DNA from: Amphritea sp.
GTDB taxonomy: Bacteria > Pseudomonadota > Gammaproteobacteria > Pseudomonadales > Balneatricaceae
DNA: 64,000 bases
NCBI RefSeq assembly: GCF_016744155.1
Contig: NZ_JADGEW010000005.1
Span: 62,001 to 126,000 of the forward strand
Direction: 5' to 3'
The notes under the pieces were generated by a model. The model was not told where the DNA came from and did no database searches. It saw only the letters and a program-made list of their open reading frames with translations. The translations under genes and the position numbers were made by a program. Below, piece after piece: positions 1 to 64,000 of this stretch; position 1 is the first letter of the stretch; the number at the start of each line of letters is the position of its first letter.

Positions 1-2
1 GC

Positions 3-839
3 AAACCTGTGCTGGGCGTCCTTCCTTATTTACATGGATTTCACCTTGAAGCTGAAGATGCTGTTGCATTCCAGCAACCTGAGTATTCAGAACAAGCACT
101 GCATGTGGTTGTCCCGGTGCTCCCTCATATTAGCAACCATACCGATTTTGATCCTTTACGTTTGCATCCATCCATTAAGCTAACCTACGTTGGGCCTGAG
201 CAGCTAATACCTGCGGCTGACCTTATCATTTTGCCAGGTTCAAAATCGGTGCGAAGTGATTTGGAATGGCTACGAAAGCAAGGTTGGGATACTCAAATCA
301 ATAAGCACCTTCGTTATGGTGGGAAAGTGTTAGGCGTATGTGGCGGCTTCCAAATGCTGGGTCATTCAATTGACGACCCCCATGGGATTGAAGGGGTGGC
401 GGGTTGCTCCGAAGGGTTAGCCTTACTAACAATGGATACTCGTCTTTATCCAGAAAAAAAGTTATCCAATCAAATTGGTACTTTTAGTCTTGATGGTAAA
501 GAGGCTATCGCGGTTGCTGGTTATGAAATCCATTGTGGTATTTCAACCGGTGATGCGCTGTCAGCACCAATGATACGTCTTTCAGATGATACAGCTGAAG
601 GTGCAATTTCGAGCGATGGTCAAATTGCTGGAACTTATTTACATGGTTTATTTGAATCATCAGGTGTTGTGAATCAAGTATTGCAATGGGCAGGACTCAA
701 AACGGCCGCTGATTTTGACTATCGCGACCGTAAAGATAGAGATCTTGATAGGTTAGCTGACTCGATTGAAACGCATTTGGATATGAAGGCTATTTACCGT
801 TTATTAGATGCTCCTATTGTTCGGGAGAGTGCTGAATGA
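3..839 (+). CDS. cobQ: Cobyric acid synthase CobQ, C-terminal part (cut by window start)
   Basis: CobQ amidates four carboxylates of adenosylcobyrinic acid a,c-diamide using glutamine and ATP, in cytosolic cobalamin assembly. Only the C-terminal part is visible; the frame is open to the first base, so the true start lies upstream. The glutamine amidotransferase half is clear: an LPGSK oxyanion segment, the nucleophile cysteine in GVCGGFQMLG (codon near 339), and the histidine in GTYLHGLFES. The N-terminal dethiobiotin-synthetase-like ATPase domain is mostly outside the window. The stop overlaps the cobU start in an ATGA junction, which indicates translational coupling in a cob operon. Family identity is firm; CobB (cobyrinate diamide synthase) has the same fold but the order cobQ-cobU-cobT-cobC-cobS favours CobQ. 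Confidence 0.93.
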   Translation, partial: KPVLGVLPYLHGFHLEAEDAVAFQQPEYSEQALHVVVPVLPHISNHTDFDPLRLHPSIKLTYVGPEQLIPAADLIILPGSKSVRSDLEWLRKQGWDTQINKHLRYGGKVLGVCGGFQMLGHSIDDPHGIEGVAGCSEGLALLTMDTRLYPEKKLSNQIGTFSLDGKEAIAVAGYEIHCGISTGDALSAPMIRLSDDTAEGAISSDGQIAGTYLHGLFESSGVVNQVLQWAGLKTAADFDYRDRKDRDLDRLADSIETHLDMKAIYRLLDAPIVRESAE

Positions 840-1357
840 TCTATTTTATTATTGGCGGCGCGCGCTCAGGAAAAAGCAGTTATGCAGAAAGCCTAGCTAA
901 AAATAATGACTCAGATGTTATCTATATAGCAACGGCACAAGCCTATGATGATGAGATGCAAGGGCGCATAGAGCAGCATAAACAGCAGCGCCCGGGTGAG
1001 TGGCCAACTTTTGAAGAACCATTAGAAATAAGCAATGTTATTAATAATGAAAGTTATTCACATAACTGTTTGTTAATAGACTGTTTAACGCTCTGGCTTA
1101 CAAATTTACTCTGTGCAGATAAAAACATAGCAGGCTATAAACAGCAGTTGCTTGATGCTTTAAATAACGCAAAAGGCGACATTATATTGGTGAGTAATGA
1201 AACCGGTATGGGAGTCGTGCCTATGGGTGAACTAACACGTCGTTATTGTGATGAGGCTGGTTGGTTGCACCAGGAAGTTGCGGCGTTGGCAGACCAGGTT
1301 GTTTTGATGGTAGCGGGAATTCCCGTCGTTATTAAACCTATGTCTAGTGATCATTAA
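836..1357 (+). CDS. cobU: Adenosylcobinamide kinase / guanylyltransferase
   Basis: This bifunctional cytosolic enzyme phosphorylates adenosylcobinamide and then transfers GMP to it, giving adenosylcobinamide-GDP, the substrate of CobS encoded downstream. The 173-residue length is typical. The P-loop GGARSGKSS lies at residues 7-15, directly after the first beta strand, as in CobU/CobP. The segment VSNETGMGVVP in the middle of the protein is the characteristic second conserved block. The ATG overlaps the cobQ stop by four bases (ATGA), so the start is well fixed. It may also be called cobP in Pseudomonas nomenclature. Confidence 0.96.
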   Translation: MIYFIIGGARSGKSSYAESLAKNNDSDVIYIATAQAYDDEMQGRIEQHKQQRPGEWPTFEEPLEISNVINNESYSHNCLLIDCLTLWLTNLLCADKNIAGYKQQLLDALNNAKGDIILVSNETGMGVVPMGELTRRYCDEAGWLHQEVAALADQVVLMVAGIPVVIKPMSSDH

Positions 1358-1398
1358 TACAAATTATAATGCATTCAATCGAAAGGCAGGCGCAGTAC

Positions 1399-2523
1399 AT
1401 GAATAGTCATATCCCATCGATCGCGTGGTTAAGCTCCTCTATTAAACCGTTAGATATGATGACGATGTATGCGGCTGTTGAGCATCAAAAGCAGCTCACT
1501 AAACCGGCGGGCTCTTTGGGTAAATTAGAAAACTTGGCCATCCGTCTGGCTGCTATGCAGGGCGTTTTATTTCCTACAGCTGACAATATTTCCATCGCTA
1601 TCTTTGCAGCCGATCACGGTATTGCAGAAGAGGGGGTGTCGGTATTTCCCCAATCGGTCACTGCTGAAATGGTTAAAAACTTTTCCCATGGCGGTGCAGC
1701 CATTTGTGTAGCAGCACGTTTCTTGAATGCTCCTATGACTGTTTATAACTTGGGTACAGTGTCGCCCACCGAAGGGCTGGCTAATGTTGTTAATTGTGCC
1801 ATTGCTCCGCAGACTGCCAGTTTTCTACGTCGGCCTGCTATGACTGAAACCCAGCTTGCGCAAGCGGTAAATGTTGGACGCCAGGCAGTATTAACGTCGA
1901 TAGAAAAACAGCTAGCACAAGGGCAGAAACTTGATCTATTTCTTGCCGGAGAAATGGGGATAGCCAATACCACATCGGCTACTGCAATCGCCTCGGTGCT
2001 GCTGAATACCTCCCCTGAAAAGCTAGCAGGGCCTGGTACAGGATTAGATGCTAAAGGTGTTTCGCGTAAAGCAATGATTATTGCTCAGGCCCTAAAACTA
2101 CATGAAAAGACTTTGGATAATAGCGAAAAAGATCCGTTAATTGCGTTACAGCTATTAGGTGGTTTTGAAATTGCGGCCCTTACCGGCGCTTATCTTGCTT
2201 GTGCGCAAGAAGGCGTGCCTGCTGTTGTTGATGGTTTTATCTGTACAGTAGCGGCCTTGGTAGCGTGTCGTATTAATCCTAGGGTGTCTGACTGGTTCAT
2301 CTTAGCTCACAGTTCAGCTGAACCCGGTTATCTGTTATTACTGGACGGCTTTGCTAAGCAGCAGCCGCTATTGAATCTAGAGTTTCGTTTAGGGGAAGGA
2401 AGTGGTGCTGCTATTGCTGTACCGCTTATCAGACTCGCCTGTTCTTTACATCATGAAATGTCTACATTTGCAGAAGCGGCGGTGTCTTCTTCAACAGTCA
2501 CGACTGACGAAGTAGCAAAGTAA
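1399..2523 (+). CDS. cobT: Nicotinate-nucleotide-dimethylbenzimidazole phosphoribosyltransferase
   Basis: CobT transfers phosphoribose from nicotinate mononucleotide to dimethylbenzimidazole, making alpha-ribazole phosphate for the lower ligand of cobalamin. The KPAGSLGKLE block near the N-terminus, the AADHG segment, and the C-terminal GEGSGAAIAVPL with the catalytic glutamate are all present. An in-frame ATG exists at 1369, but it has no ribosome binding site; the ATG at 1399 follows AAAGGCAGG and yields 374 residues with an N-terminus like other CobT proteins, so I chose it. Two bases separate its stop from cobC. Confidence 0.95.
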   Translation: MNSHIPSIAWLSSSIKPLDMMTMYAAVEHQKQLTKPAGSLGKLENLAIRLAAMQGVLFPTADNISIAIFAADHGIAEEGVSVFPQSVTAEMVKNFSHGGAAICVAARFLNAPMTVYNLGTVSPTEGLANVVNCAIAPQTASFLRRPAMTETQLAQAVNVGRQAVLTSIEKQLAQGQKLDLFLAGEMGIANTTSATAIASVLLNTSPEKLAGPGTGLDAKGVSRKAMIIAQALKLHEKTLDNSEKDPLIALQLLGGFEIAALTGAYLACAQEGVPAVVDGFICTVAALVACRINPRVSDWFILAHSSAEPGYLLLLDGFAKQQPLLNLEFRLGEGSGAAIAVPLIRLACSLHHEMSTFAEAAVSSSTVTTDEVAK

Positions 2524-2524
2524 G

Positions 2525-3097
2525 ATGAAGCAGCCACTTACTATCGATGCATTGAGACACGGAGAGACGGTAAAAGGTCAGTGTTATCTGGGGCGTACTG
2601 ATGCCGAGTTAACCGACCATGGATGGTGGCAAATGGAAAGCGCTATGCAAGCTATCAATATTGCGGATTACGATGTTGTAATTACTTCTCCGTTAGTCCG
2701 TTGTAAGGCGTTTGCTGAACGTTGGGTTGGATCACAAGAGTCAGATACAGTATTCCTATGCACGGATTCATTAATTCAAGAATACGATTTTGGTCTGTGG
2801 GATGGCATGACCGCCGCAGGCATTATGTTGCAATGGGCAGATGAATTAGCAGGCTTTTGGCACTCGCCAGAACAGTTTCCTCCCCCCGAAGGGGAGCTGA
2901 TAACTGAGTTCTTTCAACGCTTACAGATCTTTCTAAATACTAGGCTGGCCAGTGAAAATAACAAAGTGCTTTTGATTACACATGGAGGTGTAATTAAAGC
3001 GCTGACTTGTTTGAATAAGAATAGGCCTGCATCTGACATGTTTGGTGTTGAGGCTAAACATGGTGAACTACACCGGCTTATGTGGCAGCGGGCATGA
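2525..3097 (+). CDS. cobC: Alpha-ribazole phosphatase, histidine phosphatase family
   Basis: CobC removes the 5' phosphate of alpha-ribazole phosphate (or of adenosylcobalamin phosphate) in nucleotide loop assembly. The 190-residue protein opens with the phosphohistidine motif LRHGET (RHG at 11-13), followed by GRTDAELTDHG. The second catalytic histidine is in LITHGGVIK near residue 155. It lies one base after cobT and its stop TGA overlaps the cobS start, so it is embedded in the cob operon, which is the main argument for CobC rather than a generic phosphoglycerate mutase-like protein. Confidence 0.9.
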   Translation: MKQPLTIDALRHGETVKGQCYLGRTDAELTDHGWWQMESAMQAINIADYDVVITSPLVRCKAFAERWVGSQESDTVFLCTDSLIQEYDFGLWDGMTAAGIMLQWADELAGFWHSPEQFPPPEGELITEFFQRLQIFLNTRLASENNKVLLITHGGVIKALTCLNKNRPASDMFGVEAKHGELHRLMWQRA

Positions 3098-3846
3098 AGT
3101 TTTTTATCTCTGAACAGTGGCAAGCTCTGTGTGTGGCCATGCAGTTTTTGACGCAGCTGCCTATTCGCTTACGAATGTATCCAGATTCACGTATACAGGC
3201 GCACTCACTACTCTACTACCCGCTTGCGGGTGCTGTGATTGGTGGTGTTTTGTGTGCACTTAGCTGGCTGCTTAACGATCAATCACTGTATCTGCAGGCA
3301 TCCTTAGTATTGATTGGCTGGGTGGTGCTTACGGGAGGCTTACACCTCGATGGTTTAGCTGACAGTGCTGATGGGTGGATGGGCGGATTAGGCGATCCTG
3401 AACGCACGCTGCGTATCATGAAAGATCCTTGCGCTGGGGCGATAGGTGTTCTGGCATTGGTGTTATTGCTCTTGTTGAAGTGGTCAGCGCTCATAACGTT
3501 ACTGGAAACAGTTACTTTATTGCCGCTATTGATCGCTCCACTATTTGCCCGGCTGGGAGCTATTGTTTTGTTGGCTGGTACGCCTTATGTGAGACCGCAA
3601 GGAATCGCCTCCTCTATGATAGTTAATATGCCGCGACAGCGTATTTATTGTATGGGTCTGGTAGGAATAGTAGTGCTGGGGTGGATAAGTCTTCTATGGT
3701 TATTGGCAGTGGTCATTGTATTTTGGATCGCGCGTAAAATGATGTTATCGCGCTTAAAAGGTACTACCGGTGATACGGCAGGAGCCTTAATTGAATTACT
3801 GGAAGTGACCTTACTTACCGTTGCTGGCAGTACTTTTTCAACTTGA
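3094..3846 (+). CDS. cobS: Adenosylcobinamide-GDP ribazoletransferase (cobalamin synthase)
   Basis: CobS is an inner-membrane enzyme that joins adenosylcobinamide-GDP to alpha-ribazole (phosphate), completing the nucleotide loop. Recognisable blocks are FLTQLPI near the N-terminus, the acidic motif GLHLDGLADSADGW with the Mg-binding aspartates, and TTGDTAGA near the C-terminus; several hydrophobic helices occupy the rest. The ATG at 3094 overlaps the cobC stop (ATGA), giving 250 residues; a GTG at 3082 would add four. It is the last gene of the cob run: the next gene is convergent. Confidence 0.95.
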   Translation: MKFFISEQWQALCVAMQFLTQLPIRLRMYPDSRIQAHSLLYYPLAGAVIGGVLCALSWLLNDQSLYLQASLVLIGWVVLTGGLHLDGLADSADGWMGGLGDPERTLRIMKDPCAGAIGVLALVLLLLLKWSALITLLETVTLLPLLIAPLFARLGAIVLLAGTPYVRPQGIASSMIVNMPRQRIYCMGLVGIVVLGWISLLWLLAVVIVFWIARKMMLSRLKGTTGDTAGALIELLEVTLLTVAGSTFST

Positions 3847-3879
3847 AATAGAAGCAGGGAATTAGACGGTCATTACCTA

Positions 3880-4293
3880 TCAGCGGTTACAGACCATTCT
3901 TATTCTTTCTGCTGGCACCCGTAGCTGGGTGATCAGATATTCTTTGAAAGATTCGTCATACGGTTGCAGGTCGACTGCTTTTTGCATGCAGAGTATCCAG
4001 GCGTCGCTCTCGCTATGGCCGATGTCCAGGTGGCTGTGTGAGGCGGGAATACTGATAGGGCCGAAGGTTTCAGCGTAGCGTCTTGGGCCGCCGAGCCAGC
4101 CTGACAGGAAATAGATTAGCTTCTTTCTGGATTCACTCAGGTCGCTAGGGTGCATATCCCGGATTCGTTTAGATTCCGGAATATCATCCATAATGTCGTA
4201 GAAGTCGTTGACCAGTAGCGTCAGGCCGGCCAGTTCGCCAGCTGCTTTATAGGAGTTGTCGCCTTCGCCGTATCTGTTGCTGGGGGTATTCAT
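3880..4293 (-). CDS. Truncated haemoglobin, group II-like globin
   Basis: This is a 137-residue haem protein of the 2-over-2 globin family, likely binding oxygen or nitric oxide in the cytosol. The features I see are the early segment GELAGLTLLVNDFYDIMDD, the block YFLSGWLGGPRRYAETFGP, the proximal histidine region with ASHSHLDIG, and an aromatic-rich WILCMQKAV. Group II proteins typically carry this tryptophan and glycine pattern. The longer open frame reaching 4455 overlaps the neighbour; the ATG at 4293 matches the usual family start. It follows the VF530-type gene on the same strand with a 16-base gap, so the two are probably co-transcribed. Confidence 0.88.
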   Translation of the reverse strand: MNTPSNRYGEGDNSYKAAGELAGLTLLVNDFYDIMDDIPESKRIRDMHPSDLSESRKKLIYFLSGWLGGPRRYAETFGPISIPASHSHLDIGHSESDAWILCMQKAVDLQPYDESFKEYLITQLRVPAERIRMVCNR

Positions 4294-4309
4294 AAATAGG
4301 TCAGTGGCC

Positions 4310-4867
4310 TTATTTCTTCCACTTCGCCCATGGATCATCATCGTTGTCAGATGAAGTGCTTTGAGAGTCGGATGTTTTGCGTTCAGACTTCCAACGATCT
4401 TGTTTATCACGGGCGTCTTCCTGTCTGCTGGAATAACCACCGCGTTTCGCACCATAGCTTTTGCCTGAATTGCTTCGATTGTTCTTGTTGAATTCAGAGG
4501 CTTTCTTAGCTTTCTGCTCGCGCTCTACTTCGGCATCTTCAAGGCTTAGCTCAACCGGGTCTCGTGGGGTTTGTCCCTCAGGCATAACGCGATCTCTGGG
4601 TGACAGCGCAAACTGCTCGGATGAAACTCGTGGCAGGTTTTTAAATTTATATAGGTAGAACTGCTCTACCTTTTCCCGCGCCCAATCGGTTTTCTTCAGG
4701 AATTTCACACTGGACTCTATGCTGGGGTTGGTCTTAAAACAGTTGATATTCAGATAGGCGTAAAGAATTTCAAAACCGTAATGGTCGACTATTTGAGTCA
4801 ATAGTTCCTTTAAACCCAGGCCATGTAGCGGGTTGTTTTTGTAATTGATCTCATCATTCATAGTCAT
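4310..4867 (-). CDS. VF530-like DNA-binding family protein (DUF2132) with charged tail
   Basis: Residues 1-70 match the small VF530/DUF2132 fold: [21 protein letters not shown], an [18 protein letters not shown] block and [12 protein letters not shown]530 is structurally described as a putative DNA-binding protein, but the cellular role is unknown. Unlike the usual short family members, this one continues for over 100 residues of low-complexity, lysine, arginine, serine and aspartate-rich sequence ending in [10 protein letters not shown], which looks disordered. I placed the start at the ATG at 4867, just before MNDEINYKN; an upstream ATG at 4933 lacks support. The gene is followed by the truncated globin. 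Confidence 0.8.
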
Positions 4868-4981
4868 GTCCGGAAAAAGGTCTAGAAAATCTAATAAAGT
4901 GTACGATGCGCCATCATACCTGTCACTGCACATACAAAATATAGCAGAGTGTCGATTGGAACCGATCTCATCATTAAAAGT

Positions 4982-5704
4982 TTAGTTGCGATTATAGATC
5001 ACAGGCATCTGTCCTTTCCAGGGTGCCCATGTCTCAGTATTAGTCATCAGCTCAGCCATAAAGTGAGCAACATTGATCCGACTGGTCTGTCCTGAATCAA
5101 ATATGGGGTCTCGCGTTGGAGATGGGTGCAGATCGTATTCGCTTACGTCGGGGTTATCAATTAACCCATCGGGGCGGACAGCGACCCACTCGATTGCAGG
5201 GTTATTCTGACCAATCTTAGTTCGCAGAAAATCGGCCGCTTTTTCGTTATCCACATGGGGTGGGAGCAATAAACGTAACAGTCCAATCACCGCGTTGTGA
5301 CGAAAAGAGGTGTGCTCACTAAGATCCTGGTTTTTATTGCCTGTGGTATTCATCAGCACATACTTAACGGGTTGTTCTGAGGCGTTTTTTTGTATGACAG
5401 TGCAGATTCGACGGACGGTATCGGTCACCAGCCGGCGGGGCTGTCCATAGACTCCCTTGAAGCTCAAAGTATGCCCCAGGCAGGAGGCTACCGCATCACA
5501 GCCCGCTACCAATTCAGCTAAAGCGGTATCGCTCATCTCTGTGATACTGGCCTGAGTGATGCTCAGGCCAGTATGGTTTTTGATAGTCTCTGGCAGGTTA
5601 GCGTCTGAACGGACGATAACTCTTACCGACTCACCTCGATTAAGTAGTTGTTCAACTAGCAATCGACCGGTTTCGCCACTTGCACCTACTACGAGGGTTG
5701 TCAT
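4982..5704 (-). CDS. NAD(P)-binding Rossmann protein, atypical SDR/NmrA-like
   Basis: The 240-residue protein begins with TTLVVGASGETGRLLVEQLL, a GxxGxxG dinucleotide-binding motif of atypical short-chain dehydrogenases. The fold continues with RVIVRSDANLPE, a strand around AVASCLGH, and the C-terminal INVAHFMAELM typical of NmrA/YwnB-like proteins. Such proteins act as redox sensors or reductases on unknown substrates in the cytosol; no substrate can be named from sequence. It is transcribed alone on the minus strand, away from folX. Confidence 0.85.
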   Translation of the reverse strand: MTTLVVGASGETGRLLVEQLLNRGESVRVIVRSDANLPETIKNHTGLSITQASITEMSDTALAELVAGCDAVASCLGHTLSFKGVYGQPRRLVTDTVRRICTVIQKNASEQPVKYVLMNTTGNKNQDLSEHTSFRHNAVIGLLRLLLPPHVDNEKAADFLRTKIGQNNPAIEWVAVRPDGLIDNPDVSEYDLHPSPTRDPIFDSGQTSRINVAHFMAELMTNTETWAPWKGQMPVIYNRN

Positions 5705-5864
5705 ACGGTTATCCCGATAAAGCTAATTTGAATGAATCTCATTTAAAGTATTATGCACGAGTTTGATGACCGTCCGATATGCTTTTATTGTAAGCGATGT
5801 TCTGACGGCTTCTTCTGATAAACTACAAAAATAACTGAGCCACAAAAACATAAAAGGACTGCCA

Positions 5865-6242
5865 ATGCCGAGTGTCAGTAATGCCATAATCCGTATCACT
5901 AATCTTCGTCTGCGTACGTATATTGGGTTTAACCCGGAAGAACGGGAAAAGCTGCAAGATGTGGTGATTAACATCGAGATTCACTACCCGGCTGAGAAAG
6001 CGGCTATTTCCGATGATGTGGAGAAGGCGCTGAACTATAAAGTGGTGTGTAAAGAGATTATCCAGCACGTAGAGGAAGGGCACTTTTTACTACTGGAAAA
6101 GTTGGTAGGCGATGTACTGGATATTGCCACTGCGCATCCCTGGGTCAGCTTTGCGAGTGTGACGATTGATAAACCTCACGCTTTGCGATTTGCCGACTCG
6201 GTATCACTGACCTTAGAAAAACACTGCTGCCAGGATCACTGA
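5865..6242 (+). CDS. folX: Dihydroneopterin triphosphate 2'-epimerase
   Basis: FolX epimerises the 2' carbon of dihydroneopterin triphosphate to the monapterin form, the entry into tetrahydromonapterin synthesis; it is a paralogue of the folate aldolase FolB. The 125-residue sequence shows [52 protein letters not shown] and [13 protein letters not shown], which resemble E. coli FolX much more closely than FolB. An AAGGA ribosome binding site lies seven bases before the ATG. No folM or phhA is nearby in the window, so its pathway partners lie elsewhere. Confidence 0.93.
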
Positions 6243-6275
6243 GGTATAGCAACGCGTATATAGCTACAGAGGAGA

Positions 6276-7124
6276 TCAGAGCTCTAGGCTGACGGCCTCT
6301 TGCTGATTAGATGTGATCGGGTTAAAGCTGGTTTGTGCCCGGTGCAGGCAGCTTTGGTTTGCGGTCTCTCTTAGTGCCTCAATACTTGTTATCTGGTGTG
6401 TACAGGGTGATCCATCCAGATAGCTAAAGGTAGCTTTTTTCTCGGTCACCTGGATGTGGCTGAAACTGACGGTCTTCGCATCATCCCGGTGCATGCAAAC
6501 CGACAGTTCTCCCTGAATTGTCAGGCCATTTTCTTCGCGCTGATATTTATCCGACAGGCTATGCTTGCCTGTCTGATTAAAAGGCTGATGGCTTTGATGG
6601 AAAGCCAGCAATTGATCGGCATCCGGTGCTTGGCCTAATAAGGCGAAGTTGTTATGACGGGCTGTATATACAGAATCAAAGGCAACCGATGAGGATGTCA
6701 TCGGACTTTTAATGCTGAGTGTTTCCAGTGTCTTACCATCCCATTGAAAGCCCTGGGGCTGTTGATCTAATGCCAATGTTAGCAGGGTGAATGGGGCGTA
6801 CTGGTGTAGATTTATTTTACTCAGTTCAGTAGCGATTTCAGGTTGTGTTGATAAGTCCGATAGAGACTTGAGTAACTGCCCACGGCTTTTTAATACGCCT
6901 ACTGGCATCTTTCCTTGATAGAAGTTCAGCAGACACAAGCTCAGGCCATGGTCATTCACCGAGATCCAGCTGCCACCACCATCGGGGTCGACCGGCATTA
7001 ATACTTTGCTGTCTTGTTTCTTAAACGCTTGGGGTGCCAGCGCTCGGCTGCGACTGCGTTGTTCATCACGATTGAAGAATAACTGATAACCATCGGTATC
7101 CACTAACCAGCTTACTGTGCACAT
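6276..7124 (-). CDS. NRDE family protein (TANGO2-like)
   Basis: The 282-residue protein starts MCTVSW and carries the diagnostic NRDE at residues 18-21 followed by RSRSRA, as in the NRDE/TANGO2 family. An N-terminal-nucleophile-like role for the second-residue cysteine has been suggested for this family from its fold, and eukaryotic TANGO2 homologues have been linked to haem trafficking; the bacterial function is unsettled. It is the last gene of the minus-strand cluster, 18 bases after the DinB-fold gene. That linkage to ATP-grasp genes is the most informative clue about its role here. Confidence 0.85.
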   Translation of the reverse strand: MCTVSWLVDTDGYQLFFNRDEQRSRSRALAPQAFKKQDSKVLMPVDPDGGGSWISVNDHGLSLCLLNFYQGKMPVGVLKSRGQLLKSLSDLSTQPEIATELSKINLHQYAPFTLLTLALDQQPQGFQWDGKTLETLSIKSPMTSSSVAFDSVYTARHNNFALLGQAPDADQLLAFHQSHQPFNQTGKHSLSDKYQREENGLTIQGELSVCMHRDDAKTVSFSHIQVTEKKATFSYLDGSPCTHQITSIEALRETANQSCLHRAQTSFNPITSNQQEAVSLEL

Positions 7125-7142
7125 ACGGCAATTCCTTAGCGC

Positions 7143-7703
7143 TTATGCCGGCTGTGCGGACTGTTCAGATTGTGCAGAAGTTTCCGCTTCTGCAGCTAAA
7201 GAACGCAGATAAGTGGCGGTAGCGGGAGCTGTGCCGTACTGAGCATTAACCTGGCAGCCTAACACTTTTGCGATAGTGGCCATGAGCGCCAGATGATGGA
7301 TCGCATGGGTTGACGCAAATGCCAGTTCTCGGCCAAAAGACGATGTGAACTGAACGCTGAACTCTTCATCAATATCCACTTCAGTGAGTATTGAAACGCT
7401 ACGCTGAAGGTCAGCAGCATCTAAGCTGGTCAGCCACTGACGCACACTTTGTAATGCATCAATGCCTTCCTGCTGTATGGTTTCCAGTGGGATACCACGC
7501 TGGCGAACGTCGTAGTTAATTACCGGCGCATCGCTGTTCTGAATCAGGGCCTGAAACATATCGAGGATATGGCGCAGGTGTTGACCAATGCTGCTGTCAA
7601 ACAGCGGCTTGTGGCTTGCCTGATAGGTTGCAGCATCAAGGCCGCTGATAAAATCCTGCAGTTGATCCAGGATATTCACAGTACTGCTGATCATTTTATC
7701 CAT
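7143..7703 (-). CDS. DinB-fold family protein, putative metal-dependent enzyme
   Basis: The 186-residue protein has the four-helix DinB/YfiT pattern: QHLRHILDMFQ places histidines at 42 and 45, and STHAIHHLALM places histidines at 133, 136 and 137. Together these could form the usual three-histidine metal site. Members of this superfamily include thiol-dependent transferases such as bacillithiol transferases and the mycothiol-dependent maleylpyruvate isomerase, but others have no known activity. It starts one base beyond the stop of the MFS-like gene and precedes the NRDE gene, so it belongs to the same transcript. A specific substrate cannot be assigned. Confidence 0.82.
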   Translation of the reverse strand: MDKMISSTVNILDQLQDFISGLDAATYQASHKPLFDSSIGQHLRHILDMFQALIQNSDAPVINYDVRQRGIPLETIQQEGIDALQSVRQWLTSLDAADLQRSVSILTEVDIDEEFSVQFTSSFGRELAFASTHAIHHLALMATIAKVLGCQVNAQYGTAPATATYLRSLAAEAETSAQSEQSAQPA

Positions 7704-7704
7704 G

Positions 7705-9063
7705 CTAATTTTCCGTTTTACTAAACTGTAAATTCTGGGTGGGTGCTGTTACTGAGCTAATGGTGTTTTCTTCAGTGGTTGATCTGTTTTCCGCTTCTTT
7801 AGGTACGCTGTAGACCAAGTATATCAATGCGATAGGCGTGAGTATCAGGTAGGTTGATGCCAGCGCTGATTGAACATCTTCAAAGTAAGATGCTAGCAGG
7901 GCGATCAGACTGAAAAAAATCACGATACCGGTTTGTGACAGATAGCTTTTCGCCAGTAGGTAATTGAGCGGGCGAAGCTGGCGGGCGTTGTCGAAGAAAC
8001 GTTTGTTAAAGCTTAACCGGAAGAAGGTGGTCAGGAAGGCGATGACCAAAATCGCTGGGTAGACCCAGTAGTCAGGCAGGCTGGTATCCAGCATGCTGCG
8101 CAGCAACCAGGAAACAGCATAGAAGACTACGGCAACGACATAGACTTTGTTACGGTCTATCGCATCAATTCGGTTCTTCAGTAGGAAGAATATAACCGAC
8201 AAGAGCACCGTCAGTAGCACGACGATAAGGCCTAGCTGTTTAATGTTTTCCTGGGTGATGTAATACAGGGAGATGATCCAGAAATAGCTTTCCAGAAACA
8301 GAAATACGCCGTCGAGATAAAAGACGACCGCTGAGTTATGTTTATCTTTGAATTTAAAAATAGACTGACAGTTGCCTGTGCTCTGATAATTACGGTCTGT
8401 TGTATCAGATGCCGTTAAGCCATTTTTGCTGCTGAGTGACCTGCTTAATGTCCCGTTGATTGTCGCGAACGTTGCATTATTACTTGCACGTAAAAACCAC
8501 AGCATAGCGCTGACAGAAATAGCGGTGCTGAGTATCAGTAATTGAAATTCGTACCCGGCTCCGAGCAAGAATGCGCTAATAAGAATGCCCAGCTTCAACA
8601 ATATTACGACGACGATCTGGAAGTTACCAAAGTGGCGGCCGGTTTGATGGTTTGCTGATGGCTGCTCGTGGGTTTCAGTGTCGGATGGCTGAACAGGGGC
8701 GGAGGTCATGGTGCTGAATAACACCCGCTGGGTGGTCCAGTAGAAACAGTTGTATGCGCCATTCAGCAGCGCCGCTACAACCAGTAACAGGATGCCGTCC
8801 GTATACAGCAGTGCTGTGACCAGGCTGATCTCTGTCATAAAAGAGGTTGCGGTAATTAGGCGCCAGTTCGCTTTTTGATAGACCTTTTCCCAGAGTTTGA
8901 GTGAAAAAATAAAACTCAGGCCGGTTAATGCGATAAACAGCGCGATAGCCTCTATCGAGTTACCCCGCTGTAACAGTAGCACCGGTATAAAGAACGGCAA
9001 CAGGCCGATTAGCAGGGAGTGTGCCCCGGCAAACTGGAAGAAGTTACGCGCGATACTGTTCAT
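7705..9063 (-). CDS. MFS-like multi-spanning membrane transporter
   Basis: The 452-residue protein has about ten to twelve hydrophobic segments, beginning with SLLIGLLPFFIPVLLLQRG and a second around FIALTGLSFIFSL, spaced as in major facilitator transporters. A long polar loop around residues 130-145 and another near residues 200-235 divide the molecule, as the central loop does in MFS proteins. No substrate motif is recognisable. Its ATG overlaps the end of the upstream ATP-grasp gene, and the DinB gene follows immediately, which suggests it exports or imports the product of that pathway. Polytopic membrane location is certain; the family assignment is moderate. Confidence 0.72.
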   Translation of the reverse strand: MNSIARNFFQFAGAHSLLIGLLPFFIPVLLLQRGNSIEAIALFIALTGLSFIFSLKLWEKVYQKANWRLITATSFMTEISLVTALLYTDGILLLVVAALLNGAYNCFYWTTQRVLFSTMTSAPVQPSDTETHEQPSANHQTGRHFGNFQIVVVILLKLGILISAFLLGAGYEFQLLILSTAISVSAMLWFLRASNNATFATINGTLSRSLSSKNGLTASDTTDRNYQSTGNCQSIFKFKDKHNSAVVFYLDGVFLFLESYFWIISLYYITQENIKQLGLIVVLLTVLLSVIFFLLKNRIDAIDRNKVYVVAVVFYAVSWLLRSMLDTSLPDYWVYPAILVIAFLTTFFRLSFNKRFFDNARQLRPLNYLLAKSYLSQTGIVIFFSLIALLASYFEDVQSALASTYLILTPIALIYLVYSVPKEAENRSTTEENTISSVTAPTQNLQFSKTEN

Positions 9064-9974
9064 CAGTAGGTATCTGCGTTACTGATGTCGAGTTGATCAA
9101 GCTTTTGAAAATAAGGTGCTAAGTCCTCTTTTTCACCAAAGCGTGGATAGTCATGCATCTTCAGATAAGGGCGGGAGTTAACCTCGAGAAAGATACACTT
9201 TTGATCTTTATATGAATGCTCTATCCCTTTTTCAAAAATGACGTCGATACCCAGAATGTTAGCGTCGAACATTTCCAGAACATCGAGAAATAGCTGCTTG
9301 TTGTCTTCAGGAATAGTACTTTTTTCCACTGTTCTGACAGTACCGCCAGGTGCCAGTGATATACGGTAGAACAGGGTGATTACATCACCCGCAGCGGGGA
9401 CAGAGTCCATGCTAAGGTTCTGCTTTTTCAGAAAGTTAATCGTCTGTTCATTCTTCTGAATCGGGTAGATAGTCGGATACAGCTTCATCGCTGTGCGTAC
9501 CGCATTCTCTTCATCAATCAGCGCGCTGATGCTTTGTGTGCCATCGCCGGTTACCGTTGGTGGGTAACGTTCGATGACAGACATCAACTCACCTTTAATG
9601 GCTACAACCCGATAGTTGCAGCCCTTCAAATACTGCTCTACTACCGTTGTCGGCCACCAGATCTTAGCCAGGAAGATCGCTTTCCACAGTTCGCGGTAAT
9701 TATTGATCGGAAAGTAACTGCCCCGGGAATAGCCGCTCACGTTAGGCTTAATTACCAGTGGAAAACCGTATTCCTTAGCAAAACTGTGGGCTTTGAATGG
9801 GTTAAAAAAAATCAGCCCTTTAGCGTGGGGAACATTACCCTGATCAAACACGGCCCGCGCTTGCTCTTTAGAGCGACAACTCTTTCTGACTTCAAGGTTG
9901 TTATAGCTGCTACAGCCATTCATATACTTCTGGCTGATCCAGCTGTAGACCGCTTTTTTAATTGCTTGCATCAA
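9063..9974 (-). CDS. ATP-grasp domain protein, cyanophycin synthetase/GshAB-like
   Basis: The 303-residue protein has the order of an ATP-grasp ligase: PLVIKPNVSGYSRGSYF (phosphate-binding lysine and glycine-rich loop, about residues 95-112), VVEQYLKGCNYRVV (adenine strand), GDGTQSISALIDEEN, then GIDVIFEKG and FLEVNSRPYLKMHDYP with the Mg-binding glutamate and asparagine. The GDGTQSI segment is shared with cyanophycin synthetase and the glutathione-forming GshAB C-terminal domain, so it probably makes a peptide-like amide bond. It has no substrate-binding N-terminal domain of known type. Eight bases separate it from the upstream ATP-grasp gene and its end overlaps the transporter start. Confidence 0.82.
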   Translation of the reverse strand: MMQAIKKAVYSWISQKYMNGCSSYNNLEVRKSCRSKEQARAVFDQGNVPHAKGLIFFNPFKAHSFAKEYGFPLVIKPNVSGYSRGSYFPINNYRELWKAIFLAKIWWPTTVVEQYLKGCNYRVVAIKGELMSVIERYPPTVTGDGTQSISALIDEENAVRTAMKLYPTIYPIQKNEQTINFLKKQNLSMDSVPAAGDVITLFYRISLAPGGTVRTVEKSTIPEDNKQLFLDVLEMFDANILGIDVIFEKGIEHSYKDQKCIFLEVNSRPYLKMHDYPRFGEKEDLAPYFQKLDQLDISNADTY

Positions 9975-9982
9975 ATGTGTCC

Positions 9983-10831
9983 TTAATCAGTACGGTTGGT
10001 GCGCCGGATAAAAGCGAGCTTTTTAAAAAATATAACCGGTTCTTTTTTAATACTTGGCAACGTTTTAGTGTTTTTAGCCAATAACCAAGTGCATTTCAGA
10101 GCGGTTTTGTACTTGTTACGAGTGCTGGTGTTTGAGGTCAATAATACCAATGGCATTGGCAGGAACAGGTTGATCTCAATCACTTTAAAATCACCGGCGA
10201 TCAGTTGTTCTACTGAATCAGCGCGTACGCCTACCCGAGATATTCTGAAGCGGCCTATCGCTTTGATATAACCCCAGAGCTGATCAAGTTGTTCCTGGCT
10301 CAGCGTCGGGGTGATATCCATATACTCGGTTTGTTGGTTGTAGATACCATTTATCGGGTAATCATCAGCGCTGTGATTGATTACTTGAGTCACCGATAGC
10401 ATGCTGTGACGATCAGCTGACAGGTCACAGGGAATGGCAAAAATTTCAAACTCAATCTTTCCTTTTGCCGCTTCCTGAATCAGATACTGCATCGGCTGTT
10501 TGGTATCACGCTGAGCGCGTATATTGGTTAACTCTTCCGCATTATCAGCTCGTAGTATGCCTTGCGAGTTTTGTCCCCATTCAGGCTTCACAAAAAGAGG
10601 ATAAGACTCAGCTGTAATGTTCAGGCTGTCTGTAGCCTCTGTAGCCTGCTTATCTATCCACTGAGATAAGCGCCACTTTTCTGGAATCAGGTCATTTATA
10701 TCCTGCTTGGAATAGAGCCCTTTCGCTTTATTGAAATAGTCAGCATTGAGCTGAAAGTAGCGCCAAGGCTTAGCTCCCAACCTGATGCAGGAAGCAATGT
10801 ATGAAATTACTAGTACTATTCGAATAATCAT
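9983..10831 (-). CDS. Second ATP-grasp-like protein, divergent
   Basis: This 282-residue protein has a hydrophobic N-terminus (about residues 1-16) and then a divergent ATP-grasp core: YPLFVKPEWGQNSQGI with the lysine and loop, YLIQEAAKGKIEFEIF as the adenine-contact strand, and FKVIEINLFLPMPL with the Mg-binding Glu-x-Asn. It is unlike its neighbour at 9063-9974 outside these motifs, so the pair is not a recent duplication. The substrate is unknown; D-Ala-D-Ala ligase-like and other carboxylate-amine ligases share the fold. It heads the tight five-gene run and lies 83 bases after the membrane protein gene. Confidence 0.72.
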   Translation of the reverse strand: MIIRIVLVISYIASCIRLGAKPWRYFQLNADYFNKAKGLYSKQDINDLIPEKWRLSQWIDKQATEATDSLNITAESYPLFVKPEWGQNSQGILRADNAEELTNIRAQRDTKQPMQYLIQEAAKGKIEFEIFAIPCDLSADRHSMLSVTQVINHSADDYPINGIYNQQTEYMDITPTLSQEQLDQLWGYIKAIGRFRISRVGVRADSVEQLIAGDFKVIEINLFLPMPLVLLTSNTSTRNKYKTALKCTWLLAKNTKTLPSIKKEPVIFFKKLAFIRRTNRTD

Positions 10832-10914
10832 AAAAGCCCGTTAGTTCTCAGCAAGTAATGTATGACCAGTGGACCGGTATTTAATTTAAAATGGCTACTT
10901 TTAAGTAACTCTGT

Positions 10915-11424
10915 TCAGCTGGCAGATTTCAGTGAGCGCCAGTGGGTAAAGTTAACCAGAGCCATTGTAATACCTAGAATTAGAATTGATACCGCTGCAA
11001 AGAATAGCGAGCCGTTATCACTCTGTCCGTTATGCAGTACGACTATTCCTAATGGTGTTGCCAGATGGAAAAAGACGGCCCCCAACATAACCGATGACGC
11101 CATAACACCACCAATGCTGTGAATAACTTCTCGATCAGGCGTTTTGCTAATCAGATTTAGCTTTTTAAGAATGAAGAAAAATACTGGCGACAACAGAATT
11201 AGAGAAACAATCAGTTCGGCAGAGCCAACAGCGTATGCGCCGTATTGAGTGAACCAGTTACCCAGTCCCGTAGAAATTGTATTGCTCATCCAACCGCCGA
11301 TAGTGGCGAAAATATGTTGGGTATCCGGATGGCCGGTGAACTTATAGGGCAATGAACTTAAGAACACTTTTGTGATCCAGAGAATGATAACCCAGCTGGC
11401 GATAGAGATGATTCGAGATTTCAT
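10915..11424 (-). CDS. Small integral membrane protein, DoxX-like
   Basis: The 169-residue protein has four predicted membrane helices: residues about 5-22, 55-85 (AVGSAELIVSLILLSPVFFF), 105-130 (SIGGVMASSVMLGAVFFHLA) and 138-158. The arrangement resembles DoxX-like or DUF417-type inner-membrane proteins, but I cannot assign one with certainty. It follows the YHS gene by 42 bases and precedes the ATP-grasp genes on the same strand, so it may be part of one seven-gene transcript. No catalytic residues are apparent. Confidence 0.6.
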   Translation of the reverse strand: MKSRIISIASWVIILWITKVFLSSLPYKFTGHPDTQHIFATIGGWMSNTISTGLGNWFTQYGAYAVGSAELIVSLILLSPVFFFILKKLNLISKTPDREVIHSIGGVMASSVMLGAVFFHLATPLGIVVLHNGQSDNGSLFFAAVSILILGITMALVNFTHWRSLKSAS

Positions 11425-11466
11425 GGCAAATCCTTAAAGATAATTTGTGAGTAACAGGTTGTCGGC

Positions 11467-11931
11467 TTATCGGATAACCGCAGGCCAGTTGTTGTCAGCT
11501 TGTTCAATCAGGTTGGGTTTGTCTTTCAGCCATTTGGCCTGAATGCTGGCGTCATAGTTTAGGTAAAGCTTGCCGTCTTCAATGGTCCACTGCTGCGGAT
11601 CACCAGAAGCGGTATCATTATTGGCAACGGCCCAGGCGCAATAACCGCCATACTGAGGTGCGTACTTTTCAGGAGTTGCCTTAAAGGCCGCCAGATTGTC
11701 AGCATTCTTGAACTGCCAACGAGCGCCCTGATATTCGGTTGTATATTTACTGCTGCCTTTGGTGGCTTTACTGTCAGTGAAATAGGCGACAGTGTCATAG
11801 CCTGAAACAGCGACATCACTAAAGAAGGATGTATATATTGGATCCTTCGCCTGAGCCTGGAAAGAAAACATCACCAGCAGGAGTGTAAGCAGTGAGCCAA
11901 ACGCGTTTTTTTGGTTAACGATGGTATTCAT
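11467..11931 (-). CDS. Exported YHS-domain protein
   Basis: The 154-residue protein has a cleavable signal peptide (hydrophobic residues 10-24, likely cut after AQA at residue 28). The mature part matches the YHS family: VAVSGYDTVAYFTD, WQFKNADNLAAFKATPEKYAPQYGGYCAWAV with a single conserved cysteine, then a tryptophan-rich tail. YHS proteins are usually associated with metals or oxidases, but the role of this exported form is not established. It is the first gene of the minus-strand cluster. Its periplasmic location contrasts with the cytosolic ATP-grasp enzymes downstream. Confidence 0.85.
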   Translation of the reverse strand: MNTIVNQKNAFGSLLTLLLVMFSFQAQAKDPIYTSFFSDVAVSGYDTVAYFTDSKATKGSSKYTTEYQGARWQFKNADNLAAFKATPEKYAPQYGGYCAWAVANNDTASGDPQQWTIEDGKLYLNYDASIQAKWLKDKPNLIEQADNNWPAVIR

Positions 11932-12223
11932 TTCTAGCTACCCTTGTTCTTAGTTAATCGCGCTATACATTCTTTCTATTTATGAAACTGACCGGCTTTG
12001 CAGATGCCTGATTAGTTGTGCGCTTTATTTGAGCTCACTATATCCAGCTAACATGAAATTAAACTGAAACACCGGGTGAAAAATGACTAAATATCTGATG
12101 TTTAGGTTAGCAAACTAAGAATCTTAGTCGAATATATAATAGTCATAAACAGCTCATTGTGACGGAACCTGCGAACAAATCCTGTTCGAGATCTGCAGAT
12201 CTATGAGACCGCAGGGAAATAAT

Positions 12224-12346
12224 ATGTTCTGCGTGATTACTTATTATAAGGTTTACACATCACGTAAAGCTCTCCCTTGGTTGCGAGTTTTCTCAGAAAT
12301 TAACCCTGAGAAAGGGGATGAGAGCTCCATCAGGACTTATTTTTAG
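12224..12346 (+). CDS. Possible 40-residue small protein or leader peptide before trpG
   Basis: An ATG at 12224 is preceded by AGGGA at a spacing of about seven bases and opens a 40-codon frame ending TAG at 12346, 118 bases before trpG. The peptide begins MFCVITYY and contains one tryptophan (in ALPWLRVF). A trp attenuation leader would be expected to have adjacent tryptophan codons, which are absent, so a classical trpL is unlikely. The second half of the frame overlaps a nested hairpin. It may be a regulatory upstream open frame or chance. Confidence 0.3.
   Translation: MFCVITYYKVYTSRKALPWLRVFSEINPEKGDESSIRTYF
12266..12328 (+). promoter_or_regulatory. Nested inverted repeat in the trpG leader
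   Basis: An outer stem pairs AGCTCTC with GAGAGCT, and an inner stem pairs TTCTCAG with CTGAGAA around an eight-base loop. Additional CCC/GGG pairing may join them. There is no T-run immediately after, so it is not a simple terminator. It could be a leader-RNA structure controlling trpGDC; this is inference from symmetry only. Confidence 0.4.
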
Positions 12347-12463
12347 GCCCATTAATAATATTATTTCGTTAAGGCTTTTTCTCGATATATGATCCTGCCC
12401 ACGCTTGCGGTAATATTACCGGCTATTTCGTTTAATGTTCTGAATCCAACAGGTCGGTCCAAT

Positions 12464-13048
12464 ATGTTGTTAATGATAGATAACTACGACTCGTTTACTT
12501 ATAACGTCGTACAGTATCTGGGAGAGTTAGGTGCTGATGTTCAGGTCCATCGTAATGATGAGATCACAATTGAGCAGATCGAAGCGCTGAATCCGGAGCA
12601 ACTGGTTATCTCGCCAGGCCCCTGTACCCCGAATGAAGCGGGTATCTCTGTTGCTGCGATTGATCACTTTGCCGGCAAATTACCGATCTTTGGCATCTGT
12701 CTTGGCCATCAGAGTATGGGGCAGGCATTCGGCGGAAAAATTGTCCGTGCCCGCCAAGTCATGCACGGTAAAGTCTCACCGGTTTATCACAATAATACCG
12801 GTGTTTTTGAAGGGCTGGAAAATCCAGTGTCTGTCACCCGTTATCACTCACTGGTGATTGATAAAGAGACGCTGCCGGATTGCCTTGAAATGACCGCCTG
12901 GACTCAGACCGAAGACGGCTCAATTGATGAGATCATGGGTGTGCGACATAAAGAGCTGGATATCGAAGGTGTTCAGTTTCACCCGGAATCTATCCTGACT
13001 CAACAGGGTCATGATCTTTTGGCTAATTTTATTAAGCGTAAAAAATAA
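12464..13048 (+). CDS. trpG: Anthranilate synthase, glutamine amidotransferase component
   Basis: TrpG supplies ammonia from glutamine to TrpE for anthranilate formation, the first step of tryptophan synthesis; homologues also serve 4-amino-4-deoxychorismate synthase. The 194-residue protein starts [14 protein letters not shown], has PGPCTP, the nucleophile cysteine at residue 79 in [15 protein letters not shown], and the HPESI histidine-glutamate near the C-terminus. An upstream in-frame ATG at 12389 would add 25 residues that do not fit the family. trpE is not in the window. The gene heads trpG-trpD-trpC with 23 bases to trpD. Confidence 0.95.
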
Positions 13049-13071
13049 TTATTGAAGCAGGTAATCACGCG

Positions 13072-14097
13072 ATGGATATTCAACAAGCGCTGACGATAAT
13101 CGTTGATCGTCAGGATCTGACGGCAGAACAGATGAAAGCCGTAATGAATCAGATCATGACGGGAAATGCGACCGATGCGCAGATCGGTGGATTACTGATC
13201 GCCCTGCGGATGAAAGGTGAAGCTGTCGCTGAAATTACCGGTGCGGCGGAAGGTATGCGTGCGCTGGCGATCCCTGTCAGTGTTAAAGCTGAAAATGCGG
13301 TAGATATTGTTGGTACCGGTGGCGATGACTCTAACCTGTTTAACGTTTCCAGTGCGTCTTCTTTTGTCGTAGCGGCGGCGGGGGGCAACGTTGCAAAGCA
13401 TGGTAATCGTTCAGTATCTTCCAGCTCTGGCGCGGCAGATTTGCTTGAGGCGGCGGGTGTTAACCTGGCTATTACGCCTGAACAGGTGGGCCGCTGTATT
13501 GATGAAGTGGGTGTCGGCTTCATGTTTGCGCCGCAACACCACAGTGCGATGAAGTATGCGATTGGCCCGCGTAAAGAGATGGGCCTGCGCACTCTGTTTA
13601 ATATTCTGGGTCCGCTGACTAATCCTGCTTCTGCTAAGCACTATCTTCTGGGTGTTTTTGATAAGTCCCTTTGCCTTCCAATGGCTGAAGCCTTGTTGGC
13701 ATTGGGTGCCAAACACGCGCTGGTGGTGCATGCCTGTGATGGCTTGGATGAGTTAAGTCTGGCGACGGATAGCTATGTTGCTGAACTGAAAGATGGTGCG
13801 ATCAGCGAATACACAATTAATGCTGTCGACGCTGGGCTGGAAGTGCAATCGCTAGATGGTCTGCAGGTTAGTAGCTCTGCTGAGAGTCGGGCTCTGATTG
13901 AAGCGGCTTTTGCCGGTGATAACATGAAAGCGGTCGATATGATTGCACTGAATGCGGGTGCAGCACTTTATGCCGCTGATCTGGCTGAAGATCTGAAGGC
14001 CGGTGTGGCCAAAGCGAAAGAAACAATACTGAGTGGCGCAGCGGCTGCCAAAATGAAGCAACTGGCAGACTTTACTCAAGCTTTTAAGGGCGAATAA
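13072..14097 (+). CDS. trpD: Anthranilate phosphoribosyltransferase
   Basis: TrpD joins anthranilate to phosphoribosyl pyrophosphate, the second step of the tryptophan pathway. The 341-residue length is typical. Key motifs are [18 protein letters not shown] (PRPP-binding GTGG), [19 protein letters not shown], and [13 protein letters not shown], followed by [18 protein letters not shown]. All belong to this family. Its TAA stop shares a base with the trpC ATG, so the two genes are translationally coupled. Confidence 0.97.
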
Positions 14098-14912
14098 TGA
14101 ACAATCCTGATACCCCGACTATTCTGAAGAAAATAATTGCCCGCAAGCACGAAGAAGTTGCCGAGCGTCAGGCAAAAGTAAGTATCGATGATCTTAAAAC
14201 ACAGATTGCTGAACAGCAGGGCGGTGCTACAGACCCTCGTGGTTTTGTCGTGAGTATGGCTAAGGCTTTGGCTGAAGGTCGTTCAGCGATTATTGCTGAG
14301 GCAAAGAAAGCCAGCCCGTCTAAAGGGGTGATTCGAGATTCTTTTATTCCGGCAGATATTGCCCAGTCATACGAAGCAGGCGGTGCTAGCTGTTTGTCGG
14401 TGCTGACCGATGCGGATTACTTTCAGGGGAGTGAGGCTTATCTAATGGAAGCTCGAGCCGCCTGTTCTTTGCCGGTTATACGTAAAGATTTTATTGTTGA
14501 TCCTTATCAGGTGTATGAAGCTCGTGCTATCGGTGCTGATTGTATCTTGTTGATTGTGGCTGCACTCGGCGACCAGCAGATGGCTGATCTCAATGCGCTG
14601 GCAATTGAGTTGGGTATGGATGTACTGATCGAAGTTCATAATAAGGCTGAGCTAGAGCGTTCTTTGCCGCTGGGTAATCGCTTGGTTGGTATTAATAACC
14701 GTGATCTGCACAGCTTCGAACTGTCACTGAGTCATACTTTTGATCTGTTGGATATGGTTCCCGAAGATCGTATTGTTATTACTGAAAGTGGTATTTTGGG
14801 TCGCGAAGATGTTATTGCGATGCGTGAACACAATGTTGATAGTTTTTTGGTGGGTGAAACCTTTATGCGGGCTGAAGATCCGGGTGCCAAATTAGCTGAG
14901 CTATTTAAATAA
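14097..14912 (+). CDS. trpC: Indole-3-glycerol phosphate synthase
   Basis: TrpC closes the indole ring from carboxyphenylamino-deoxyribulose phosphate. The 271-residue (beta-alpha)8 barrel has [33 protein letters not shown] with the catalytic lysine, VGINNRDL and ITESGI, the hallmark set. It is the monofunctional form without the TrpF fusion seen in enterobacteria, consistent with a Pseudomonas-like arrangement. The start overlaps the trpD stop by one base. Confidence 0.97.
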
Positions 14913-14942
14913 TAAAGTTTCAATTAAGAAGATACAGAGACT

Positions 14943-15350
14943 ATGCAAGCAAAAGTAAAATGGGACGGCGATGTTCGTTTCAAAGGAACGACCGGTTCCG
15001 GTTTTGATATCACCCTTGATGGTGAGCTGAAGCAAGGCCCTCGTCCGATGGAGTTGTTGCTGTTAGGCTTGGGTGGCTGCACCTCTTACGACGTGATAGG
15101 TATTCTGAAGAAAACCCGTCAAGACGTGGTTGATTGCGTTGCTGAAATTGATGCAGAGCGGGCCGATGCTGTACCGGCGGTTTTTACTAAGATTCACGTC
15201 AAGTTTATTGTTTCAGGCAGAGGCCTGAACGAGAAGAAAGTAGAACGTGCAGTGAAGCTCTCTGCTGAGCAGTACTGTTCTGCTTCTCTAATGCTGGAAA
15301 AAGGTGGTGTAGAGATTACCCATAGCTTTGAGATCGTTGAGGTCGAGTAA
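14943..15350 (+). CDS. OsmC family protein, YhfA-like
   Basis: The 135-residue protein belongs to the OsmC/Ohr superfamily: GPRPMELLLLGLGGCTSYDVIGILKK carries one conserved cysteine, and AVKLSAEQYCSASLMLEKG carries the second. Both redox cysteines of the family are therefore present. OsmC-type enzymes reduce organic hydroperoxides in the cytosol, but the YhfA branch has no confirmed substrate. It follows trpC by 30 bases, an arrangement also found in pseudomonads where crp comes next. Here the next gene is convergent. A strong hairpin terminator follows. Confidence 0.9.
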   Translation: MQAKVKWDGDVRFKGTTGSGFDITLDGELKQGPRPMELLLLGLGGCTSYDVIGILKKTRQDVVDCVAEIDAERADAVPAVFTKIHVKFIVSGRGLNEKKVERAVKLSAEQYCSASLMLEKGGVEITHSFEIVEVE

Positions 15351-15412
15351 GAATTGCGGCCGTAGCTCGTTGTTCGAACGTCACAAAGAACGTGACTTGC
15401 TCGTCGCTCGAT

Positions 15413-15446
15413 AAAAGCCTTCTATACTAGGTATAGAAGGCTTTTT
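15413..15446. terminator. Bidirectional intrinsic terminator between osmC-like and hydrolase genes
   Basis: AAAAGCCTTCTATAC pairs with GTATAGAAGGCTTTT across a three-base loop, with A- and T-runs on the two sides, so it can stop transcription from both strands. It belongs to the repeat element. Confidence 0.9.
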
Positions 15447-15503
15447 GAGTTAAGTAGTTTGTAAGAAAGTTGTTGTGTTGGTTGTGCAGGGGCTGAGAAT
15501 TCT

Positions 15504-15573
15504 GAGCCACGAGCCACGAGCCACGAGCCACGAGCCACGAGCCACGAGCCACGAGCCACGAGCCACGAGCCAC
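15504..15573. repeat. Ten tandem copies of heptamer GAGCCAC
   Basis: The unit GAGCCAC is repeated ten times without interruption over 70 bases. It lies directly beside the 3' end of the hydrolase gene at 15577. Copy 2 of the surrounding element has only one unit, so the array expanded in this copy. Confidence 0.97.
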
Positions 15574-15576
15574 GAA

Positions 15577-16143
15577 TTATTTTATTTCATCCAACAGAAC
15601 TTCTGTATCTTCAACCCGGGCATATGCAAACGCCAGTGCAGCCATAAATGAGGCGTGTACTTGTTCGGCGGGTACCGTTACACCATTAAACTCCTGCGAG
15701 CGGGTGGCGCAAGCATCCTGAGCAACGGTTACGTTGTAACCCAGATCTGCAGCCGCACGAACGCCAGCATCAATACACATATGACTCATCGCTCCGGCGA
15801 TAATCAGGTTTTCTACCTTTAGCGCATCTAGCATCTCTTTCAGGTTTGTCTCTTTAAAGCTGTTAGCAGAATGTTTTAAAACGACGGCTTCATTGCCCTG
15901 GGCTGCAACGCTGGTGTGGATTTCTGCTCCTACAGATCCTGGGAGAAAGAACGGTGCGTCAGCTGATTTAAACTCATGGCGAACGTGTACGATAGGCATG
16001 CTCAGTTCACGAAAGGCGGAGAGTAATTTGGCTCCGCTTTCTGCAGCGAGTTGAATGTTCTCCAGCTCCCACTTGCCGTTTGGAAAATAGTCGTTCTGAA
16101 AGTCGATTAACAGCAGAGCTGTGTGTGATTGTGTTTGAGTCAT
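15577..16143 (-). CDS. Isochorismatase-like cysteine hydrolase
   Basis: The 188-residue protein has the three catalytic elements of the isochorismatase-like superfamily: ALLLIDFQNDYF with aspartate 14, VVLKHSANSF with the lysine, and GAMSHMCIDAGVRAAADLGY with the cysteine. Family members include nicotinamidases, N-carbamoyl hydrolases and true isochorismatases, and this sequence alone does not separate them. It is divergent from the GlxA-type regulator gene; such hydrolase-regulator pairs are common, suggesting the regulator controls it. The stop codon is only four bases from the heptamer array, which may alter the tail if the array shifts. Confidence 0.9.
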   Translation of the reverse strand: MTQTQSHTALLLIDFQNDYFPNGKWELENIQLAAESGAKLLSAFRELSMPIVHVRHEFKSADAPFFLPGSVGAEIHTSVAAQGNEAVVLKHSANSFKETNLKEMLDALKVENLIIAGAMSHMCIDAGVRAAADLGYNVTVAQDACATRSQEFNGVTVPAEQVHASFMAALAFAYARVEDTEVLLDEIK

Positions 16144-16260
16144 ATCTATTACTCTTGGGTCAATGTCTGTTGGTATGGCTATTATCTATCGACTCTTGGT
16201 TTTATACTGGAGTCGTATTTGACATATTTCAGGCAATAACTGACAGCTTTTGTGAGCTCT

Positions 16261-17265
16261 ATGAAAAGTATTAATGTTGTAATTTTGCAGTATCCAGGGG
16301 CTATGAAATCGGCGGTAGAAGGGCTGCGGGAGCTATTTGATCTGGCCAGTCGTTTAAGCCAGGAGCAGCAGGTGGAGCTGTCTTTTAATATAAAGGTGTT
16401 AGAAAATTCCGAGTTAAGCGATTCCGAGTTAAGCGATTCCGAGTTAAGCGATTCTGAGTTAAGTGGCACTGATCTAGAATGTCGCGCTGATAGTCAGTTT
16501 GATCGTATTCCACAGGTGATTATTATACCTCCATGTATCACCGGTAGTTTCTACACCGATGAACAGCATCTGATTACCCCTTGGCTTAAAGTAATGCATG
16601 CATCAGGTTCTATCCTTTGTTCTGTTTGTGCCGGAGCCTTTATTCTGGCGCAGACAGGTCTGTTAAATCAGCGCCCGGCAACGACACACTGGATACTGGC
16701 TGAGCGTCTGGCTAATAACTTTCCTGAGGTGCTGGTGGATGAGAATAAAATACTGATTAATGATGGTGATCTGATTACCGCGGGTGGTCTGATGGCCTGG
16801 CTGGATATGGGCTTAGAACTGGTTGCACAGTTTGGCAGTCCTGCATTGATGAGGTTGTTAGGAAAGCGGTTAGTGGTTGATACGGCACCTCGTCAGCAAC
16901 GCTACTATCGCTGTTTTATTCCCCCATTTGATCATGGTGATAAAGCGATACTTAAGAGTCAGCACTATCTGCAAAGCTATAGTCATACTTCGGTTACGGT
17001 GAAACAGCTCGCAACTGATAGCTATTTAACTGAACGTACTTTTCTTCGTCGCTTTGTTCAGGCGACCGGATACAAGCCCAAGGAGTACATGCAGAATCTA
17101 CGGATTAGTAAAGCGTGTGAGGCTTTAGAGGGGTCATCGGATAGCATCGAGGTGATTTCGCTTAATGTAGGCTATGACGATGTCAGTGCTTTCAGAAAAG
17201 TGTTTATTAAGATTGTCGGTCTGACGCCACGGGAATTTCGGGGGCGATTTAGCTCAGTAAAATGA
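16261..17265 (+). CDS. GlxA-type transcriptional regulator, DJ-1/PfpI plus AraC domains
   Basis: The 334-residue protein has an N-terminal DJ-1/PfpI-like sensor (about residues 1-190) with the cysteine segment CSVCAGAFILAQTGLL and TTHWILAERL, and a C-terminal AraC helix-turn-helix pair with TERTFLRRFVQATGYKPKEYMQ and NVGYDDVSAFRKVF. GlxA regulators activate catabolic genes in response to small metabolites. Within the sensor at about residues 50-68 lies a tandem SELSD repeat encoded by a 15-base DNA repeat, absent from usual family members. A GTG at 16252 could add three residues. It is divergent from the hydrolase gene 117 bases away. Confidence 0.92.
   Translation: MKSINVVILQYPGAMKSAVEGLRELFDLASRLSQEQQVELSFNIKVLENSELSDSELSDSELSDSELSGTDLECRADSQFDRIPQVIIIPPCITGSFYTDEQHLITPWLKVMHASGSILCSVCAGAFILAQTGLLNQRPATTHWILAERLANNFPEVLVDENKILINDGDLITAGGLMAWLDMGLELVAQFGSPALMRLLGKRLVVDTAPRQQRYYRCFIPPFDHGDKAILKSQHYLQSYSHTSVTVKQLATDSYLTERTFLRRFVQATGYKPKEYMQNLRISKACEALEGSSDSIEVISLNVGYDDVSAFRKVFIKIVGLTPREFRGRFSSVK
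16410..16464 (+). repeat. 15-base tandem repeat inside the GlxA-type gene
   Basis: The unit GAGTTAAGCGATTCC occurs three and a half to four times with one substitution in the last copies. Because 15 is a multiple of three, copy changes keep the frame and add or remove SELSD units from a surface loop of the sensor domain. Confidence 0.93.
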
Positions 17266-17518
17266 TGTTAATCATGCCTCAGCGGTGTATTTCGTTAGTG
17301 TGAGATTTAAGAGGTCCCATAAGGAGGTGTTTTTTTACAACAGTTAGTGATTAAGCTTCCCTAATAGCGGAGTACGGCTCTTAGGTTTTCGTTAATCTAT
17401 TGAATCCATTGGCCTTATTACTCTATAGAGGGCAGAGAAAATACTTTGTGTCTATATTAGTGTTTTTGTATATAATCTTTTTCTTAAAGCAGCTGGGCTG
17501 TTTCTCAGGAGGATGACA

Positions 17519-17986
17519 ATGTTTCGCAAATGGATGTTAATAGGGGTGCTGTTTGTCGCTCAGCCGTTACTTGCGGATCAGTCTCGGATCTATTTGTTGG
17601 GTGGTTTTACTTATAAAGGCACACCCGTAACTAAGGCCGTGCTTCTGGAGGATAAACGAGTTACCACTCTGGAACAGTGTCAGGATTTTGTCCGTTTTCA
17701 GATACGAGGCAATGAGCGGGGTAAAAATTACTTCCGCCATTACATTCAGATTGAACGTAAAGGGGTGAATATAGTGCCTCGATATACTTGTCTTGAAACT
17801 GACTTGAAGGTCAGTCATTGGAATGATCACGATTTCTATAAACAGGTTTATCTGATTGATCTGCGTAAGAGCCATAAGTTTACTTCCTTCAAAGATACTA
17901 ATAGTTGTTGGGCTTCGATTCGCAAAGATCCGGATAAACATAGCCGGAAACTGTTCTGTGCCAAGATGAGTCAGACGGTAAAATAG
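17519..17986 (+). CDS. Exported protein of unknown function
   Basis: I do not recognise this family. The 155-residue protein has a short signal peptide (RKWMLIGVLFVAQPLLA, likely cut before DQSRIY), then a mostly polar mature domain with four cysteines (in EQCQDF, RYTCLE, NSCWAS and LFCAK), which could form two disulphides in the periplasm. AGGAGG ends at 17512, which fits the ATG at 17519 by a six-base spacer and argues against the ATG at 17513. It appears to be a single-gene unit between the regulator and rpsF. No transfer signs are visible. Confidence 0.75.
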   Translation: MFRKWMLIGVLFVAQPLLADQSRIYLLGGFTYKGTPVTKAVLLEDKRVTTLEQCQDFVRFQIRGNERGKNYFRHYIQIERKGVNIVPRYTCLETDLKVSHWNDHDFYKQVYLIDLRKSHKFTSFKDTNSCWASIRKDPDKHSRKLFCAKMSQTVK

Positions 17987-18059
17987 AGCGTTCAAAGTAG
18001 AATAGGGTCAACGCCTGTCTTGAATGTTCTTTCTCTTGGCCTGATACCCTCTATCAGAT

Positions 18060-18087
18060 TTGTGTTTTACGATTATTCGCGTATAAT
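18060..18087 (+). promoter_or_regulatory. Likely sigma-70 promoter for the rpsF operon
   Basis: TTGTGT at 18060-18065 and TATAAT at 18082-18087 are separated by 16 bases. The leader from about 18095 to 18190 is GC-rich enough to fold and holds CCG/CGG segments of the kind seen in S6:S18 autoregulatory leaders; that regulatory reading is inference. Confidence 0.65.
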
Positions 18088-18190
18088 TCTGCCTCCCTTT
18101 GGCTAAGCCACTGAGGAAACTAACTTTAACTCCTTGCTTTCTACCGTTTTTCGATTCGGCTGAAGGCTGTATAAACCGTAAGGAGCAAGA

Positions 18191-18682
18191 ATGCGTCATT
18201 ACGAAATCGTTTTTCTGGTTCATCCGAATCAGAGTGAACAGGTTCCAGCTATGGTCGAGCGTTATACCAAGCTGATTGAAGAATCTGAAGGTCAAATTCA
18301 TCGTCTGGAAGATTGGGGTCGTCGTCATCTGGCTTACCCAATTAACAAGATCCATAAAGCTCACTACGTTCTGATGAACGTTGAATGTGCTCAGGAAACT
18401 CTTGACGAGCTAACTAACATCTTCCGTTACAACGATGCGGTTATCCGTAACATGGTTGTACGTCGCAAAGATGCAGTTACAGATGTATCTCCTATTAAAG
18501 CTGCCGAAGGCCGTGAAGAGCGTCGTCCACGTCGCGATGATCGTTCTGAAAAGCCAGCTGCGCCAGTTGCTGAAACTCCAGCTGCAGAAGCACCCGTTGC
18601 TGAAGCACCAGCTGTAGAAACTCCAGCTGTAGAAGCACCAGTTGCTGAAGCGCCTGCTGCTAAAGAAGCTGCTGCCGAGTAA
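18191..18682 (+). CDS. rpsF: 30S ribosomal protein S6 with Ala/Pro/Glu-rich extension
   Basis: S6 binds S18 in the platform of the 30S subunit. The core (residues 1-110) is canonical: [34 protein letters not shown] and HYVLMNVE. From about residue 115 the protein continues with a charged linker and then some 40 residues built of repeated A-P-V/A-E units, ending KEAAAE; total 163 residues. The tail ends in a single glutamate, a plausible acceptor for the RimK glutamate ligase encoded at 42950. AAGGAG lies eight bases before the ATG. The operon continues with rpsR and rplI. Confidence 0.97.
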
Positions 18683-18714
18683 TCGGTCTAACATTTATTT
18701 AGAGGAGATATACC

Positions 18715-18942
18715 ATGGCTCGTTTTTTCCGTCGTAGAAAATTCTGCCGTTTTACCGCTGAAGGTGTTACTGAGATCGATTACAAAGATCTGGATACCCT
18801 GAAAGGTTACGTTAGTGAAACTGGTAAAATCGTTCCTAGCCGTATCACTGGTACTAAAGCTCGTTACCAGCGTCAGCTGGCAACTGCTATCAAGCGTGCA
18901 CGTTATGTCGCGCTGCTGCCATACACTGACAGCCACCAGTAA
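18715..18942 (+). CDS. rpsR: 30S ribosomal protein S18
   Basis: The 75-residue protein is typical: [16 protein letters not shown] at the N-terminus, [19 protein letters not shown] and [21 protein letters not shown]18 pairs with S6 and binds the 16S rRNA platform. It follows rpsF by 32 bases with an AGGAG ribosome binding site and precedes rplI by 106 bases, with no priB gene between. Confidence 0.98.
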
Positions 18943-19048
18943 TTACGGTTAACCTGTTACGCTTTTTTGAGTGTGCAGGTGATTAAACAAGTTTCAGCCC
19001 ATCGGTGTCAGACATCAGTGGGCAAGAGTAAATATAGAGGTTTGCGAG

Positions 19049-19495
19049 ATGGAAGTTATTCTGCTCGAGAAAATTGGCAAACTGGGTAGCCTGGGTGACA
19101 AGGTTTCCGTTAAGCGTGGTTATGGTCGTAATTACCTGATCCCTTTCGGTAAAGCTGTTCCTGCTAACGCTGGTAACCTAGAAACGTTTGAAGCACGTCG
19201 TACTGAGTTAGAAGCTGCTGCTTCTGAAAAACTGGGCACTGCTCAGGCTCGTGCTGACCAGCTGAATGAAATCGAACTGTCTATCGTTGCTAAAGCTGGT
19301 GACGAAGGTAAGTTGTTCGGTTCTATCGGTACTGTTGATATCGCTGATGCGATTACTGCAGCAGGCATCGAAGTGACTAAGAGTGAAATTCGTCTTCCAG
19401 AAGGCGCTTTGCGTCACACTGGTGAGTTCGAAGTTGCTATCCAGCTACACCCTGAAGTAACTGCTCACGTCGGCATCATTGTAGTTGGCGACTAA
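19049..19495 (+). CDS. rplI: 50S ribosomal protein L9
   Basis: The 148-residue protein opens [19 protein letters not shown] and continues [14 protein letters not shown], the L9 N-terminal domain, then a long helix (residues 42-75) and the C-terminal domain with [17 protein letters not shown]9 stabilises the L1 stalk region of the 50S subunit and helps limit frameshifting. It closes the ribosomal operon, ahead of a strong terminator. Confidence 0.98.
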
Positions 19496-19537
19496 GCATT
19501 ACTTTTGATTTGATTTAATCAGATCAGGTGAGTTAAG

Positions 19538-19575
19538 AAGCACTGCGTAGTATTATACTGCGCAGTGCTTTTTTC
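19538..19575 (+). terminator. Intrinsic terminator after rplI
   Basis: AAGCACTGCGTAG pairs with CTGCGCAGTGCTT, followed by TTTTTT. It separates the ribosomal operon from dnaB. Confidence 0.92.
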
Positions 19576-19632
19576 GTTTTTAGGCCTGTTGAGTTTATCA
19601 ACGGCTCCCCGTTTTTGTCGAGGTAAGGTTTT

Positions 19633-21015
19633 ATGGATTATCTGGATCCCGATTCAGCAGATATGGAGGGTGTAAAAGTCCCGCCCCATTCACAAGAAGC
19701 TGAGCAGTCAGTGCTCGGTGGATTGATGCTGGATAATAATGCCTGGGATACTGTTTCAGAGATCGTGCTGGAGGATCAGTTCTACCGCCATGATCACAGA
19801 CTGATCTATAGAATTATCGAGAAGCTAGTTGCTAATATGCAGCCGGTCGATGTGGTCACTATTTCGGAAGAGCTGGACCGCACGGGTAACCTTGATGCAG
19901 CGGGTGGGTTGGATTATCTGGTCGAGCTGGCCCGTAACACACCAAGTGCATCGAATATTCGAGCTTATTCAGAGATCGTACGGGATCGTGCGATGCTGCG
20001 GCGGATGATTCAGGTCGCCAATGAAATTGCTGATAGTGCCTTTATGCCAGAAGGGCGTCCTAGTGAGGATATTCTCAGTGAGGCGGAACAGAAAATCTTC
20101 CAGATTGCTGAGGATCGTCCCAATGAGGGTGGCCCAATCGCCGTTAATCCACTGCTTAAAATGGCGGTGGATAAGATCGATGAGCTGTTTAACTCCGAAG
20201 GCGCGCTGACGGGTGTCACCACCGGCTTTGATGAACTAGATAAGGCTACCGGAGGCATGCAGCCTTCCGACCTAATAATCGTTGCAGCGCGTCCATCGAT
20301 GGGTAAAACCACCTTCGCGATGAACCTGGTTGAGAATGCCTTGATGGCACAGGATAAGCCGGTATTAGTGTTTAGTCTTGAGATGCCAGCCGATCAGCTG
20401 GTAACGCGTATGCTTTCCTCCCTGGGCCGGATAAACCAGACAAAAGTTCGTTCGGGAAAGTTGGAAGAAGATGATTGGCCACGCCTAACGACTGCCGTGA
20501 ATATGCTCCGGGATAAACCGCTGTTTATTGATGATACGGCGGGTATAAGCCCGACAGAGATGCGTAACCGGGCCCGTCGTATAGTGCGCGAACATGGTGA
20601 TATTGCCATGATCATGGTCGACTACCTTCAGCTGATGCAGCTTAAAGGAGGCAATAGTGAAGGCCGTACCGCCGAGATCTCTGAGATCTCACGCTCCCTG
20701 AAAGCCCTGGCAAAGGAATTGAAGTGTCCGGTAATCGCGCTGTCACAGCTTAACCGTGCCCTGGAGCAGCGGCCGAATAAGCGTCCGGTTAACTCGGACT
20801 TGCGAGAATCAGGTGCGATAGAGCAGGATGCCGACGTGATTATGTTTATCTATAGGGATGAGGTGTATAACGAAGACTCTCCGGATAAAGGTATTGCCGA
20901 GATTATTATTGGTAAGCAGCGTAACGGCCCAATCGGTAGTAACCGCTTGGCATTTATTGGCCAGTTTACCAAGTTTGAAAATCTGGCACCTATGGCGTAT
21001 CAGGAGTATGAATAA
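19633..21015 (+). CDS. dnaB: Replicative DNA helicase DnaB
   Basis: DnaB is the hexameric 5'-3' helicase of the replication fork. The 460-residue protein has the N-terminal domain beginning VPPHSQEAEQSVLGGLMLD, then the RecA-like domain with Walker A ARPSMGKTTFAMN, IMVDYLQLMQ as Walker B, and SQLNRALEQRPNKRP followed by DLRESGAIEQDADVI. The length is normal and there is no intein. It lies downstream of rplI, an arrangement widely kept in gammaproteobacteria. A GAGGTAAGG site precedes the ATG. Confidence 0.98.
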   Translation: MDYLDPDSADMEGVKVPPHSQEAEQSVLGGLMLDNNAWDTVSEIVLEDQFYRHDHRLIYRIIEKLVANMQPVDVVTISEELDRTGNLDAAGGLDYLVELARNTPSASNIRAYSEIVRDRAMLRRMIQVANEIADSAFMPEGRPSEDILSEAEQKIFQIAEDRPNEGGPIAVNPLLKMAVDKIDELFNSEGALTGVTTGFDELDKATGGMQPSDLIIVAARPSMGKTTFAMNLVENALMAQDKPVLVFSLEMPADQLVTRMLSSLGRINQTKVRSGKLEEDDWPRLTTAVNMLRDKPLFIDDTAGISPTEMRNRARRIVREHGDIAMIMVDYLQLMQLKGGNSEGRTAEISEISRSLKALAKELKCPVIALSQLNRALEQRPNKRPVNSDLRESGAIEQDADVIMFIYRDEVYNEDSPDKGIAEIIIGKQRNGPIGSNRLAFIGQFTKFENLAPMAYQEYE

Positions 21016-21041
21016 GCAGGGATTTACTTGAGATCCCCTGC

Positions 21042-21073
21042 AAAAAAAAACCGCCATTTTGGCGGTTTTTTTG
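21042..21073 (+). terminator. Intrinsic terminator after dnaB
   Basis: AAAACCGCC pairs with GGCGGTTTT across a four-base ATTT loop, followed by further Ts. It can act on both strands because of the A-run on the left. Confidence 0.93.
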
Positions 21074-21291
21074 CATTTAAGTAGAGTCAACGGGAGATGC
21101 TTTATACACATTAACTTTGGCTCTTAGTTATAAACAGAAATAGTGCTACAAAGCTGTGTGTAACTCTGGGATAACCGCTATTAAAGCCCATGCTACGGGG
21201 CTTTAAGCTAATGGGTTAAAAACCATTCAGTGCTTTTTTTCTGACTATATTTCAATCGGTTGAGGAAGTGAGTTGTATGATTAATGTGCAG

Positions 21292-21726
21292 TTATTCAGC
21301 AATTTTTACAATTCGGTTGCGAAACTCTTCGGGTACTGGAATGACTTTACGTTCGTTGTAGTCGAAGAATATGATGCCGGTTTTGGCATGGGCGATCTCG
21401 ACTGCGGTCTTTTTGTTGCTTAACAGGTAGTAAATATCGCAACCGTATTTATTAAAATCACCAACAGCAATATCGATCTGCACCATGTCGGCATGAAAGC
21501 CTTCTGCTTTATAGACGATTGCCGAATCGGTCATAATAATACCGGCACCTTCGATATCCAGCTCACCATAATTGTATGAATTAAGAAAACGTACTCTGGC
21601 TTCATGTACCATGGCCAGAACGGCATCGTTACCAAGGTGTCCGCCGTAGTTAATATCGCTAATGCGCACCGGCATTTCAGTGCTGAAGCTATAATTGTCG
21701 GGCATGTCAATTTTGATACGTGCCAT
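21292..21726 (-). CDS. Acyl-CoA thioesterase, 4HBT hotdog family
   Basis: The 144-residue protein has the hotdog-fold signature around VRISDINYGGHLGNDAVLAMVHEARVRFL, where the aspartate and following glycine-histidine form the 4-hydroxybenzoyl-CoA thioesterase-type site. The later blocks VQIDIAVGDFNKYGCDIYYLL and VEIAHAKTGIIFFDY agree. The acyl substrate is not predictable. I chose the ATG at 21726, which follows AGGAGC by seven bases on the minus strand; an open frame to 21789 overlaps the divergent gene and is less likely. It is transcribed divergently from the methyltransferase gene. Confidence 0.85.
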   Translation of the reverse strand: MARIKIDMPDNYSFSTEMPVRISDINYGGHLGNDAVLAMVHEARVRFLNSYNYGELDIEGAGIIMTDSAIVYKAEGFHADMVQIDIAVGDFNKYGCDIYYLLSNKKTAVEIAHAKTGIIFFDYNERKVIPVPEEFRNRIVKIAE

Positions 21727-21793
21727 AGGTAAAGCTCCTGAAAAATAAAAGAAATTTGCATTGTTGTATGACAATAATAGTGGATGCACAGAG

Positions 21794-22438
21794 ATGAGTC
21801 TACGCAGAATAAATCCGTATTATCGCTGGCTATTCCCCTGGCTCCTGGACCGGGTATCGAAGGTTGTTGCGCCGGAACGGGATCAACTACTTGCCCGTGC
21901 CCAGGGTGTGGTACTTGAAGTAGGTGCGGGCACGGGTACCAGCTTTTCCTGTTACCAGAAACAGGTTACTAAGTTATTGGCGCTAGAGCCCGATACCGGT
22001 GTTGTAGCCAAAGCCAGGAAAGTATTAAGGGGTCTCTCAACAGAGCAGCAAGATAAAATTGAACTGCTAGTGGCTGACGCGATGGCGATCCCTCTGTCAG
22101 ATAACAGCTGCGATACTGTTGTCTGCTTTCTGGTGCTTTGTTCAGTACCAGACCCCAAGCAGGTATTATCTGAGATAGGGCGGGTATTAAAGCCTGGCGG
22201 TAGTCTATTGTTTTTTGAGCATGTGTTAGCAGACAGTGAGAAAGTACAGCGGTGGCAACATCGTCTCAATCCATACTGGCATCGTTGTGCAGGAGGCTGT
22301 CAGCTAAATCGAGAAACGGCAGAGTATATCCAACAGGCGGGGTTTGAACTTCTGGAGCATCAGCGCTATGAGCATCTGTCTTTTCCGGTGTTGGTTCGGC
22401 AACTAGTTACAGGGGTTGCGGTTAACAGCAGCCACTAA
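21794..22438 (+). CDS. Class I SAM-dependent methyltransferase
   Basis: The 214-residue protein has motif I VLEVGAGTGTSFSCY, the acidic ALEPDTG loop, and DTVVCFLVLCSVPDPKQVLSEIGRVLKPGGSLLFFEH, typical of Methyltransf_11 proteins. Related proteins include phosphatidylethanolamine N-methyltransferase-like and menaquinone-type enzymes, and the substrate is open. An upstream in-frame TTG at 21761 would overlap the divergent gene; the ATG at 21794 is preferred. It stands alone, with 185 bases before the EthD gene. Confidence 0.85.
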   Translation: MSLRRINPYYRWLFPWLLDRVSKVVAPERDQLLARAQGVVLEVGAGTGTSFSCYQKQVTKLLALEPDTGVVAKARKVLRGLSTEQQDKIELLVADAMAIPLSDNSCDTVVCFLVLCSVPDPKQVLSEIGRVLKPGGSLLFFEHVLADSEKVQRWQHRLNPYWHRCAGGCQLNRETAEYIQQAGFELLEHQRYEHLSFPVLVRQLVTGVAVNSSH

Positions 22439-22623
22439 AGGCGATAGCATTGCTTGTTAGTGGTGAGTCAGAGCTGGTTAAGCTATGGTTACCGAACAAT
22501 TTTCTGTGGCGCTTGAAAAAGAAACGAGAGCTTTATATCTGTTTTGAAGTAAAAAGCGATGAGCTAGATTGTTGTCGATTTCTGAATTCGTTTAGTGATT
22601 ATTAGTAAGAACAAGGATAAAAG

Positions 22624-22935
22624 ATGATTAAAGTAAGTGTAATGTACCCGAATTCTTCAGATGTTAAATTCGATATTGATTATTACTGTAATACGCATAT
22701 GCCGATGGTTGCAGAGTTGTTAGGTGATGCACTAAAAGATAGTGCTGTAGATTATGGTATGGCAGGAGGAGCACCTGGCGAAGCGCCTGCTTTCGTTGCC
22801 ATGGGGCATATGACGTATGAGTCAGTTGAGGCTTTCCAGAAAGCATTTGGTCCTAACGCTAAGCAGATATTGTCAGACCTGCCTAACTTCACTGACGCTC
22901 AGCCAGTTATTCAGATCAGTGAAATAAAGCTTTAA
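22624..22935 (+). CDS. EthD family protein
   Basis: The 103-residue ferredoxin-like protein has the features of the EthD/REDY family: KVSVMYPNSSDVKFDIDYYCNTHMPMV with the conserved histidine, and a later FQKAFGPNAKQILSDLPNFTDAQPVIQISE. EthD proteins are associated with degradation gene clusters or act as small dimeric accessory proteins; the biochemical role is unknown. An AACAAGGATAAAAG site precedes the start. It ends next to copy 2 of the intergenic repeat, opposite bioA. Confidence 0.88.
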   Translation: MIKVSVMYPNSSDVKFDIDYYCNTHMPMVAELLGDALKDSAVDYGMAGGAPGEAPAFVAMGHMTYESVEAFQKAFGPNAKQILSDLPNFTDAQPVIQISEIKL

Positions 22936-23092
22936 GACCCGTTGCTCGTAGCTCGACTGTCACAAATAACGTGACTAGCCCGTAGCTCGATAAAAGCCTT
23001 CTATATTTTGTATGGAAGGCTTTTTGAGTTAAGTAGTTTGTAAGAAAGTTGTTGTGTTGGTTTTGCAGGGGCTGATAATTCTGAGCCACGAG
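22935..23092. repeat. Intergenic repeat element, copy 2
   Basis: It matches copy 1 at 15357-15520: GTAGCTCG, GTCAC...GTGAC hairpin, terminator, GAGTTAAGTAGTTTGTAAGA and GGGGCTGA.AATTCTGAGCCAC. Only one heptamer is kept. It lies between convergent genes, as copy 1 does. Confidence 0.85.
22992..23025. terminator. Bidirectional terminator between EthD gene and bioA
   Basis: AAAAGCCTTCTATA pairs with TATGGAAGGCTTTT (one G-U pair), flanked by A- and T-runs. It is the copy-2 version of the terminator at 15413. Confidence 0.88.
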
Positions 23093-24385
23093 CTATTTAT
23101 TCGCATATTCCCGAATAACGTCAAACATTCCAGTCGTTAGTGTCTGCAAATCCTCATCGGACATGACGTACGGTGGCATAACGTAGACCAGTTTGCCAAA
23201 TGGACGTATCCAGATACCCCGCTCAACAAACAGGGGTTGGATATCTGCGGTAACCACAGGTTCATTCATCTCGACAACGCCGATAGCACCGAGGCAGCGA
23301 ACCTCTGCCACTGAATCCAATTCTGCGCAGGCAGCCAGTCCTTGCTTTAGTTGCCGTTCAATACGGGCAATATTACTTTGCCAATCGGATTCCCGCAGTA
23401 GCTTCAAGCTGGCATTGGCAACCGCACAGGCAAGGGGATTACCCATAAAGGTTGGGCCGTGCATAAAGCACCCTGCACCGCCAGCGGAGATTGTTTCACC
23501 AATCTCCGTGGTAGTCATTGTGGCTGCCAGAGTCATATAGCCACCAGTGATCGCCTTACCCAAGCAGAGTATGTCGGGGGTGATGCCTGCGTGGTCACAG
23601 GCAAATAATTTGCCGCTGCGGCCAAAGCCGGTGGCTATCTCGTCAGCAATGAGTAACAGGTTATATTGATCACAGAGTACGCGGGCTTTTTTCAGGTATT
23701 GAGGGTGGTAAAAGCGCATCCCGCCAGCGCCCTGGACTATTGGTTCCAATATGAGTGCGGCGATTTCGCTATGGTGTTCAATAATTAGCTGTTCAAGTTC
23801 AGCGCAATCATTTTCATCCCAGGGTTGGTCAAATTTGACTTGAGGCGCAGGGGCAAAAAACTGTTGCGGCAGGACTCCGCTAAATATCTCATGCATGCCT
23901 GTTATCGGATCACAGACTGACATCGCACCGAAGGTGTCACCATGATAGCCGTTACGGATGGTGAGTAATTTATGCTTTTCAGGTTTGCCTTTGGCGTGCC
24001 AGTATTGAATCGCCATTTTTAAAGCGACTTCAACAGCAACAGAGCCGGAATCTGCCAGGAAAACCTTCTGCAGTGGCTCGGCGGTCATATCGACTAGTTG
24101 TTGGCATAGATCGATTGCTGGTTGATGGGTCAGGCCACCAAACATCAGATGAGAGACTTTATCTATCTGCGCATGTGCTGCTGCATTCAGGGCGGGGTTG
24201 TTGTAACCGTGGATTACTGACCACCAGGACGCCATGCCGTCGATCAGTTCAGTGCCATCTTCCAGCGTTAGGCGTACCCCTTCGGCTGAGACCACTGGAT
24301 AAGCAGCGGGTGGGTTAATCATTGAAGAGTATGGATGCCAGATATGCTGCTGGTCAAAGCGGACCTGTTCGCTGGAAATGCTCAT
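23093..24385 (-). CDS. bioA: Adenosylmethionine-8-amino-7-oxononanoate aminotransferase
   Basis: BioA converts KAPA to DAPA using S-adenosylmethionine as amino donor and PLP as cofactor. The 430-residue protein shows HIWHPYSSM near the N-terminus, [52 protein letters not shown] and the PLP lysine in [12 protein letters not shown]. The other biotin genes, bioBFHCD, sit 5 kb away on the opposite strand, so biotin genes are split in two loci here. It stands as a single unit ending in the repeat-element terminator. Confidence 0.97.
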
Positions 24386-24427
24386 ACTAATGCCCCGTAA
24401 ATAATGCCGTTGTAAAAATGCACTGAA

Positions 24428-24458
24428 TAAAAAAACCGGGTTATTACAGCCCGGTTTT
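24428..24458 (-). terminator. Intrinsic terminator after the TDT transporter gene
   Basis: AACCGGG and CCCGGTT flank a nine-base loop; on the minus strand the stem is followed by a run of Ts. It separates the channel gene from bioA. Confidence 0.88.
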
Positions 24459-24486
24459 AGTAAGAAAGCAAATCAGCTAAAGCTAT

Positions 24487-25461
24487 TTACTCTGGCTGAC
24501 AGATTTCATTGCGTATGACGGCTAGCAGCGTACGAGAGAGTAATAGAGAGATAACAGCGCTGGACAGGCCTACCAGGGCCATTGCCAGGTAATAGAAAAA
24601 GGGTTGCCCCAGAGATGTATACATTACCTGAGCGGCAACTGCAGAAGCTGCCAGCGGGAATGAGTAGGCCCACCAGGACATAAAGAACTTGATCCGGGAG
24701 AACCTCGGCAGTTGGCTTAGTAGAAGTATTATCAAAAACATCGCCGCATAAAACAGAACCCGGGCAAAGTTATCCAGTTCACCGTTGAGCTTCATGTAGG
24801 AGAGAAAGCCGGCCGCAGGAGGAGCAATCAGGATAAACAGTGTTGGTAGTAATTTGCCGGGCAGTGGGTCGTGAAAAATCATCCGGTTCAGTACCAGCGT
24901 TTTTAACACAATCCAGTAGATCAGGCCAATTGAGAAAAAGAACCAGCTAACCTCGGTATAGCCGTGCTCAACGCCAGCGATTGGCACAAGAATATTACCG
25001 ACAACCGGAATGAACCAGGCAGGAGTCATATGCGCTATCTGAAATTTTGGGTGATAGATCCATTGGTTCAGAACGTAGATGGTAAACAGCAGATGCAGTG
25101 CACTACCGCTGGCCCAGATAAAGAGGGATAGCTGTTTTGAAATTCCCAGAGTAGCGACGCTTAGCAAAATCAAACTGATGCTGAAAGTGGGAAAGAAACT
25201 GAGTTTAATAGGGTGCTGAAATTCTTCTAATGCTGCGGGGGTTTTTAGCATTATTTTCAGAAGGTAGAGCAACACCAGAATCAAAAAAAGGCAGGCTGTT
25301 AGTGTCAGTAGTATATGACCGATGATGGGAGGGGCATCAAAAACACTGACTGCTTTTTCCCAGACAAGCGTCAACCCGGTCATCCCCATAATCATTGAAA
25401 AAAAGGTGATAGGGAAGTATTCCAGCTTTAAAGCTGAGGTTTGATCAGACAGCTTGTTCAT
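24487..25461 (-). CDS. TDT family (SLAC1/TehA-like) membrane channel or transporter
   Basis: The 324-residue protein has ten hydrophobic segments, starting YFPITFFSMIMGMTGLTLVW, which is the family pattern of the tellurite-resistance/dicarboxylate (TDT) transporters and SLAC1 anion channels. TPAWFIPVVGNILVPIAG is another family block, as is FFMSWWAYSFPLAASAVA. The transported ion cannot be named; a passive anion flux is typical. I chose the ATG at 25461 over a TTG at 25485. It is followed by a terminator and stands alone. Confidence 0.88.
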   Translation of the reverse strand: MNKLSDQTSALKLEYFPITFFSMIMGMTGLTLVWEKAVSVFDAPPIIGHILLTLTACLFLILVLLYLLKIMLKTPAALEEFQHPIKLSFFPTFSISLILLSVATLGISKQLSLFIWASGSALHLLFTIYVLNQWIYHPKFQIAHMTPAWFIPVVGNILVPIAGVEHGYTEVSWFFFSIGLIYWIVLKTLVLNRMIFHDPLPGKLLPTLFILIAPPAAGFLSYMKLNGELDNFARVLFYAAMFLIILLLSQLPRFSRIKFFMSWWAYSFPLAASAVAAQVMYTSLGQPFFYYLAMALVGLSSAVISLLLSRTLLAVIRNEICQPE

Positions 25462-25639
25462 GAAGTTTAATCTCGGTGAATACAATTAAGTCTAAATAAT
25501 ACGCTATTAGAAACGTCGGCAGAATTATCTATTTTCCATATTAATTAGATAATTCTAATATAGTAAGTTATTCGTAAATTAAAATCTAATGAAATTTTAT
25601 TCATCCTTTCAGCTTAATTTCAGATAGTAATCTTATAGT

Positions 25640-25812
25640 GGTCACAACTTCAACGGAGAAGCCCGACTAGGGAATAGCGAGAACGTTTCCTGTGGCTGAA
25701 AGGGGTAAAGCATTATTGAAGAACGGCGATTTAAGTAAAGGTTTAACTGCAAGGCTCTCTAGTACTGATATTCAGTACCCTCTTTGGCAGCGCTTAGCGC
25801 TGCTTTTTTTTG
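25640..25812 (+). ncRNA. Candidate small RNA, unknown class
   Basis: An intrinsic terminator reads on the plus strand, yet no plus-strand gene precedes it for over 300 bases and the next gene is convergent. Upstream lie AGCC...GGCT with an inner AGGGAA/TTTCCT stem (about 25663-25698), then GTACTG...CAGTAC (about 25761-25777). A weak TATAGT at about 25634 could be the -10. It matches no RNA class that I recognise. Confidence 0.4.
25787..25811 (+). terminator. Plus-strand intrinsic terminator with no coding gene upstream
   Basis: GCAGCG pairs with CGCTGC around a five-base loop, followed by eight Ts. Transcription must come from the left on the plus strand. Confidence 0.85.
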
Positions 25813-25833
25813 TCTAACGTTTGCGTATGGTTT

Positions 25834-26553
25834 TTAAGAATCTATCTCTATCAGGCTTACTTGTACCGAGGTATCGCTAACGTCCCAGCGGATATTCAGG
25901 TCGTGTAAGCGAATGCCATATTCCCGCTTCTCAGGTTTGTTCTTATGGTAGGCGGGGCGGGGGTCACAGAGTAATACTTCACTGATCTGTTGTTTCAATG
26001 GTTGATTCAGGCGTCTGCTGTGTTCGGCTAATTGTTGTTCTGCAGCGGGACTGAAATTGACCGGTAGGTCTAGGGGTTCTATGGAGCTGGCCAGGCTGAA
26101 TTCTGCTTCGGGAATAATATCTGCGTAGGGGAGGTAGGGCTTAATGTCGATAATTGGAGTTTGATCCAACAGGTCTGCACCTTTTATATCCAGTAAGATT
26201 CGGGAGCCTTCCGAACGTATTCTTTCGAGCTTTACCGGTGATAGGCCGATGGGATTTGGCCGGAAAGGTGAGCGGGATGCCAGTACGCCTAACTTATCAT
26301 TTCCTCCGAGACGGGGTGGTCGTACCAACGGTGACCAGCCTTTGCCGACACAGGCACTGAATATAAACAGTAGCCAGATATGGCTACATTGTTCCAGACC
26401 TCTAACGGCATCAAGGCTGTTGTAGGGGGGGAGTAGCTCAATGGTGGCGGTCATTGAGTTCGCCAGACCCGGTTGTCGGGGAATGCCAAACTTTTCTTTA
26501 TATCCGCTGTGGATAACCGCTATTGGTTCAAACGTTATACTGGAGGACATCAT
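25834..26553 (-). CDS. trmO: tRNA (N6-threonylcarbamoyladenosine37-N6)-methyltransferase
   Basis: TrmO methylates N6-threonylcarbamoyladenosine at position 37 of certain tRNAs, with S-adenosylmethionine, in the cytosol. The 239-residue protein has the YaeB/TsaA fold: PIAVIHSGYKEKFGIPRQPG, IWLLFIFSA, VRPPRLGGND, and the signature GVLASRSPFRPNPIGLSPVKL. The C-terminal part with LLCDPRPAYHKN and EYGIRL fits the long bacterial form. It is followed downstream by the small-RNA region. Confidence 0.93.
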   Translation of the reverse strand: MMSSSITFEPIAVIHSGYKEKFGIPRQPGLANSMTATIELLPPYNSLDAVRGLEQCSHIWLLFIFSACVGKGWSPLVRPPRLGGNDKLGVLASRSPFRPNPIGLSPVKLERIRSEGSRILLDIKGADLLDQTPIIDIKPYLPYADIIPEAEFSLASSIEPLDLPVNFSPAAEQQLAEHSRRLNQPLKQQISEVLLCDPRPAYHKNKPEKREYGIRLHDLNIRWDVSDTSVQVSLIEIDS

Positions 26554-26601
26554 TTAAACCCGGTAACTGTGGAAATTGAGCAGGTCATTCTGCCCCTTGT
26601 T

Positions 26602-28332
26602 TTAATTAACTGCCAGTGGCACATCAGGTGACTTCTCAGTTTGTTTCTCCTCTGGCTTATCTTCAGGGGTCTCTTGCTCTTGTTTGTGTTTCTGACTCTC
26701 GTGCCGTTCGACGACAGGTGAACGATGTTCTACTGGACTTAAACTACTCCAGTAACGGGAGCTTTTTTCCGCCTGTTCACCCAGTCGGTGAATATGGCTG
26801 AGTGAATCAAGTAGGTTTGTTCCCTCATCAGGACTGAGGCGTCCGGCGATCATGGCATCCAGTACATGCTGTTTGATTTTCTGGTATTTATTTTCTAATT
26901 TATGCAATACCTCACGTGTTTCAGAGGACGATGCGTATAGTTCGTCTTCAACAACGGCGGCGTCTAGCATCTTATTGGTTATTTTTTTCAGTTCGTAGAT
27001 GTCTTTCTGAGTGCTGCTGTCATTGATCTGATCAAAGCGTTCGCTGTATTCCACAATCAGGCTGGAGAGTCGGGCCATCTCATTAAAGTAGCGGGCTACT
27101 CGCATGGCGCTAGGTAGAATTTGGGAGCTTTCTTCGCTGAGTTGTTGTTGTGCCAGTTTCTGATTGAACTTGCCGATCTCTACGATCAGTTTGTTGATGG
27201 TGATCGCCTGTGCCTTGATAGGAGCGCTGTCTGATACTTCTGCGCTTATTGCTTGCTTGGCCAGTGTCGATGTCATCCGGCTTACCCGCCCTAGCTCTCG
27301 TGTCATGGCGTCAATAGCCAGCGGCGGAGTCTCAAGAATATTCTTGTCCAGGTAGCGGGCTTTAGCCTGGTCTTCGTCACCACGGCGGAATCGGGTATTC
27401 AGAAACGCAACCATCGGTGTGGTTAAGGGCCACATTATCAATACGCCAACGCCGTTGAACAGGGTATGAAACAGCGCTAACAGAATAACCAGGTCAAAGC
27501 TCTGGGCCAGATCTGAATTATTAATGATGCCACTCAAGCCGAGCAGAAGGAGTAGCCCTACTGTGCCGGTAATTAAATTGAAAAACACATGGGCGCAGGC
27601 GATCCGTTTTGCATTAGAGGTTGCCCCGATAACCGATAGCGCGGCGGTAGAGGTGGTGCCAAGGTTGGCGCCAATGACCAGTGCACCTGCGGCAGCCAAG
27701 GGGATGGCCCCGGTAGCGGCCATCGACAAGGTAATCGCCATGGCGGCACTGGATGACTGGATTAATACCGTCATCATAAAACCGGCTAGGACGAATAGCG
27801 CCAGACCATAACCGGTGGCACCAATCGCTTCAAAAGGAATGCTGTTTTCCAGCCCGGTAAAGGTGCCTTTGAGAAATGACAGGCCGATAAAGAACAAACC
27901 GAAACCAGTCAGACTGGTACCCAGATGAGCATAGCGTTTTTCACCGCCGACCAGGCTCATCACAACTCCGAGTCCTATCATCGGTAAAGCAAAGGCGCTG
28001 ATCTTAAATTTAAAACCGATAGTGGCGACTAGCCAGCCGGTCATTGTGGTGCCGATGTTACAACCATAGATAACGGCTACTGACTGTCCGAGATTAAGCA
28101 GGCCGGCATTCACGAAACCGATAGTCGCGACGGTGACGGCACTGGAAGACTGAACCAAAGCCGTAATAGCAGTACCGGATATGAGCCCTCGCAGACGTGA
28201 TTTGGTGGCGGCTTCCAGTGCTTTTCGCAGGGTTTGGCCGGCAGCTCGTTTTAAGCCATTGGTCATCAGTTGCATGCCAAGCAGGAATAGGCCTAAGCCT
28301 CCGATAAGGTTGCCGATGTTGCTCAGGTCCAT
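26602..28332 (-). CDS. Na/Pi cotransporter family protein with PhoU-like tail
   Basis: The 576-residue membrane protein has two copies of the Na/Pi repeat: GTAITALVQSSSAVTVATIG and MTVLIQSSSAAMAITLS, each with the QSSSA motif, inside eight or more hydrophobic segments (residues 1-310). Residues about 340-520 are a soluble helical domain like PhoU, and the last 60 are charged low-complexity (KQEQETPEDKPEEK). Such proteins (YjbB type) are linked to phosphate export. GAGGAG precedes the ATG. It appears monocistronic. Confidence 0.92.
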   Translation of the reverse strand: MDLSNIGNLIGGLGLFLLGMQLMTNGLKRAAGQTLRKALEAATKSRLRGLISGTAITALVQSSSAVTVATIGFVNAGLLNLGQSVAVIYGCNIGTTMTGWLVATIGFKFKISAFALPMIGLGVVMSLVGGEKRYAHLGTSLTGFGLFFIGLSFLKGTFTGLENSIPFEAIGATGYGLALFVLAGFMMTVLIQSSSAAMAITLSMAATGAIPLAAAGALVIGANLGTTSTAALSVIGATSNAKRIACAHVFFNLITGTVGLLLLLGLSGIINNSDLAQSFDLVILLALFHTLFNGVGVLIMWPLTTPMVAFLNTRFRRGDEDQAKARYLDKNILETPPLAIDAMTRELGRVSRMTSTLAKQAISAEVSDSAPIKAQAITINKLIVEIGKFNQKLAQQQLSEESSQILPSAMRVARYFNEMARLSSLIVEYSERFDQINDSSTQKDIYELKKITNKMLDAAVVEDELYASSSETREVLHKLENKYQKIKQHVLDAMIAGRLSPDEGTNLLDSLSHIHRLGEQAEKSSRYWSSLSPVEHRSPVVERHESQKHKQEQETPEDKPEEKQTEKSPDVPLAVN

Positions 28333-28443
28333 GCGTACTCCTCAGAAAGCGTTGCGGGGGCGTTTTTTATTCTTATTACTTAAGCTTGCGGTTGCAAGGG
28401 CTCAGGCTTAAGTTTCTGATTCAATAGTAATAAAAGCGGCAAA

Positions 28444-29172
28444 TCAACGTAAATGCAACTGTTTTGCGGTATGAGCGATAGTCCATATATAAACTTTCTG
28501 ACATCCAGCGTGTTTCAATGCTCTGCTTATTTCTGCTGCTGTAGTGCCGGTTGTCATCACATCATCGATAACTGCAACAGATGAGGGTGGTTTCTGAGAG
28601 CATTGGAAACTGTTGCGCAGGTTTTTTTGTCGGGCTTTGCGATCCAGGTCTGCCTGATGGGGGGTGTCCGAGGTTTTAATCACCAGCTTTGTATCAAAGG
28701 GGATGTGCAGTTTTTTGGCCACTTGGCGTCCCAAAAGAGCGGCCTGATTATATTGTCGTTCCAACAAACGCTTTCGGTGCATCGGCACTGGGATAATCAA
28801 TTCGGGCATCTGAGTGGCTATCTCAAGACTCAAAATGTGTGAGCAGAGAAGTTCTGCTAAGGGATTAAGGTAATGTGACTGATTGCTAAACTTTGCCAGC
28901 TGGATCAGTTGGTCGATAGGGAAGCGATATTCAAATGGAGCAATCGCTTGTTCAAATGGGGGTGGTTTTTTCTGGCAAGAGGGGCACATTAGCGGGGATG
29001 GATCACGAGTATTTAAAGGAATGCCGCAGCGTAGGCAGGCGTGGCTTATCCAAGGGAGGTCTGTAAGGCAGGAATGACAGAGCTGTGTTGCGTTAGCAGG
29101 GTTCAGTTCACAGAGAATACATTGGCTAGATTGATTAAATAATAACCAGTTGTTTTTCAATTGTGTAATCAT
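28444..29172 (-). CDS. comF: ComF family phosphoribosyltransferase-like protein
   Basis: The 242-residue protein has an N-terminal double zinc ribbon (CILCELNPANATQLCHSC and CLRCGIPL...CPSCQKK) and a C-terminal phosphoribosyltransferase domain with VAVIDDVMTTGTTAAEISRAL. ComF/GntX proteins act in DNA uptake in naturally competent bacteria and have a broader, less defined role elsewhere. The gene is divergent from bioB, as in many gammaproteobacteria, with 84 bases between the starts. Confidence 0.92.
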   Translation of the reverse strand: MITQLKNNWLLFNQSSQCILCELNPANATQLCHSCLTDLPWISHACLRCGIPLNTRDPSPLMCPSCQKKPPPFEQAIAPFEYRFPIDQLIQLAKFSNQSHYLNPLAELLCSHILSLEIATQMPELIIPVPMHRKRLLERQYNQAALLGRQVAKKLHIPFDTKLVIKTSDTPHQADLDRKARQKNLRNSFQCSQKPPSSVAVIDDVMTTGTTAAEISRALKHAGCQKVYIWTIAHTAKQLHLR

Positions 29173-29175
29173 TGG

Positions 29176-29203
29176 TTGACAGATCCTTCTGTCGTATTAA
29201 AAT
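29176..29203 (+). promoter_or_regulatory. Likely bioB promoter with overlapping inverted repeat
   Basis: TTGACA (29176-29181) and TAAAAT (29198-29203) are 16 bases apart. A perfect inverted repeat GACAGATCCTTCTGTC (29178-29193) covers the -35 and spacer, in the position of a repressor site. It does not resemble the E. coli BirA operator. Confidence 0.65.
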
Positions 29204-29256
29204 TAGGCCTTTAGAAAATCCTTATCTTTCGGCACTAACACAGGATAGACGCGGCG

Positions 29257-30303
29257 ATGCAACAAAACCAGACTGAGACCAAACACGACTGGACAGAACA
29301 GGAAGTGCAGGCGTTATTTGATCTGCCATTTAATGATCTGTTATTTCAGGCGCAGGTTGTACATCGCCAGTTTTTCAATCCGAATGAAGTACAGGTTAGT
29401 ACGTTGTTGTCGATCAAAACTGGTGCTTGCCCGGAAGATTGTAAATACTGCCCTCAGAGCGGTCACTACAATACCGGTCTTGAGAAAGAGCGGCTGATGC
29501 AGGTTGATGCCGTCATGGAGAAGGCTAAAAAAGCCAAAGAGACCGGGTCTACCCGTTTCTGCATGGGCGCTGCCTGGAAGCATCCGGCCGATAAAGATAT
29601 GCCCTATGTGATCGAGATGGTCAAAGGTGTCAAAGCGTTGGGATTAGAAACCTGTATGACACTGGGCATGTTGGATGAGGGTAAAGCGGATCAGCTATCT
29701 GAGGCCGGGCTTGATTATTACAACCACAATCTTGATACCTCGCCAGAGTTCTACGGAAATATAATCACCACCCGTACCTACCAGGACCGCCTAGATACTC
29801 TGCACCATGTACGTGAATCTGGTATGAAGATTTGCTCCGGCGGCATTCTGGGCATGGGTGAAACTGCTACCGATCGCATCGGCTTGTTGCAACAGTTGGC
29901 TAATATGCCGAAACAGCCGGAAAGTGTACCGATCAACATGTTGGTAAAAGTAGCAGGAACGCCGATGGAAAACGTGGAGGATCTGGATCATCTTGAGTTC
30001 GTCCGCAATATTGCTGTTGCCCGGATTATGATGCCTCAATCCCACGTACGCTTATCTGCTGGTCGTGAAAGCATGAGTGATGAGATGCAGGCGCTAACCT
30101 TTTTGGCCGGCGCGAACTCAATTTTTTATGGCGAGTGTTTGTTGACGACGCCGAACCCTGAAACCCATCGTGATCTTCAGCTGTTTAAGCGTTTGGGTAT
30201 TAATCCTGAGCAGCGTATCTCTGACGCTGATGAAACACAGGAACAGGCGATTTTCAGTGATCTGCAAAAGCAGAAAGACAGCACTGTTTTTTACGAAGTC
30301 TGA
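29257..30303 (+). CDS. bioB: Biotin synthase
   Basis: BioB is a radical SAM enzyme that inserts sulfur into dethiobiotin. The 348-residue protein has the cluster-binding [12 protein letters not shown] (radical SAM CxxxCxxC), [22 protein letters not shown], and the C-terminal [12 protein letters not shown]. All are characteristic. It opens bioBFHCD, 50 bases before bioF, under the promoter at 29176. The comF gene is divergent. Confidence 0.98.
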
Positions 30304-30353
30304 TTCATCTTACCCGCCGGGCTGTCACTGATGGCCCATTAAAGGACCTGACC

Positions 30354-31535
30354 ATGTCTTTTGATCAGCTGGGCGCTGAATTACAGGCGCGTAAAGAGCA
30401 GTCTCTGTATCGTCAGCGACGTATATTGCAAAGCCCGCAATCGCCAGAAGTGATTGTTGACGGCAAGGCCTGTCTGGCATTCTGTTCTAATGACTATCTG
30501 GGGTTGGCAAACCACCCTGATGTTATTGCCGCTTTGAAAAACGGCGCTGACCTCTATGGTGTCGGCGGTGGTGCCTCGCATCTGGTGAATGGCCATAGTC
30601 AGGCTCACCATGCGTTGGAGGAGGAGTTGGCGGAGTTTACCGGACGTCCACGGGCGCTGCTATTTTCAACCGGCTATATGGCTAATATAGGCGCAATTAA
30701 CGCGCTGATAGATAAGCGCGATGCGGTATTTCAGGACAGAGTTAATCATGCTTCCCTGCTGGATGCAGGTTTACTCAGTGGGGCCCGTTTTCAGCGCTTT
30801 CTACATAACGATTCAGACAATCTCACCTCTCGCTTACAACGCACCGAAGCCCGTCGAAAATTAGTCGTCTGTGATGGCGTTTTCAGTATGGATGGTGACC
30901 TGGCTGAACTGCCAGCGATCTGTAAAACTGCCGCTGATCATAATGCCTGGGTGATGGTTGATGATGCCCACGGTTTAGGTTGTATCGGTAAGCAGGGCCG
31001 AGGCACGGTAGATCATTTCAGTCTTGGTAGCGACCAGGTTCAAGTCTTAATGGGTACCCTGGGTAAGGCCTTTGGTACTTCGGGTGCTTTTGTTGCCGGT
31101 TCTGAAGAGCTGATTGAAACTCTGGTGCAGCATGCTCGCACCTACATCTATACCACCAGTATGTCACCGGCCATTGCCGAAGCCACCCGAGCCAGCCTGA
31201 AGCTGGTGCAGCAGGACGAATGGCGCCGGGAAAAACTAAATCATCTGATTGTACGTTTCAGAAACGGCTGTGAGCAGTTGGGTCTGCCATTAATGGATTC
31301 ACCGACACCCATTCAACCGATTATGGTGGGTGAGGCTGATCGGGCGATGGCTATCAGTGCTGCGCTTGAAGCAAAAGGGATTTTTATCGGCGCAATAAGA
31401 CCGCCAACGGTACCCCAGGGGGCTGCCCGTTTGCGGGTAACGCTCAGCGCTACCCATACCGATGAACAGCTGGACCGTCTGCTAGATGCATTGTCGGTAG
31501 TGATGACTGAGGTGTTGGGGGGTGAGAGCGTCTGA
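30354..31535 (+). CDS. bioF: 8-amino-7-oxononanoate synthase
   Basis: BioF condenses pimeloyl-ACP with alanine to form KAPA. The 393-residue PLP enzyme has [48 protein letters not shown] and the PLP lysine in [28 protein letters not shown] segment upstream is a weak ribosome binding site. The stop overlaps the bioH ATG by one base. Confidence 0.97.
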
Positions 31536-32296
31536 TGCTGTACTCTGAACAACATGGCAATCCCGAGGGAAAGCCGCTGGTGCTTATTCATGGTTGGGGT
31601 ATGCACAGTGGCATCTGGCAAACGTTGATACCCGAGCTTGAAGCGGACTACCGAATTACACTCATCGATCTGCCGGGCCTGGGGCAGAGCGCTAATTTTT
31701 TACCCCAGCCTTATGACCTCGATGCTGTCATCCGATCGCTGGTGGAAGCGGCGCCTGAGTCTGCGCTCTGGCTGGGTTGGTCTCTTGGTGGCATCATCGC
31801 CATGGCATTTGCTCAACATTACCCTGAGAGAGTCTCAGGGCTGATTACGTTAGGCAGTAGTCCTTGCTTTGTTGAACGCAGCGATTGGTCGTACGGTATG
31901 GATGAAACGATTTACCGTCAGTTTGAAAATGATTTGGCAGGCTTTCCTGCTAAAACTCTGCAACGCTTTAATATGCTTCAGGTGAAAGGCAGTGCGGTCG
32001 CCCGATCAGATCTTAAGATTTTGAAAAAAATAATCTCTGAAGTTGATCCAACAACTCAGGGGTTAATCGACAGTTTGTCGTTACTACGCGGTGACTATCG
32101 GGATCTATATCGGAATTCTCAAGCGACTAGTCTCCACCTTCTCTGTGAACTGGATACTCTGGCGCCCGCAGCAATGGCTGATGCACTGAATCAGCTTCAG
32201 CCAACGGCACAGGTTCAGTTGTTGGCAGGTCAGTCCCATGTAGGGTTTCTTTCTGAGCCTACGGTGCTCGCTGATAAAATCCGGATACAGTATTGA
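31535..32296 (+). CDS. bioH: Pimeloyl-ACP methyl ester carboxylesterase
   Basis: BioH hydrolyses pimeloyl-ACP methyl ester after two elongation cycles. The 253-residue alpha/beta hydrolase has VLIHGWGMHSGIWQ, the nucleophile serine in WLGWSLGGIIAM, and histidine near LLAGQSHVGFLSEP, with an aspartate in CELDTLAP. The position between bioF and bioC supports BioH over a general esterase. Both ends overlap neighbours, which indicates coupling. Confidence 0.95.
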   Translation: MLYSEQHGNPEGKPLVLIHGWGMHSGIWQTLIPELEADYRITLIDLPGLGQSANFLPQPYDLDAVIRSLVEAAPESALWLGWSLGGIIAMAFAQHYPERVSGLITLGSSPCFVERSDWSYGMDETIYRQFENDLAGFPAKTLQRFNMLQVKGSAVARSDLKILKKIISEVDPTTQGLIDSLSLLRGDYRDLYRNSQATSLHLLCELDTLAPAAMADALNQLQPTAQVQLLAGQSHVGFLSEPTVLADKIRIQY

Positions 32297-33081
32297 TGAG
32301 TGCTCAGTTTCTTAAACCGCAGATTGCTGAATCCTTTAGTCGGGCGGCGGTGAGTTATGACAGCGTTGCTCAACTACAGCGTAGAATTGGCCATAATCTA
32401 TTGGAAAGTCTGGATCAAAGATCCGCTCCAGTAGTGATGGATCTTGGGTGTGGCACCGGTTATTTTGCGCCTTTGCTGATAGAGCAACTGCGGCCAGAGC
32501 AATTGATCTGTTTCGACCTGGCCCAGGGAATGCTGGAGTACGCCAGGCAGACCCGTGCCACGGCTAATACTTTATGGCTTTGCGGTGATGCAGAAAATAT
32601 TCCTCTGGCAGATAGCTCCGTTGATTTGATCTTCTCTAGTTTGGCTATTCAGTGGTGTGAGAATCTGCCTTCTCTGTTCAGTGAGGTTGCCCGGGTGCTT
32701 AAGCCCGGAGGGCGTTTCTTGTTCAGTACCCTGGGCCCTGAAACGCTGTTTGAATTGCGAGATGCCTGGTCAGCGGTGGATAAGTTTCAGCATGTTAATC
32801 GTTTTATCAGCTTTGAAACCCTTCAGGCGCAGGCGACTGAGCACCTGCAAGAAGTTAGCCTGAGAGAGGGGCGTGAGGTACTGCTTTACGATCAGTTGCG
32901 TGAACTGACGACTGAATTGAAAGGGATAGGTGCGCATAATATCAGTGCCGGACGACAGAATGGATTGACTGGTAAAGCGCGGATCTCTGCTTTTAAACAG
33001 GCTTACGAACAATTTCGAGGGGCAGAGGGGAAGCTACCTGCAACCTATCAAGTTTTTTATGGTGACTATATAAATGGCTAA
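32296..33081 (+). CDS. bioC: Malonyl-ACP O-methyltransferase
   Basis: BioC methylates malonyl-ACP, disguising it as a fatty-acid primer for pimelate synthesis. The 261-residue protein begins AESFSRAAVSYDSVAQLQRR, the typical BioC opening, then MDLGCGTGYFAP (SAM motif I), ENIPLADSSVDLIFSSLAIQWC and VLKPGGRFLFSTLGPETLFEL. The ATG shares a base with the bioH stop; a TTG at 32293 could add one residue. The end overlaps bioD by eight bases. Confidence 0.96.
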   Translation: MSAQFLKPQIAESFSRAAVSYDSVAQLQRRIGHNLLESLDQRSAPVVMDLGCGTGYFAPLLIEQLRPEQLICFDLAQGMLEYARQTRATANTLWLCGDAENIPLADSSVDLIFSSLAIQWCENLPSLFSEVARVLKPGGRFLFSTLGPETLFELRDAWSAVDKFQHVNRFISFETLQAQATEHLQEVSLREGREVLLYDQLRELTTELKGIGAHNISAGRQNGLTGKARISAFKQAYEQFRGAEGKLPATYQVFYGDYING

Positions 33082-33766
33082 GCGTACCTTTTTCGTTGCA
33101 GGCACTGATACTGATGTGGGTAAAACGGTTGTATCAGCAGGGTTACTGGAAGCAGCAAATCAGCGCGGCTTATCAACCATTGCTCACAAACCGATTGCAG
33201 CGGGTTGTGAGCAGACGCCGGATGGTCTGCGTAATAGCGATGCCTTGTTGTTGCAGCAAACGTCGTCGATCTCGTTGCCCTATGAGCAGGTTAATCCGAT
33301 CGCACTAGAGCCTGCTATTGCGCCTCATATTGCGGCAACTCAAGTTGGTCGTCGACTGGATGCTGATCGGATGGCTGCGCTATGTCGGGGGGTGATGATG
33401 CAATCGGCTGACTTTATGATAATTGAAGGAGCCGGTGGGTGGCGTGTTCCACTGAATAGTCGTCAGACGCTGGCAGATCTGCCAAAAATGTTGCGGACTC
33501 CGGTTATTCTTGTGGTGGGAATGAAACTGGGATGTATCAGTCATACATTGCTGACGGTCGAAGCGATTGTAAAAGACGGTTTGCGATTAGCTGGATGGGT
33601 GGCCAACCGGGCAGAACCTCAAATGAGTTGCTATAACGAGAACCTAGAAACCCTCAAGTCTATGCTTTCAGCACCGTTATTGGCTGAAATTCCCCATATT
33701 GAGGACTGTTCTGCTGTAAATGTGGCCAAATACATTGATTTGGAGTCGCTACTTAGTGGTCAATAA
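33074..33766 (+). CDS. bioD: Dethiobiotin synthetase
   Basis: BioD closes the ureido ring of dethiobiotin using carbon dioxide and ATP. The 230-residue protein has the P-loop GTDTDVGKTVVSAGLL, HKPIAAGCE, and IIEGAGGWRVPLN, the expected set. It overlaps the bioC end by eight bases and is the last gene of the biotin operon; no clear terminator follows. Confidence 0.96.
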   Translation: MAKRTFFVAGTDTDVGKTVVSAGLLEAANQRGLSTIAHKPIAAGCEQTPDGLRNSDALLLQQTSSISLPYEQVNPIALEPAIAPHIAATQVGRRLDADRMAALCRGVMMQSADFMIIEGAGGWRVPLNSRQTLADLPKMLRTPVILVVGMKLGCISHTLLTVEAIVKDGLRLAGWVANRAEPQMSCYNENLETLKSMLSAPLLAEIPHIEDCSAVNVAKYIDLESLLSGQ

Positions 33767-33906
33767 ATGAACTGTTTTGCAGATTGCGCTATAATAGTCC
33801 CTAATAAGTTTTGTCTCTAAGTTCATATTGTTGAGTGTCTGTGACCTGAAATTTAGGTCAGTTTAAGAAAAGAAACAGGCAATCATGTAAGTAGCAGGTG
33901 TGTTTT

Positions 33907-34152
33907 ATGAATGTTACATCAGCATTAAATACAGGTGTTTTGGGCATCAATCGGGGACTCGATGGTGTACAGAAAGCGGCGTCTGATATCGCCGGAGCAG
34001 GTAAAACTGATACACCTGAAGAAGGCACCGGTAAAGACCTGAATCAGGCCTTAGGTGAGCTCGCCGTTGAAAAGAATGCCGTTGCGGCATCCACTAAAGT
34101 GGTGCAGTCTGTGGATGAGACTTTAGGTACACTAATTGATATTCGTGCTTAG
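33907..34152 (+). CDS. Small protein of unknown function, flagellin-assembly-like N-terminus
   Basis: The 81-residue protein has SALNTGVLGINRGLDGVQKAASDIAG, a pattern like the N-terminal helices of flagellar rod proteins, a gap of small polar residues, and a C-terminal helix VEKNAVAASTKVVQSVDETLGTLIDIRA. The last part resembles the rod-domain C-terminus of flagellar axial proteins. I do not claim a flagellar role; no other flagellar gene is visible. I chose the ATG at 33907, preceded by CAGGTG. A TATAAT at 33790 may be its promoter. It precedes the metalloprotease-like gene by 67 bases on the same strand. Confidence 0.65.
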   Translation: MNVTSALNTGVLGINRGLDGVQKAASDIAGAGKTDTPEEGTGKDLNQALGELAVEKNAVAASTKVVQSVDETLGTLIDIRA

Positions 34153-34219
34153 GGTACGGCTTTATCAGACTACTATTTCCAGGTAAGGAGTCGGAAGTAG
34201 CGTACAGGAGGTGAGAGTG

Positions 34220-35068
34220 ATGCAGTTACAGATAACTGCCAATGCGCTTACTCTGAATACAAATGAGTCACTTAATACTGCTGGCCGGAACCAGCCCGCG
34301 GTATCAGGCACGGTATTACCTTCTTCACTATCCTCTTCTGAAATACTCCAGGCTTCTCCAGTGATAAAACCGGTTTCACCCTCCGGTGCTGGCGCATCAA
34401 TAGACCCCTACACAGAAGAACAACAGCTCAGCCGCGATCAGCGTAGTGAGTCGAGAAAGTCATCCGAAACAAACCCTCAGAGTGAAGAGCAGCAGCTGAT
34501 ACGTGAACTGGCTGCTCGTGATCAGGAAGTGCGCCAGCATGAACTTAGTCACGCTGCTGCAGGTGGCCAGTATGCTGGAGCCCCTTCTTTTGAGTACGAA
34601 CGAGGACCTGATGGTAGATTGTATGCCGTGGGTGGAGAGGTCAGCATCGATACCTCCCCCATACCTAACGACCCGGAAGCAACGTTAGAAAAAGCTGAAG
34701 TTATTCTCAGAGCAGCTCTGGCGGTGGCAGACCCTTCGCCACAGGATCGGGCGATCGCTGCCCGCGCGGCAGTGATGGCATCCGAAGCCCGCGCAGAGCT
34801 GGCGCAACAGAGTCGAGAATCGGATGAAAACGCCGGGACCCAAAGAGAGGCCGATCAGCTTCGTGAGACTCGTCGATCTGAAGAATTGCAGAGCAGGATA
34901 AAAGACCAGCAGGAAGAGAATGACTCACAGGCTGAAAAGCTCCAGGACTTCAGTCAGCAGCTGGAGGCGGTGAATGAAAAATTTGCTGAGATCAATCAGA
35001 AACTGATCGATGCCGGGGTGTTTAAGAAACTCTTCGCTGAAGGTTTTATCTTTGATGAGACGGTTTGA
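34220..35068 (+). CDS. SprA-related putative zinc metalloprotease
   Basis: The 282-residue protein carries HELSHAAAGGQYAG near residue 110, an HExxH-like site (H-E-L-S-H), followed by FEYERGPDGRLYAVGGEVSIDTSPIPNDPEATLEK, which is the SprA-related family pattern. The N-terminal 90 residues are low-complexity and polar, and residues 200-255 form a charged coiled-coil-like stretch (RSEELQSRIKDQQEEN). AGGAGG lies eight bases before the ATG at 34220, so I prefer it to the GTG at 34211. The last 35 bases of the gene recur at 39118, part of a duplicated fragment. Function is unassigned. Confidence 0.75.
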   Translation: MQLQITANALTLNTNESLNTAGRNQPAVSGTVLPSSLSSSEILQASPVIKPVSPSGAGASIDPYTEEQQLSRDQRSESRKSSETNPQSEEQQLIRELAARDQEVRQHELSHAAAGGQYAGAPSFEYERGPDGRLYAVGGEVSIDTSPIPNDPEATLEKAEVILRAALAVADPSPQDRAIAARAAVMASEARAELAQQSRESDENAGTQREADQLRETRRSEELQSRIKDQQEENDSQAEKLQDFSQQLEAVNEKFAEINQKLIDAGVFKKLFAEGFIFDETV

Positions 35069-35237
35069 AAACAGAATCAGATTGTGAATTTTCTCGTGAT
35101 TAAATTAACGTCTTATCTCAGTCAACTATATCTACTTTGTTCCAGTTGTACTTTCCCCAATAGACGATAAGAATGGTTCTTAACTCTCTGTTTAAGAGCT
35201 GCGGTAGAGCCTATTCGTCGCTAAACAGGAAATTTCC

Positions 35238-35845
35238 ATGACCAAAATTAAAGTTACCTATTTTGATATGAATGGCGGGCGCGGAGAGCCTATTCGGCTG
35301 GTTTTACACTGCATGGGGCAGGATTTCGAGGATGACCGTTTCTCGTTCAATGAATTTGCTGAGGTGCGTAAGGGGACTCCGTTCGGCCAGGTCCCTGTTG
35401 TTGAGCTGGAGGGAGAGCAAATTACCCAATGTAACGCCCTGGGGCGCTATTTCGCTAAGCAGGCCTGTCTCTATCCAGAAGATGCTTATCAGGCACTATT
35501 GTGCGATGAGGTGATGGACGCCATTGAAGATGTTACTCATAAACTAGGCGGGACTCTTTTTTAGAAGGCGAAGCGTTAAAAAATGCCCGTGACCGGATAG
35601 TGGCAGGGCCGATCACTCAGATTCTCAAATGGCTGGATGCCCGTTTGGCAAAGCAGGGCGGTGAATACTTCGCGGATAACCGTTTAACTATTGCCGATCT
35701 GAAGGTATTCGTCTTCACCCAGTGGCTGTGCTCCGGTATGTTGGATCATATTCCTGCGTCACTGGTGCCGGACATGGCTCCAGCCTTGTTAACCCATCTC
35801 GAGCGGGTGGCGAATGATCCTAAGATAAAGTCGTATTATGAATAG
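35238..35845 (+). pseudogene. Glutathione S-transferase, sigma-type, with frameshift at a T tract
   Basis: Residues 1-108 read KVTYFDMNGGRGEPIRLVLH, then the substrate-site VPVVELEGEQITQCNALGRYF, a sigma/mu-like N-terminal thioredoxin domain, until a TAG at 35562-35564. The second half, GPITQILKWLDARLA...FADNRLTIADLKVFVF, continues in the -1 frame and is open from TTAGAAGGC at 35561. The joint is a run of six Ts (35556-35561); one extra T would restore a single 203-residue enzyme. Either the gene is broken, or the base run is a switch or an error. A decayed second copy lies at 39299-39382. Confidence 0.85.
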
Positions 35846-36171
35846 AGTGCAACTTAGTCGCTCGTAGCTCGAATAAAATCAGGGCTTTTTTTGTTTTGGA
35901 TTCAGTCTGTTTTTTGTCTGAACTGGCTGTCCAGGTCACTATTGATACCGTTTGAATGACTTCTTCATCTCATAGTGAGTAGCGGTTCAGGATACTCCTG
36001 TGTTTTTAGATGCTAACTTGCTAGTTAGCTATCAAGGCTAGTGACAGGGTCGTTGAGATAAGAGTTTACGGCCAATAAGTTAAGGTCCAAGGTGAAAGCC
36101 TGTATTTACCTTTAGGCCTTCATCACATTATCTATCTACAGGACGTATCGGTCTCTGTGATAAGGGGACAT
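35846..36171. other. 326-base gap between GST pseudogene and HD-GYP gene
   Basis: The left end has GCTCGTAGCTCGAATAAAA followed by GGGCTTTTTTTG, resembling the start of the intergenic repeat but without its main stem. A short inverted segment CTAACTTGCTAGTTAG is at about 36012. Promoters for the HD-GYP gene must lie here; none is clear. Confidence 0.5.
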
Positions 36172-37686
36172 ATGACGGATCAAAGTGTGCAGATGAGTCT
36201 TGGTAATCAGTTTCAAGGCTCGACGAAGATAGGGGGGAAAAGTGATAGATTCGCAGCATTCGCCCACTATTTTCTGGCAGCTATCGGTTTTACGATTTAC
36301 GCTGATCAGGTTTGTCCGCTTTTAGAAACTTTGTCACCGTTTCTTCTTTTCGCACCCATAGCTTTGGCTTATCCACTCCGGGTGCTGTTGTTGGTCAGGC
36401 TTCAGAAATTACCTTACGAACGTCGGATTGTTCAGCAATTCAAGTTGGATATCGGTCTCTTTATCTCAGCGGGTATTGGTCTGGTCGTGACCAATTTAAT
36501 TGCCTATGACTCCCTCTGGCACAGTAATGCAAAAGTTCTGGTCGGGATGGCGATGTTGGGTCTTTTTGTGGCTGTAGATCTGGCTTTAACAGCAGAGCGT
36601 CAGTTGATTCAAGAGCTGGTGCGTAAAAGATATGATCTGGAGTTAGGTCAGCATTTTGTCTCATTTGCTCAAAAATTTAACATGATGGCCATTGCGATTA
36701 TTGTCAGCACCGCGTTGGTTCTTTTTTTAGTGGTCAACAAGGATTTGGACTGGCTGTTGACCGAAGGCATTCACAAGGGCGCAGATTCAGCTCGTAACAG
36801 TATTTTGCTGGAAGTACTGGTAGTTATGTTTGTTATATTGGCATACAGCATCCGTATTATTTTGTCCTACACAAAAAATCTGAAGATATATCTGACCCAC
36901 GAAACCCAGGTTTTGACAGCAGCCGCTCAAGGAGATCTATCGGTTCGAGTTCCTATCGCCAGTCAGGATGAGTTTGGTCATATGGCTCAGGGGACAAATG
37001 CGGTGATCGGCCATCTGCAGGCATATCAGCAGGAACTTCTTACTACCCGGGATGTATCCATTCTTGCCTTGGCGTCGCTGGCAGAAACCCGTGACAATGA
37101 AACCGGGGCTCATATCCTCAGGACTCAGCGTTATGTGAAAGTGCTGGCGGAGCATTTAAGCCACCATCATGACTTTGTCTCTGAGTTAACGAGTCAAACC
37201 ATTGAGCTGATGTATAAATCAGCCCCGCTACACGATGTTGGCAAGGTTGGTATACCGGACAGTATTTTGTTAAAGCCCGGAAAACTGACGGATGCAGAGT
37301 TTGAGGTAATGAAAACCCATGCACAGTTGGGTGCCGATGCGTTGTTAGTGGCAGAAGGGCAGATGGGTTCTAATTACTTTCTCTGCTTTGCCCGTGAAAT
37401 AGCCCTGACTCATCATGAGAAATGGGATGGTTCTGGTTACCCCCGAGGTCTCAAAGGCGATGAAATACCACTGTCAGGCCGCCTGATGGCATTGGCTGAT
37501 GTCTACGATGCTTTGCTGAGTAAGCGAATCTACAAGCCCGCATTTTCTCATGAAAAAGCGAAAAGCATTATTCTTGAGGGGTCAGGTAGTCACTTCGATT
37601 CTCGCGTTGTCGACGCATTTGTTGCCTGCGAACAGGTGTTTATCGGGATTGAACAGCAATTTAAAGACGAAGAGGGGGTGGGTTAG
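36172..37686 (+). CDS. Membrane HD-GYP cyclic-di-GMP phosphodiesterase
   Basis: The 504-residue protein has N-terminal hydrophobic segments (about residues 20-240), a HAMP-like linker with LTAAAQGDLSVRVPIASQDEFG, and a C-terminal HD-GYP domain. The catalytic HD is at 354-355 in HDVGKVGIPD, and the GYP triad is at 422-424 in HHEKWDGSGYPRGLKGDEIP, so the metal-binding set looks intact. HD-GYP proteins hydrolyse cyclic di-GMP. AAGGGG precedes the ATG at 36172. It stands next to the mer module and the partial repeat at its 3' end. Confidence 0.93.
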   Translation: MTDQSVQMSLGNQFQGSTKIGGKSDRFAAFAHYFLAAIGFTIYADQVCPLLETLSPFLLFAPIALAYPLRVLLLVRLQKLPYERRIVQQFKLDIGLFISAGIGLVVTNLIAYDSLWHSNAKVLVGMAMLGLFVAVDLALTAERQLIQELVRKRYDLELGQHFVSFAQKFNMMAIAIIVSTALVLFLVVNKDLDWLLTEGIHKGADSARNSILLEVLVVMFVILAYSIRIILSYTKNLKIYLTHETQVLTAAAQGDLSVRVPIASQDEFGHMAQGTNAVIGHLQAYQQELLTTRDVSILALASLAETRDNETGAHILRTQRYVKVLAEHLSHHHDFVSELTSQTIELMYKSAPLHDVGKVGIPDSILLKPGKLTDAEFEVMKTHAQLGADALLVAEGQMGSNYFLCFAREIALTHHEKWDGSGYPRGLKGDEIPLSGRLMALADVYDALLSKRIYKPAFSHEKAKSIILEGSGSHFDSRVVDAFVACEQVFIGIEQQFKDEEGVG

Positions 37687-37745
37687 TTATCGTAGCTCGA
37701 ACGTCATCGAAAACGTGACTTTCTTGTGGTTCGGTAGGACGGGAA
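37687..37745. repeat. Partial copy of the intergenic repeat element
   Basis: TCGTAGCTCGAACGTC...AACGTGACT matches the first 50 bases of the elements at 15357 and 22935. The terminator half is missing. It sits 3' of the HD-GYP gene. Confidence 0.7.
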
Positions 37746-37816
37746 GAAAGGTTTTGTCTTGCTGCTAAGCGTATCTTTGTGGCTGCTGGTGGTTAGAGGA
37801 TTTGTCCTATGAACAG

Positions 37817-38017
37817 CTAACTGTTGTATCGCTGTATCAACGCATAGAGCGCTATGCAGATAAAGATTCCAAGCAGGGGCAGAAGCACATAATCGAGATA
37901 GCCAACAAACGAGGCCAAGCCTATTGCGCTGAGCAAAATCACCAGAATGGGGGTGAAGCAGCAAATGGCGGCAATAACTGTTCCGATGACGCCGGTCTTG
38001 AGTAATGATTTAGGCAT
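37817..38017 (-). CDS. merF: MerF-like mercury transport protein, short form
   Basis: MerF is a two-helix inner-membrane mercuric ion importer. The 66-residue sequence has SLLKTGVIGTVIAAICCFTPILVILL with cysteines 19-20, and VGYLDYVLLPLLGIFICIALYALI, both close to MerF. It is shorter than the usual 81 residues and ends at RYNS, so the second cysteine pair near the C-terminus of typical MerF is missing. I chose the ATG at 38017, which follows AAGGAA by eight bases; an open frame to 38092 overlaps the preceding gene. It follows the GDCCVxC gene by 19 bases. Confidence 0.85.
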   Translation of the reverse strand: MPKSLLKTGVIGTVIAAICCFTPILVILLSAIGLASFVGYLDYVLLPLLGIFICIALYALIQRYNS

Positions 38018-38036
38018 TCTGTTTTTCCTTATCTGC

Positions 38037-38252
38037 TTACTTTGAACAGCAGCTTGTTCCTTCCTGTATTGGAGGGCATGGCGTTGTGCCATAAGAACAA
38101 TAAACGCAGCAATCGCCCTTTAGCGGCTTAAGAAGAACGCCGCACCCTTCGCATTCATAGAACCATTGGCAGGCATCGGTTGGCATTATTTCAGTTTTTG
38201 AGTGATCACACTGCGGACAGTTGATAGTTGACTCTAAAATTATATTTCCCAT
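38037..38252 (-). CDS. GDCCVxC family cysteine-rich small protein
   Basis: The 71-residue protein has eleven cysteines, arranged as NCPQC, DAC, ECEGC, the signature KGDCCVYCSYGTTPCPP and a CCSK terminus. It matches the GDCCVxC family, where some homologues are selenoproteins; here all positions are plain cysteine codons and no in-frame TGA was seen. The family is found with mercury genes. The location downstream of a MerR operator supports a metal-binding role, but the activity is unknown. Confidence 0.85.
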   Translation of the reverse strand: MGNIILESTINCPQCDHSKTEIMPTDACQWFYECEGCGVLLKPLKGDCCVYCSYGTTPCPPIQEGTSCCSK

Positions 38253-38323
38253 GACTACTCTCCTCTAAGGGAATCTAACCGACTAGATGATGCGGTGTAG
38301 GTAAGCCCCAAGCTACAAACATG

Positions 38324-38355
38324 AGTATAAACTCCGTACCATGGTACGGAATCAA
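38324..38355 (-). promoter_or_regulatory. MerR-type mercury promoter-operator
   Basis: On the minus strand a -35 TTGATT and a -10 TTATAC are separated by 19 bases, and the spacer contains the perfect dyad TCCGTACCATGGTACGGA. The overlong spacer with a CCGTAC/GTACGG dyad is the layout of MerR-activated promoters. It points toward the GDCCVxC gene. Confidence 0.9.
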
Positions 38356-38362
38356 GTGAGAA

Positions 38363-38767
38363 TTACTTATCTCGAGAGATGGCTTCAATAATGGGGCAAG
38401 TAGAATTGCCATTGTTGCTTTCACAGGAAGCAATAAGTGTTTCGAGGGTTGTTGCAATAGATTGAAGGTCTTTGATCTTACCCGTTACATCGTCAAGCTT
38501 GCAGGACGCCAGTTGTCTGGTTTCATCACAATTCATCTCTTCCAGAGAGAGTAGTGTTTTAATTTCGGCAAGGTTGAATCCAAGTTGCTTTGCTCGTTGA
38601 ATAAATCTAAGTTGCTGGAGGTCTTCATGGGTGTATGAACGATAGCCAATAGCTGGTTTTGGAGGCTGAGGTATGAGTCCTATGCGTTGATAGTACCTGA
38701 TAGTTTCAACGCCGACTCCCGCATCTCTTGCAGCGGCACTGATTGTAAATTTGGCCATTGGCTTCAT
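38363..38767 (-). CDS. merR: Mercury-responsive MerR regulator
   Basis: The 134-residue MerR protein has the N-terminal HTH AARDAGVGVETIRYYQRIGLI, the central LRFIQRAKQLGFNLAEIKTLL and three cysteines at 80, 115 and 124, with spacings of 35 and 9 as in the mercury sensor of Tn501 (82, 117, 126). An extra cysteine is at 89. This makes it the true mercury-type regulator rather than a generic MerR. An alternate ATG at 38758 would shorten it by three residues. It is in the same direction as the genes it likely controls, with the operator 8-39 bases beyond its stop; divergent merR is the commoner layout. Confidence 0.92.
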   Translation of the reverse strand: MKPMAKFTISAAARDAGVGVETIRYYQRIGLIPQPPKPAIGYRSYTHEDLQQLRFIQRAKQLGFNLAEIKTLLSLEEMNCDETRQLASCKLDDVTGKIKDLQSIATTLETLIASCESNNGNSTCPIIEAISRDK

Positions 38768-38868
38768 ATATCACATGTGGTTTGGTAGTGGATTCACTAC
38801 CAACTATAACCGTGATTAGCCGTTATAGAGAATTAGGTCGTTATTTAACCGTTTTGCTTTTTCTAACA

Positions 38869-39040
38869 ACGAGCAAGTCGAGAAGCGGCGTTTTAGCCAC
38901 TTATTCTTTCTCTAGTCCCCAACGCCCGCCTCTTTCTGCAGAATCTAGGATCAGTCTTGCATTGTGTCCGTTGTGATAAAAAGTACAAAGATAGGGATGT
39001 AGAAATGATGAAGGCGTATAGAAGCCAATGCTGGAGCAGA
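38869..39040. repeat. ~165-bp duplicated fragment, copy A
   Basis: It is nearly identical to 45739-45905 (copy B), in direct orientation: AGCGGCGTTTTAGCCACTTA, then a stretch through GCAGAATCTAGGATCAGTCT, to GCGTATAGAAGCCAATGCT. On the minus strand both keep an open peptide with GFYTPSS and NGHNARLILDSAERGG, ending WGLEKE and a stop, so it is the tail of a lost gene. Confidence 0.93.
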
Positions 39041-39117
39041 AATGAGTGATTACTTAGGTCAATTATAAACCGGCCAATTTGAAAGGCTGAAAAATGCAAG
39101 ATCTGCCCCTTTCCCTT

Positions 39118-39382
39118 TCTTCGCTGAAGGTTTTATCTTTGATGAGATGGTTTGAAAACAGAATCAGATTGTGGATTTTCTCGCGATTAAATGTATGTCT
39201 TATCTCAGTCAACTATATCTACTTTGTGCCAGCTGTACTTTCCCCAATAGACTATAAGAGTGGTTCTCATCTCTTTATTTAAGAGCTGCGTAGAACTACC
39301 CGGCTAGATCCCTGTTGCTGAGATAGAGGGGGAGAAAATCATCCATTGTGGCGCTCTGGGGCGTTATGTCGGCAACTATTAG
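39118..39382 (+). pseudogene. Duplicated metalloprotease tail and deleted GST remnant
   Basis: Bases 39118-39292 match 35031-35212 at high but imperfect identity: the end of the metalloprotease gene, its stop, and the GST upstream region. The match then jumps about 170 bases, and 39299-39376 match the GST segment 35384-35462 (IPVAEIEGEKIIHCGALGRY), before a TAG at 39380. The remnant is an internal deletion of an older second copy of the GST locus, with additional stop codons. Confidence 0.88.
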
Positions 39383-39388
39383 CCTTAA

Positions 39389-40267
39389 TTATTCAATTGG
39401 TTGTAGTGAGGTTTCTGGTTTTAAGTCTATTGCAGTTAGCTTGTTGATGATTGGTTCCAGCTGTATATGATCTGGCTGTTGCTTTGCAAAAACGGCATAA
39501 ACTGAACGACTGACAGGCTTTATCTCTTTAAGTACAAATAATGATTTCTCATCTAAATATGTTTGTACTAGTGCTTTGGGTAAAAAGGCTGCACCTCCAT
39601 TTGTGAGAATGAATTCCAAAGCAATTTGACTTTGTTCAGTGTGAAGAATAGGTGCTACAGGTTTTTTGAAAAGCTTTGCGTGCTTTAGGTTGAAAGCAGT
39701 CCCCCAGTCAACAAAGACATAGCCAACGGTGTTGATATCTTGAAATCTTAGATCGTCTTTGTGTGATACAAGAATAAGCTCAATAGAGCCAATTTTTTTT
39801 GAAGATAGCTCACTCATATTTGCCGAATCTAGAACAATTGCGATATCCAAACGTTTAGATATAAGTGCCCTGATCAGTTCTAGATGTGAATTGATTTGAG
39901 TCCGGATGGACATTAGCGGAAATGACTCAGCTAACTTGGGTATTGCTGATTGTAGAAAAGTACCCCATAAGTTCGATATTCCTCCTAGAACAAGTTGTTT
40001 TTCTTGCTCTTCTGGAATGCCGATATCTTGTAGTGCCACTTGCCATGAAGCAATAATGTTCTCTGCATGAGGAATTAGACGCTCTCCTGCTGATGTAAGC
40101 ATTATGTTATTTCTCTGGCGAGAGAACAGTGTCACTCCAACAAGATCCTCAAGCTGCTTGATTCTGAAGCTAACAGCGGATTGAGTTAGGTAAAGGTTTT
40201 CTGAAGCTTTTCCGAAATGCCTAGTCTTAGACACCTCAAGAAACGTTCTAAGCAGGTTTATATCCAT
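39389..40267 (-). CDS. hdfR: LysR family regulator, HdfR-like
   Basis: The 292-residue protein begins MDINLLRTFLEVSKTRHFGKASENLYLTQSAVSFRIKQLE, and the following VTLFSRQRNNIMLTSAGERLIPHAE is close to HdfR, a repressor of the flagellar flhDC operon in enterobacteria. LysR HTH occupies residues 3-62, and the co-inducer-binding domain 90-280. The gene is divergent from the small gene at 40900. Whether it controls motility here cannot be told from sequence; the name rests on N-terminal similarity. Confidence 0.8.
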   Translation of the reverse strand: MDINLLRTFLEVSKTRHFGKASENLYLTQSAVSFRIKQLEDLVGVTLFSRQRNNIMLTSAGERLIPHAENIIASWQVALQDIGIPEEQEKQLVLGGISNLWGTFLQSAIPKLAESFPLMSIRTQINSHLELIRALISKRLDIAIVLDSANMSELSSKKIGSIELILVSHKDDLRFQDINTVGYVFVDWGTAFNLKHAKLFKKPVAPILHTEQSQIALEFILTNGGAAFLPKALVQTYLDEKSLFVLKEIKPVSRSVYAVFAKQQPDHIQLEPIINKLTAIDLKPETSLQPIE

Positions 40268-40899
40268 TTCACATCGATAAAAAATTTTGATTAAGGTGAG
40301 AAGAAAAGATCATTTTACATGATTAATAAGCACCATAATAATTCACTTGGACTCTGTTATCTATCTGCGTTGAAAATGAAGGGGGAGCTCTACTAGATAG
40401 AGCGTTTTTTTTTATTCTAAATGCTTGTAAATTAAAGAGTTTAACTTTTATTTAAAGAAATTAAAAAATTATCTGAACTGCTTAAATGAATGTTTTTCTG
40501 GTGCTTCATTATTGGAGTCGTATCTCACCAGAAATAGACACTACGTTGTTTTCCATTCATGAAACCGTTTGCAGAGGGCATTCTGTCACTAGTGTAAAGG
40601 CTTATAAGCTGGCTGGTAGAAATAGTGACTCATATGCTTTCTGTAATGTATTGAACAAGTATCAGAAGGTTAGTCTTAAAATGTCTTATTCCATCGAAAG
40701 TTTGAGTTTAAATGCTGTAAGTCCCCCCGATGAGCGTCGATCCATATGACTTTAAACGATTTGTCTGCATCTGAGAACGCTTAGGCTTATCGGCTTCCCC
40801 GACAATTACCGGAAGGGGCTGGCGGATAGCTGAGGTTGTGATTTAGAAACTTATGACTGACTAAAAATGACACGTTTGTGCTTTTCTGAGGGCAAGTAT
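40268..40899. other. 632-base gap with no confident gene
   Basis: The left 150 bases should hold the hdfR promoter. An open frame of 87 codons (40486-40749) has no ribosome binding site and no family resemblance, so I do not call it a gene. A possible stem CTTCCCC...GGAAGGGG is near 40796-40817. Otherwise nothing is seen. Confidence 0.5.
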
Positions 40900-41127
40900 A
40901 TGAATGGAAAAATGGCTGATGAAGCAGGCTGGGAGCTAGAACAAAATCTCCCGCATATAAAGAAGCGTAACTCAAAACATCAGAAAAACCCGAAGGAAGA
41001 GCTTGGGGATTGGGATGAGGAAGATATACCACAAAGAACTAAACAAAAAGGGCGGATGAAAGATATTGAAGAGCGGCTTGAGCGCAAGCTGCTTTATAAG
41101 AATATAGAGTGGACCTTTGATGACTAA
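40900..41127 (+). CDS. Small charged protein, PA3496-like
   Basis: The 75-residue protein is highly hydrophilic: WELEQNLPHIKKRNSKHQKN, GDWDEEDIPQ, and a C-terminal RMKDIEERLERKLLYKNIEW followed by TFDD. The ending with a basic-acidic helix and terminal FDD resembles the PA3496 family of small proteins. I cannot assign a role. The ATG at 40900 is chosen over an upstream frame start at 40867. It is divergent from the HdfR-like gene, with a 632-base gap. Confidence 0.6.
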   Translation: MNGKMADEAGWELEQNLPHIKKRNSKHQKNPKEELGDWDEEDIPQRTKQKGRMKDIEERLERKLLYKNIEWTFDD

Positions 41128-41296
41128 CTAGGTGCATTTTCATTGGATAAGGATAGCGAAGACGATCAGTAAAACTGTTCGTTATTAGTCAAAAAAACTT
41201 GTTTTACTTGATTGGGTTAACAGCCAATAATTAACAGGCTTTCTTATCCTGTCATTAAATTTCATGCGGTTTACAAGAATATATTGTTTTTAACGC

Positions 41297-41329
41297 ACCC
41301 CATTGGTTTTGCCTTTGGGGTATTTTTTT
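41297..41329 (+). terminator. Intrinsic terminator or attenuator just upstream of mgtE
   Basis: ACCCCA pairs with TGGGGT around a 13-base loop, followed by ATTTTTTTA. It ends only 17 bases before the mgtE ATG at 41346. It could terminate the upstream small gene, 170 bases before, or attenuate mgtE. Confidence 0.7.
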
Positions 41330-41345
41330 ATGCTTGGGTCTTAAT

Positions 41346-42689
41346 ATGGTTAAACATGAAGAGCTTGAAGGTTATGTATCTCAGATACATTCAGCAGAGC
41401 AGTCTCCAGCGGATATTTTTGTACAGGCCATTGAGCACCTAGAGCCATCCGAACTGAGCCTTCTATTAGAGGCCTTGCCTATTGATGAACGCTGTCAAAG
41501 GTGGATGCAGATACCCGAGGAGCTAAAGGCTCAGGTACTGGTAGGTATGCGTTACCAAGCTCGAGATGTGGTCATCTCTTTTCTGAGTTCAGAAAGCTTA
41601 AATATGTTGCTCACAGGTTTGGATGCTGAAAGCTTGATTGAGCTTTCAGATAACCTGACTGATGACCTCATTAATACAGCTTTTAGGTCTTTAAGCCTTA
41701 AAGAAAAAGAGTTATATCGTGATGCCAGTCGATTTGATCCAACTGCGATAGGTCGTTATGTCGACCATCAAATTATTACAGTACCACCAAATTCTAAGTT
41801 AAAGGATGTGATGCTAGCTATCAGGCGAAGCGGTGTAGAGTTTATTGACCATATTTATGTAGTTGATCGGTTAGGGATGTATATAGGGCTACTTAACTTA
41901 AGTTATATTTTTTCTGAAACGGATGAAAAAACCTTCATCAGAGGAATGATTGATAGCCAGGTGCAAGCGGTAAAGGCTGATACCTTGTTAATGGAGGCTG
42001 CTGATGAACTTGAGCATTCCGGTCTAGATTCGCTGCCAGTGGTAGATGAATATAACCGGTTAGTCGGCAGAATTACGCAACGTACCGCTCTATGGATCCA
42101 GAAAGAGGCTCTAGAGTCGAGGCTCATGGCGCAAGCAGGATTGAAAGAATCAGCAGATCTGTTTGTTCCAGTTTGGCGAGGGGCGAGTAGCAGAGCTGTT
42201 TGGCTGGGCATCAACTTGTTAACAGCCTTCTTAGCTTCATGGACTATTGGTTTGTTTGAGAGTGTCTTAAGTCAGGTTGTTGCACTTGCTGTTCTTATGC
42301 CTGTAGTTGCATCAATGGGAGGTATTTCAGGAACTCAGACTTTAACATTAATCATCAGAGGTATAGCGACTGGACAAGTAACGTTTGCTAATGCCTTAGC
42401 GCTGGCTAAACAGGAGCTAGGTATCGCTGTGATTAATGGAGTTGGGTGGTCTGTTTTGATAGCAGTTATCACCTACTACTGGTTTGGAAGTCTAGTGATT
42501 GGAGTGACAATCGCTATTGCTGTTTTATTGAATATTGTGATTGCTGCATTGTCGGGAGTTTATATCCCAGTGGTTCTGGACCGTTTAAAAATTGATCCAG
42601 CGCTGTCTGGCGCAGTTATTTTAACCACGGTTACCGATGTATTTGGTTTTCTGACATTTTTAGGATTGGGCACCTTGTGGCTGGTTTAG
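41346..42689 (+). CDS. mgtE: Magnesium transporter MgtE
   Basis: MgtE is a Mg2+-gated magnesium channel of the inner membrane. The 447-residue protein has an N-domain (LLEALPIDERCQRWMQIP, residues about 30-130), two CBS domains (VPPNSKLKDVMLAIRRSG and VKADTLLMEAADELEHSG), the plug helix, and a C-terminal channel with five hydrophobic helices. LMPVVASMGGISGTQTLTLIIRG and TTVTDVFGFLTFLGLGTLWL carry the pore residues. A TTG at 41334 would add four residues. It is preceded by a terminator-like hairpin. Confidence 0.95.
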   Translation: MVKHEELEGYVSQIHSAEQSPADIFVQAIEHLEPSELSLLLEALPIDERCQRWMQIPEELKAQVLVGMRYQARDVVISFLSSESLNMLLTGLDAESLIELSDNLTDDLINTAFRSLSLKEKELYRDASRFDPTAIGRYVDHQIITVPPNSKLKDVMLAIRRSGVEFIDHIYVVDRLGMYIGLLNLSYIFSETDEKTFIRGMIDSQVQAVKADTLLMEAADELEHSGLDSLPVVDEYNRLVGRITQRTALWIQKEALESRLMAQAGLKESADLFVPVWRGASSRAVWLGINLLTAFLASWTIGLFESVLSQVVALAVLMPVVASMGGISGTQTLTLIIRGIATGQVTFANALALAKQELGIAVINGVGWSVLIAVITYYWFGSLVIGVTIAIAVLLNIVIAALSGVYIPVVLDRLKIDPALSGAVILTTVTDVFGFLTFLGLGTLWLV

Positions 42690-42949
42690 GTGGCTTATAT
42701 GAACTCGAGAAAAGTGGAACGCTTGACTCTGATGTACAGGTGACTCATTCCCTGGATGTCACTAATTTGTCTATTAAACAGCGGCTAATGGAACTCTAAA
42801 CTTCAGGCTCAGCGCTGTATATACGGCTCGTTTACCTGGCGTTAAATGAATAGCTGATTACTGCTTATCACTAAGACACGAGCTATAACTAAAATATTAC
42901 ACGCTATCTGAGCTTTCAGACGGCGGTATAGATTTACAAAGGATTCAAC
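42690..42949. other. 260-base gap between mgtE and rimK with an open remnant frame
   Basis: The first 110 bases are open in one plus frame ending TAA at 42797-42799: LEKSGTLDSDVQVTH and LDVTNLSIKQRLMEL look protein-like but have no start. It may be the tail of a lost gene. Bases 42800-42949 should hold the rimK promoter. Confidence 0.35.
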
Positions 42950-43861
42950 ATGAAAATCGCTATTCTTTCTCGAAATAAAAACCTTTATTCTACCCGCCGT
43001 CTGAAAGAGGCTGGTGAAGCGCGTGGGCATGAAGTTGATATTATTGATACGCTTCATTGCTATATGGATATAACACGTAGTCGTCCAGCGGTCAGGTATC
43101 ACGGAGAAGCGCTTCCATATTATGACGCGGTTATTCCAAGAATTGGTGCATCGATTACTTTTTACGGTACTGCTGTTGTTCGTCAATTTGAAGTAATGGG
43201 TACCTTTGCAGTCAACGAATCAGTAGCTATTAGCCGTTCACGGGACAAGTTGCGTTCATTGCAACTGTTATCACGGAGTGATGTTGGGTTGCCCCGAACA
43301 GGTTTCGCCAACAAGCCAGATAACATCAAAGACCTTATTAAAAATGTCGGTGGGGCTCCGGTCGTCATTAAGCTTCTTGAAGGAACTCAAGGCATAGGTG
43401 TAGTGCTGGCTGAAAATAGTAAGGCTGCAGAAAGTGTCATTGAGGCGTTCATGGGATTAAAAGCCAATATTCTAGTGCAGGAATATATTGAAGAGGCAGG
43501 CGGTGCTGATATTCGCTGCTTCGTAGTTGGTAACAAAGTTGTTGCGGCAATGAAGCGTCAAGGTGCCGAAGGGGAATTTCGCTCAAACTTACATCGAGGC
43601 GGGTCCGCTAAAGTCGTTCGACTCTCTAAAGAAGAGCGTGCAACTGCGGTTAATGCGGCAAAAATTATGGGCTTAAATGTATGTGGGGTTGATCTTTTAC
43701 AATCTAAAAATGGACCGGTGGTTATGGAAGTTAACTCCTCTCCCGGGCTCGAAGGTATTGAAACTGCAACTAAAAAAGATGTTGCTGGACTGATATATGA
43801 CTTTATTGAAGCGAAAGCTACGGCGAAGCCTAATATGAATCGTACTCGTGGCAAAGGCTAG
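42950..43861 (+). CDS. rimK: Ribosomal protein S6 modification enzyme RimK
   Basis: RimK is an ATP-grasp ligase that adds glutamates to the C-terminus of ribosomal protein S6. The 303-residue protein is close to E. coli Rim[61 protein letters not shown] (ATP-binding lysine), [20 protein letters not shown] and [25 protein letters not shown] with the Mg-binding glutamate and asparagine. AAAGGA precedes the ATG. It is followed by two related genes in the same direction. The rpsF gene of this window encodes an S6 with a tail ending in glutamate. Confidence 0.95.
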
Positions 43862-43885
43862 TTCCGGGCGGAATGGGAATAACTC

Positions 43886-44926
43886 ATGAATACTGACAAT
43901 CTTACTATTGGCGGTATCACCATAAAACCCGGTGAGACCAAACAGATTGAAATGCCCGTTGCTAAGCTTTATACAGATACGGATATTTGTATTCCCGTAC
44001 ATGTAATGCGCAGCAAGAAACCAGGGCCTACTGTTTTTGTTTCAGCAGCTATTCACGGTGATGAATTAAATGGCATAGAGATCATTCGACGGTTAATACA
44101 ATCGAAATCATTAAAAATTAGTAGCGGAACCTTGATTCTGGTGCCTATGGTTAATGTATACGGGGTGCTTAATCAAAGTAGGTATATGCCAGATAGGCGA
44201 GACCTAAACCGAAGTTTTCCTGGTTCTGCGCAAGGCTCTTTAGCTGGGCGTGTGGCGGACAAGTTCTTAGCTGAAATTGTTAGGCGCTGTGATTACGGGA
44301 TTGATCTTCATACCGGTGCAATACATCGCTCCAACCTGCCTCAGGTAAGAGCAAATTTGAATGATCCTGAGACCCGATCACTTGCCGAAGCTTTTGGTGT
44401 GCCTGTGTTGTTAAATGCAGACCTTAGGGATGGCTCTTTACGCCAGGCTGCTGTTGAGTCCGATACCCGGATACTACTTTATGAAGCAGGCCAGGCGCTT
44501 AGGTTTGACGAAGTATCAATACGCGCAGGCGTAAGGGGTATTTTAAATGTCATCACCCACTTAGGTTTAGTTCGGCGCAAATCTCGACGAAAAGCGGTCA
44601 CGCCTTACATTGCTAATAACAGCTCTTGGGTAAGGGCTAACTCCAGCGGTATAGTGCATAACCTGAAAAACTTGGGAGATCAGGTCCAGAAGGGAACGCC
44701 GCTAGCGGAGATTGGCAGCCCTTTTGGTGAAATTCTTAGTACTATTACGGCAAACAAATCTGGGATTATTATTGGCAAACAAAATATCCCTTTAGTACAG
44801 GAAGGTGATGCGATGTTTCATATTGCCTTTTTCTCAGAGTCTGATGCAGAAATTGCTGAGAATATTGGGGTTATGCAGGAAACCTTCACTCCGAGCGATG
44901 AAGATACCTTAGGTGATACTTTATAA
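43886..44926 (+). CDS. Succinylglutamate desuccinylase/aspartoacylase family zinc hydrolase
   Basis: The 346-residue protein has the zinc site of the AstE/aspartoacylase family: SAAIHGDELNGIEIIRRL (His and Glu ligands) and DYGIDLHTGAIHRSNLPQVR (the third histidine). The N-terminal 45 residues and C-terminal 90 residues around WVRANSSGIVHNLKNLGDQVQKG form a lipoyl-like beta barrel. Such enzymes deacylate small amides. Placement between rimK and rimB suggests an action on glutamyl peptides or on S6 tails, an inference. It is 24 bases after rimK. Confidence 0.88.
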   Translation: MNTDNLTIGGITIKPGETKQIEMPVAKLYTDTDICIPVHVMRSKKPGPTVFVSAAIHGDELNGIEIIRRLIQSKSLKISSGTLILVPMVNVYGVLNQSRYMPDRRDLNRSFPGSAQGSLAGRVADKFLAEIVRRCDYGIDLHTGAIHRSNLPQVRANLNDPETRSLAEAFGVPVLLNADLRDGSLRQAAVESDTRILLYEAGQALRFDEVSIRAGVRGILNVITHLGLVRRKSRRKAVTPYIANNSSWVRANSSGIVHNLKNLGDQVQKGTPLAEIGSPFGEILSTITANKSGIIIGKQNIPLVQEGDAMFHIAFFSESDAEIAENIGVMQETFTPSDEDTLGDTL

Positions 44927-44966
44927 ACATTAGATCGGCAACCAACCCAATTTACATAAGAATCAT

Positions 44967-45407
44967 ATGACCATGAATAATAAAATGATCATCGGCAATA
45001 TTGAGAATTGCGACCTTCCTGATCTGGGCATTTTTGACCTACAAGTGCGTATTGATACAGGTGCAAAAACTTCATCGCTTCACGTTGATAATTTATCCCG
45101 CTACAAGAAGGCAGGTAAGCCTTGGGTTAAGTTTGAGATTCACCCAAATATTCATAAAGTGGCTGAAGTGGTCGAATGTAATGCCCCTATTCAGGATATT
45201 AGGCGAATAAAGTCTTCGAATGGCACAGTGGAAGAGCGTTATGTTATTAAAACAATGGTGTCATTGGGTCAAGAATCGTGGTCGATAGAGATAACACTGA
45301 CAGATCGCTCAGATATGAGTTATTTAATGTTGTTTGGTCGGGAAGGGATGGGTGACAAGGTTCTGGTAGACCCATCGGCAACATTTTTATTAACTGACTA
45401 TAGTTGA
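44967..45407 (+). CDS. rimB: Retropepsin-like aspartic protease, RimB family
   Basis: The 146-residue protein has the aspartic protease motif VRIDTGAKTSSLHVDNL, with the catalytic aspartate in DTGA, and the second hydrophobic strand SYLMLFGREGMG. The family (sometimes called ATP-dependent zinc protease) includes RimB of Pseudomonas, which with RimK trims or modulates S6 polyglutamate. It is 40 bases after the zinc hydrolase gene. The name rests on the motif and on the neighbouring rimK. Confidence 0.85.
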   Translation: MTMNNKMIIGNIENCDLPDLGIFDLQVRIDTGAKTSSLHVDNLSRYKKAGKPWVKFEIHPNIHKVAEVVECNAPIQDIRRIKSSNGTVEERYVIKTMVSLGQESWSIEITLTDRSDMSYLMLFGREGMGDKVLVDPSATFLLTDYS

Positions 45408-45703
45408 TAGCAGCACATATGGCTGATTTTGAGCCATATAGTTATATTGTGTGATTGAGGATATCACTCTTTTTCATGTACTTATAAAGAGAGAGGATGA
45501 ACTGATAACTTACCCCAATACATTGATTTTACAAAAAGGGTAATTAAGAACCCAAAAGAGCATAAATTGCTTCAACCGATAGCTGATGTGATCGTTGATT
45601 GAAACGGTAATGTCTGTACTGATTGTTGTAGATTTAATAGCTAGAGACAAATCTTATACTTCAGAACAGTAAACTATTCAGGGCTCTTGCGCTTCGCTTT
45701 TTC

Positions 45704-45745
45704 GAGCAACGAGCAACGAGCAACGAGCAACGAGCAACGAGCAAG
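45704..45745. repeat. Five tandem copies of heptamer GAGCAAC plus a partial sixth
   Basis: The unit GAGCAAC is a one-base variant of the GAGCCAC unit at 15504. The array abuts copy B. In copy A only GAGCAAG is present. Confidence 0.95.
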
Positions 45746-45905
45746 CCGCGAAGCAGCGTTTTAGCCACTTATTCTTTCTCTAGTCCCCAACCTCCGCCTC
45801 TTTCTGCAGAATCTAGGATCAGTCTTGCATTGTGTCCGTTGTGATGAAAAGTATAAAGATAGAGATGTAGCGATGATGAAGGCGTATAGAAGCCAATGCT
45901 AGGAC
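45739..45905. repeat. ~165-bp duplicated fragment, copy B
   Basis: It is the second copy of the fragment at 38869-39040, in the same orientation 6.8 kb away, with only a few substitutions. The minus-strand tail peptide (GFYTPSS, NGHNARLILDSAERGG, WGLEKE) is kept. Confidence 0.93.
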
Positions 45906-45919
45906 AAATGAATAACGAA

Positions 45920-46157
45920 AAGTTATAGCAGCTGGCGCAACGATTTCGCGACTGGGAAATACAGCCCAGCGGCACGAAGGCTATCTCACAGCGGATTTGA
46001 CTTTAGATGGTATCGACATTAATGAGGTTAGCTCTAAGACCTTTGAGGCCGGTGCTGTATTTGTCGGTGAGTGCATAATGTGACAGGTCACTTAGATGGG
46101 CAAGATTATCATTGGGCGTGGACCAGTAGCTTTGGTGCGGGGGAGATGTGCAACTGA
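45920..46157 (+). pseudogene. C-terminal remnant of a BaiN/HI0933-type flavoprotein
   Basis: Reading across at least two frameshifts gives LAQRFRDWEIQPSGT, then EGYLTADLTLDGIDINEVSS, KTFEAGAVFVGE, and VTGHLDGQDYHWAWTSSFGAGE. These track the C-terminal part of HI0933/BaiN-like NAD(P)/FAD oxidoreductases (TAGGVD..E...TME...GLYFAGE..DV.G..GGYN.QWAW.SG). The N-terminal FAD domain is gone. It is a gene relic, not expressed as a protein. Confidence 0.75.
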
Positions 46158-46266
46158 ACACACTGCGGGTTTAGGTAAGAAGAATAGTAGTATACGCTCG
46201 CATATTTAAGCTCTATATTCTCTGCTTTATCAAACGAGCAGCAGTATTTTAAAAGGTGATTAATTT

Positions 46267-46848
46267 ATGAAGTTTAAGATGGCTAAAGGGTCGTTGTTCG
46301 CAGTGTTATTGCGATCCACTTGGTGGTATAGCGTACTCATTGGTTTATTCATTTTATTGATCAGTTTGGCTGCAACAGATGCGCAATATGTGACTGTGAG
46401 CATTGTCGCTTCAATGCCGTTTTTTGTAATAGGCGGTTTCGCTGGATTTAAGCAATTGCAGCAACCTTCACATAAACGGGTGTTGGAAGTATCTCAGCAA
46501 GCGAGAAATATGTCGGCAGGGGATATCTCTGAAAAAATAGCGGCTAACTATATAAAAAGCGGTTACCAGTCGAGTGCGTTTAAAGGTAATGGTGCGGATT
46601 TAGAGCTCGTCCGGGGTCATCGAAAGCTGTTGTTGTGCAGTAAGCGATTTAAAGCGGCGAATACGGGAATAGAGCCGTTGAAGCTGTTAGTGGCAGCAGG
46701 TGAAACAACAGAGGCAATAGGCTACCTTTACTTAACGCTGGGTGACGTTTCAGCCTCTGCACACAATTATGCTCAAAAGAATAACATCGAGATAATTCAG
46801 TCAAGCAGACTCGCGATGTTGTTTGATGGCAAGGCGAAGATTAACTGA
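46267..46848 (+). CDS. Membrane-anchored restriction-endonuclease-like protein (Mrr-like)
   Basis: The 193-residue protein has two N-terminal membrane helices (about residues 20-37 and 43-60), then a soluble domain with ISEKIAANYIKSGYQSSAFKGNGADLELVRGHRKLLLCSKRFKAANTGIEPLKLL. The D-x-E-L-V then K-R-F pattern resembles the Mrr-type PD-(D/E)xK core found in membrane proteins of proteobacteria. No partner methylase is nearby, so it is unlikely to be a classical restriction enzyme. An AAGGTG site precedes the ATG. Confidence 0.75.
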   Translation: MKFKMAKGSLFAVLLRSTWWYSVLIGLFILLISLAATDAQYVTVSIVASMPFFVIGGFAGFKQLQQPSHKRVLEVSQQARNMSAGDISEKIAANYIKSGYQSSAFKGNGADLELVRGHRKLLLCSKRFKAANTGIEPLKLLVAAGETTEAIGYLYLTLGDVSASAHNYAQKNNIEIIQSSRLAMLFDGKAKIN

Positions 46849-46850
46849 AT

Positions 46851-47612
46851 TTACTTATTCAGGTAATTCAAAACCAATTTTGTAAAAACCGTAGCCTTCT
46901 CAGCATGTGGCCAATGCCCTGCTTCTCTTATTAGCCGGTAATCCGCCTTTGGAAACAGTTTTAGTATCTGGTCGCGGTAATCGGTGGTGATGTAGTCTGA
47001 ATTTTCGCCTTTGATAAACAGCATCGGATTTTCGAACGCGGGGCCTGTCGGTGCTTTGCTGATCTCATCGTAGCAGGCTTCCAGTACTGGCAAGTTCATT
47101 CGCCAGGCGAAGTCTTTTGCTTCAGTGCGATAAAGGTTAGTAAGCAGAAACTGCCTGACACTGAGCTCCTCTACATGCTGACTTAGTTGTTTGTCAGCAT
47201 CGCCACGGGATTTTAGGTTGTTTAGATCGACGGCGTTGAGACCGGTAAAAACATCACCGTGATGATTGGGGTACTGAACGGGGGCGATATCCACAATGAT
47301 TAGCTTCCTGACCCGCTGGGGATTGTTCATCGCCAGTTGCATGGCGACTTTGCCGCCCATGGAGTGACCCAGGATATGGGCGCTGTCCAGATTGTGCTGG
47401 TCCATCAGCTCAATAATGTTATCGGCCATCAGAGGATAACTGGTTCTGTTTGTATGGGGAGAGCGGCCATGGTTGGGCAGATCGATGGCGTAGACAGTAA
47501 AGTGATCTGCCAGGGCTTTGATTTGACCACTCCAGTTTGACTGGGTGCCAAACAGACCGTGCATGATGATCAGTGGGGCTCCGCTACCGGAGATCTGTAC
47601 ATTCAGTTGCAT
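46851..47612 (-). CDS. Alpha/beta hydrolase, YbfF-like esterase
   Basis: The 253-residue protein is an alpha/beta hydrolase with LIIMHGLFGTQSNWSGQIKAL, IDLPNHGRSPH, the nucleophile serine in ILGHSMGGKVAMQLA, and a histidine in REAGHWPHAEK. It resembles E. coli YbfF, an esterase with broad acyl activity. No natural substrate can be named. It is followed on the other strand by the Mrr-like gene, with only two bases between the stop codons. Confidence 0.88.
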   Translation of the reverse strand: MQLNVQISGSGAPLIIMHGLFGTQSNWSGQIKALADHFTVYAIDLPNHGRSPHTNRTSYPLMADNIIELMDQHNLDSAHILGHSMGGKVAMQLAMNNPQRVRKLIIVDIAPVQYPNHHGDVFTGLNAVDLNNLKSRGDADKQLSQHVEELSVRQFLLTNLYRTEAKDFAWRMNLPVLEACYDEISKAPTGPAFENPMLFIKGENSDYITTDYRDQILKLFPKADYRLIREAGHWPHAEKATVFTKLVLNYLNK

Positions 47613-47625
47613 TATTTCTCTCCAT

Positions 47626-47659
47626 AAAAAAGACCGGGGCGTTAACGCTACCGGCCTTT
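47626..47659 (-). terminator. Intrinsic terminator after fklB
   Basis: On the minus strand GGCCGGTAGCGT pairs with ACGCCCCGGTC in an extended stem, followed by TTTTTT. It separates fklB from the YbfF-like gene. Confidence 0.85.
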
Positions 47660-47693
47660 ATTTGATCATATCAAATCTTTTCAGATGAAGTGC

Positions 47694-48320
47694 TTACAGA
47701 AGGTCTAGCAGCTCTACATCAAATACTAGCGTAGCGTATGGAGGGATGCCGCCTGGAGAGCCCTGTGCGCCGTATGCTAGCTGATATGGAACTGTCAGAC
47801 GCCACTTGGCACCTTTAGTCATCAGCTGAAGAGCTTCTGTCCAGCCAGCGATTACGCCGCCAACAGGAAATTCAGCAGGCTGGCCACGGTCATAAGAGCT
47901 ATCGAATACTTTACCGTCGGTGAATGTACCGTGGTAATGAGTACGTACAGTCGATTCAGGTGTTGGGCTTTCGCCGCCTTCTTCGCCGGCATTGATGATT
48001 TCGTACTGCAGGCCAGAATCGGTAACGAATACTTCTTCACGCTGAGCGTTCTTTTCCAGGAACATCTCACCTTCAGCGGCTGCTTCTTTCGCCAGCTTTT
48101 CAGCCTGCTCTTGCATGCGGCCCTGAATTTCGTTGAATGCAGCTTGGATCTTATCGCCTTCAATACTCAGCTCTGCGCCTGCAAAAGATTCTCTGATGCC
48201 TGCGACGACAGCTTCCAGCTCTACGCCTTCAAAGCTTTGAGTTGCCAAGTGATCGCCCATTTGACGGCCGATACCGTAGCTGGCGATCTGTTCAGTTGTT
48301 TCAAATTTTATTTCAGACAT
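47694..48320 (-). CDS. fklB: FKBP-type peptidyl-prolyl isomerase FklB
   Basis: FklB speeds proline isomerisation in protein folding. The 208-residue protein has an N-terminal dimerisation part (ASYGIGRQMGDHLATQSFEG, residues 1-95) and the FKBP domain with VRTHYHGTFTDGKVFDSSYDRGQPAEFPVGGVIAGWTEAL and YGAQGSPGGIPPYATLVFDVELL. It has no signal peptide, so it is cytosolic, like E. coli FklB. It is separated from the peptidase gene by 50 bases. Confidence 0.94.
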   Translation of the reverse strand: MSEIKFETTEQIASYGIGRQMGDHLATQSFEGVELEAVVAGIRESFAGAELSIEGDKIQAAFNEIQGRMQEQAEKLAKEAAAEGEMFLEKNAQREEVFVTDSGLQYEIINAGEEGGESPTPESTVRTHYHGTFTDGKVFDSSYDRGQPAEFPVGGVIAGWTEALQLMTKGAKWRLTVPYQLAYGAQGSPGGIPPYATLVFDVELLDLL

Positions 48321-48370
48321 GATTACTCTGTCGTTTCGGTTTTAAGAACGGCGAAGCCTATCATATTCCC

Positions 48371-49201
48371 TTACTCTTTAACAAAAAGAAGCGGGTCTAC
48401 ACGGGTGTTATTCAGGCTAACGCTCCAGTGAAGGTGGGGGCCTGTCACCCGGCCTGTCTTACCGATAGCGCCAATGCGGTCTCCCGTGTTGAGCTGGTCG
48501 CCGATCTTTACATCGATCTTGCTCATGTGACAGTACATAGTCGTTAGGCCATAACCGTGATCAATAATCACGGTGTTGCCGTTAAAAAAGTACTCTCCAA
48601 CGGCGACGACTTTGCCCGGGGAGGGAGTATTAATCGCACCGCCTTGTCCCCCTGCTATATCCAAACCGCTGTGTGGATTACGAGGTTGCTCATTGAAAAA
48701 ACGTTTGAGTCCGAAGGGGCTGCTAAAGCGACCACTGGCGGGAAGATTGAAGTTAAGGCTTTCGATCTTTGGGCTGGTCCAGGATGTGAATGCTGTAACC
48801 ATTTCATTCTTTTCCCGTTTATAACGTTCCAGGTCTTGCGTGTTTGGGTTCACATGACGTTTATTGGTGACCGTGAGTCGTTGCTCTTCGTAAGTTTTAT
48901 CTTTAATGCGGAAAGGGAAGCGCTGGCCATCGGCTTTCATTAGTTGCTCGGCTGAGGCTTTAGCAGATAACGGAATGCCGATGATCGCTAGCCAGGGAGA
49001 TTGTTGCGCATACTCGGTATTCTGGCTGGATACGACCATTACCCGGTTGCCGCGATACCAGGCTGAGGGGGCGGTCTTAGTGTTAAGCCCGGTTAGAGAT
49101 ATCATAGCGATACCTCCAGGTACCCGTGATTCTTCCGGAAGTTCAAAGGCAAAAGCGTTGATACTGATAATCAGACTGAATACTAAAATGGCGAGGCGCA
49201 T
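48371..49201 (-). CDS. Periplasmic M23 family metallopeptidase (LytM-like)
   Basis: The 276-residue protein has a signal peptide (residues 1-18, LAILVFSLIISINAFA) and a C-terminal M23 domain: RNPHSGLDIAGGQGGAINTPSPGKV (HxxxD zinc motif) and TGPHLHWSVSLNNTRVDP (HxH). The family cleaves peptidoglycan cross-links or acts as an amidase activator. The N-terminal 110 residues contain no recognised domain. It lies nine bases downstream of xseA on the same strand. Confidence 0.93.
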   Translation of the reverse strand: MRLAILVFSLIISINAFAFELPEESRVPGGIAMISLTGLNTKTAPSAWYRGNRVMVVSSQNTEYAQQSPWLAIIGIPLSAKASAEQLMKADGQRFPFRIKDKTYEEQRLTVTNKRHVNPNTQDLERYKREKNEMVTAFTSWTSPKIESLNFNLPASGRFSSPFGLKRFFNEQPRNPHSGLDIAGGQGGAINTPSPGKVVAVGEYFFNGNTVIIDHGYGLTTMYCHMSKIDVKIGDQLNTGDRIGAIGKTGRVTGPHLHWSVSLNNTRVDPLLFVKE

Positions 49202-49210
49202 GGGATTTCC

Positions 49211-50554
49211 TTAGTCCTTTATAATTTTTGTGACCCGGCTAACAAAACGGCCGTTACTGAGTCGGGTTTCAACGCTATCTTCGGGTGATAACAGGGTAAT
49301 GTCCTGTACCACTTTGCCTTGCTGATCCTGAACAATAGCGTAACCCCTGTCTAGGGTTGCCAGCGGACTGACGCTGTTGAGCGTCGCGGCCATGCCGGAT
49401 AATCTGAGGCTGTTCTGCTTCAGGATCGATTGAATCAGTGTATGCAGCCGCTTCTCTAGTTCTGTAGTTCTCTGTATTGCTGTATCAATGCGAGGTGCTG
49501 GGGCACACCGCAGATAACGTTGCTGAACGCCGTTGAGGCGGACTTTTTGTTGCAAGACTGACGTTTTGACTGCTCTTTGCATCCGCAGTTCCAGGTCATC
49601 CAGTTTTTGTGCCTGCTCTTTCAGTTTGTCTCCGGGATGGCGGAGCATTGCTCGGGTCCATTCTAATTTTTGCAAGCGCTGGGTCTGGCTGCGATGCCAG
49701 GCCCGTTCGAGCCGTTGCTGAAGTTGATTCAGACGTATCAGTATCTGTTGCTGGTCTGGGCTGATGAGTTCTGCGGCCGCCGAGGGTGTCGGGGCTCTCA
49801 GGTCAGCAACAAAGTCGGCAATAGAGACATCGACTTCGTGTCCTACGGCACTGATGATTGGAATCTCGCTGTGGAAAATGCTCTGGGCAACGATCTCTTC
49901 GTTAAAAGGCCAGAGGTCTTCAAGTGAGCCGCCGCCACGACCGACAATCAGAACGTCGCATCGGCCATCCTCATTGGCCAGTCGAATCGCATTGGCGATC
50001 TGTCCAGCGGCTTCTGTGCCCTGTACTGCGGTAGGGAACAGAGTAACCGGCAGCGATGGGAAGCGTCGTTTAAGGACGGTCAGAATGTCGTGAACCGCGG
50101 CACCGGTGGCTGAAGTAATAATGCCAAGGTGTCGAGGTGTTTCTGGGATCGGCTTTTTAAAAGCAGGATCGAACAGGCCTTGCTGTTGGAGTTTGTATTT
50201 CAGCTCGTCGTAGGCTTTTTGTAGTGAGCCAACGCCGCTGTCTTCCATAAAGTCGCAGATTAGCTGGTAGTCACCTCGACCAGGGTAGAGGCTGACTTTT
50301 GCCCGAACGATCACCTGATCGCCATTCTTCGGTTGATATTTCAGATACTGATTACGATTGCGGAACATGGCGCAACGTACCTGAGCATCACTGTCTTTCA
50401 GGGTGAAATACCAGTGCCCGGAGCTGGGACGGACGACATTTGACAGTTCACCTTCTACATGGATGGTGAGAAAAGAGCTTTCCAGCAGAGATTTAACCTG
50501 GCGGTTGAGTTCGCTGACGCTGAAGGCCTTGCTGTCCGGTCTGTGTTCGGTCAT
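49211..50554 (-). CDS. xseA: Exodeoxyribonuclease VII large subunit
   Basis: XseA, with XseB, degrades single-stranded DNA to oligonucleotides. The 447-residue protein has the OB-fold N-terminus FSVSELNRQVKSLLESSF, VEGELSNVVRPSSGHWYFTLKD, the catalytic core around TSATGAAVHDILTVLKRRFPSLPVTLFPTAVQG and DVLIVGRGGGSLEDLWPFNEE, and a long coiled-coil C-terminus (residues 270-400). xseB is not in the window. It is divergent from guaB and runs into the M23 gene. Confidence 0.96.
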   Translation of the reverse strand: MTEHRPDSKAFSVSELNRQVKSLLESSFLTIHVEGELSNVVRPSSGHWYFTLKDSDAQVRCAMFRNRNQYLKYQPKNGDQVIVRAKVSLYPGRGDYQLICDFMEDSGVGSLQKAYDELKYKLQQQGLFDPAFKKPIPETPRHLGIITSATGAAVHDILTVLKRRFPSLPVTLFPTAVQGTEAAGQIANAIRLANEDGRCDVLIVGRGGGSLEDLWPFNEEIVAQSIFHSEIPIISAVGHEVDVSIADFVADLRAPTPSAAAELISPDQQQILIRLNQLQQRLERAWHRSQTQRLQKLEWTRAMLRHPGDKLKEQAQKLDDLELRMQRAVKTSVLQQKVRLNGVQQRYLRCAPAPRIDTAIQRTTELEKRLHTLIQSILKQNSLRLSGMAATLNSVSPLATLDRGYAIVQDQQGKVVQDITLLSPEDSVETRLSNGRFVSRVTKIIKD

Positions 50555-50782
50555 GTTTTGGGGCTTACTTTAGGGCTTAGAATACGATTGCATAGAGGTA
50601 TCTTAAACTAACCGATCATCGCTTTGTAACCTGCGTTTGGCAGAATTGGTAAATAGATTAAAAATGGTTGGAATTTACCGGTGATCTGAGCGAACTTCCT
50701 GCGTTTTAGCATGCTCTCTGGATACTGTTTGGTAGTAGAGAGAGTGGTTGGAATTTATTCACATTATCTCGACGGATTTTGA

Positions 50783-50811
50783 TTGTCGATAGTTCGACAA
50801 AAGGCTATAAT
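50783..50811 (+). promoter_or_regulatory. guaB promoter with a perfect inverted repeat
   Basis: TTGTCG (50783-50788) and TATAAT (50806-50811) are separated by 17 bases. TTGTCGATAGTTCGACAA is a perfect seven-base inverted repeat with a four-base spacer covering the -35 and part of the spacer, so it is a candidate operator. It does not look like a PurR box. Confidence 0.7.
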
Positions 50812-50831
50812 CCCGCGTCTTATTTTTTTAG

Positions 50832-52322
<1,491 letters not shown>

Positions 52323-52344
52323 TCGCTTCTTAATAGATAAAACA

Positions 52345-52381
52345 GGTGGGATGGCTTCGGCCCTCCCACTTTTTCTTTTTT
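52345..52381 (+). terminator. Hairpin terminator between guaB and guaA
   Basis: GTGGGATGGC and GCCCTCCCAC pair around a TTCG loop, followed by TTTTTCTTTTTT. It could reduce guaA relative to guaB or be bypassed by a guaA promoter. Confidence 0.85.
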
Positions 52382-52453
52382 AACACGCTGCTAATACAGC
52401 CAATCGCCAGAGAAGCCTGAACGGGTATTGGCGATGATTTCGGAGTCATCGAA

Positions 52454-54034
52454 ATGTCTAAAGATATTCATGCTCAACGAATTCTGATTCTGGATTTCGG
52501 TTCTCAGTACACTCAATTGATCGCCCGTCGTGTACGTGAGATCGGAGTTTACTGTGAGATCTTTCCATGGGATGTGGAAGATTCAGCTATTCGTGAATTC
52601 AGCCCTAAGGGTATTATTCTGGCCGGTGGCCCGGAGTCCGTTACTGAAGGTGACTCACCTCGTGCGCCTGAGATTGTGTTTGATCTTGAAGTGCCTCTGT
52701 TGGGTATCTGCTACGGTATGCAAACCATGGCTGAGCAGTTGGGCGGGACGGTTGTAACTTCAGATAAGCGTGAATTTGGTTATGCAAAGGTGCGGTTGGA
52801 GGATAGCCCTAGCCGTTTGTTGGAAGGTATTGAAGATCACATTGCTAACAATGGTTCCCTGCTGTTGGATGTGTGGATGAGCCATGGTGATAAGGTCGGT
52901 ACTCTGCCAGAAGGTTTTGGCATTATCGCCAGTACTGAAAGCGCGCCAATTGCGGCTATGTGTCATCCAGGTAAGGGCTACTACGGTGTTCAGTTTCACC
53001 CAGAAGTAACCCACACCAAGCAAGGCGGACGTATTCTTGAGCGTTTCGTGCGTGAAATCAGTGGTTGTGATGCCCTGTGGACCGCCGAAAATATTATTGC
53101 TGATCTGATCGAAAAAGTGCAAAAGCAAGTCGGTAGTCAGAAAGTTCTGCTGGGTCTTTCAGGTGGTGTGGATTCATCTGTTGTGGCTGCGCTACTTCAT
53201 AAAGCGATAGGTGATCAGCTGACCTGTGTGTTTGTTGATAACGGTCTGCTGCGTAAGAATGAAGGCGATCAGGTAATGGAGATGTTCGCGAATAACATGG
53301 GTGTTACTGTTATTCGATCTGACTCACAAGACCTGTTCCTGGGTCGCTTGAAGGGCGAAAGTGATCCTGAAGCTAAGCGCAAGATTATCGGCAACTCCTT
53401 TATCGAAGTATTTGATGAAGAAGCAACCAAGTTGCAGGATGTAAACTTCCTGGCGCAGGGAACTATCTATCCCGATGTTATTGAGTCTGCAGGTGCGAAA
53501 ACCGGTAAGGCACATGTGATTAAGTCCCATCATAATGTCGGTGGTTTGCCGGATGACATGAAGATGGATCTGGTTGAACCGCTGCGTGAGTTGTTTAAGG
53601 ACGAAGTGCGTAAGATCGGTCTGGAACTAGGCCTGCCTTACGATATGGTTTATCGTCATCCGTTCCCAGGGCCGGGTTTGGGTGTGCGTATTCTGGGTGA
53701 AGTTAAGAAAGAATATGCTGATATTCTGCGTGATGCAGACGCAATTTTCTTAGAAGAGCTGCACCGTGCTGATTGGTATCACAAGACTAGCCAGTCTTTT
53801 GCGGTATTCCTGCCGGTCAAATCTGTTGGTGTGGTCGGTGACGGACGTCGCTATGAATATGTAATTGCTTTGCGTGCTGTTGAAACTATCGATTTCATGA
53901 CCGCTCGCTGGGCTCACCTACCTTATGAGTTGCTGGAAACAGTCTCTGGTCGGATTATCAATGAGATTCCTCATGTATCACGGGTAACTTACGATGTAAG
54001 TTCTAAGCCACCTGCGACTATTGAGTGGGAATAA
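52454..54034 (+). CDS. guaA: GMP synthase (glutamine-hydrolysing)
   Basis: GuaA aminates XMP to GMP. The 526-residue protein has the amidotransferase domain (cysteine 86 in [24 protein letters not shown]) and the ATP-pyrophosphatase domain with [17 protein letters not shown] near residue 230, followed by the dimerisation domain with [15 protein letters not shown]. The last codons ATIEWE and stop recur in diverged form at 56641-56671. This 3' end is a common integration site for genomic islands. Confidence 0.98.
54004..54034 (+). other. Possible attachment site, guaA 3' end
   Basis: This 31-base guaA terminus matches 56641-56671 at 24 of 31 positions. The downstream terminator is also repeated. 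It could be the left border of an old insertion. Confidence 0.6.
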
Positions 54035-54052
54035 CTCTCCCTAACTTGATCG

Positions 54053-54079
54053 AAAAGCCCGCTTCTGCGGGCTTTTTTT
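54053..54079 (+). terminator. guaA terminator
   Basis: AAAAGCCCGC pairs with GCGGGCTTTT around TTCT, followed by more Ts. A near-identical copy is at 56693-56715. Confidence 0.93.
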
Positions 54080-54321
54080 ATATTGAAGATTATGGCTCGA
54101 GAAGGTGATAAGGTTCTACCCCTCCAATCAACACGATGACTAGATTGATAAGTTAATACATAATAAATTTGCATGATTTTACGCTTTCTATACTACTGTT
54201 TTCAGTGCGGCGCGATGGTAGTAAGGCATGATTGAAATAGTTTGGAGTGCTAGCTGAAACAGAGCAGCAGTGAGTTGATATGATGAAGAATAAAACTGAA
54301 ATGGGGTAACTCTAAGTGCAG

Positions 54322-54441
54322 ATGATTGAAGAAGAAAAGCTTGAGTGCTTAGAAGCGCTTAGGAAGGTTAAGGTAATGTGCGCAGGATCTGGTTTTATGG
54401 TTGGAGTGTTGAAAGGCGCTTTAGCGGAAGATAGGATATAG
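54322..54441 (+). CDS. Possible 39-residue small protein upstream of the acyltransferase
   Basis: An ATG at 54322 opens 39 codons to a TAG at 54439-54441, ending five bases before the acyltransferase GTG at 54447. The peptide begins MIEEEKLECLEALRKVKV and then GSGFMVGVLKGAL. The ribosome binding site is weak. It may be translationally coupled to the next gene or be chance. Confidence 0.25.
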   Translation: MIEEEKLECLEALRKVKVMCAGSGFMVGVLKGALAEDRI

Positions 54442-54446
54442 AGAAA

Positions 54447-55424
54447 GTGATTGAAAATCTTCAGGTGCTTAGGGCATTTGCCGCAATTAATGTCGTCTTT
54501 TTTCATATAATTGGTACAGCAGAAAGCTATGGGCAGCCGACTCATTTGTTTAGCGTATTAGAAGGCTGGGGCGCAAATGGAGTAGATGTTTTTTTTGTAA
54601 TATCGGGATTTATGATGTTGCATATACAGATGAAAAGAAAGCGGAGTGTGGTAGCGTTTTATAAATCACGCCTGATTCGTGTTCTTCCTGCGTATTGGTT
54701 ACTTACAACTGTAGTGATATTAGCGTTCCTAGTCGCTCCAAATGCTTTTAGAGAATTAATAGTAACAGCGGAAAGAGCTTTTGCTTCTTACTTATTCGTT
54801 TCCAGCCTGTTTACTGGGGAGACTCCAATTGTTTTGGTAGGGTGGACATTGGAATGGGAAATGCTCTTTTATACTGTGTTTGGGGCCGCTCTGCTCTTTG
54901 ATACTTGGAAGAAAATATATTTTTTTGTGTTCCTCTTACTAGGGCTTGTTTCCTTTGCTTCTTCTCAGCTGATAGTCTTTGAGTTTTTTGCTGGGATGTT
55001 AGTTGCGTATGTATTTAATAATAAGAGATTAGGTACGAATTTCGCAGTGTTGTGTTTGCTTGTGGGAGCTGCGTTACTGCTCTTAACTATAAATCAGAAT
55101 GTTAGGCAGCTTGATTTAGATAGAGAGTTGATTTGGGGAGTGCCTTCTTTTTTGATCGTGTTAGGCGCGGTGCATGCGAAACAGGTTTATCATCCTGTTC
55201 TTCGTTATTTAGGGGATGCTTCTTACAGTATCTATCTGGTACAGATACTGACTCTTCCAATATTCTATAAATTGGTGAGTGTGACAAGTTTTGACATTAA
55301 TAATGATATATTATCATTAATGTGTCTTATGGTAAGTGTTCTTGCTGGTGTAGTAATGTTCGCGCTTTTTGAGAAGCCGACTACTGACTTCCTTAGTAGA
55401 AAATTTTCAGCATATCCTAAATGA
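54447..55424 (+). CDS. Acyltransferase 3 family membrane protein (first of two)
   Basis: The 325-residue protein has about ten hydrophobic segments and the acyltransferase-3 opening LQVLRAFAAINVVFFHIIGT with the conserved histidine, plus GVDVFFVISGFMML. The KSRLIRVLPAYW block is also typical. These enzymes O-acylate sugars, often of O-antigen or periplasmic glycans. It starts at a GTG. The DNA is AT-rich relative to the neighbouring gua genes, and it is inside the segment bounded by duplicated guaA ends. Confidence 0.88.
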   Translation: MIENLQVLRAFAAINVVFFHIIGTAESYGQPTHLFSVLEGWGANGVDVFFVISGFMMLHIQMKRKRSVVAFYKSRLIRVLPAYWLLTTVVILAFLVAPNAFRELIVTAERAFASYLFVSSLFTGETPIVLVGWTLEWEMLFYTVFGAALLFDTWKKIYFFVFLLLGLVSFASSQLIVFEFFAGMLVAYVFNNKRLGTNFAVLCLLVGAALLLLTINQNVRQLDLDRELIWGVPSFLIVLGAVHAKQVYHPVLRYLGDASYSIYLVQILTLPIFYKLVSVTSFDINNDILSLMCLMVSVLAGVVMFALFEKPTTDFLSRKFSAYPK

Positions 55425-55468
55425 ATGACCAATCCAGCTCCTTTCACGTACAAACCGAACGTTGAGAA

Positions 55469-56536
55469 ATGAATAAAATAAATTGCTTTGACGAAGTGCG
55501 CTTTCTTTTGGCTTTTATAGTACTAATTGCACATACTTCTGTTCTGGCAAATGCCGAGCAATTGGACTGGGTAACGCAATACTTTGATTCTGGTTTTGCG
55601 GTGAAAGGTTTTTTTGCAATTAGCGGATACTTGGTTACGAAGAGCTATTTTTCAAGTGCAAATTGGTTAGAGTATTTAGAGAAAAGAATTAGAAGAATTT
55701 ACCCTGCATATGTAGCAGTAATTATCTATTGCCTTATCGTTGGCGCAATCACAACTACTATGCAAACAGGTGAGTTTGTGATGAGCATCGAAAGTGCCAA
55801 ATATGCCGTATCGAATCTCATGTTTCTAAATTTCTTGCAACCCACGTTACCAGGGGCGTTGCTAGACAATAAAATGCAGGCACTTAATGGTTCGCTTTGG
55901 ACTATTAAGGTTGAAGTGATGCTTTATTTTATTGTTCCAGTTTTATGTTTCATGTATGCGCGTATAGGCAAAACCCAGGGGTTTATAGTAGCGCTAATCG
56001 CTGGAGTTACTTGGTTCGTATATTTTTCTGATTATTTCAATCATCCGATGGGTGCTGTTTTGGCAATTCAATTTCCGGGACAGCTTCCTTACTTCGCATT
56101 GGGTAGTGTGCTTAGCTTCGTCAAATTTAGACAATTTCATGTATTTGCTATTATTGTGTTTTCGTTAATTTATTACGTAGGGGTTAAGTCACAGCTAGAC
56201 AGCCGCAGCGCGGAAGTTGTCAATATGATTGTGTACCCATTGTTTGTAGTTGCAATTGCAAATACAAGCTTGCTTGCTGTCGGTGTTGGGAAATTTGGTG
56301 ATTTGTCTTATGGGATTTATCTTTATCACTTTCCAACCATTCAGTTGCTTGAGCATCTAGGGTTTTATGACAGGAATCCTTACATTGGGTTGTTGTGTAG
56401 TATCGTATTAACTGGAATGATGGCGTTTCTGTCATGGCATGTAATAGAAAAGCGGTACCTTAAGCGTACTTCGCACTACGTTAAAGCAGCCAAGCTAGAA
56501 AGCGACTCTTTATCGATAGCGTGTAAATCAAAATAG
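55469..56536 (+). CDS. Acyltransferase 3 family membrane protein (second of two)
   Basis: The 355-residue protein has FDEVRFLLAFIVLIAHTSVLA, with the conserved histidine, FAVKGFFAISGYLVTKSYF, EKRIRRIYPAYVAV, and hydrophobic helices to the end. It belongs to the same acyltransferase family as its neighbour but is not a close copy. 44 bases separate them, so a two-gene operon is likely. Sugar O-acetylation of a cell-surface glycan is a reasonable guess; no glycosyltransferase is in the window. The region is AT-rich. Confidence 0.9.
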   Translation: MNKINCFDEVRFLLAFIVLIAHTSVLANAEQLDWVTQYFDSGFAVKGFFAISGYLVTKSYFSSANWLEYLEKRIRRIYPAYVAVIIYCLIVGAITTTMQTGEFVMSIESAKYAVSNLMFLNFLQPTLPGALLDNKMQALNGSLWTIKVEVMLYFIVPVLCFMYARIGKTQGFIVALIAGVTWFVYFSDYFNHPMGAVLAIQFPGQLPYFALGSVLSFVKFRQFHVFAIIVFSLIYYVGVKSQLDSRSAEVVNMIVYPLFVVAIANTSLLAVGVGKFGDLSYGIYLYHFPTIQLLEHLGFYDRNPYIGLLCSIVLTGMMAFLSWHVIEKRYLKRTSHYVKAAKLESDSLSIACKSK

Positions 56537-56640
56537 TTTTGATTCTTGATTTGTAGTATGAGCCAGTGTGAAAGCGGGTTAGTAAGAGGTTTTACGTGAT
56601 ATGCATAGTATTTTTGTGACAGGTAGTTAAACTTAAGCTG

Positions 56641-56671
56641 TAAGCCACACGTCACTATTGAGTATGAATAG
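56641..56671 (+). other. Second, diverged copy of the guaA 3' terminus
   Basis: TAAGCCAC...ACTATTGAGTATGAATAG reads C-K-P-H-V-T-I-E-Y-E-stop, against [10 protein letters not shown]-stop in guaA. With the following terminator copy it looks like the right border of an insertion at guaA. Confidence 0.65.
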
Positions 56672-56692
56672 GTGTGTAGATTGAAATTGGAC

Positions 56693-56715
56693 AAGCCCGC
56701 TTCTGCGGGCTTTTT
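56693..56715 (+). terminator. Duplicate of the guaA terminator, upstream of tadA
   Basis: AAGCCCGC pairs with GCGGGCTT around TTCT, followed by Ts. It matches the guaA terminator at 54053. Confidence 0.9.
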
Positions 56716-56730
56716 GTTATATTGAGACTT

Positions 56731-57225
56731 ATGAATAAAGAAGACGATATTCAGCGGATGGAGCAAGCGATACAGCTTGCTCAAAAAGCTGCAGATGCCA
56801 ATGAAGTGCCCGTGGGTGCTATTGTGGTTCTTGATGGTCAGGTGATTGGTGAGGGCTGGAATAGACCTATCTCCGGTCATGATCCTACTGCCCACGCGGA
56901 GATTATGGCGCTGAGGGATGCTGCCAGTCGGATTGGTAATTATCGACTTAGCGGCGCAACCCTCTATGTCACCATTGAGCCTTGTGCTATGTGTGCAGGT
57001 GCTATTATCCATGCCAGGATTGGCCGGGTGGTGTTTGGTGCGACTGAGCCGAAGGCCGGTGCGGTGGTGAGTAATGCGCAGTTATTTGACCAGGACTGGT
57101 TAAATCATTGGCCGGAATATGAGGGCGAGGTTTTAGCGCAACAGTGCAGTGATGTAATCAGTGCTTTTTTTCGCCGTCGCCGGGCAGAGAAAAAGTCAGA
57201 GAAAAAAGCCGGTAAGCTTACATAG
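56731..57225 (+). CDS. tadA: tRNA-specific adenosine deaminase
   Basis: TadA deaminates adenosine 34 of tRNA-Arg to inosine. The 164-residue protein has the deaminase motifs DPTAHAEIMALRDAASR (zinc histidine and catalytic glutamate) and TIEPCAMCAGAIIHARIGRVVFG (zinc cysteines). I chose the ATG at 56731, as the frame start at 56722 is a TTG. The C-terminal RRRAEKKSEKKAGK is basic. It follows the duplicated guaA terminator copy. Confidence 0.95.
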   Translation: MNKEDDIQRMEQAIQLAQKAADANEVPVGAIVVLDGQVIGEGWNRPISGHDPTAHAEIMALRDAASRIGNYRLSGATLYVTIEPCAMCAGAIIHARIGRVVFGATEPKAGAVVSNAQLFDQDWLNHWPEYEGEVLAQQCSDVISAFFRRRRAEKKSEKKAGKLT

Positions 57226-57257
57226 AATTAGACTGGTAGCGCTGGCCGTTAGCCTCC

Positions 57258-58286
57258 TCAGAGCGCTGGTTTTGATTCCTGGCTTGGCTCTTTTCGTGCT
57301 AGCAGAGTTCCATCCCCTTCGGTACGCAGTTTTATCCAGTGGATCAGATCGACCCACATTCGGTCGATATCTTTATTCTTGGGCATGATTCCGGCGTGTT
57401 TGAGCTCAATGGTCATCACCGGAATCTGTTTAACAAACCAGGCATAGTTACCGAGTGAACCAGGATAGGTACCCAGTTGCTTAAGGTGCAGAGGGCCTAG
57501 TTTTCTGGGTGGGGTGATGGTGCCATCGTAATCTAAAATGCCGTGAGGGGCGTGAACAGAAACGATAATATCTGGATTCAATTCATCAATAAGTTGATGG
57601 ATTGCATTGGTTTCCGGTTCGCTGAGAGGCTTTGTTCCAGGGTAATATCGCGCTCTTTTTTTAGCGTAAGTTTGCCAGTGTTTGAGGGGGTCAATAGATG
57701 TCTCAGCCGGTATGAAGTTGCGGTTGAGGTCGACATCGTGGGCGTTAACTCGAGTCGATCTCTTTTGTAACAGACCGTCCGGATTGGTAAGAGGCATGAA
57801 GTGCCAGTCAAAAATCCCACTATGATTTTCCCCTAGTTTTTTCAACCATTTGAATGAAATGCTGACGCTGGAATATTCATCGCCGTGTATGCCGCCCAGA
57901 AACAGGATACGGGGGGCGTCTCTACGTTCAGGGTTGGCGGGGAAGTGCTTTTCCAACAAGGGCTGGCCTCGGTTGGAATAAAATCGTGGAGGGTCAAATT
58001 TAGCTTTTAGGCAATCTTTAGTCGAGACGCTACCTAGCTTTTTACCGATCCGGTTGCAGATTTCTACAATGTCTTTATGGGGAATAGTGGGCTCTTTGGA
58101 TTGGGTCGCTATTGCCAGCTTAGTATTCTTTGGCGACTCAAGCGCTTCTATATAATAACTGAGTGGATCTTCAGGCTCGGCGTGGCATGCCTGGGTTATG
58201 CAGAGGCTGAGTGCGGTAACAATAATATGCAGAAATCGTAGAAACATCAGGAAGAGCTTACTCAGCTGAATGGTGTTGGTCTGCAT
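57258..58286 (-). CDS. M14 family zinc carboxypeptidase, MpaA-like
   Basis: The 342-residue protein has a hydrophobic N-terminal segment (residues 12-35, cleaved around CHA-EPED), then ILFLGGIHGDEYSSVSISFKWL (HxxE zinc motif) and NAHDVDLNRNFIPAE. VSVHAPHGILDYDG supplies the third ligand. This is the murein peptide amidase A type of M14 peptidase, which cuts between Glu and diaminopimelate in muropeptides. It is exported or membrane-anchored here, unlike cytosolic E. coli MpaA. It is convergent with tadA. Confidence 0.85.
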   Translation of the reverse strand: MQTNTIQLSKLFLMFLRFLHIIVTALSLCITQACHAEPEDPLSYYIEALESPKNTKLAIATQSKEPTIPHKDIVEICNRIGKKLGSVSTKDCLKAKFDPPRFYSNRGQPLLEKHFPANPERRDAPRILFLGGIHGDEYSSVSISFKWLKKLGENHSGIFDWHFMPLTNPDGLLQKRSTRVNAHDVDLNRNFIPAETSIDPLKHWQTYAKKRARYYPGTKPLSEPETNAIHQLIDELNPDIIVSVHAPHGILDYDGTITPPRKLGPLHLKQLGTYPGSLGNYAWFVKQIPVMTIELKHAGIMPKNKDIDRMWVDLIHWIKLRTEGDGTLLARKEPSQESKPAL

Positions 58287-58411
58287 TGTAAATTGATTTT
58301 GTTGATATGTGGAGATGAAGCTAATAAATAGTATCTATTAGATGGCTAATCTTCTCGCCTTTTTGTGCGAACGCTGTGTGAGATAGGTTGGCTATGTTTT
58401 TTGAGGGCTGG

Positions 58412-59926
58412 TTACAATGTGGAAGGTATCGTCTCCACCATGCCCTTTACTGCATCTTCTTTCTTATCAACAATCTCGTCGGGCATAAAAATTTCACCTT
58501 CATTTTCTGCTGGGCTAAGCGGGGGATTAGCCGCTTCAATACGCGCTTTTCTAAGCTCCCAGTCCAGCAGGTCAAAGTAGTTGCGAATGTTTTTAACATA
58601 GAGCACTGGCTCATAACCGCGGGCATAGCCGTGGCGAACAGTGGAGTAGTATTTTCTTTGAGTGAGCAATGGAAGGAACTGTTTCACATCACTCCACTTA
58701 TCCGGATTTTTACCTGCTCTCGAGGTTAGGATGCGAGCATCTTCAAGATGACCATAACCAACATTGTAGGAGGCGAGTGAAAACCAGATAAGATCATCCC
58801 CTTGTATTCGCTTAGGGATTTTTTTCATCACCTTTGCCAGATAATGCGCTCCACCTATGACGCTTTGTATTGGGTCAGTTCTGTCTTCTACATCGACCTC
58901 CTTAGCGGCGGCATTGGTTAGCATCATGATCCCTTTTACCCCGGTGGGTGAAACGGCTTTTGGGTTCCAATGGGATTCCTGATACGCAATTGAGGCGAGT
59001 AGGCGCCAGTCAATATCGGTTTCCTGTTCGGCTATCATGAAGTATTGCTCAAGTTTGCAGAAGCGGGTTTCCAGGTCTTTGCGAAAGGTTTCTATGTCGA
59101 CATAGCCCAAGCGGGTTTGCCGGGTGAGGTATTTCTTTTTCAGGGTGACTAAAAGTTCTTGTGTGCTGGGGCGTTCAAAAAAACGTCTCAGTGCACGTTG
59201 CAAACTTTGATCATTCTGTTTGACCAAGATCCAGGCAACAGGCTCAGGCTTGCTGAGTACAATCGATTTTTTCAGACCGGGAAAGTAGGATTTTTGGGCA
59301 TCAAATATCAAATCATCGCTGACGGTGTAATCGAGTTCTTTTTCGTAAACATCTTCAAGCAATTCAGTAACGCCATTGGTAGACGTTTCCTCCCACTTCA
59401 GAAAGCTGTGAGTTTTTTGTAGTGTGTTAAGCAGCTCACTATGGCTGCTATTGGCGATAACCTTGATTGTTTTACCTTCAAGGTCGCTCAGGTTTTTAGG
59501 CGCGGGCTTGCCCTGGGTGACACGATAAATGAGGGTGGGAGTAGAATAAGCATAGGCGGGAGAAAAGCGGAAGTTCTGTTTGCGTGCCTCCGTTATACTT
59601 AAACCTGCAGCGCCTATGTGAGCGCTACGGTTTTTTATCAGAGTGAAAATCTCACCAAAAGTATCAGGTACTATCAGTTCAAGCTCAACACCAAGGTAGT
59701 CGGCAAAGGCTTTGGCGAGTTCGTATTCGAAGCCGGTCGGTTGACCGTTGTTATCTTGATAATAGGTAGTTGAGGTATTGCGGGTAACGACCCGAAGTAC
59801 ACCGGTCTTCTGAATAGCGTCTAGCTGAGTGCGTTGGCTTTGGCTAAAAAGCAGCAGTGCGGCGAACAGAGACGCCGCGATCAGTAGGAAAAGTAGCTCT
59901 TTAATGTGAAATATATTTATTCGCAT
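58412..59926 (-). CDS. mltF: Membrane-bound lytic murein transglycosylase F
   Basis: MltF cleaves peptidoglycan glycan strands. The 504-residue protein has an N-terminal membrane segment (residues 9-29), a bacterial solute-binding domain (GVLRVVTRNTSTTYYQDNNG, residues about 40-270), and a C-terminal SLT domain with IAYQESHWNPKAVSPTGVKG (catalytic Glu), and SLASYNVGYGHLEDAR. The order matches E. coli MltF (518 residues). It is transcribed divergently from purL, as in E. coli. Confidence 0.95.
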   Translation of the reverse strand: MRINIFHIKELLFLLIAASLFAALLLFSQSQRTQLDAIQKTGVLRVVTRNTSTTYYQDNNGQPTGFEYELAKAFADYLGVELELIVPDTFGEIFTLIKNRSAHIGAAGLSITEARKQNFRFSPAYAYSTPTLIYRVTQGKPAPKNLSDLEGKTIKVIANSSHSELLNTLQKTHSFLKWEETSTNGVTELLEDVYEKELDYTVSDDLIFDAQKSYFPGLKKSIVLSKPEPVAWILVKQNDQSLQRALRRFFERPSTQELLVTLKKKYLTRQTRLGYVDIETFRKDLETRFCKLEQYFMIAEQETDIDWRLLASIAYQESHWNPKAVSPTGVKGIMMLTNAAAKEVDVEDRTDPIQSVIGGAHYLAKVMKKIPKRIQGDDLIWFSLASYNVGYGHLEDARILTSRAGKNPDKWSDVKQFLPLLTQRKYYSTVRHGYARGYEPVLYVKNIRNYFDLLDWELRKARIEAANPPLSPAENEGEIFMPDEIVDKKEDAVKGMVETIPSTL

Positions 59927-60039
59927 AAGAAAATTGGGCTTTTTCTGGTATCTAATCCGCTATTTCAGTAAAATTCGACCTTACTTTTCTCCTACATAAA
60001 ACCTATCTGTTAGGCATACTCAAGAGGCTTGAAACTAAC

Positions 60040-63000
60040 ATGCTGGTACTGCGTGGAGCGCCTGCTCTTTCTGCTTTTCGTCACGATAAGCTGCTGTCTG
60101 TCCTGAAATCCCGAATTGCTCATGTCACCGGTGTTTACGGTGAGTATATGCACTTCGTCGACCTGGAAACGAGTCTTTCCGATCAGGAGCACAGCACGCT
60201 GGAGCGTATTCTTTGCTACGGCCCTAACGCTAAAGTGGAAGAGCCTTCAGGTCAATTGGTTTTAGTTGTGCCCCGTCCGGGAACCATCTCTCCTTGGTCT
60301 TCAAAAGCAACTGATATCGCCCGGAACTGCGGCTTGCAGAGCATTAAACGTCTGGAACGTGGAACTGCCTATTTTGTGCAGTCTTCTCAGGCGTTAACCG
60401 ATGCTGAGCTGAATCTGCTGAAAATTGAGTTGCATGATCGGATGGTTGAAGCTGCGCTGAACACTGTTGATGATGCATCAGAGTTGTTTCGGGTAGATCA
60501 GCCGGCACCACTGACTCTGGTCGATATACTGGCGGGTGGCCGGGGTGCATTAGTCACGGCGAACACGGAGCTAGGGTTGGCGCTGGCTGATGATGAGATT
60601 GACTATCTGGTGGATAGCTTTATCGCACTGGGCCGTAATCCTGCCGATATTGAGTTGATGATGTTTGCTCAGGCAAACTCTGAGCACTGCCGTCATAAGA
60701 TATTTAATGCTTCGTGGGATATAGATGGAGAGTCGCAGGATAAATCTCTGTTTTCCATGATTCGAAATACCAATGAGTTGGGTGGTGAGAATATTCTATC
60801 CGCGTATTCCGATAATGCTGCGGTAATGGTGGGCTCAGAAGCCGGGCGCTTCTACCCTGATCCAGCCACTAAAGAATATGGCTACAATCAGGAAAGTATC
60901 GAAATTCTGATCAAGGTTGAAACTCATAATCATCCAACGGCCATTGCGCCTCATTCAGGTGCTGCCACCGGTTCCGGTGGTGAAATTCGGGATGAGGGTG
61001 CTACCGGTAAAGGTTCTAAACCGAAAGCGGGTTTGACTGGCTTTACTGTGTCTGATCTGAAGATTCCTGGCTTTGTTCAGCCTTGGGAGTCGGATTATGG
61101 TAAGCCTGAACGGATTGTTTCTGCACTGGATATTATGCTTGAAGGTCCTATAGGTGGCGCGGCATTTAATAACGAATTTGGTCGTCCGGCGCTGAACGGT
61201 TACTTTCGTACTTTCGAGCAGCAGGTGAATGGTGCTGCGGGTGAGGAGATGCGTGGTTACCATAAGCCGATCATGATTGCTGGTGGTTTCGGTAATATCA
61301 AAACTGACCATGTAGATAAGGGGCAGATCTCTGCCGGTGCAAAACTTATCTGTCTGGGTGGGCCTGCTATGCAGATCGGTCTGGGTGGTGGCGCAGCCTC
61401 TTCTATGTCATCGGGCACCTCCTCTGCAGATCTTGATTTTGCCTCTGTACAGCGTGATAACCCTGAGCTTGAACGACGTTGTCAGGAAGTTATTGATCAG
61501 TGCTGGCAGCAGGGCGATGCTAATCCAATTGCTTTTATCCATGATGTTGGCGCGGGCGGCTTGTCAAACGCTTTCCCTGAGCTGGTTAAAGATGGTGGCT
61601 GCGGCGGTGATTTTGAACTGCGAAATGTAAATAATGACGAACCGGGTATGTCACCACTGGCTATCTGGTGTAACGAAGCTCAGGAGCGTTATGTTCTGGC
61701 GGTTGATCCAGAAAACATGCAACGTTTCGAAGCTATCTGCGCCCGCGAGCGTTGCCCGTATGCTGTTGTGGGTACCGCAATTGAAGAAGAGCATCTGACA
61801 CTGGGTGATACTCACTTCAAGAATAAACCTGTTGATCTGCCGATGAGCGTGCTGTTTGGTAAAGCACCAAAGATGCACCGTACAGTTCAACGTATCAGCT
61901 ACGAAGTACCCGCATTTGATGCAACTTCTATTGATATTAAAGAGGCCGTTGAGCGGGTACTGAAACTTCCAGCCGTGGCTTCTAAATCTTTCCTTATTAC
62001 CATTGGTGACCGTTCGATTACTGGTCAGGTCGCCCGTGATCAGATGGTCGGTCCCTGGCAGGTGCCGGTGGCTGACTGTGCTGTGACTACTGCTTCGTTT
62101 GATACTTATACCGGTGAAGCGATGGCGATGGGTGAGCGTACTCCTCTGGCTCTGGTTGATTCTCCCGCTTCTGGTCGCATGGCTGTAGGCGAAACAGTTA
62201 CTAACCTGGCTGGTGTACAGATTAACGATATTATTGATATCAAATTGTCTGCGAACTGGATGTGCGCTGCAGGTCATCCGGGCGAAGATGAAAAGCTATA
62301 TGACACGGTAAAAGCAGTCGGCATGGAGCTTTGTCCAGAACTGGGAATTACCATTCCAGTGGGTAAGGACTCTATGTCTATGCGTACCGTCTGGAACGAT
62401 AACGGTGAAGATAAATCGGTTACTGCACCGACCTCGCTGATAATTACTGGTTTTGCTCCGGTTACGGATGTGCGTAAGACTCTGACGCCTCAGCTTCGTA
62501 CTGATCAAGGTGAAACTGATCTGATTTTATTGGATCTGGGTAATGGTAAGAATCGTCTGGGTCTGTCAGCGCTGGCTCAGGTTTATAGCGAAGTAGGCCG
62601 GGATGTACCCGATGTCGACGAGGCGGGCCAGTTGGTGGCGTTCTTCGGTGCGATCCAGGAACTGAATAAACAGGCTTTGCTGTTGGCCTACCATGATCGG
62701 TCAGACGGCGGTTTATTTACCACTGTTGCCGAGATGGCGTTTGCTGGACACGTGGGTGTTGATATCAATCTGGACATGCTGTCAGCCGATAGTTCTGAGT
62801 TTGCAGCAGCATTGTTTGCTGAAGAGCTGGGTGCAGTGGTTCAGGTTAAACGCGATGATCTGCAAACCGTGTTGACTGAATTAAATGCTGCGGGTCTGGG
62901 TGAGATTACTAAAGTGATCGGTTCTGTGAATCTGGATGATGAAGTGCGGATTCATTTTGATGATGAAGAGATCTACGCGGAATCTCGTATTCAATTACAA

Positions 63001-63942
63001 CGCTGGTGGGCCGAAACGTCATACCGAATGCAGGCGCTGCGGGATAACTCTGAATGTGCTCAGCAGGAATTCGATGTTCTACTGGAGAAAGAAAATCCCG
63101 GTCTGAATGTAGAGTTGAGCTTTGATCAGAACGACAACGTTGCTGCACCCTTTATTGAATCAGGTGTTCGTCCTGAAGTGGCAATTATTCGAGAGCAGGG
63201 TGTAAACGGGCAGATCGAAATGGGCGCTGCCTTTGACCGTGCCGGTTTTGCTGCAGTTGATGTTCATATGAGTGATATTCTTGAAGGTCGGGTAGAACTG
63301 GACCGCTTTAAAGGTCTGGTTGCCTGTGGCGGTTTCTCATACGGTGATGTATTGGGCGCAGGCGAAGGCTGGGCTAAATCTATTCTGTTTAACGCTACAG
63401 CACGTAGCCAGTTCGAGGCGTTCTTTAATCGGCAAGATACTTTTGCATTGGGTATCTGTAATGGTTGTCAGATGCTCTCTAACCTACATGAGCTGATTCC
63501 GGGTGCTGAACACTGGCCTCATTTTGTACGTAACATGTCTGAGCAATTTGAAGCACGTGTGGCGATGGTTGAAGTTCAGGAAAGTAACTCTGTATTTCTT
63601 CAGGGGATGGCTGGTTCTCGCTTACCGATCGCAGTTGCGCACGGTGAGGGGCGAGCTGAGTTTACCGGTCAATCACAGCTAACGGCGTTGGAAAATTCTG
63701 GTGCAGTTGCGCTGCGTTATGTGGATAACTTTGGCAAGGTAACAGAAACTTATCCGGCTAACCCTAACGGATCACCCGATGGTATCACCGGTATTGCCTC
63801 TGCTGATGGCCGGGTTACCCTGATGATGCCCCACCCTGAGCGAGTATTCCGTGCAGTCACTAACAGTTGGGCACCCGATCATTGGGATGAGGATGGCGCC
63901 TGGATGCGGATGTTCCGTAACGCCCGTGTTTGGGTTGGTTAA
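60040..63942 (+). CDS. purL: Phosphoribosylformylglycinamidine synthase
   Basis: PurL aminates FGAR to FGAM in purine synthesis using glutamine and ATP. The 1300-residue single-chain form is complete: N-terminal PurS-like domain, two FGAM synthetase domains ([33 protein letters not shown], and later [10 protein letters not shown]), and the C-terminal amidotransferase with cysteine near residue 1140 in [14 protein letters not shown] and [13 protein letters not shown] lies 12 bases before the ATG. It is divergent from mltF. Confidence 0.98.
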
Positions 63943-63955
63943 TAGTTCTACTCAT

Positions 63956-63986
63956 AAAAAAAAGCGCCTTCGGGCGCTTTTTTATT
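63956..63986 (+). terminator. purL terminator
   Basis: AAAAAGCGCC pairs with GGCGCTTTTT around TTCG, followed by more Ts. The left A-run may let it work in both directions. Confidence 0.93.
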
Positions 63987-64000
63987 TTTAAGAGCTGTAG

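Follow-up and report, generated by a model that had tools for sequence, protein, structure and literature searches.

The question raised by this locus is what two unrelated ATP-grasp ligases, encoded side by side in a tight cluster with a transporter, might make together. The window analyzed here is a 64,000-nucleotide stretch of an Amphritea sp. genome (NCBI RefSeq assembly GCF_016744155.1, contig NZ_JADGEW010000005.1, positions 62,001 to 126,000 of the forward strand). The answer that we favor, at roughly even chances, is a two-ligase pathway in which ATP-grasp proteins B and A make a small amide metabolite and the transporter moves the product, with hypotaurine as the amine in a separate branch, the G325 clade. 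An earlier sequence-only reading had also proposed a small peptide or amide made by the ligases and moved by the transporter, and we infer the same reaction and transport.

Seven genes lie on the minus strand between positions 11931 and 6276 (Table 1), with coordinates and strand as first noted. The final five are tightly spaced, with intergenic gaps of at most 18 bases, and the ORFs of A and the transporter overlap by one base. Starting at the ATG at 9971 would shorten A to 302 amino acids. Family searches bear out the families originally assigned (two ATP-grasp proteins, an MFS-like transporter, DinB, NRDE, and YHS), and the YHS, NRDE/TANGO2, and DinB proteins score above curated cut-offs. 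The MFS match itself is weak; a predicted model (pLDDT 84.9) and its structural neighbors agree on an MFS fold. DoxX_2 is matched by 9 of 22 relatives of the 169-amino-acid membrane protein at E 0.05, and the window copy has no match. A promoter scan found 8 sites versus 10.7 in shuffled sequences, no excess, while terminator-like sites (16 versus 5.7 in shuffles) are mostly intragenic and hence were not used. Beyond the operon, positions 9-3846 of the window carry an apparent run of cobalamin biosynthesis genes, judged by eye.

Table 1. Genes of the Amphritea sp. operon, in order of transcription, with window coordinates
Feature	Position	Strand	Basis
YHS-domain protein, exported, 154 aa	11467..11931	-	NF041384 4e-49; one invariant Cys in GGYC
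DoxX-like membrane protein, 169 aa	10915..11424	-	DoxX_2 matches among family members
ATP-grasp protein B, 282 aa	9983..10831	-	ATP-grasp match and predicted model
ATP-grasp protein A, 303 aa, CphA/GshAB type	9063..9974	-	TIGR02068 5.7e-44; 7wac 2.7e-32
MFS transporter, 452 aa	7705..9063	-	Weak MFS match; predicted fold
DinB-fold protein with conserved histidines, 186 aa	7143..7703	-	Family search; lineage extra
NRDE/TANGO2 protein, 282 aa	6276..7124	-	Family search; lineage extra

Neighbor maps of 61 loci with distinct A sequences define which of these genes travel together. B lies directly upstream of A on the same strand in 60 of the 61, and the remaining locus is a fusion. The B-A gap ranges from -68 to +45 bases, except in L119 and L121, which have shortened A frames. 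A DoxX-like gene is present in 44/61 loci (44/54 without the seven loci that are truncated less than 3 kb upstream), and a YHS gene lies within 6 kb in 33/61, with L010 and L013 carrying a more distant YHS subfamily. DinB is nearby at 13 loci and NRDE at eight, one of them (L120) with its copy 5 kb away. The conserved core is smaller than first proposed and consists of the two ATP-grasp genes and the transporter, with DoxX-like and YHS genes as frequent companions. The shared neighborhood that the first reading called for is seen, but DinB and NRDE are not part of its core. Because these two lie outside the core, the thiol-transferase clue is weak, and the proposed thiol or metal chemistry is conjecture. 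The sulfur hint comes instead from a cysteine dioxygenase and cysteine-sulfinate decarboxylase pair encoded in other genomes.

The fusion locus (L019/L062) comes from a single Gracilibacteria MAG. Under code 25, in which TGA means Gly, A and B there form one 598-amino-acid ORF, with 6 TGA codons and no other stops in the part that corresponds to A. Together, adjacency and natural fusion suggest that B and A work as a pair, probably in a complex that would hand over an intermediate. In L057 (7386-7922) and L058 (7377-7910), a retropepsin-like protease (TIGR02281; the L057 copy was scanned) is encoded immediately upstream of B.

The transporter slot after A is filled in 58/61 loci, 37 times by an MFS gene and 21 times by one for a VTT-domain protein. 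Neither type is found at L015 or L018, and the L101 contig stops at the gene. The VTT group forms one side of a branch in the A tree, with modest support (67/83; 96% of 200 bootstrap trees). A distinct arrangement is seen at L129 (5555-7720) and in the same slot of L131-L134: the interval that separates the DoxX-like gene from B encodes a fusion of a VTT domain with an FAD disulfide-reductase-like enzyme, identified on the L129 copy.

VTT/DedA proteins include lipid flippases. The slot shared by MFS and VTT-domain proteins, together with a DoxX-like membrane protein as neighbor, could therefore mean that the ligases act on the head group of a membrane lipid, yielding an amino-acid- or taurine-type lipid that the MFS or VTT protein flips. 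We consider this unlikely: the VTT match, at 31 bits, falls below the curated Pfam cut-off of 33.9, the ligases show no general membrane anchor (hydropathy above 1.6 at the N-terminus in 24/65 B and 0/65 A sequences), and A's relatives CphA and GshAB work on soluble peptides. In the two-ligase pathway that we prefer, the product would cross the inner membrane through the MFS protein, with the VTT-domain protein perhaps taking over this role in one clade, and the DoxX-like and YHS proteins may join in at the membrane or in the periplasm.

A forms a sharp ortholog group with a patchy distribution. Of 369 Gammaproteobacteria genomes, 11 (that of the window among them) carry it with E-values no worse than 1.4e-120; matches resume only at 2.7e-35 and mostly lie within long CphA-like frames. 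A search of genome contigs gave 17 loci with A, and the nearest named locus is an Amphritea MAG with an A 99% identical. Within the window's family 18/116 genomes carry A, and within its genus 5/17. Only 2/398 Pseudomonadota genomes do so at E 1e-60, again counting the window's own. The phylum of L019 has A in 2/192 genomes at E 1e-40, the second of which (G452, 3e-42) falls far outside on the tree, and the order of G244 has it in one of three genomes, G244 itself.

A mobile-element origin and a defense role were examined and rejected. A plasmid origin is not indicated by the 120 plasmid records that match A, each at less than 60% identity; the 20 matches listed are CphA, GshAB, or unnamed. 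Five phage records match at 25-28% identity, and a viral-contig scan gave 25 pattern hits and no relative. A PADLOC scan of the seven proteins for anti-phage defense returned one match (Cas5, 0.0058), taken as chance. Four unannotated 'Listeria phage' records (OR846860, OR848114, OR848357, and OR846716) contain an ATP-grasp stretch ~28% identical to A, possibly a bacterial gshF-type sequence.

Both ligases retain intact-looking ATP-grasp sites. A shares its ATP-grasp type with the CphA G domain (7wac/7wae, TIGR02068): in an alignment of 35 rows, K36, K76, R122, R136, D244, E264, and N266, the equivalents of CphA K220, K261, R309, R323, D431, E450, and N452, are invariant (35/35), covering the ATP, metal, and carboxylate residues. 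CphA carries N and Mur-like M domains in the same protein, whereas A has neither and aligns only to positions 211-463 of the 862 in TIGR02068. Other positions differ. CphA His267 is replaced by Phe (26) or Tyr (9), the aspartate-recognition residue Asn394 by Ala (21) or Ser (14), and Arg458, which serves the same role, by K (26), R (3), A (3), E (2), or P (1). The position of the oxyanion residue Gly456 of TeCphA1 holds Y/F in 34/35 rows. A likewise matches the ATP-grasp part of N-acetylglutaminylglutamine (NAGGN) synthetase (TIGR03103, E 2.5e-18), but with 66 bits against a cut-off of 569. Cyanophycin and NAGGN synthesis are ruled out by these domain, score, and residue tests. By analogy with GshAB and CphA, the conserved residues suggest that A turns a carboxylate into an acyl phosphate and couples it to a small amine.

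B has a confident predicted ATP-grasp model and conserves the Lys, Glu, and Asn of the fold, while its second metal position holds D (18), N (16), or A (1). It scores far below all NCBIfam cut-offs for the LysX/ArgX, RimK, and D-Ala-D-Ala ligase families, reaching 21 bits against 245.65 for D-alanine-D-alanine ligase (TIGR01205) despite the shared fold. It further differs from these families in the ~50 residues ahead of its ATP-grasp core and in a KPEWGQN loop. Both B and A are short ATP-grasp proteins with little sequence ahead of the core, and B probably makes or activates the carboxylate partner for A.

The phosphate loop of GshF has Phe/Tyr at the position of CphA His267, as described in a passage of PMC9427784. 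A shares this feature and matches the GshAB/GshF module (3ln6) at 8.8e-24, but it lacks the fused glutamate-cysteine ligase of those enzymes and aligns only to positions 490-744 of 756. The GshF-like loop, the DinB proteins with full histidines at 13 loci, and the disulfide reductase fusion inside the operons of L129 and L131-L134 would suit an operon that makes a low-molecular-weight thiol. The two ligases would then carry out its synthesis and DinB would serve as the S-transferase, joined in some genomes by a disulfide reductase. This alternative is improbable in our estimation: 48/61 loci have no DinB nearby, and a cysteine dioxygenase would use up the thiol, not keep it. Nor would such a thiol replace glutathione there, as gshA was found in 38/40 genomes irrespective of the ligases (the exceptions are G047 and G369).

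B's closest structures as listed by VIA, where rows of near-equal Z are tied and other families are possible, include ArgX/LysX and RimK, enzymes that attach glutamate to the tails of proteins. It is nevertheless rather doubtful that proteins or ribosomal peptides are tagged by the ligases in a RimK- or graspetide-like manner with the transporter link secondary, since the gene maps have no conserved partner protein among the ORFs compared (those with a family label or of at least 90 amino acids) and the transporter slot is retained at 58 loci.

The proposed amide pathway gains a candidate substrate from the G325 order, which probably corresponds to the Thioglobaceae, comprising SUP05 and bivalve symbionts. 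Genomes of this clade are small; G1086 is a single contig of 1,022,154 bases, and the genome of the clam symbiont Ca. Vesicomyosocius okutanii is given as 1.02 Mb in PMC3202245. A is present in 22/83 genomes of the order, with internal stops in the G1100 copy, and the usual gene order is DoxX-like, PLP decarboxylase, CDO_I, B, A, and VTT. The decarboxylase is found in 19 of the 22 loci (in L102 and L113 as fragments only), the dioxygenase in 17, and a YHS gene nearby in nine. The L118 locus is truncated upstream, and L103 has both ligases but neither the decarboxylase nor the dioxygenase. Outside the order, the decarboxylase of L060 adjoins B, with no CDO. Three further genomes with A and no local pair (G047, G190, and G258) have an adjoining decarboxylase and CDO-like pair elsewhere in the genome. 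Genes resembling the enzyme pair of taurine biosynthesis, cysteine dioxygenase and cysteine-sulfinate decarboxylase, are present in the G325 clade and three other genomes.

Family scores, nearest solved structures, and key residues bear on the identities of both enzymes. Dioxygenases of L061 and L105 score 36.9 and 33.2 bits against a CDO family cut-off of 23, with His ligands in an HGH motif and a later His. The L105 protein is nearest to CDO1 (3.8e-9) and keeps YTRN and SLHxYS. No CDO_I match was found in G1102 at E 0.001. The best solved matches of the G258 decarboxylase (L167) are cysteine sulfinic acid decarboxylases (6zek, 1.1e-88; 2jis, 6.7e-85), followed by GAD65 at 3.8e-81. At three selectivity positions, CSAD has F/S/Y, a motif that Agnello is said to have reported in 2013, and GAD65 has S/N/F. 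By eye, L165 has F/S/Y, L166 and L167 have W/S/Y, and the operon copies differ from both reference enzymes with W/S/C. The unlinked decarboxylases of L166 and L167 have cupins beside them (L166 7924-8523 and L167 9959-10552). Pfam gives no match for these cupins at E 0.05, whereas tblastn aligns them with the operon dioxygenase; they possibly represent an unrecognized thiol dioxygenase family.

The two enzymes also co-occur with A beyond the operon itself. A class scan with the L167 decarboxylase at E <= 1e-80, a cut set after a wider decarboxylase scan and below which pair-bearing G047 falls, found 4/369 genomes, all four among the 11 with A (hypergeometric 4.3e-7; 1.5e-5 omitting the query's genome; phylogeny ignored). 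A second comparison covered 37 genomes chosen from the 51 then known with A, and 40 without A; the 37 include 8 of the 22 G325-order genomes, four of which were picked because their locus lacks a dioxygenase. CDO_I occurs in 16/37 versus 1/40 (Fisher 1.3e-5, phylogeny ignored), and 12 of the 16 belong to two genera, g287 and the genus of the Neptunomonas loci, g282. Wider decarboxylase homologues (E 1e-20) occur in 24/37 versus 12/40, again with phylogeny ignored. Some genomes of g282 and g287, whose A is of the Ala type described below, encode CDO_I, and mostly also a decarboxylase homologue, at separate places.

Three relatives without A (G1091, G109, and G1088) retain a decayed operon. G1091 has full-length matches to B and CDO, with the decarboxylase and DoxX-like genes in pieces, and G109 and G1088 keep pieces of the decarboxylase and DoxX-like genes only. 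In each of these genomes, the three flanking genes on the DoxX side have remained close to full length, at 85-93% identity. Most of the other flank survives in G1091 and only fragments of it in G1088; in G109 it was not seen. This joint decay fits a single shared function and is also compatible with plain deletion. Based on the gene families, active-site residues, and co-loss, the amine in the G325 clade is most likely hypotaurine, made by the dioxygenase and decarboxylase that the operon encodes.

The amine pocket of A indicates how far this assignment extends. Residue 208 of A, aligned to CphA Ser396, is K/R in 13/35 rows and A/P in 22/35, the window copy having Ala. The K/R rows are those of the G325 order plus L059 and L060, and 12 of the 13 have a decarboxylase gene, a fragment, or a distant pair, versus a distant decarboxylase-dioxygenase pair in 2/22 A/P rows. 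The split is partly one of shared descent. These different residues suggest that the amine may differ between branches. Since neither the CDO_I search (E 0.001) nor the decarboxylase search (E 1e-20) found a match in the window's Amphritea genome, and its pocket residue is Ala, the hypotaurine assignment is limited to one branch; the window's own ligase may use a different amine or one taken up from outside.

The operon is real, conserved, composed of known enzyme families, and undescribed in the literature searched. The original view that no described system has this gene set holds within that literature; subscription papers, including earlier surveys of ATP-grasp operons, were outside its scope, and a prior mention there is possible. 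In a clam host-symbiont genome paper (PMC7826175), the terms 'taurine', 'cysteine', and 'ATP-grasp' are absent from the main text. The significance of the locus lies in a tight orthologous gene set with intact-looking chemistry that occurs in culturable marine bacteria and apparently also in gene-poor obligate symbionts, and for part of which the dioxygenase-decarboxylase pair offers a concrete substrate guess. A passage of PMC6509183 reports that Ca. Thioglobus autotrophicus (SUP05) grows on thiotaurine and not on taurine, and one in PMC10548688 that hypotaurine binds sulfide in vent animals. A bacterial hypotaurine conjugate would therefore bear on sulfide handling by host and symbiont. A more far-reaching proposal, which we regard as a long shot, would make the operon a new pathway for a sulfur metabolite in marine bacteria that live with animals: the paired ligases would assemble a hypotaurine-capped peptide (in the window's branch, one with another small amine) that would carry reactive sulfur over the membrane. 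Clam symbionts would have retained the operon in genomes of ~1.02 Mb, and there such a product would be a currency between the symbiont and its sulfide-handling, taurine-rich host.

The window also contains several short tandem repeats outside the operon. An in-frame 15-base repeat of 3.9 copies at 16406-16463 encodes repeated Ser-Asp-Ser-Glu-Leu within an ORF (16252-17265) that resembles an AraC-type regulator by eye. Two perfect 7-base repeats lie at 15504-15575 (GAGCCAC, 10.3 copies) and 45703-45744 (CGAGCAA, 6 copies).
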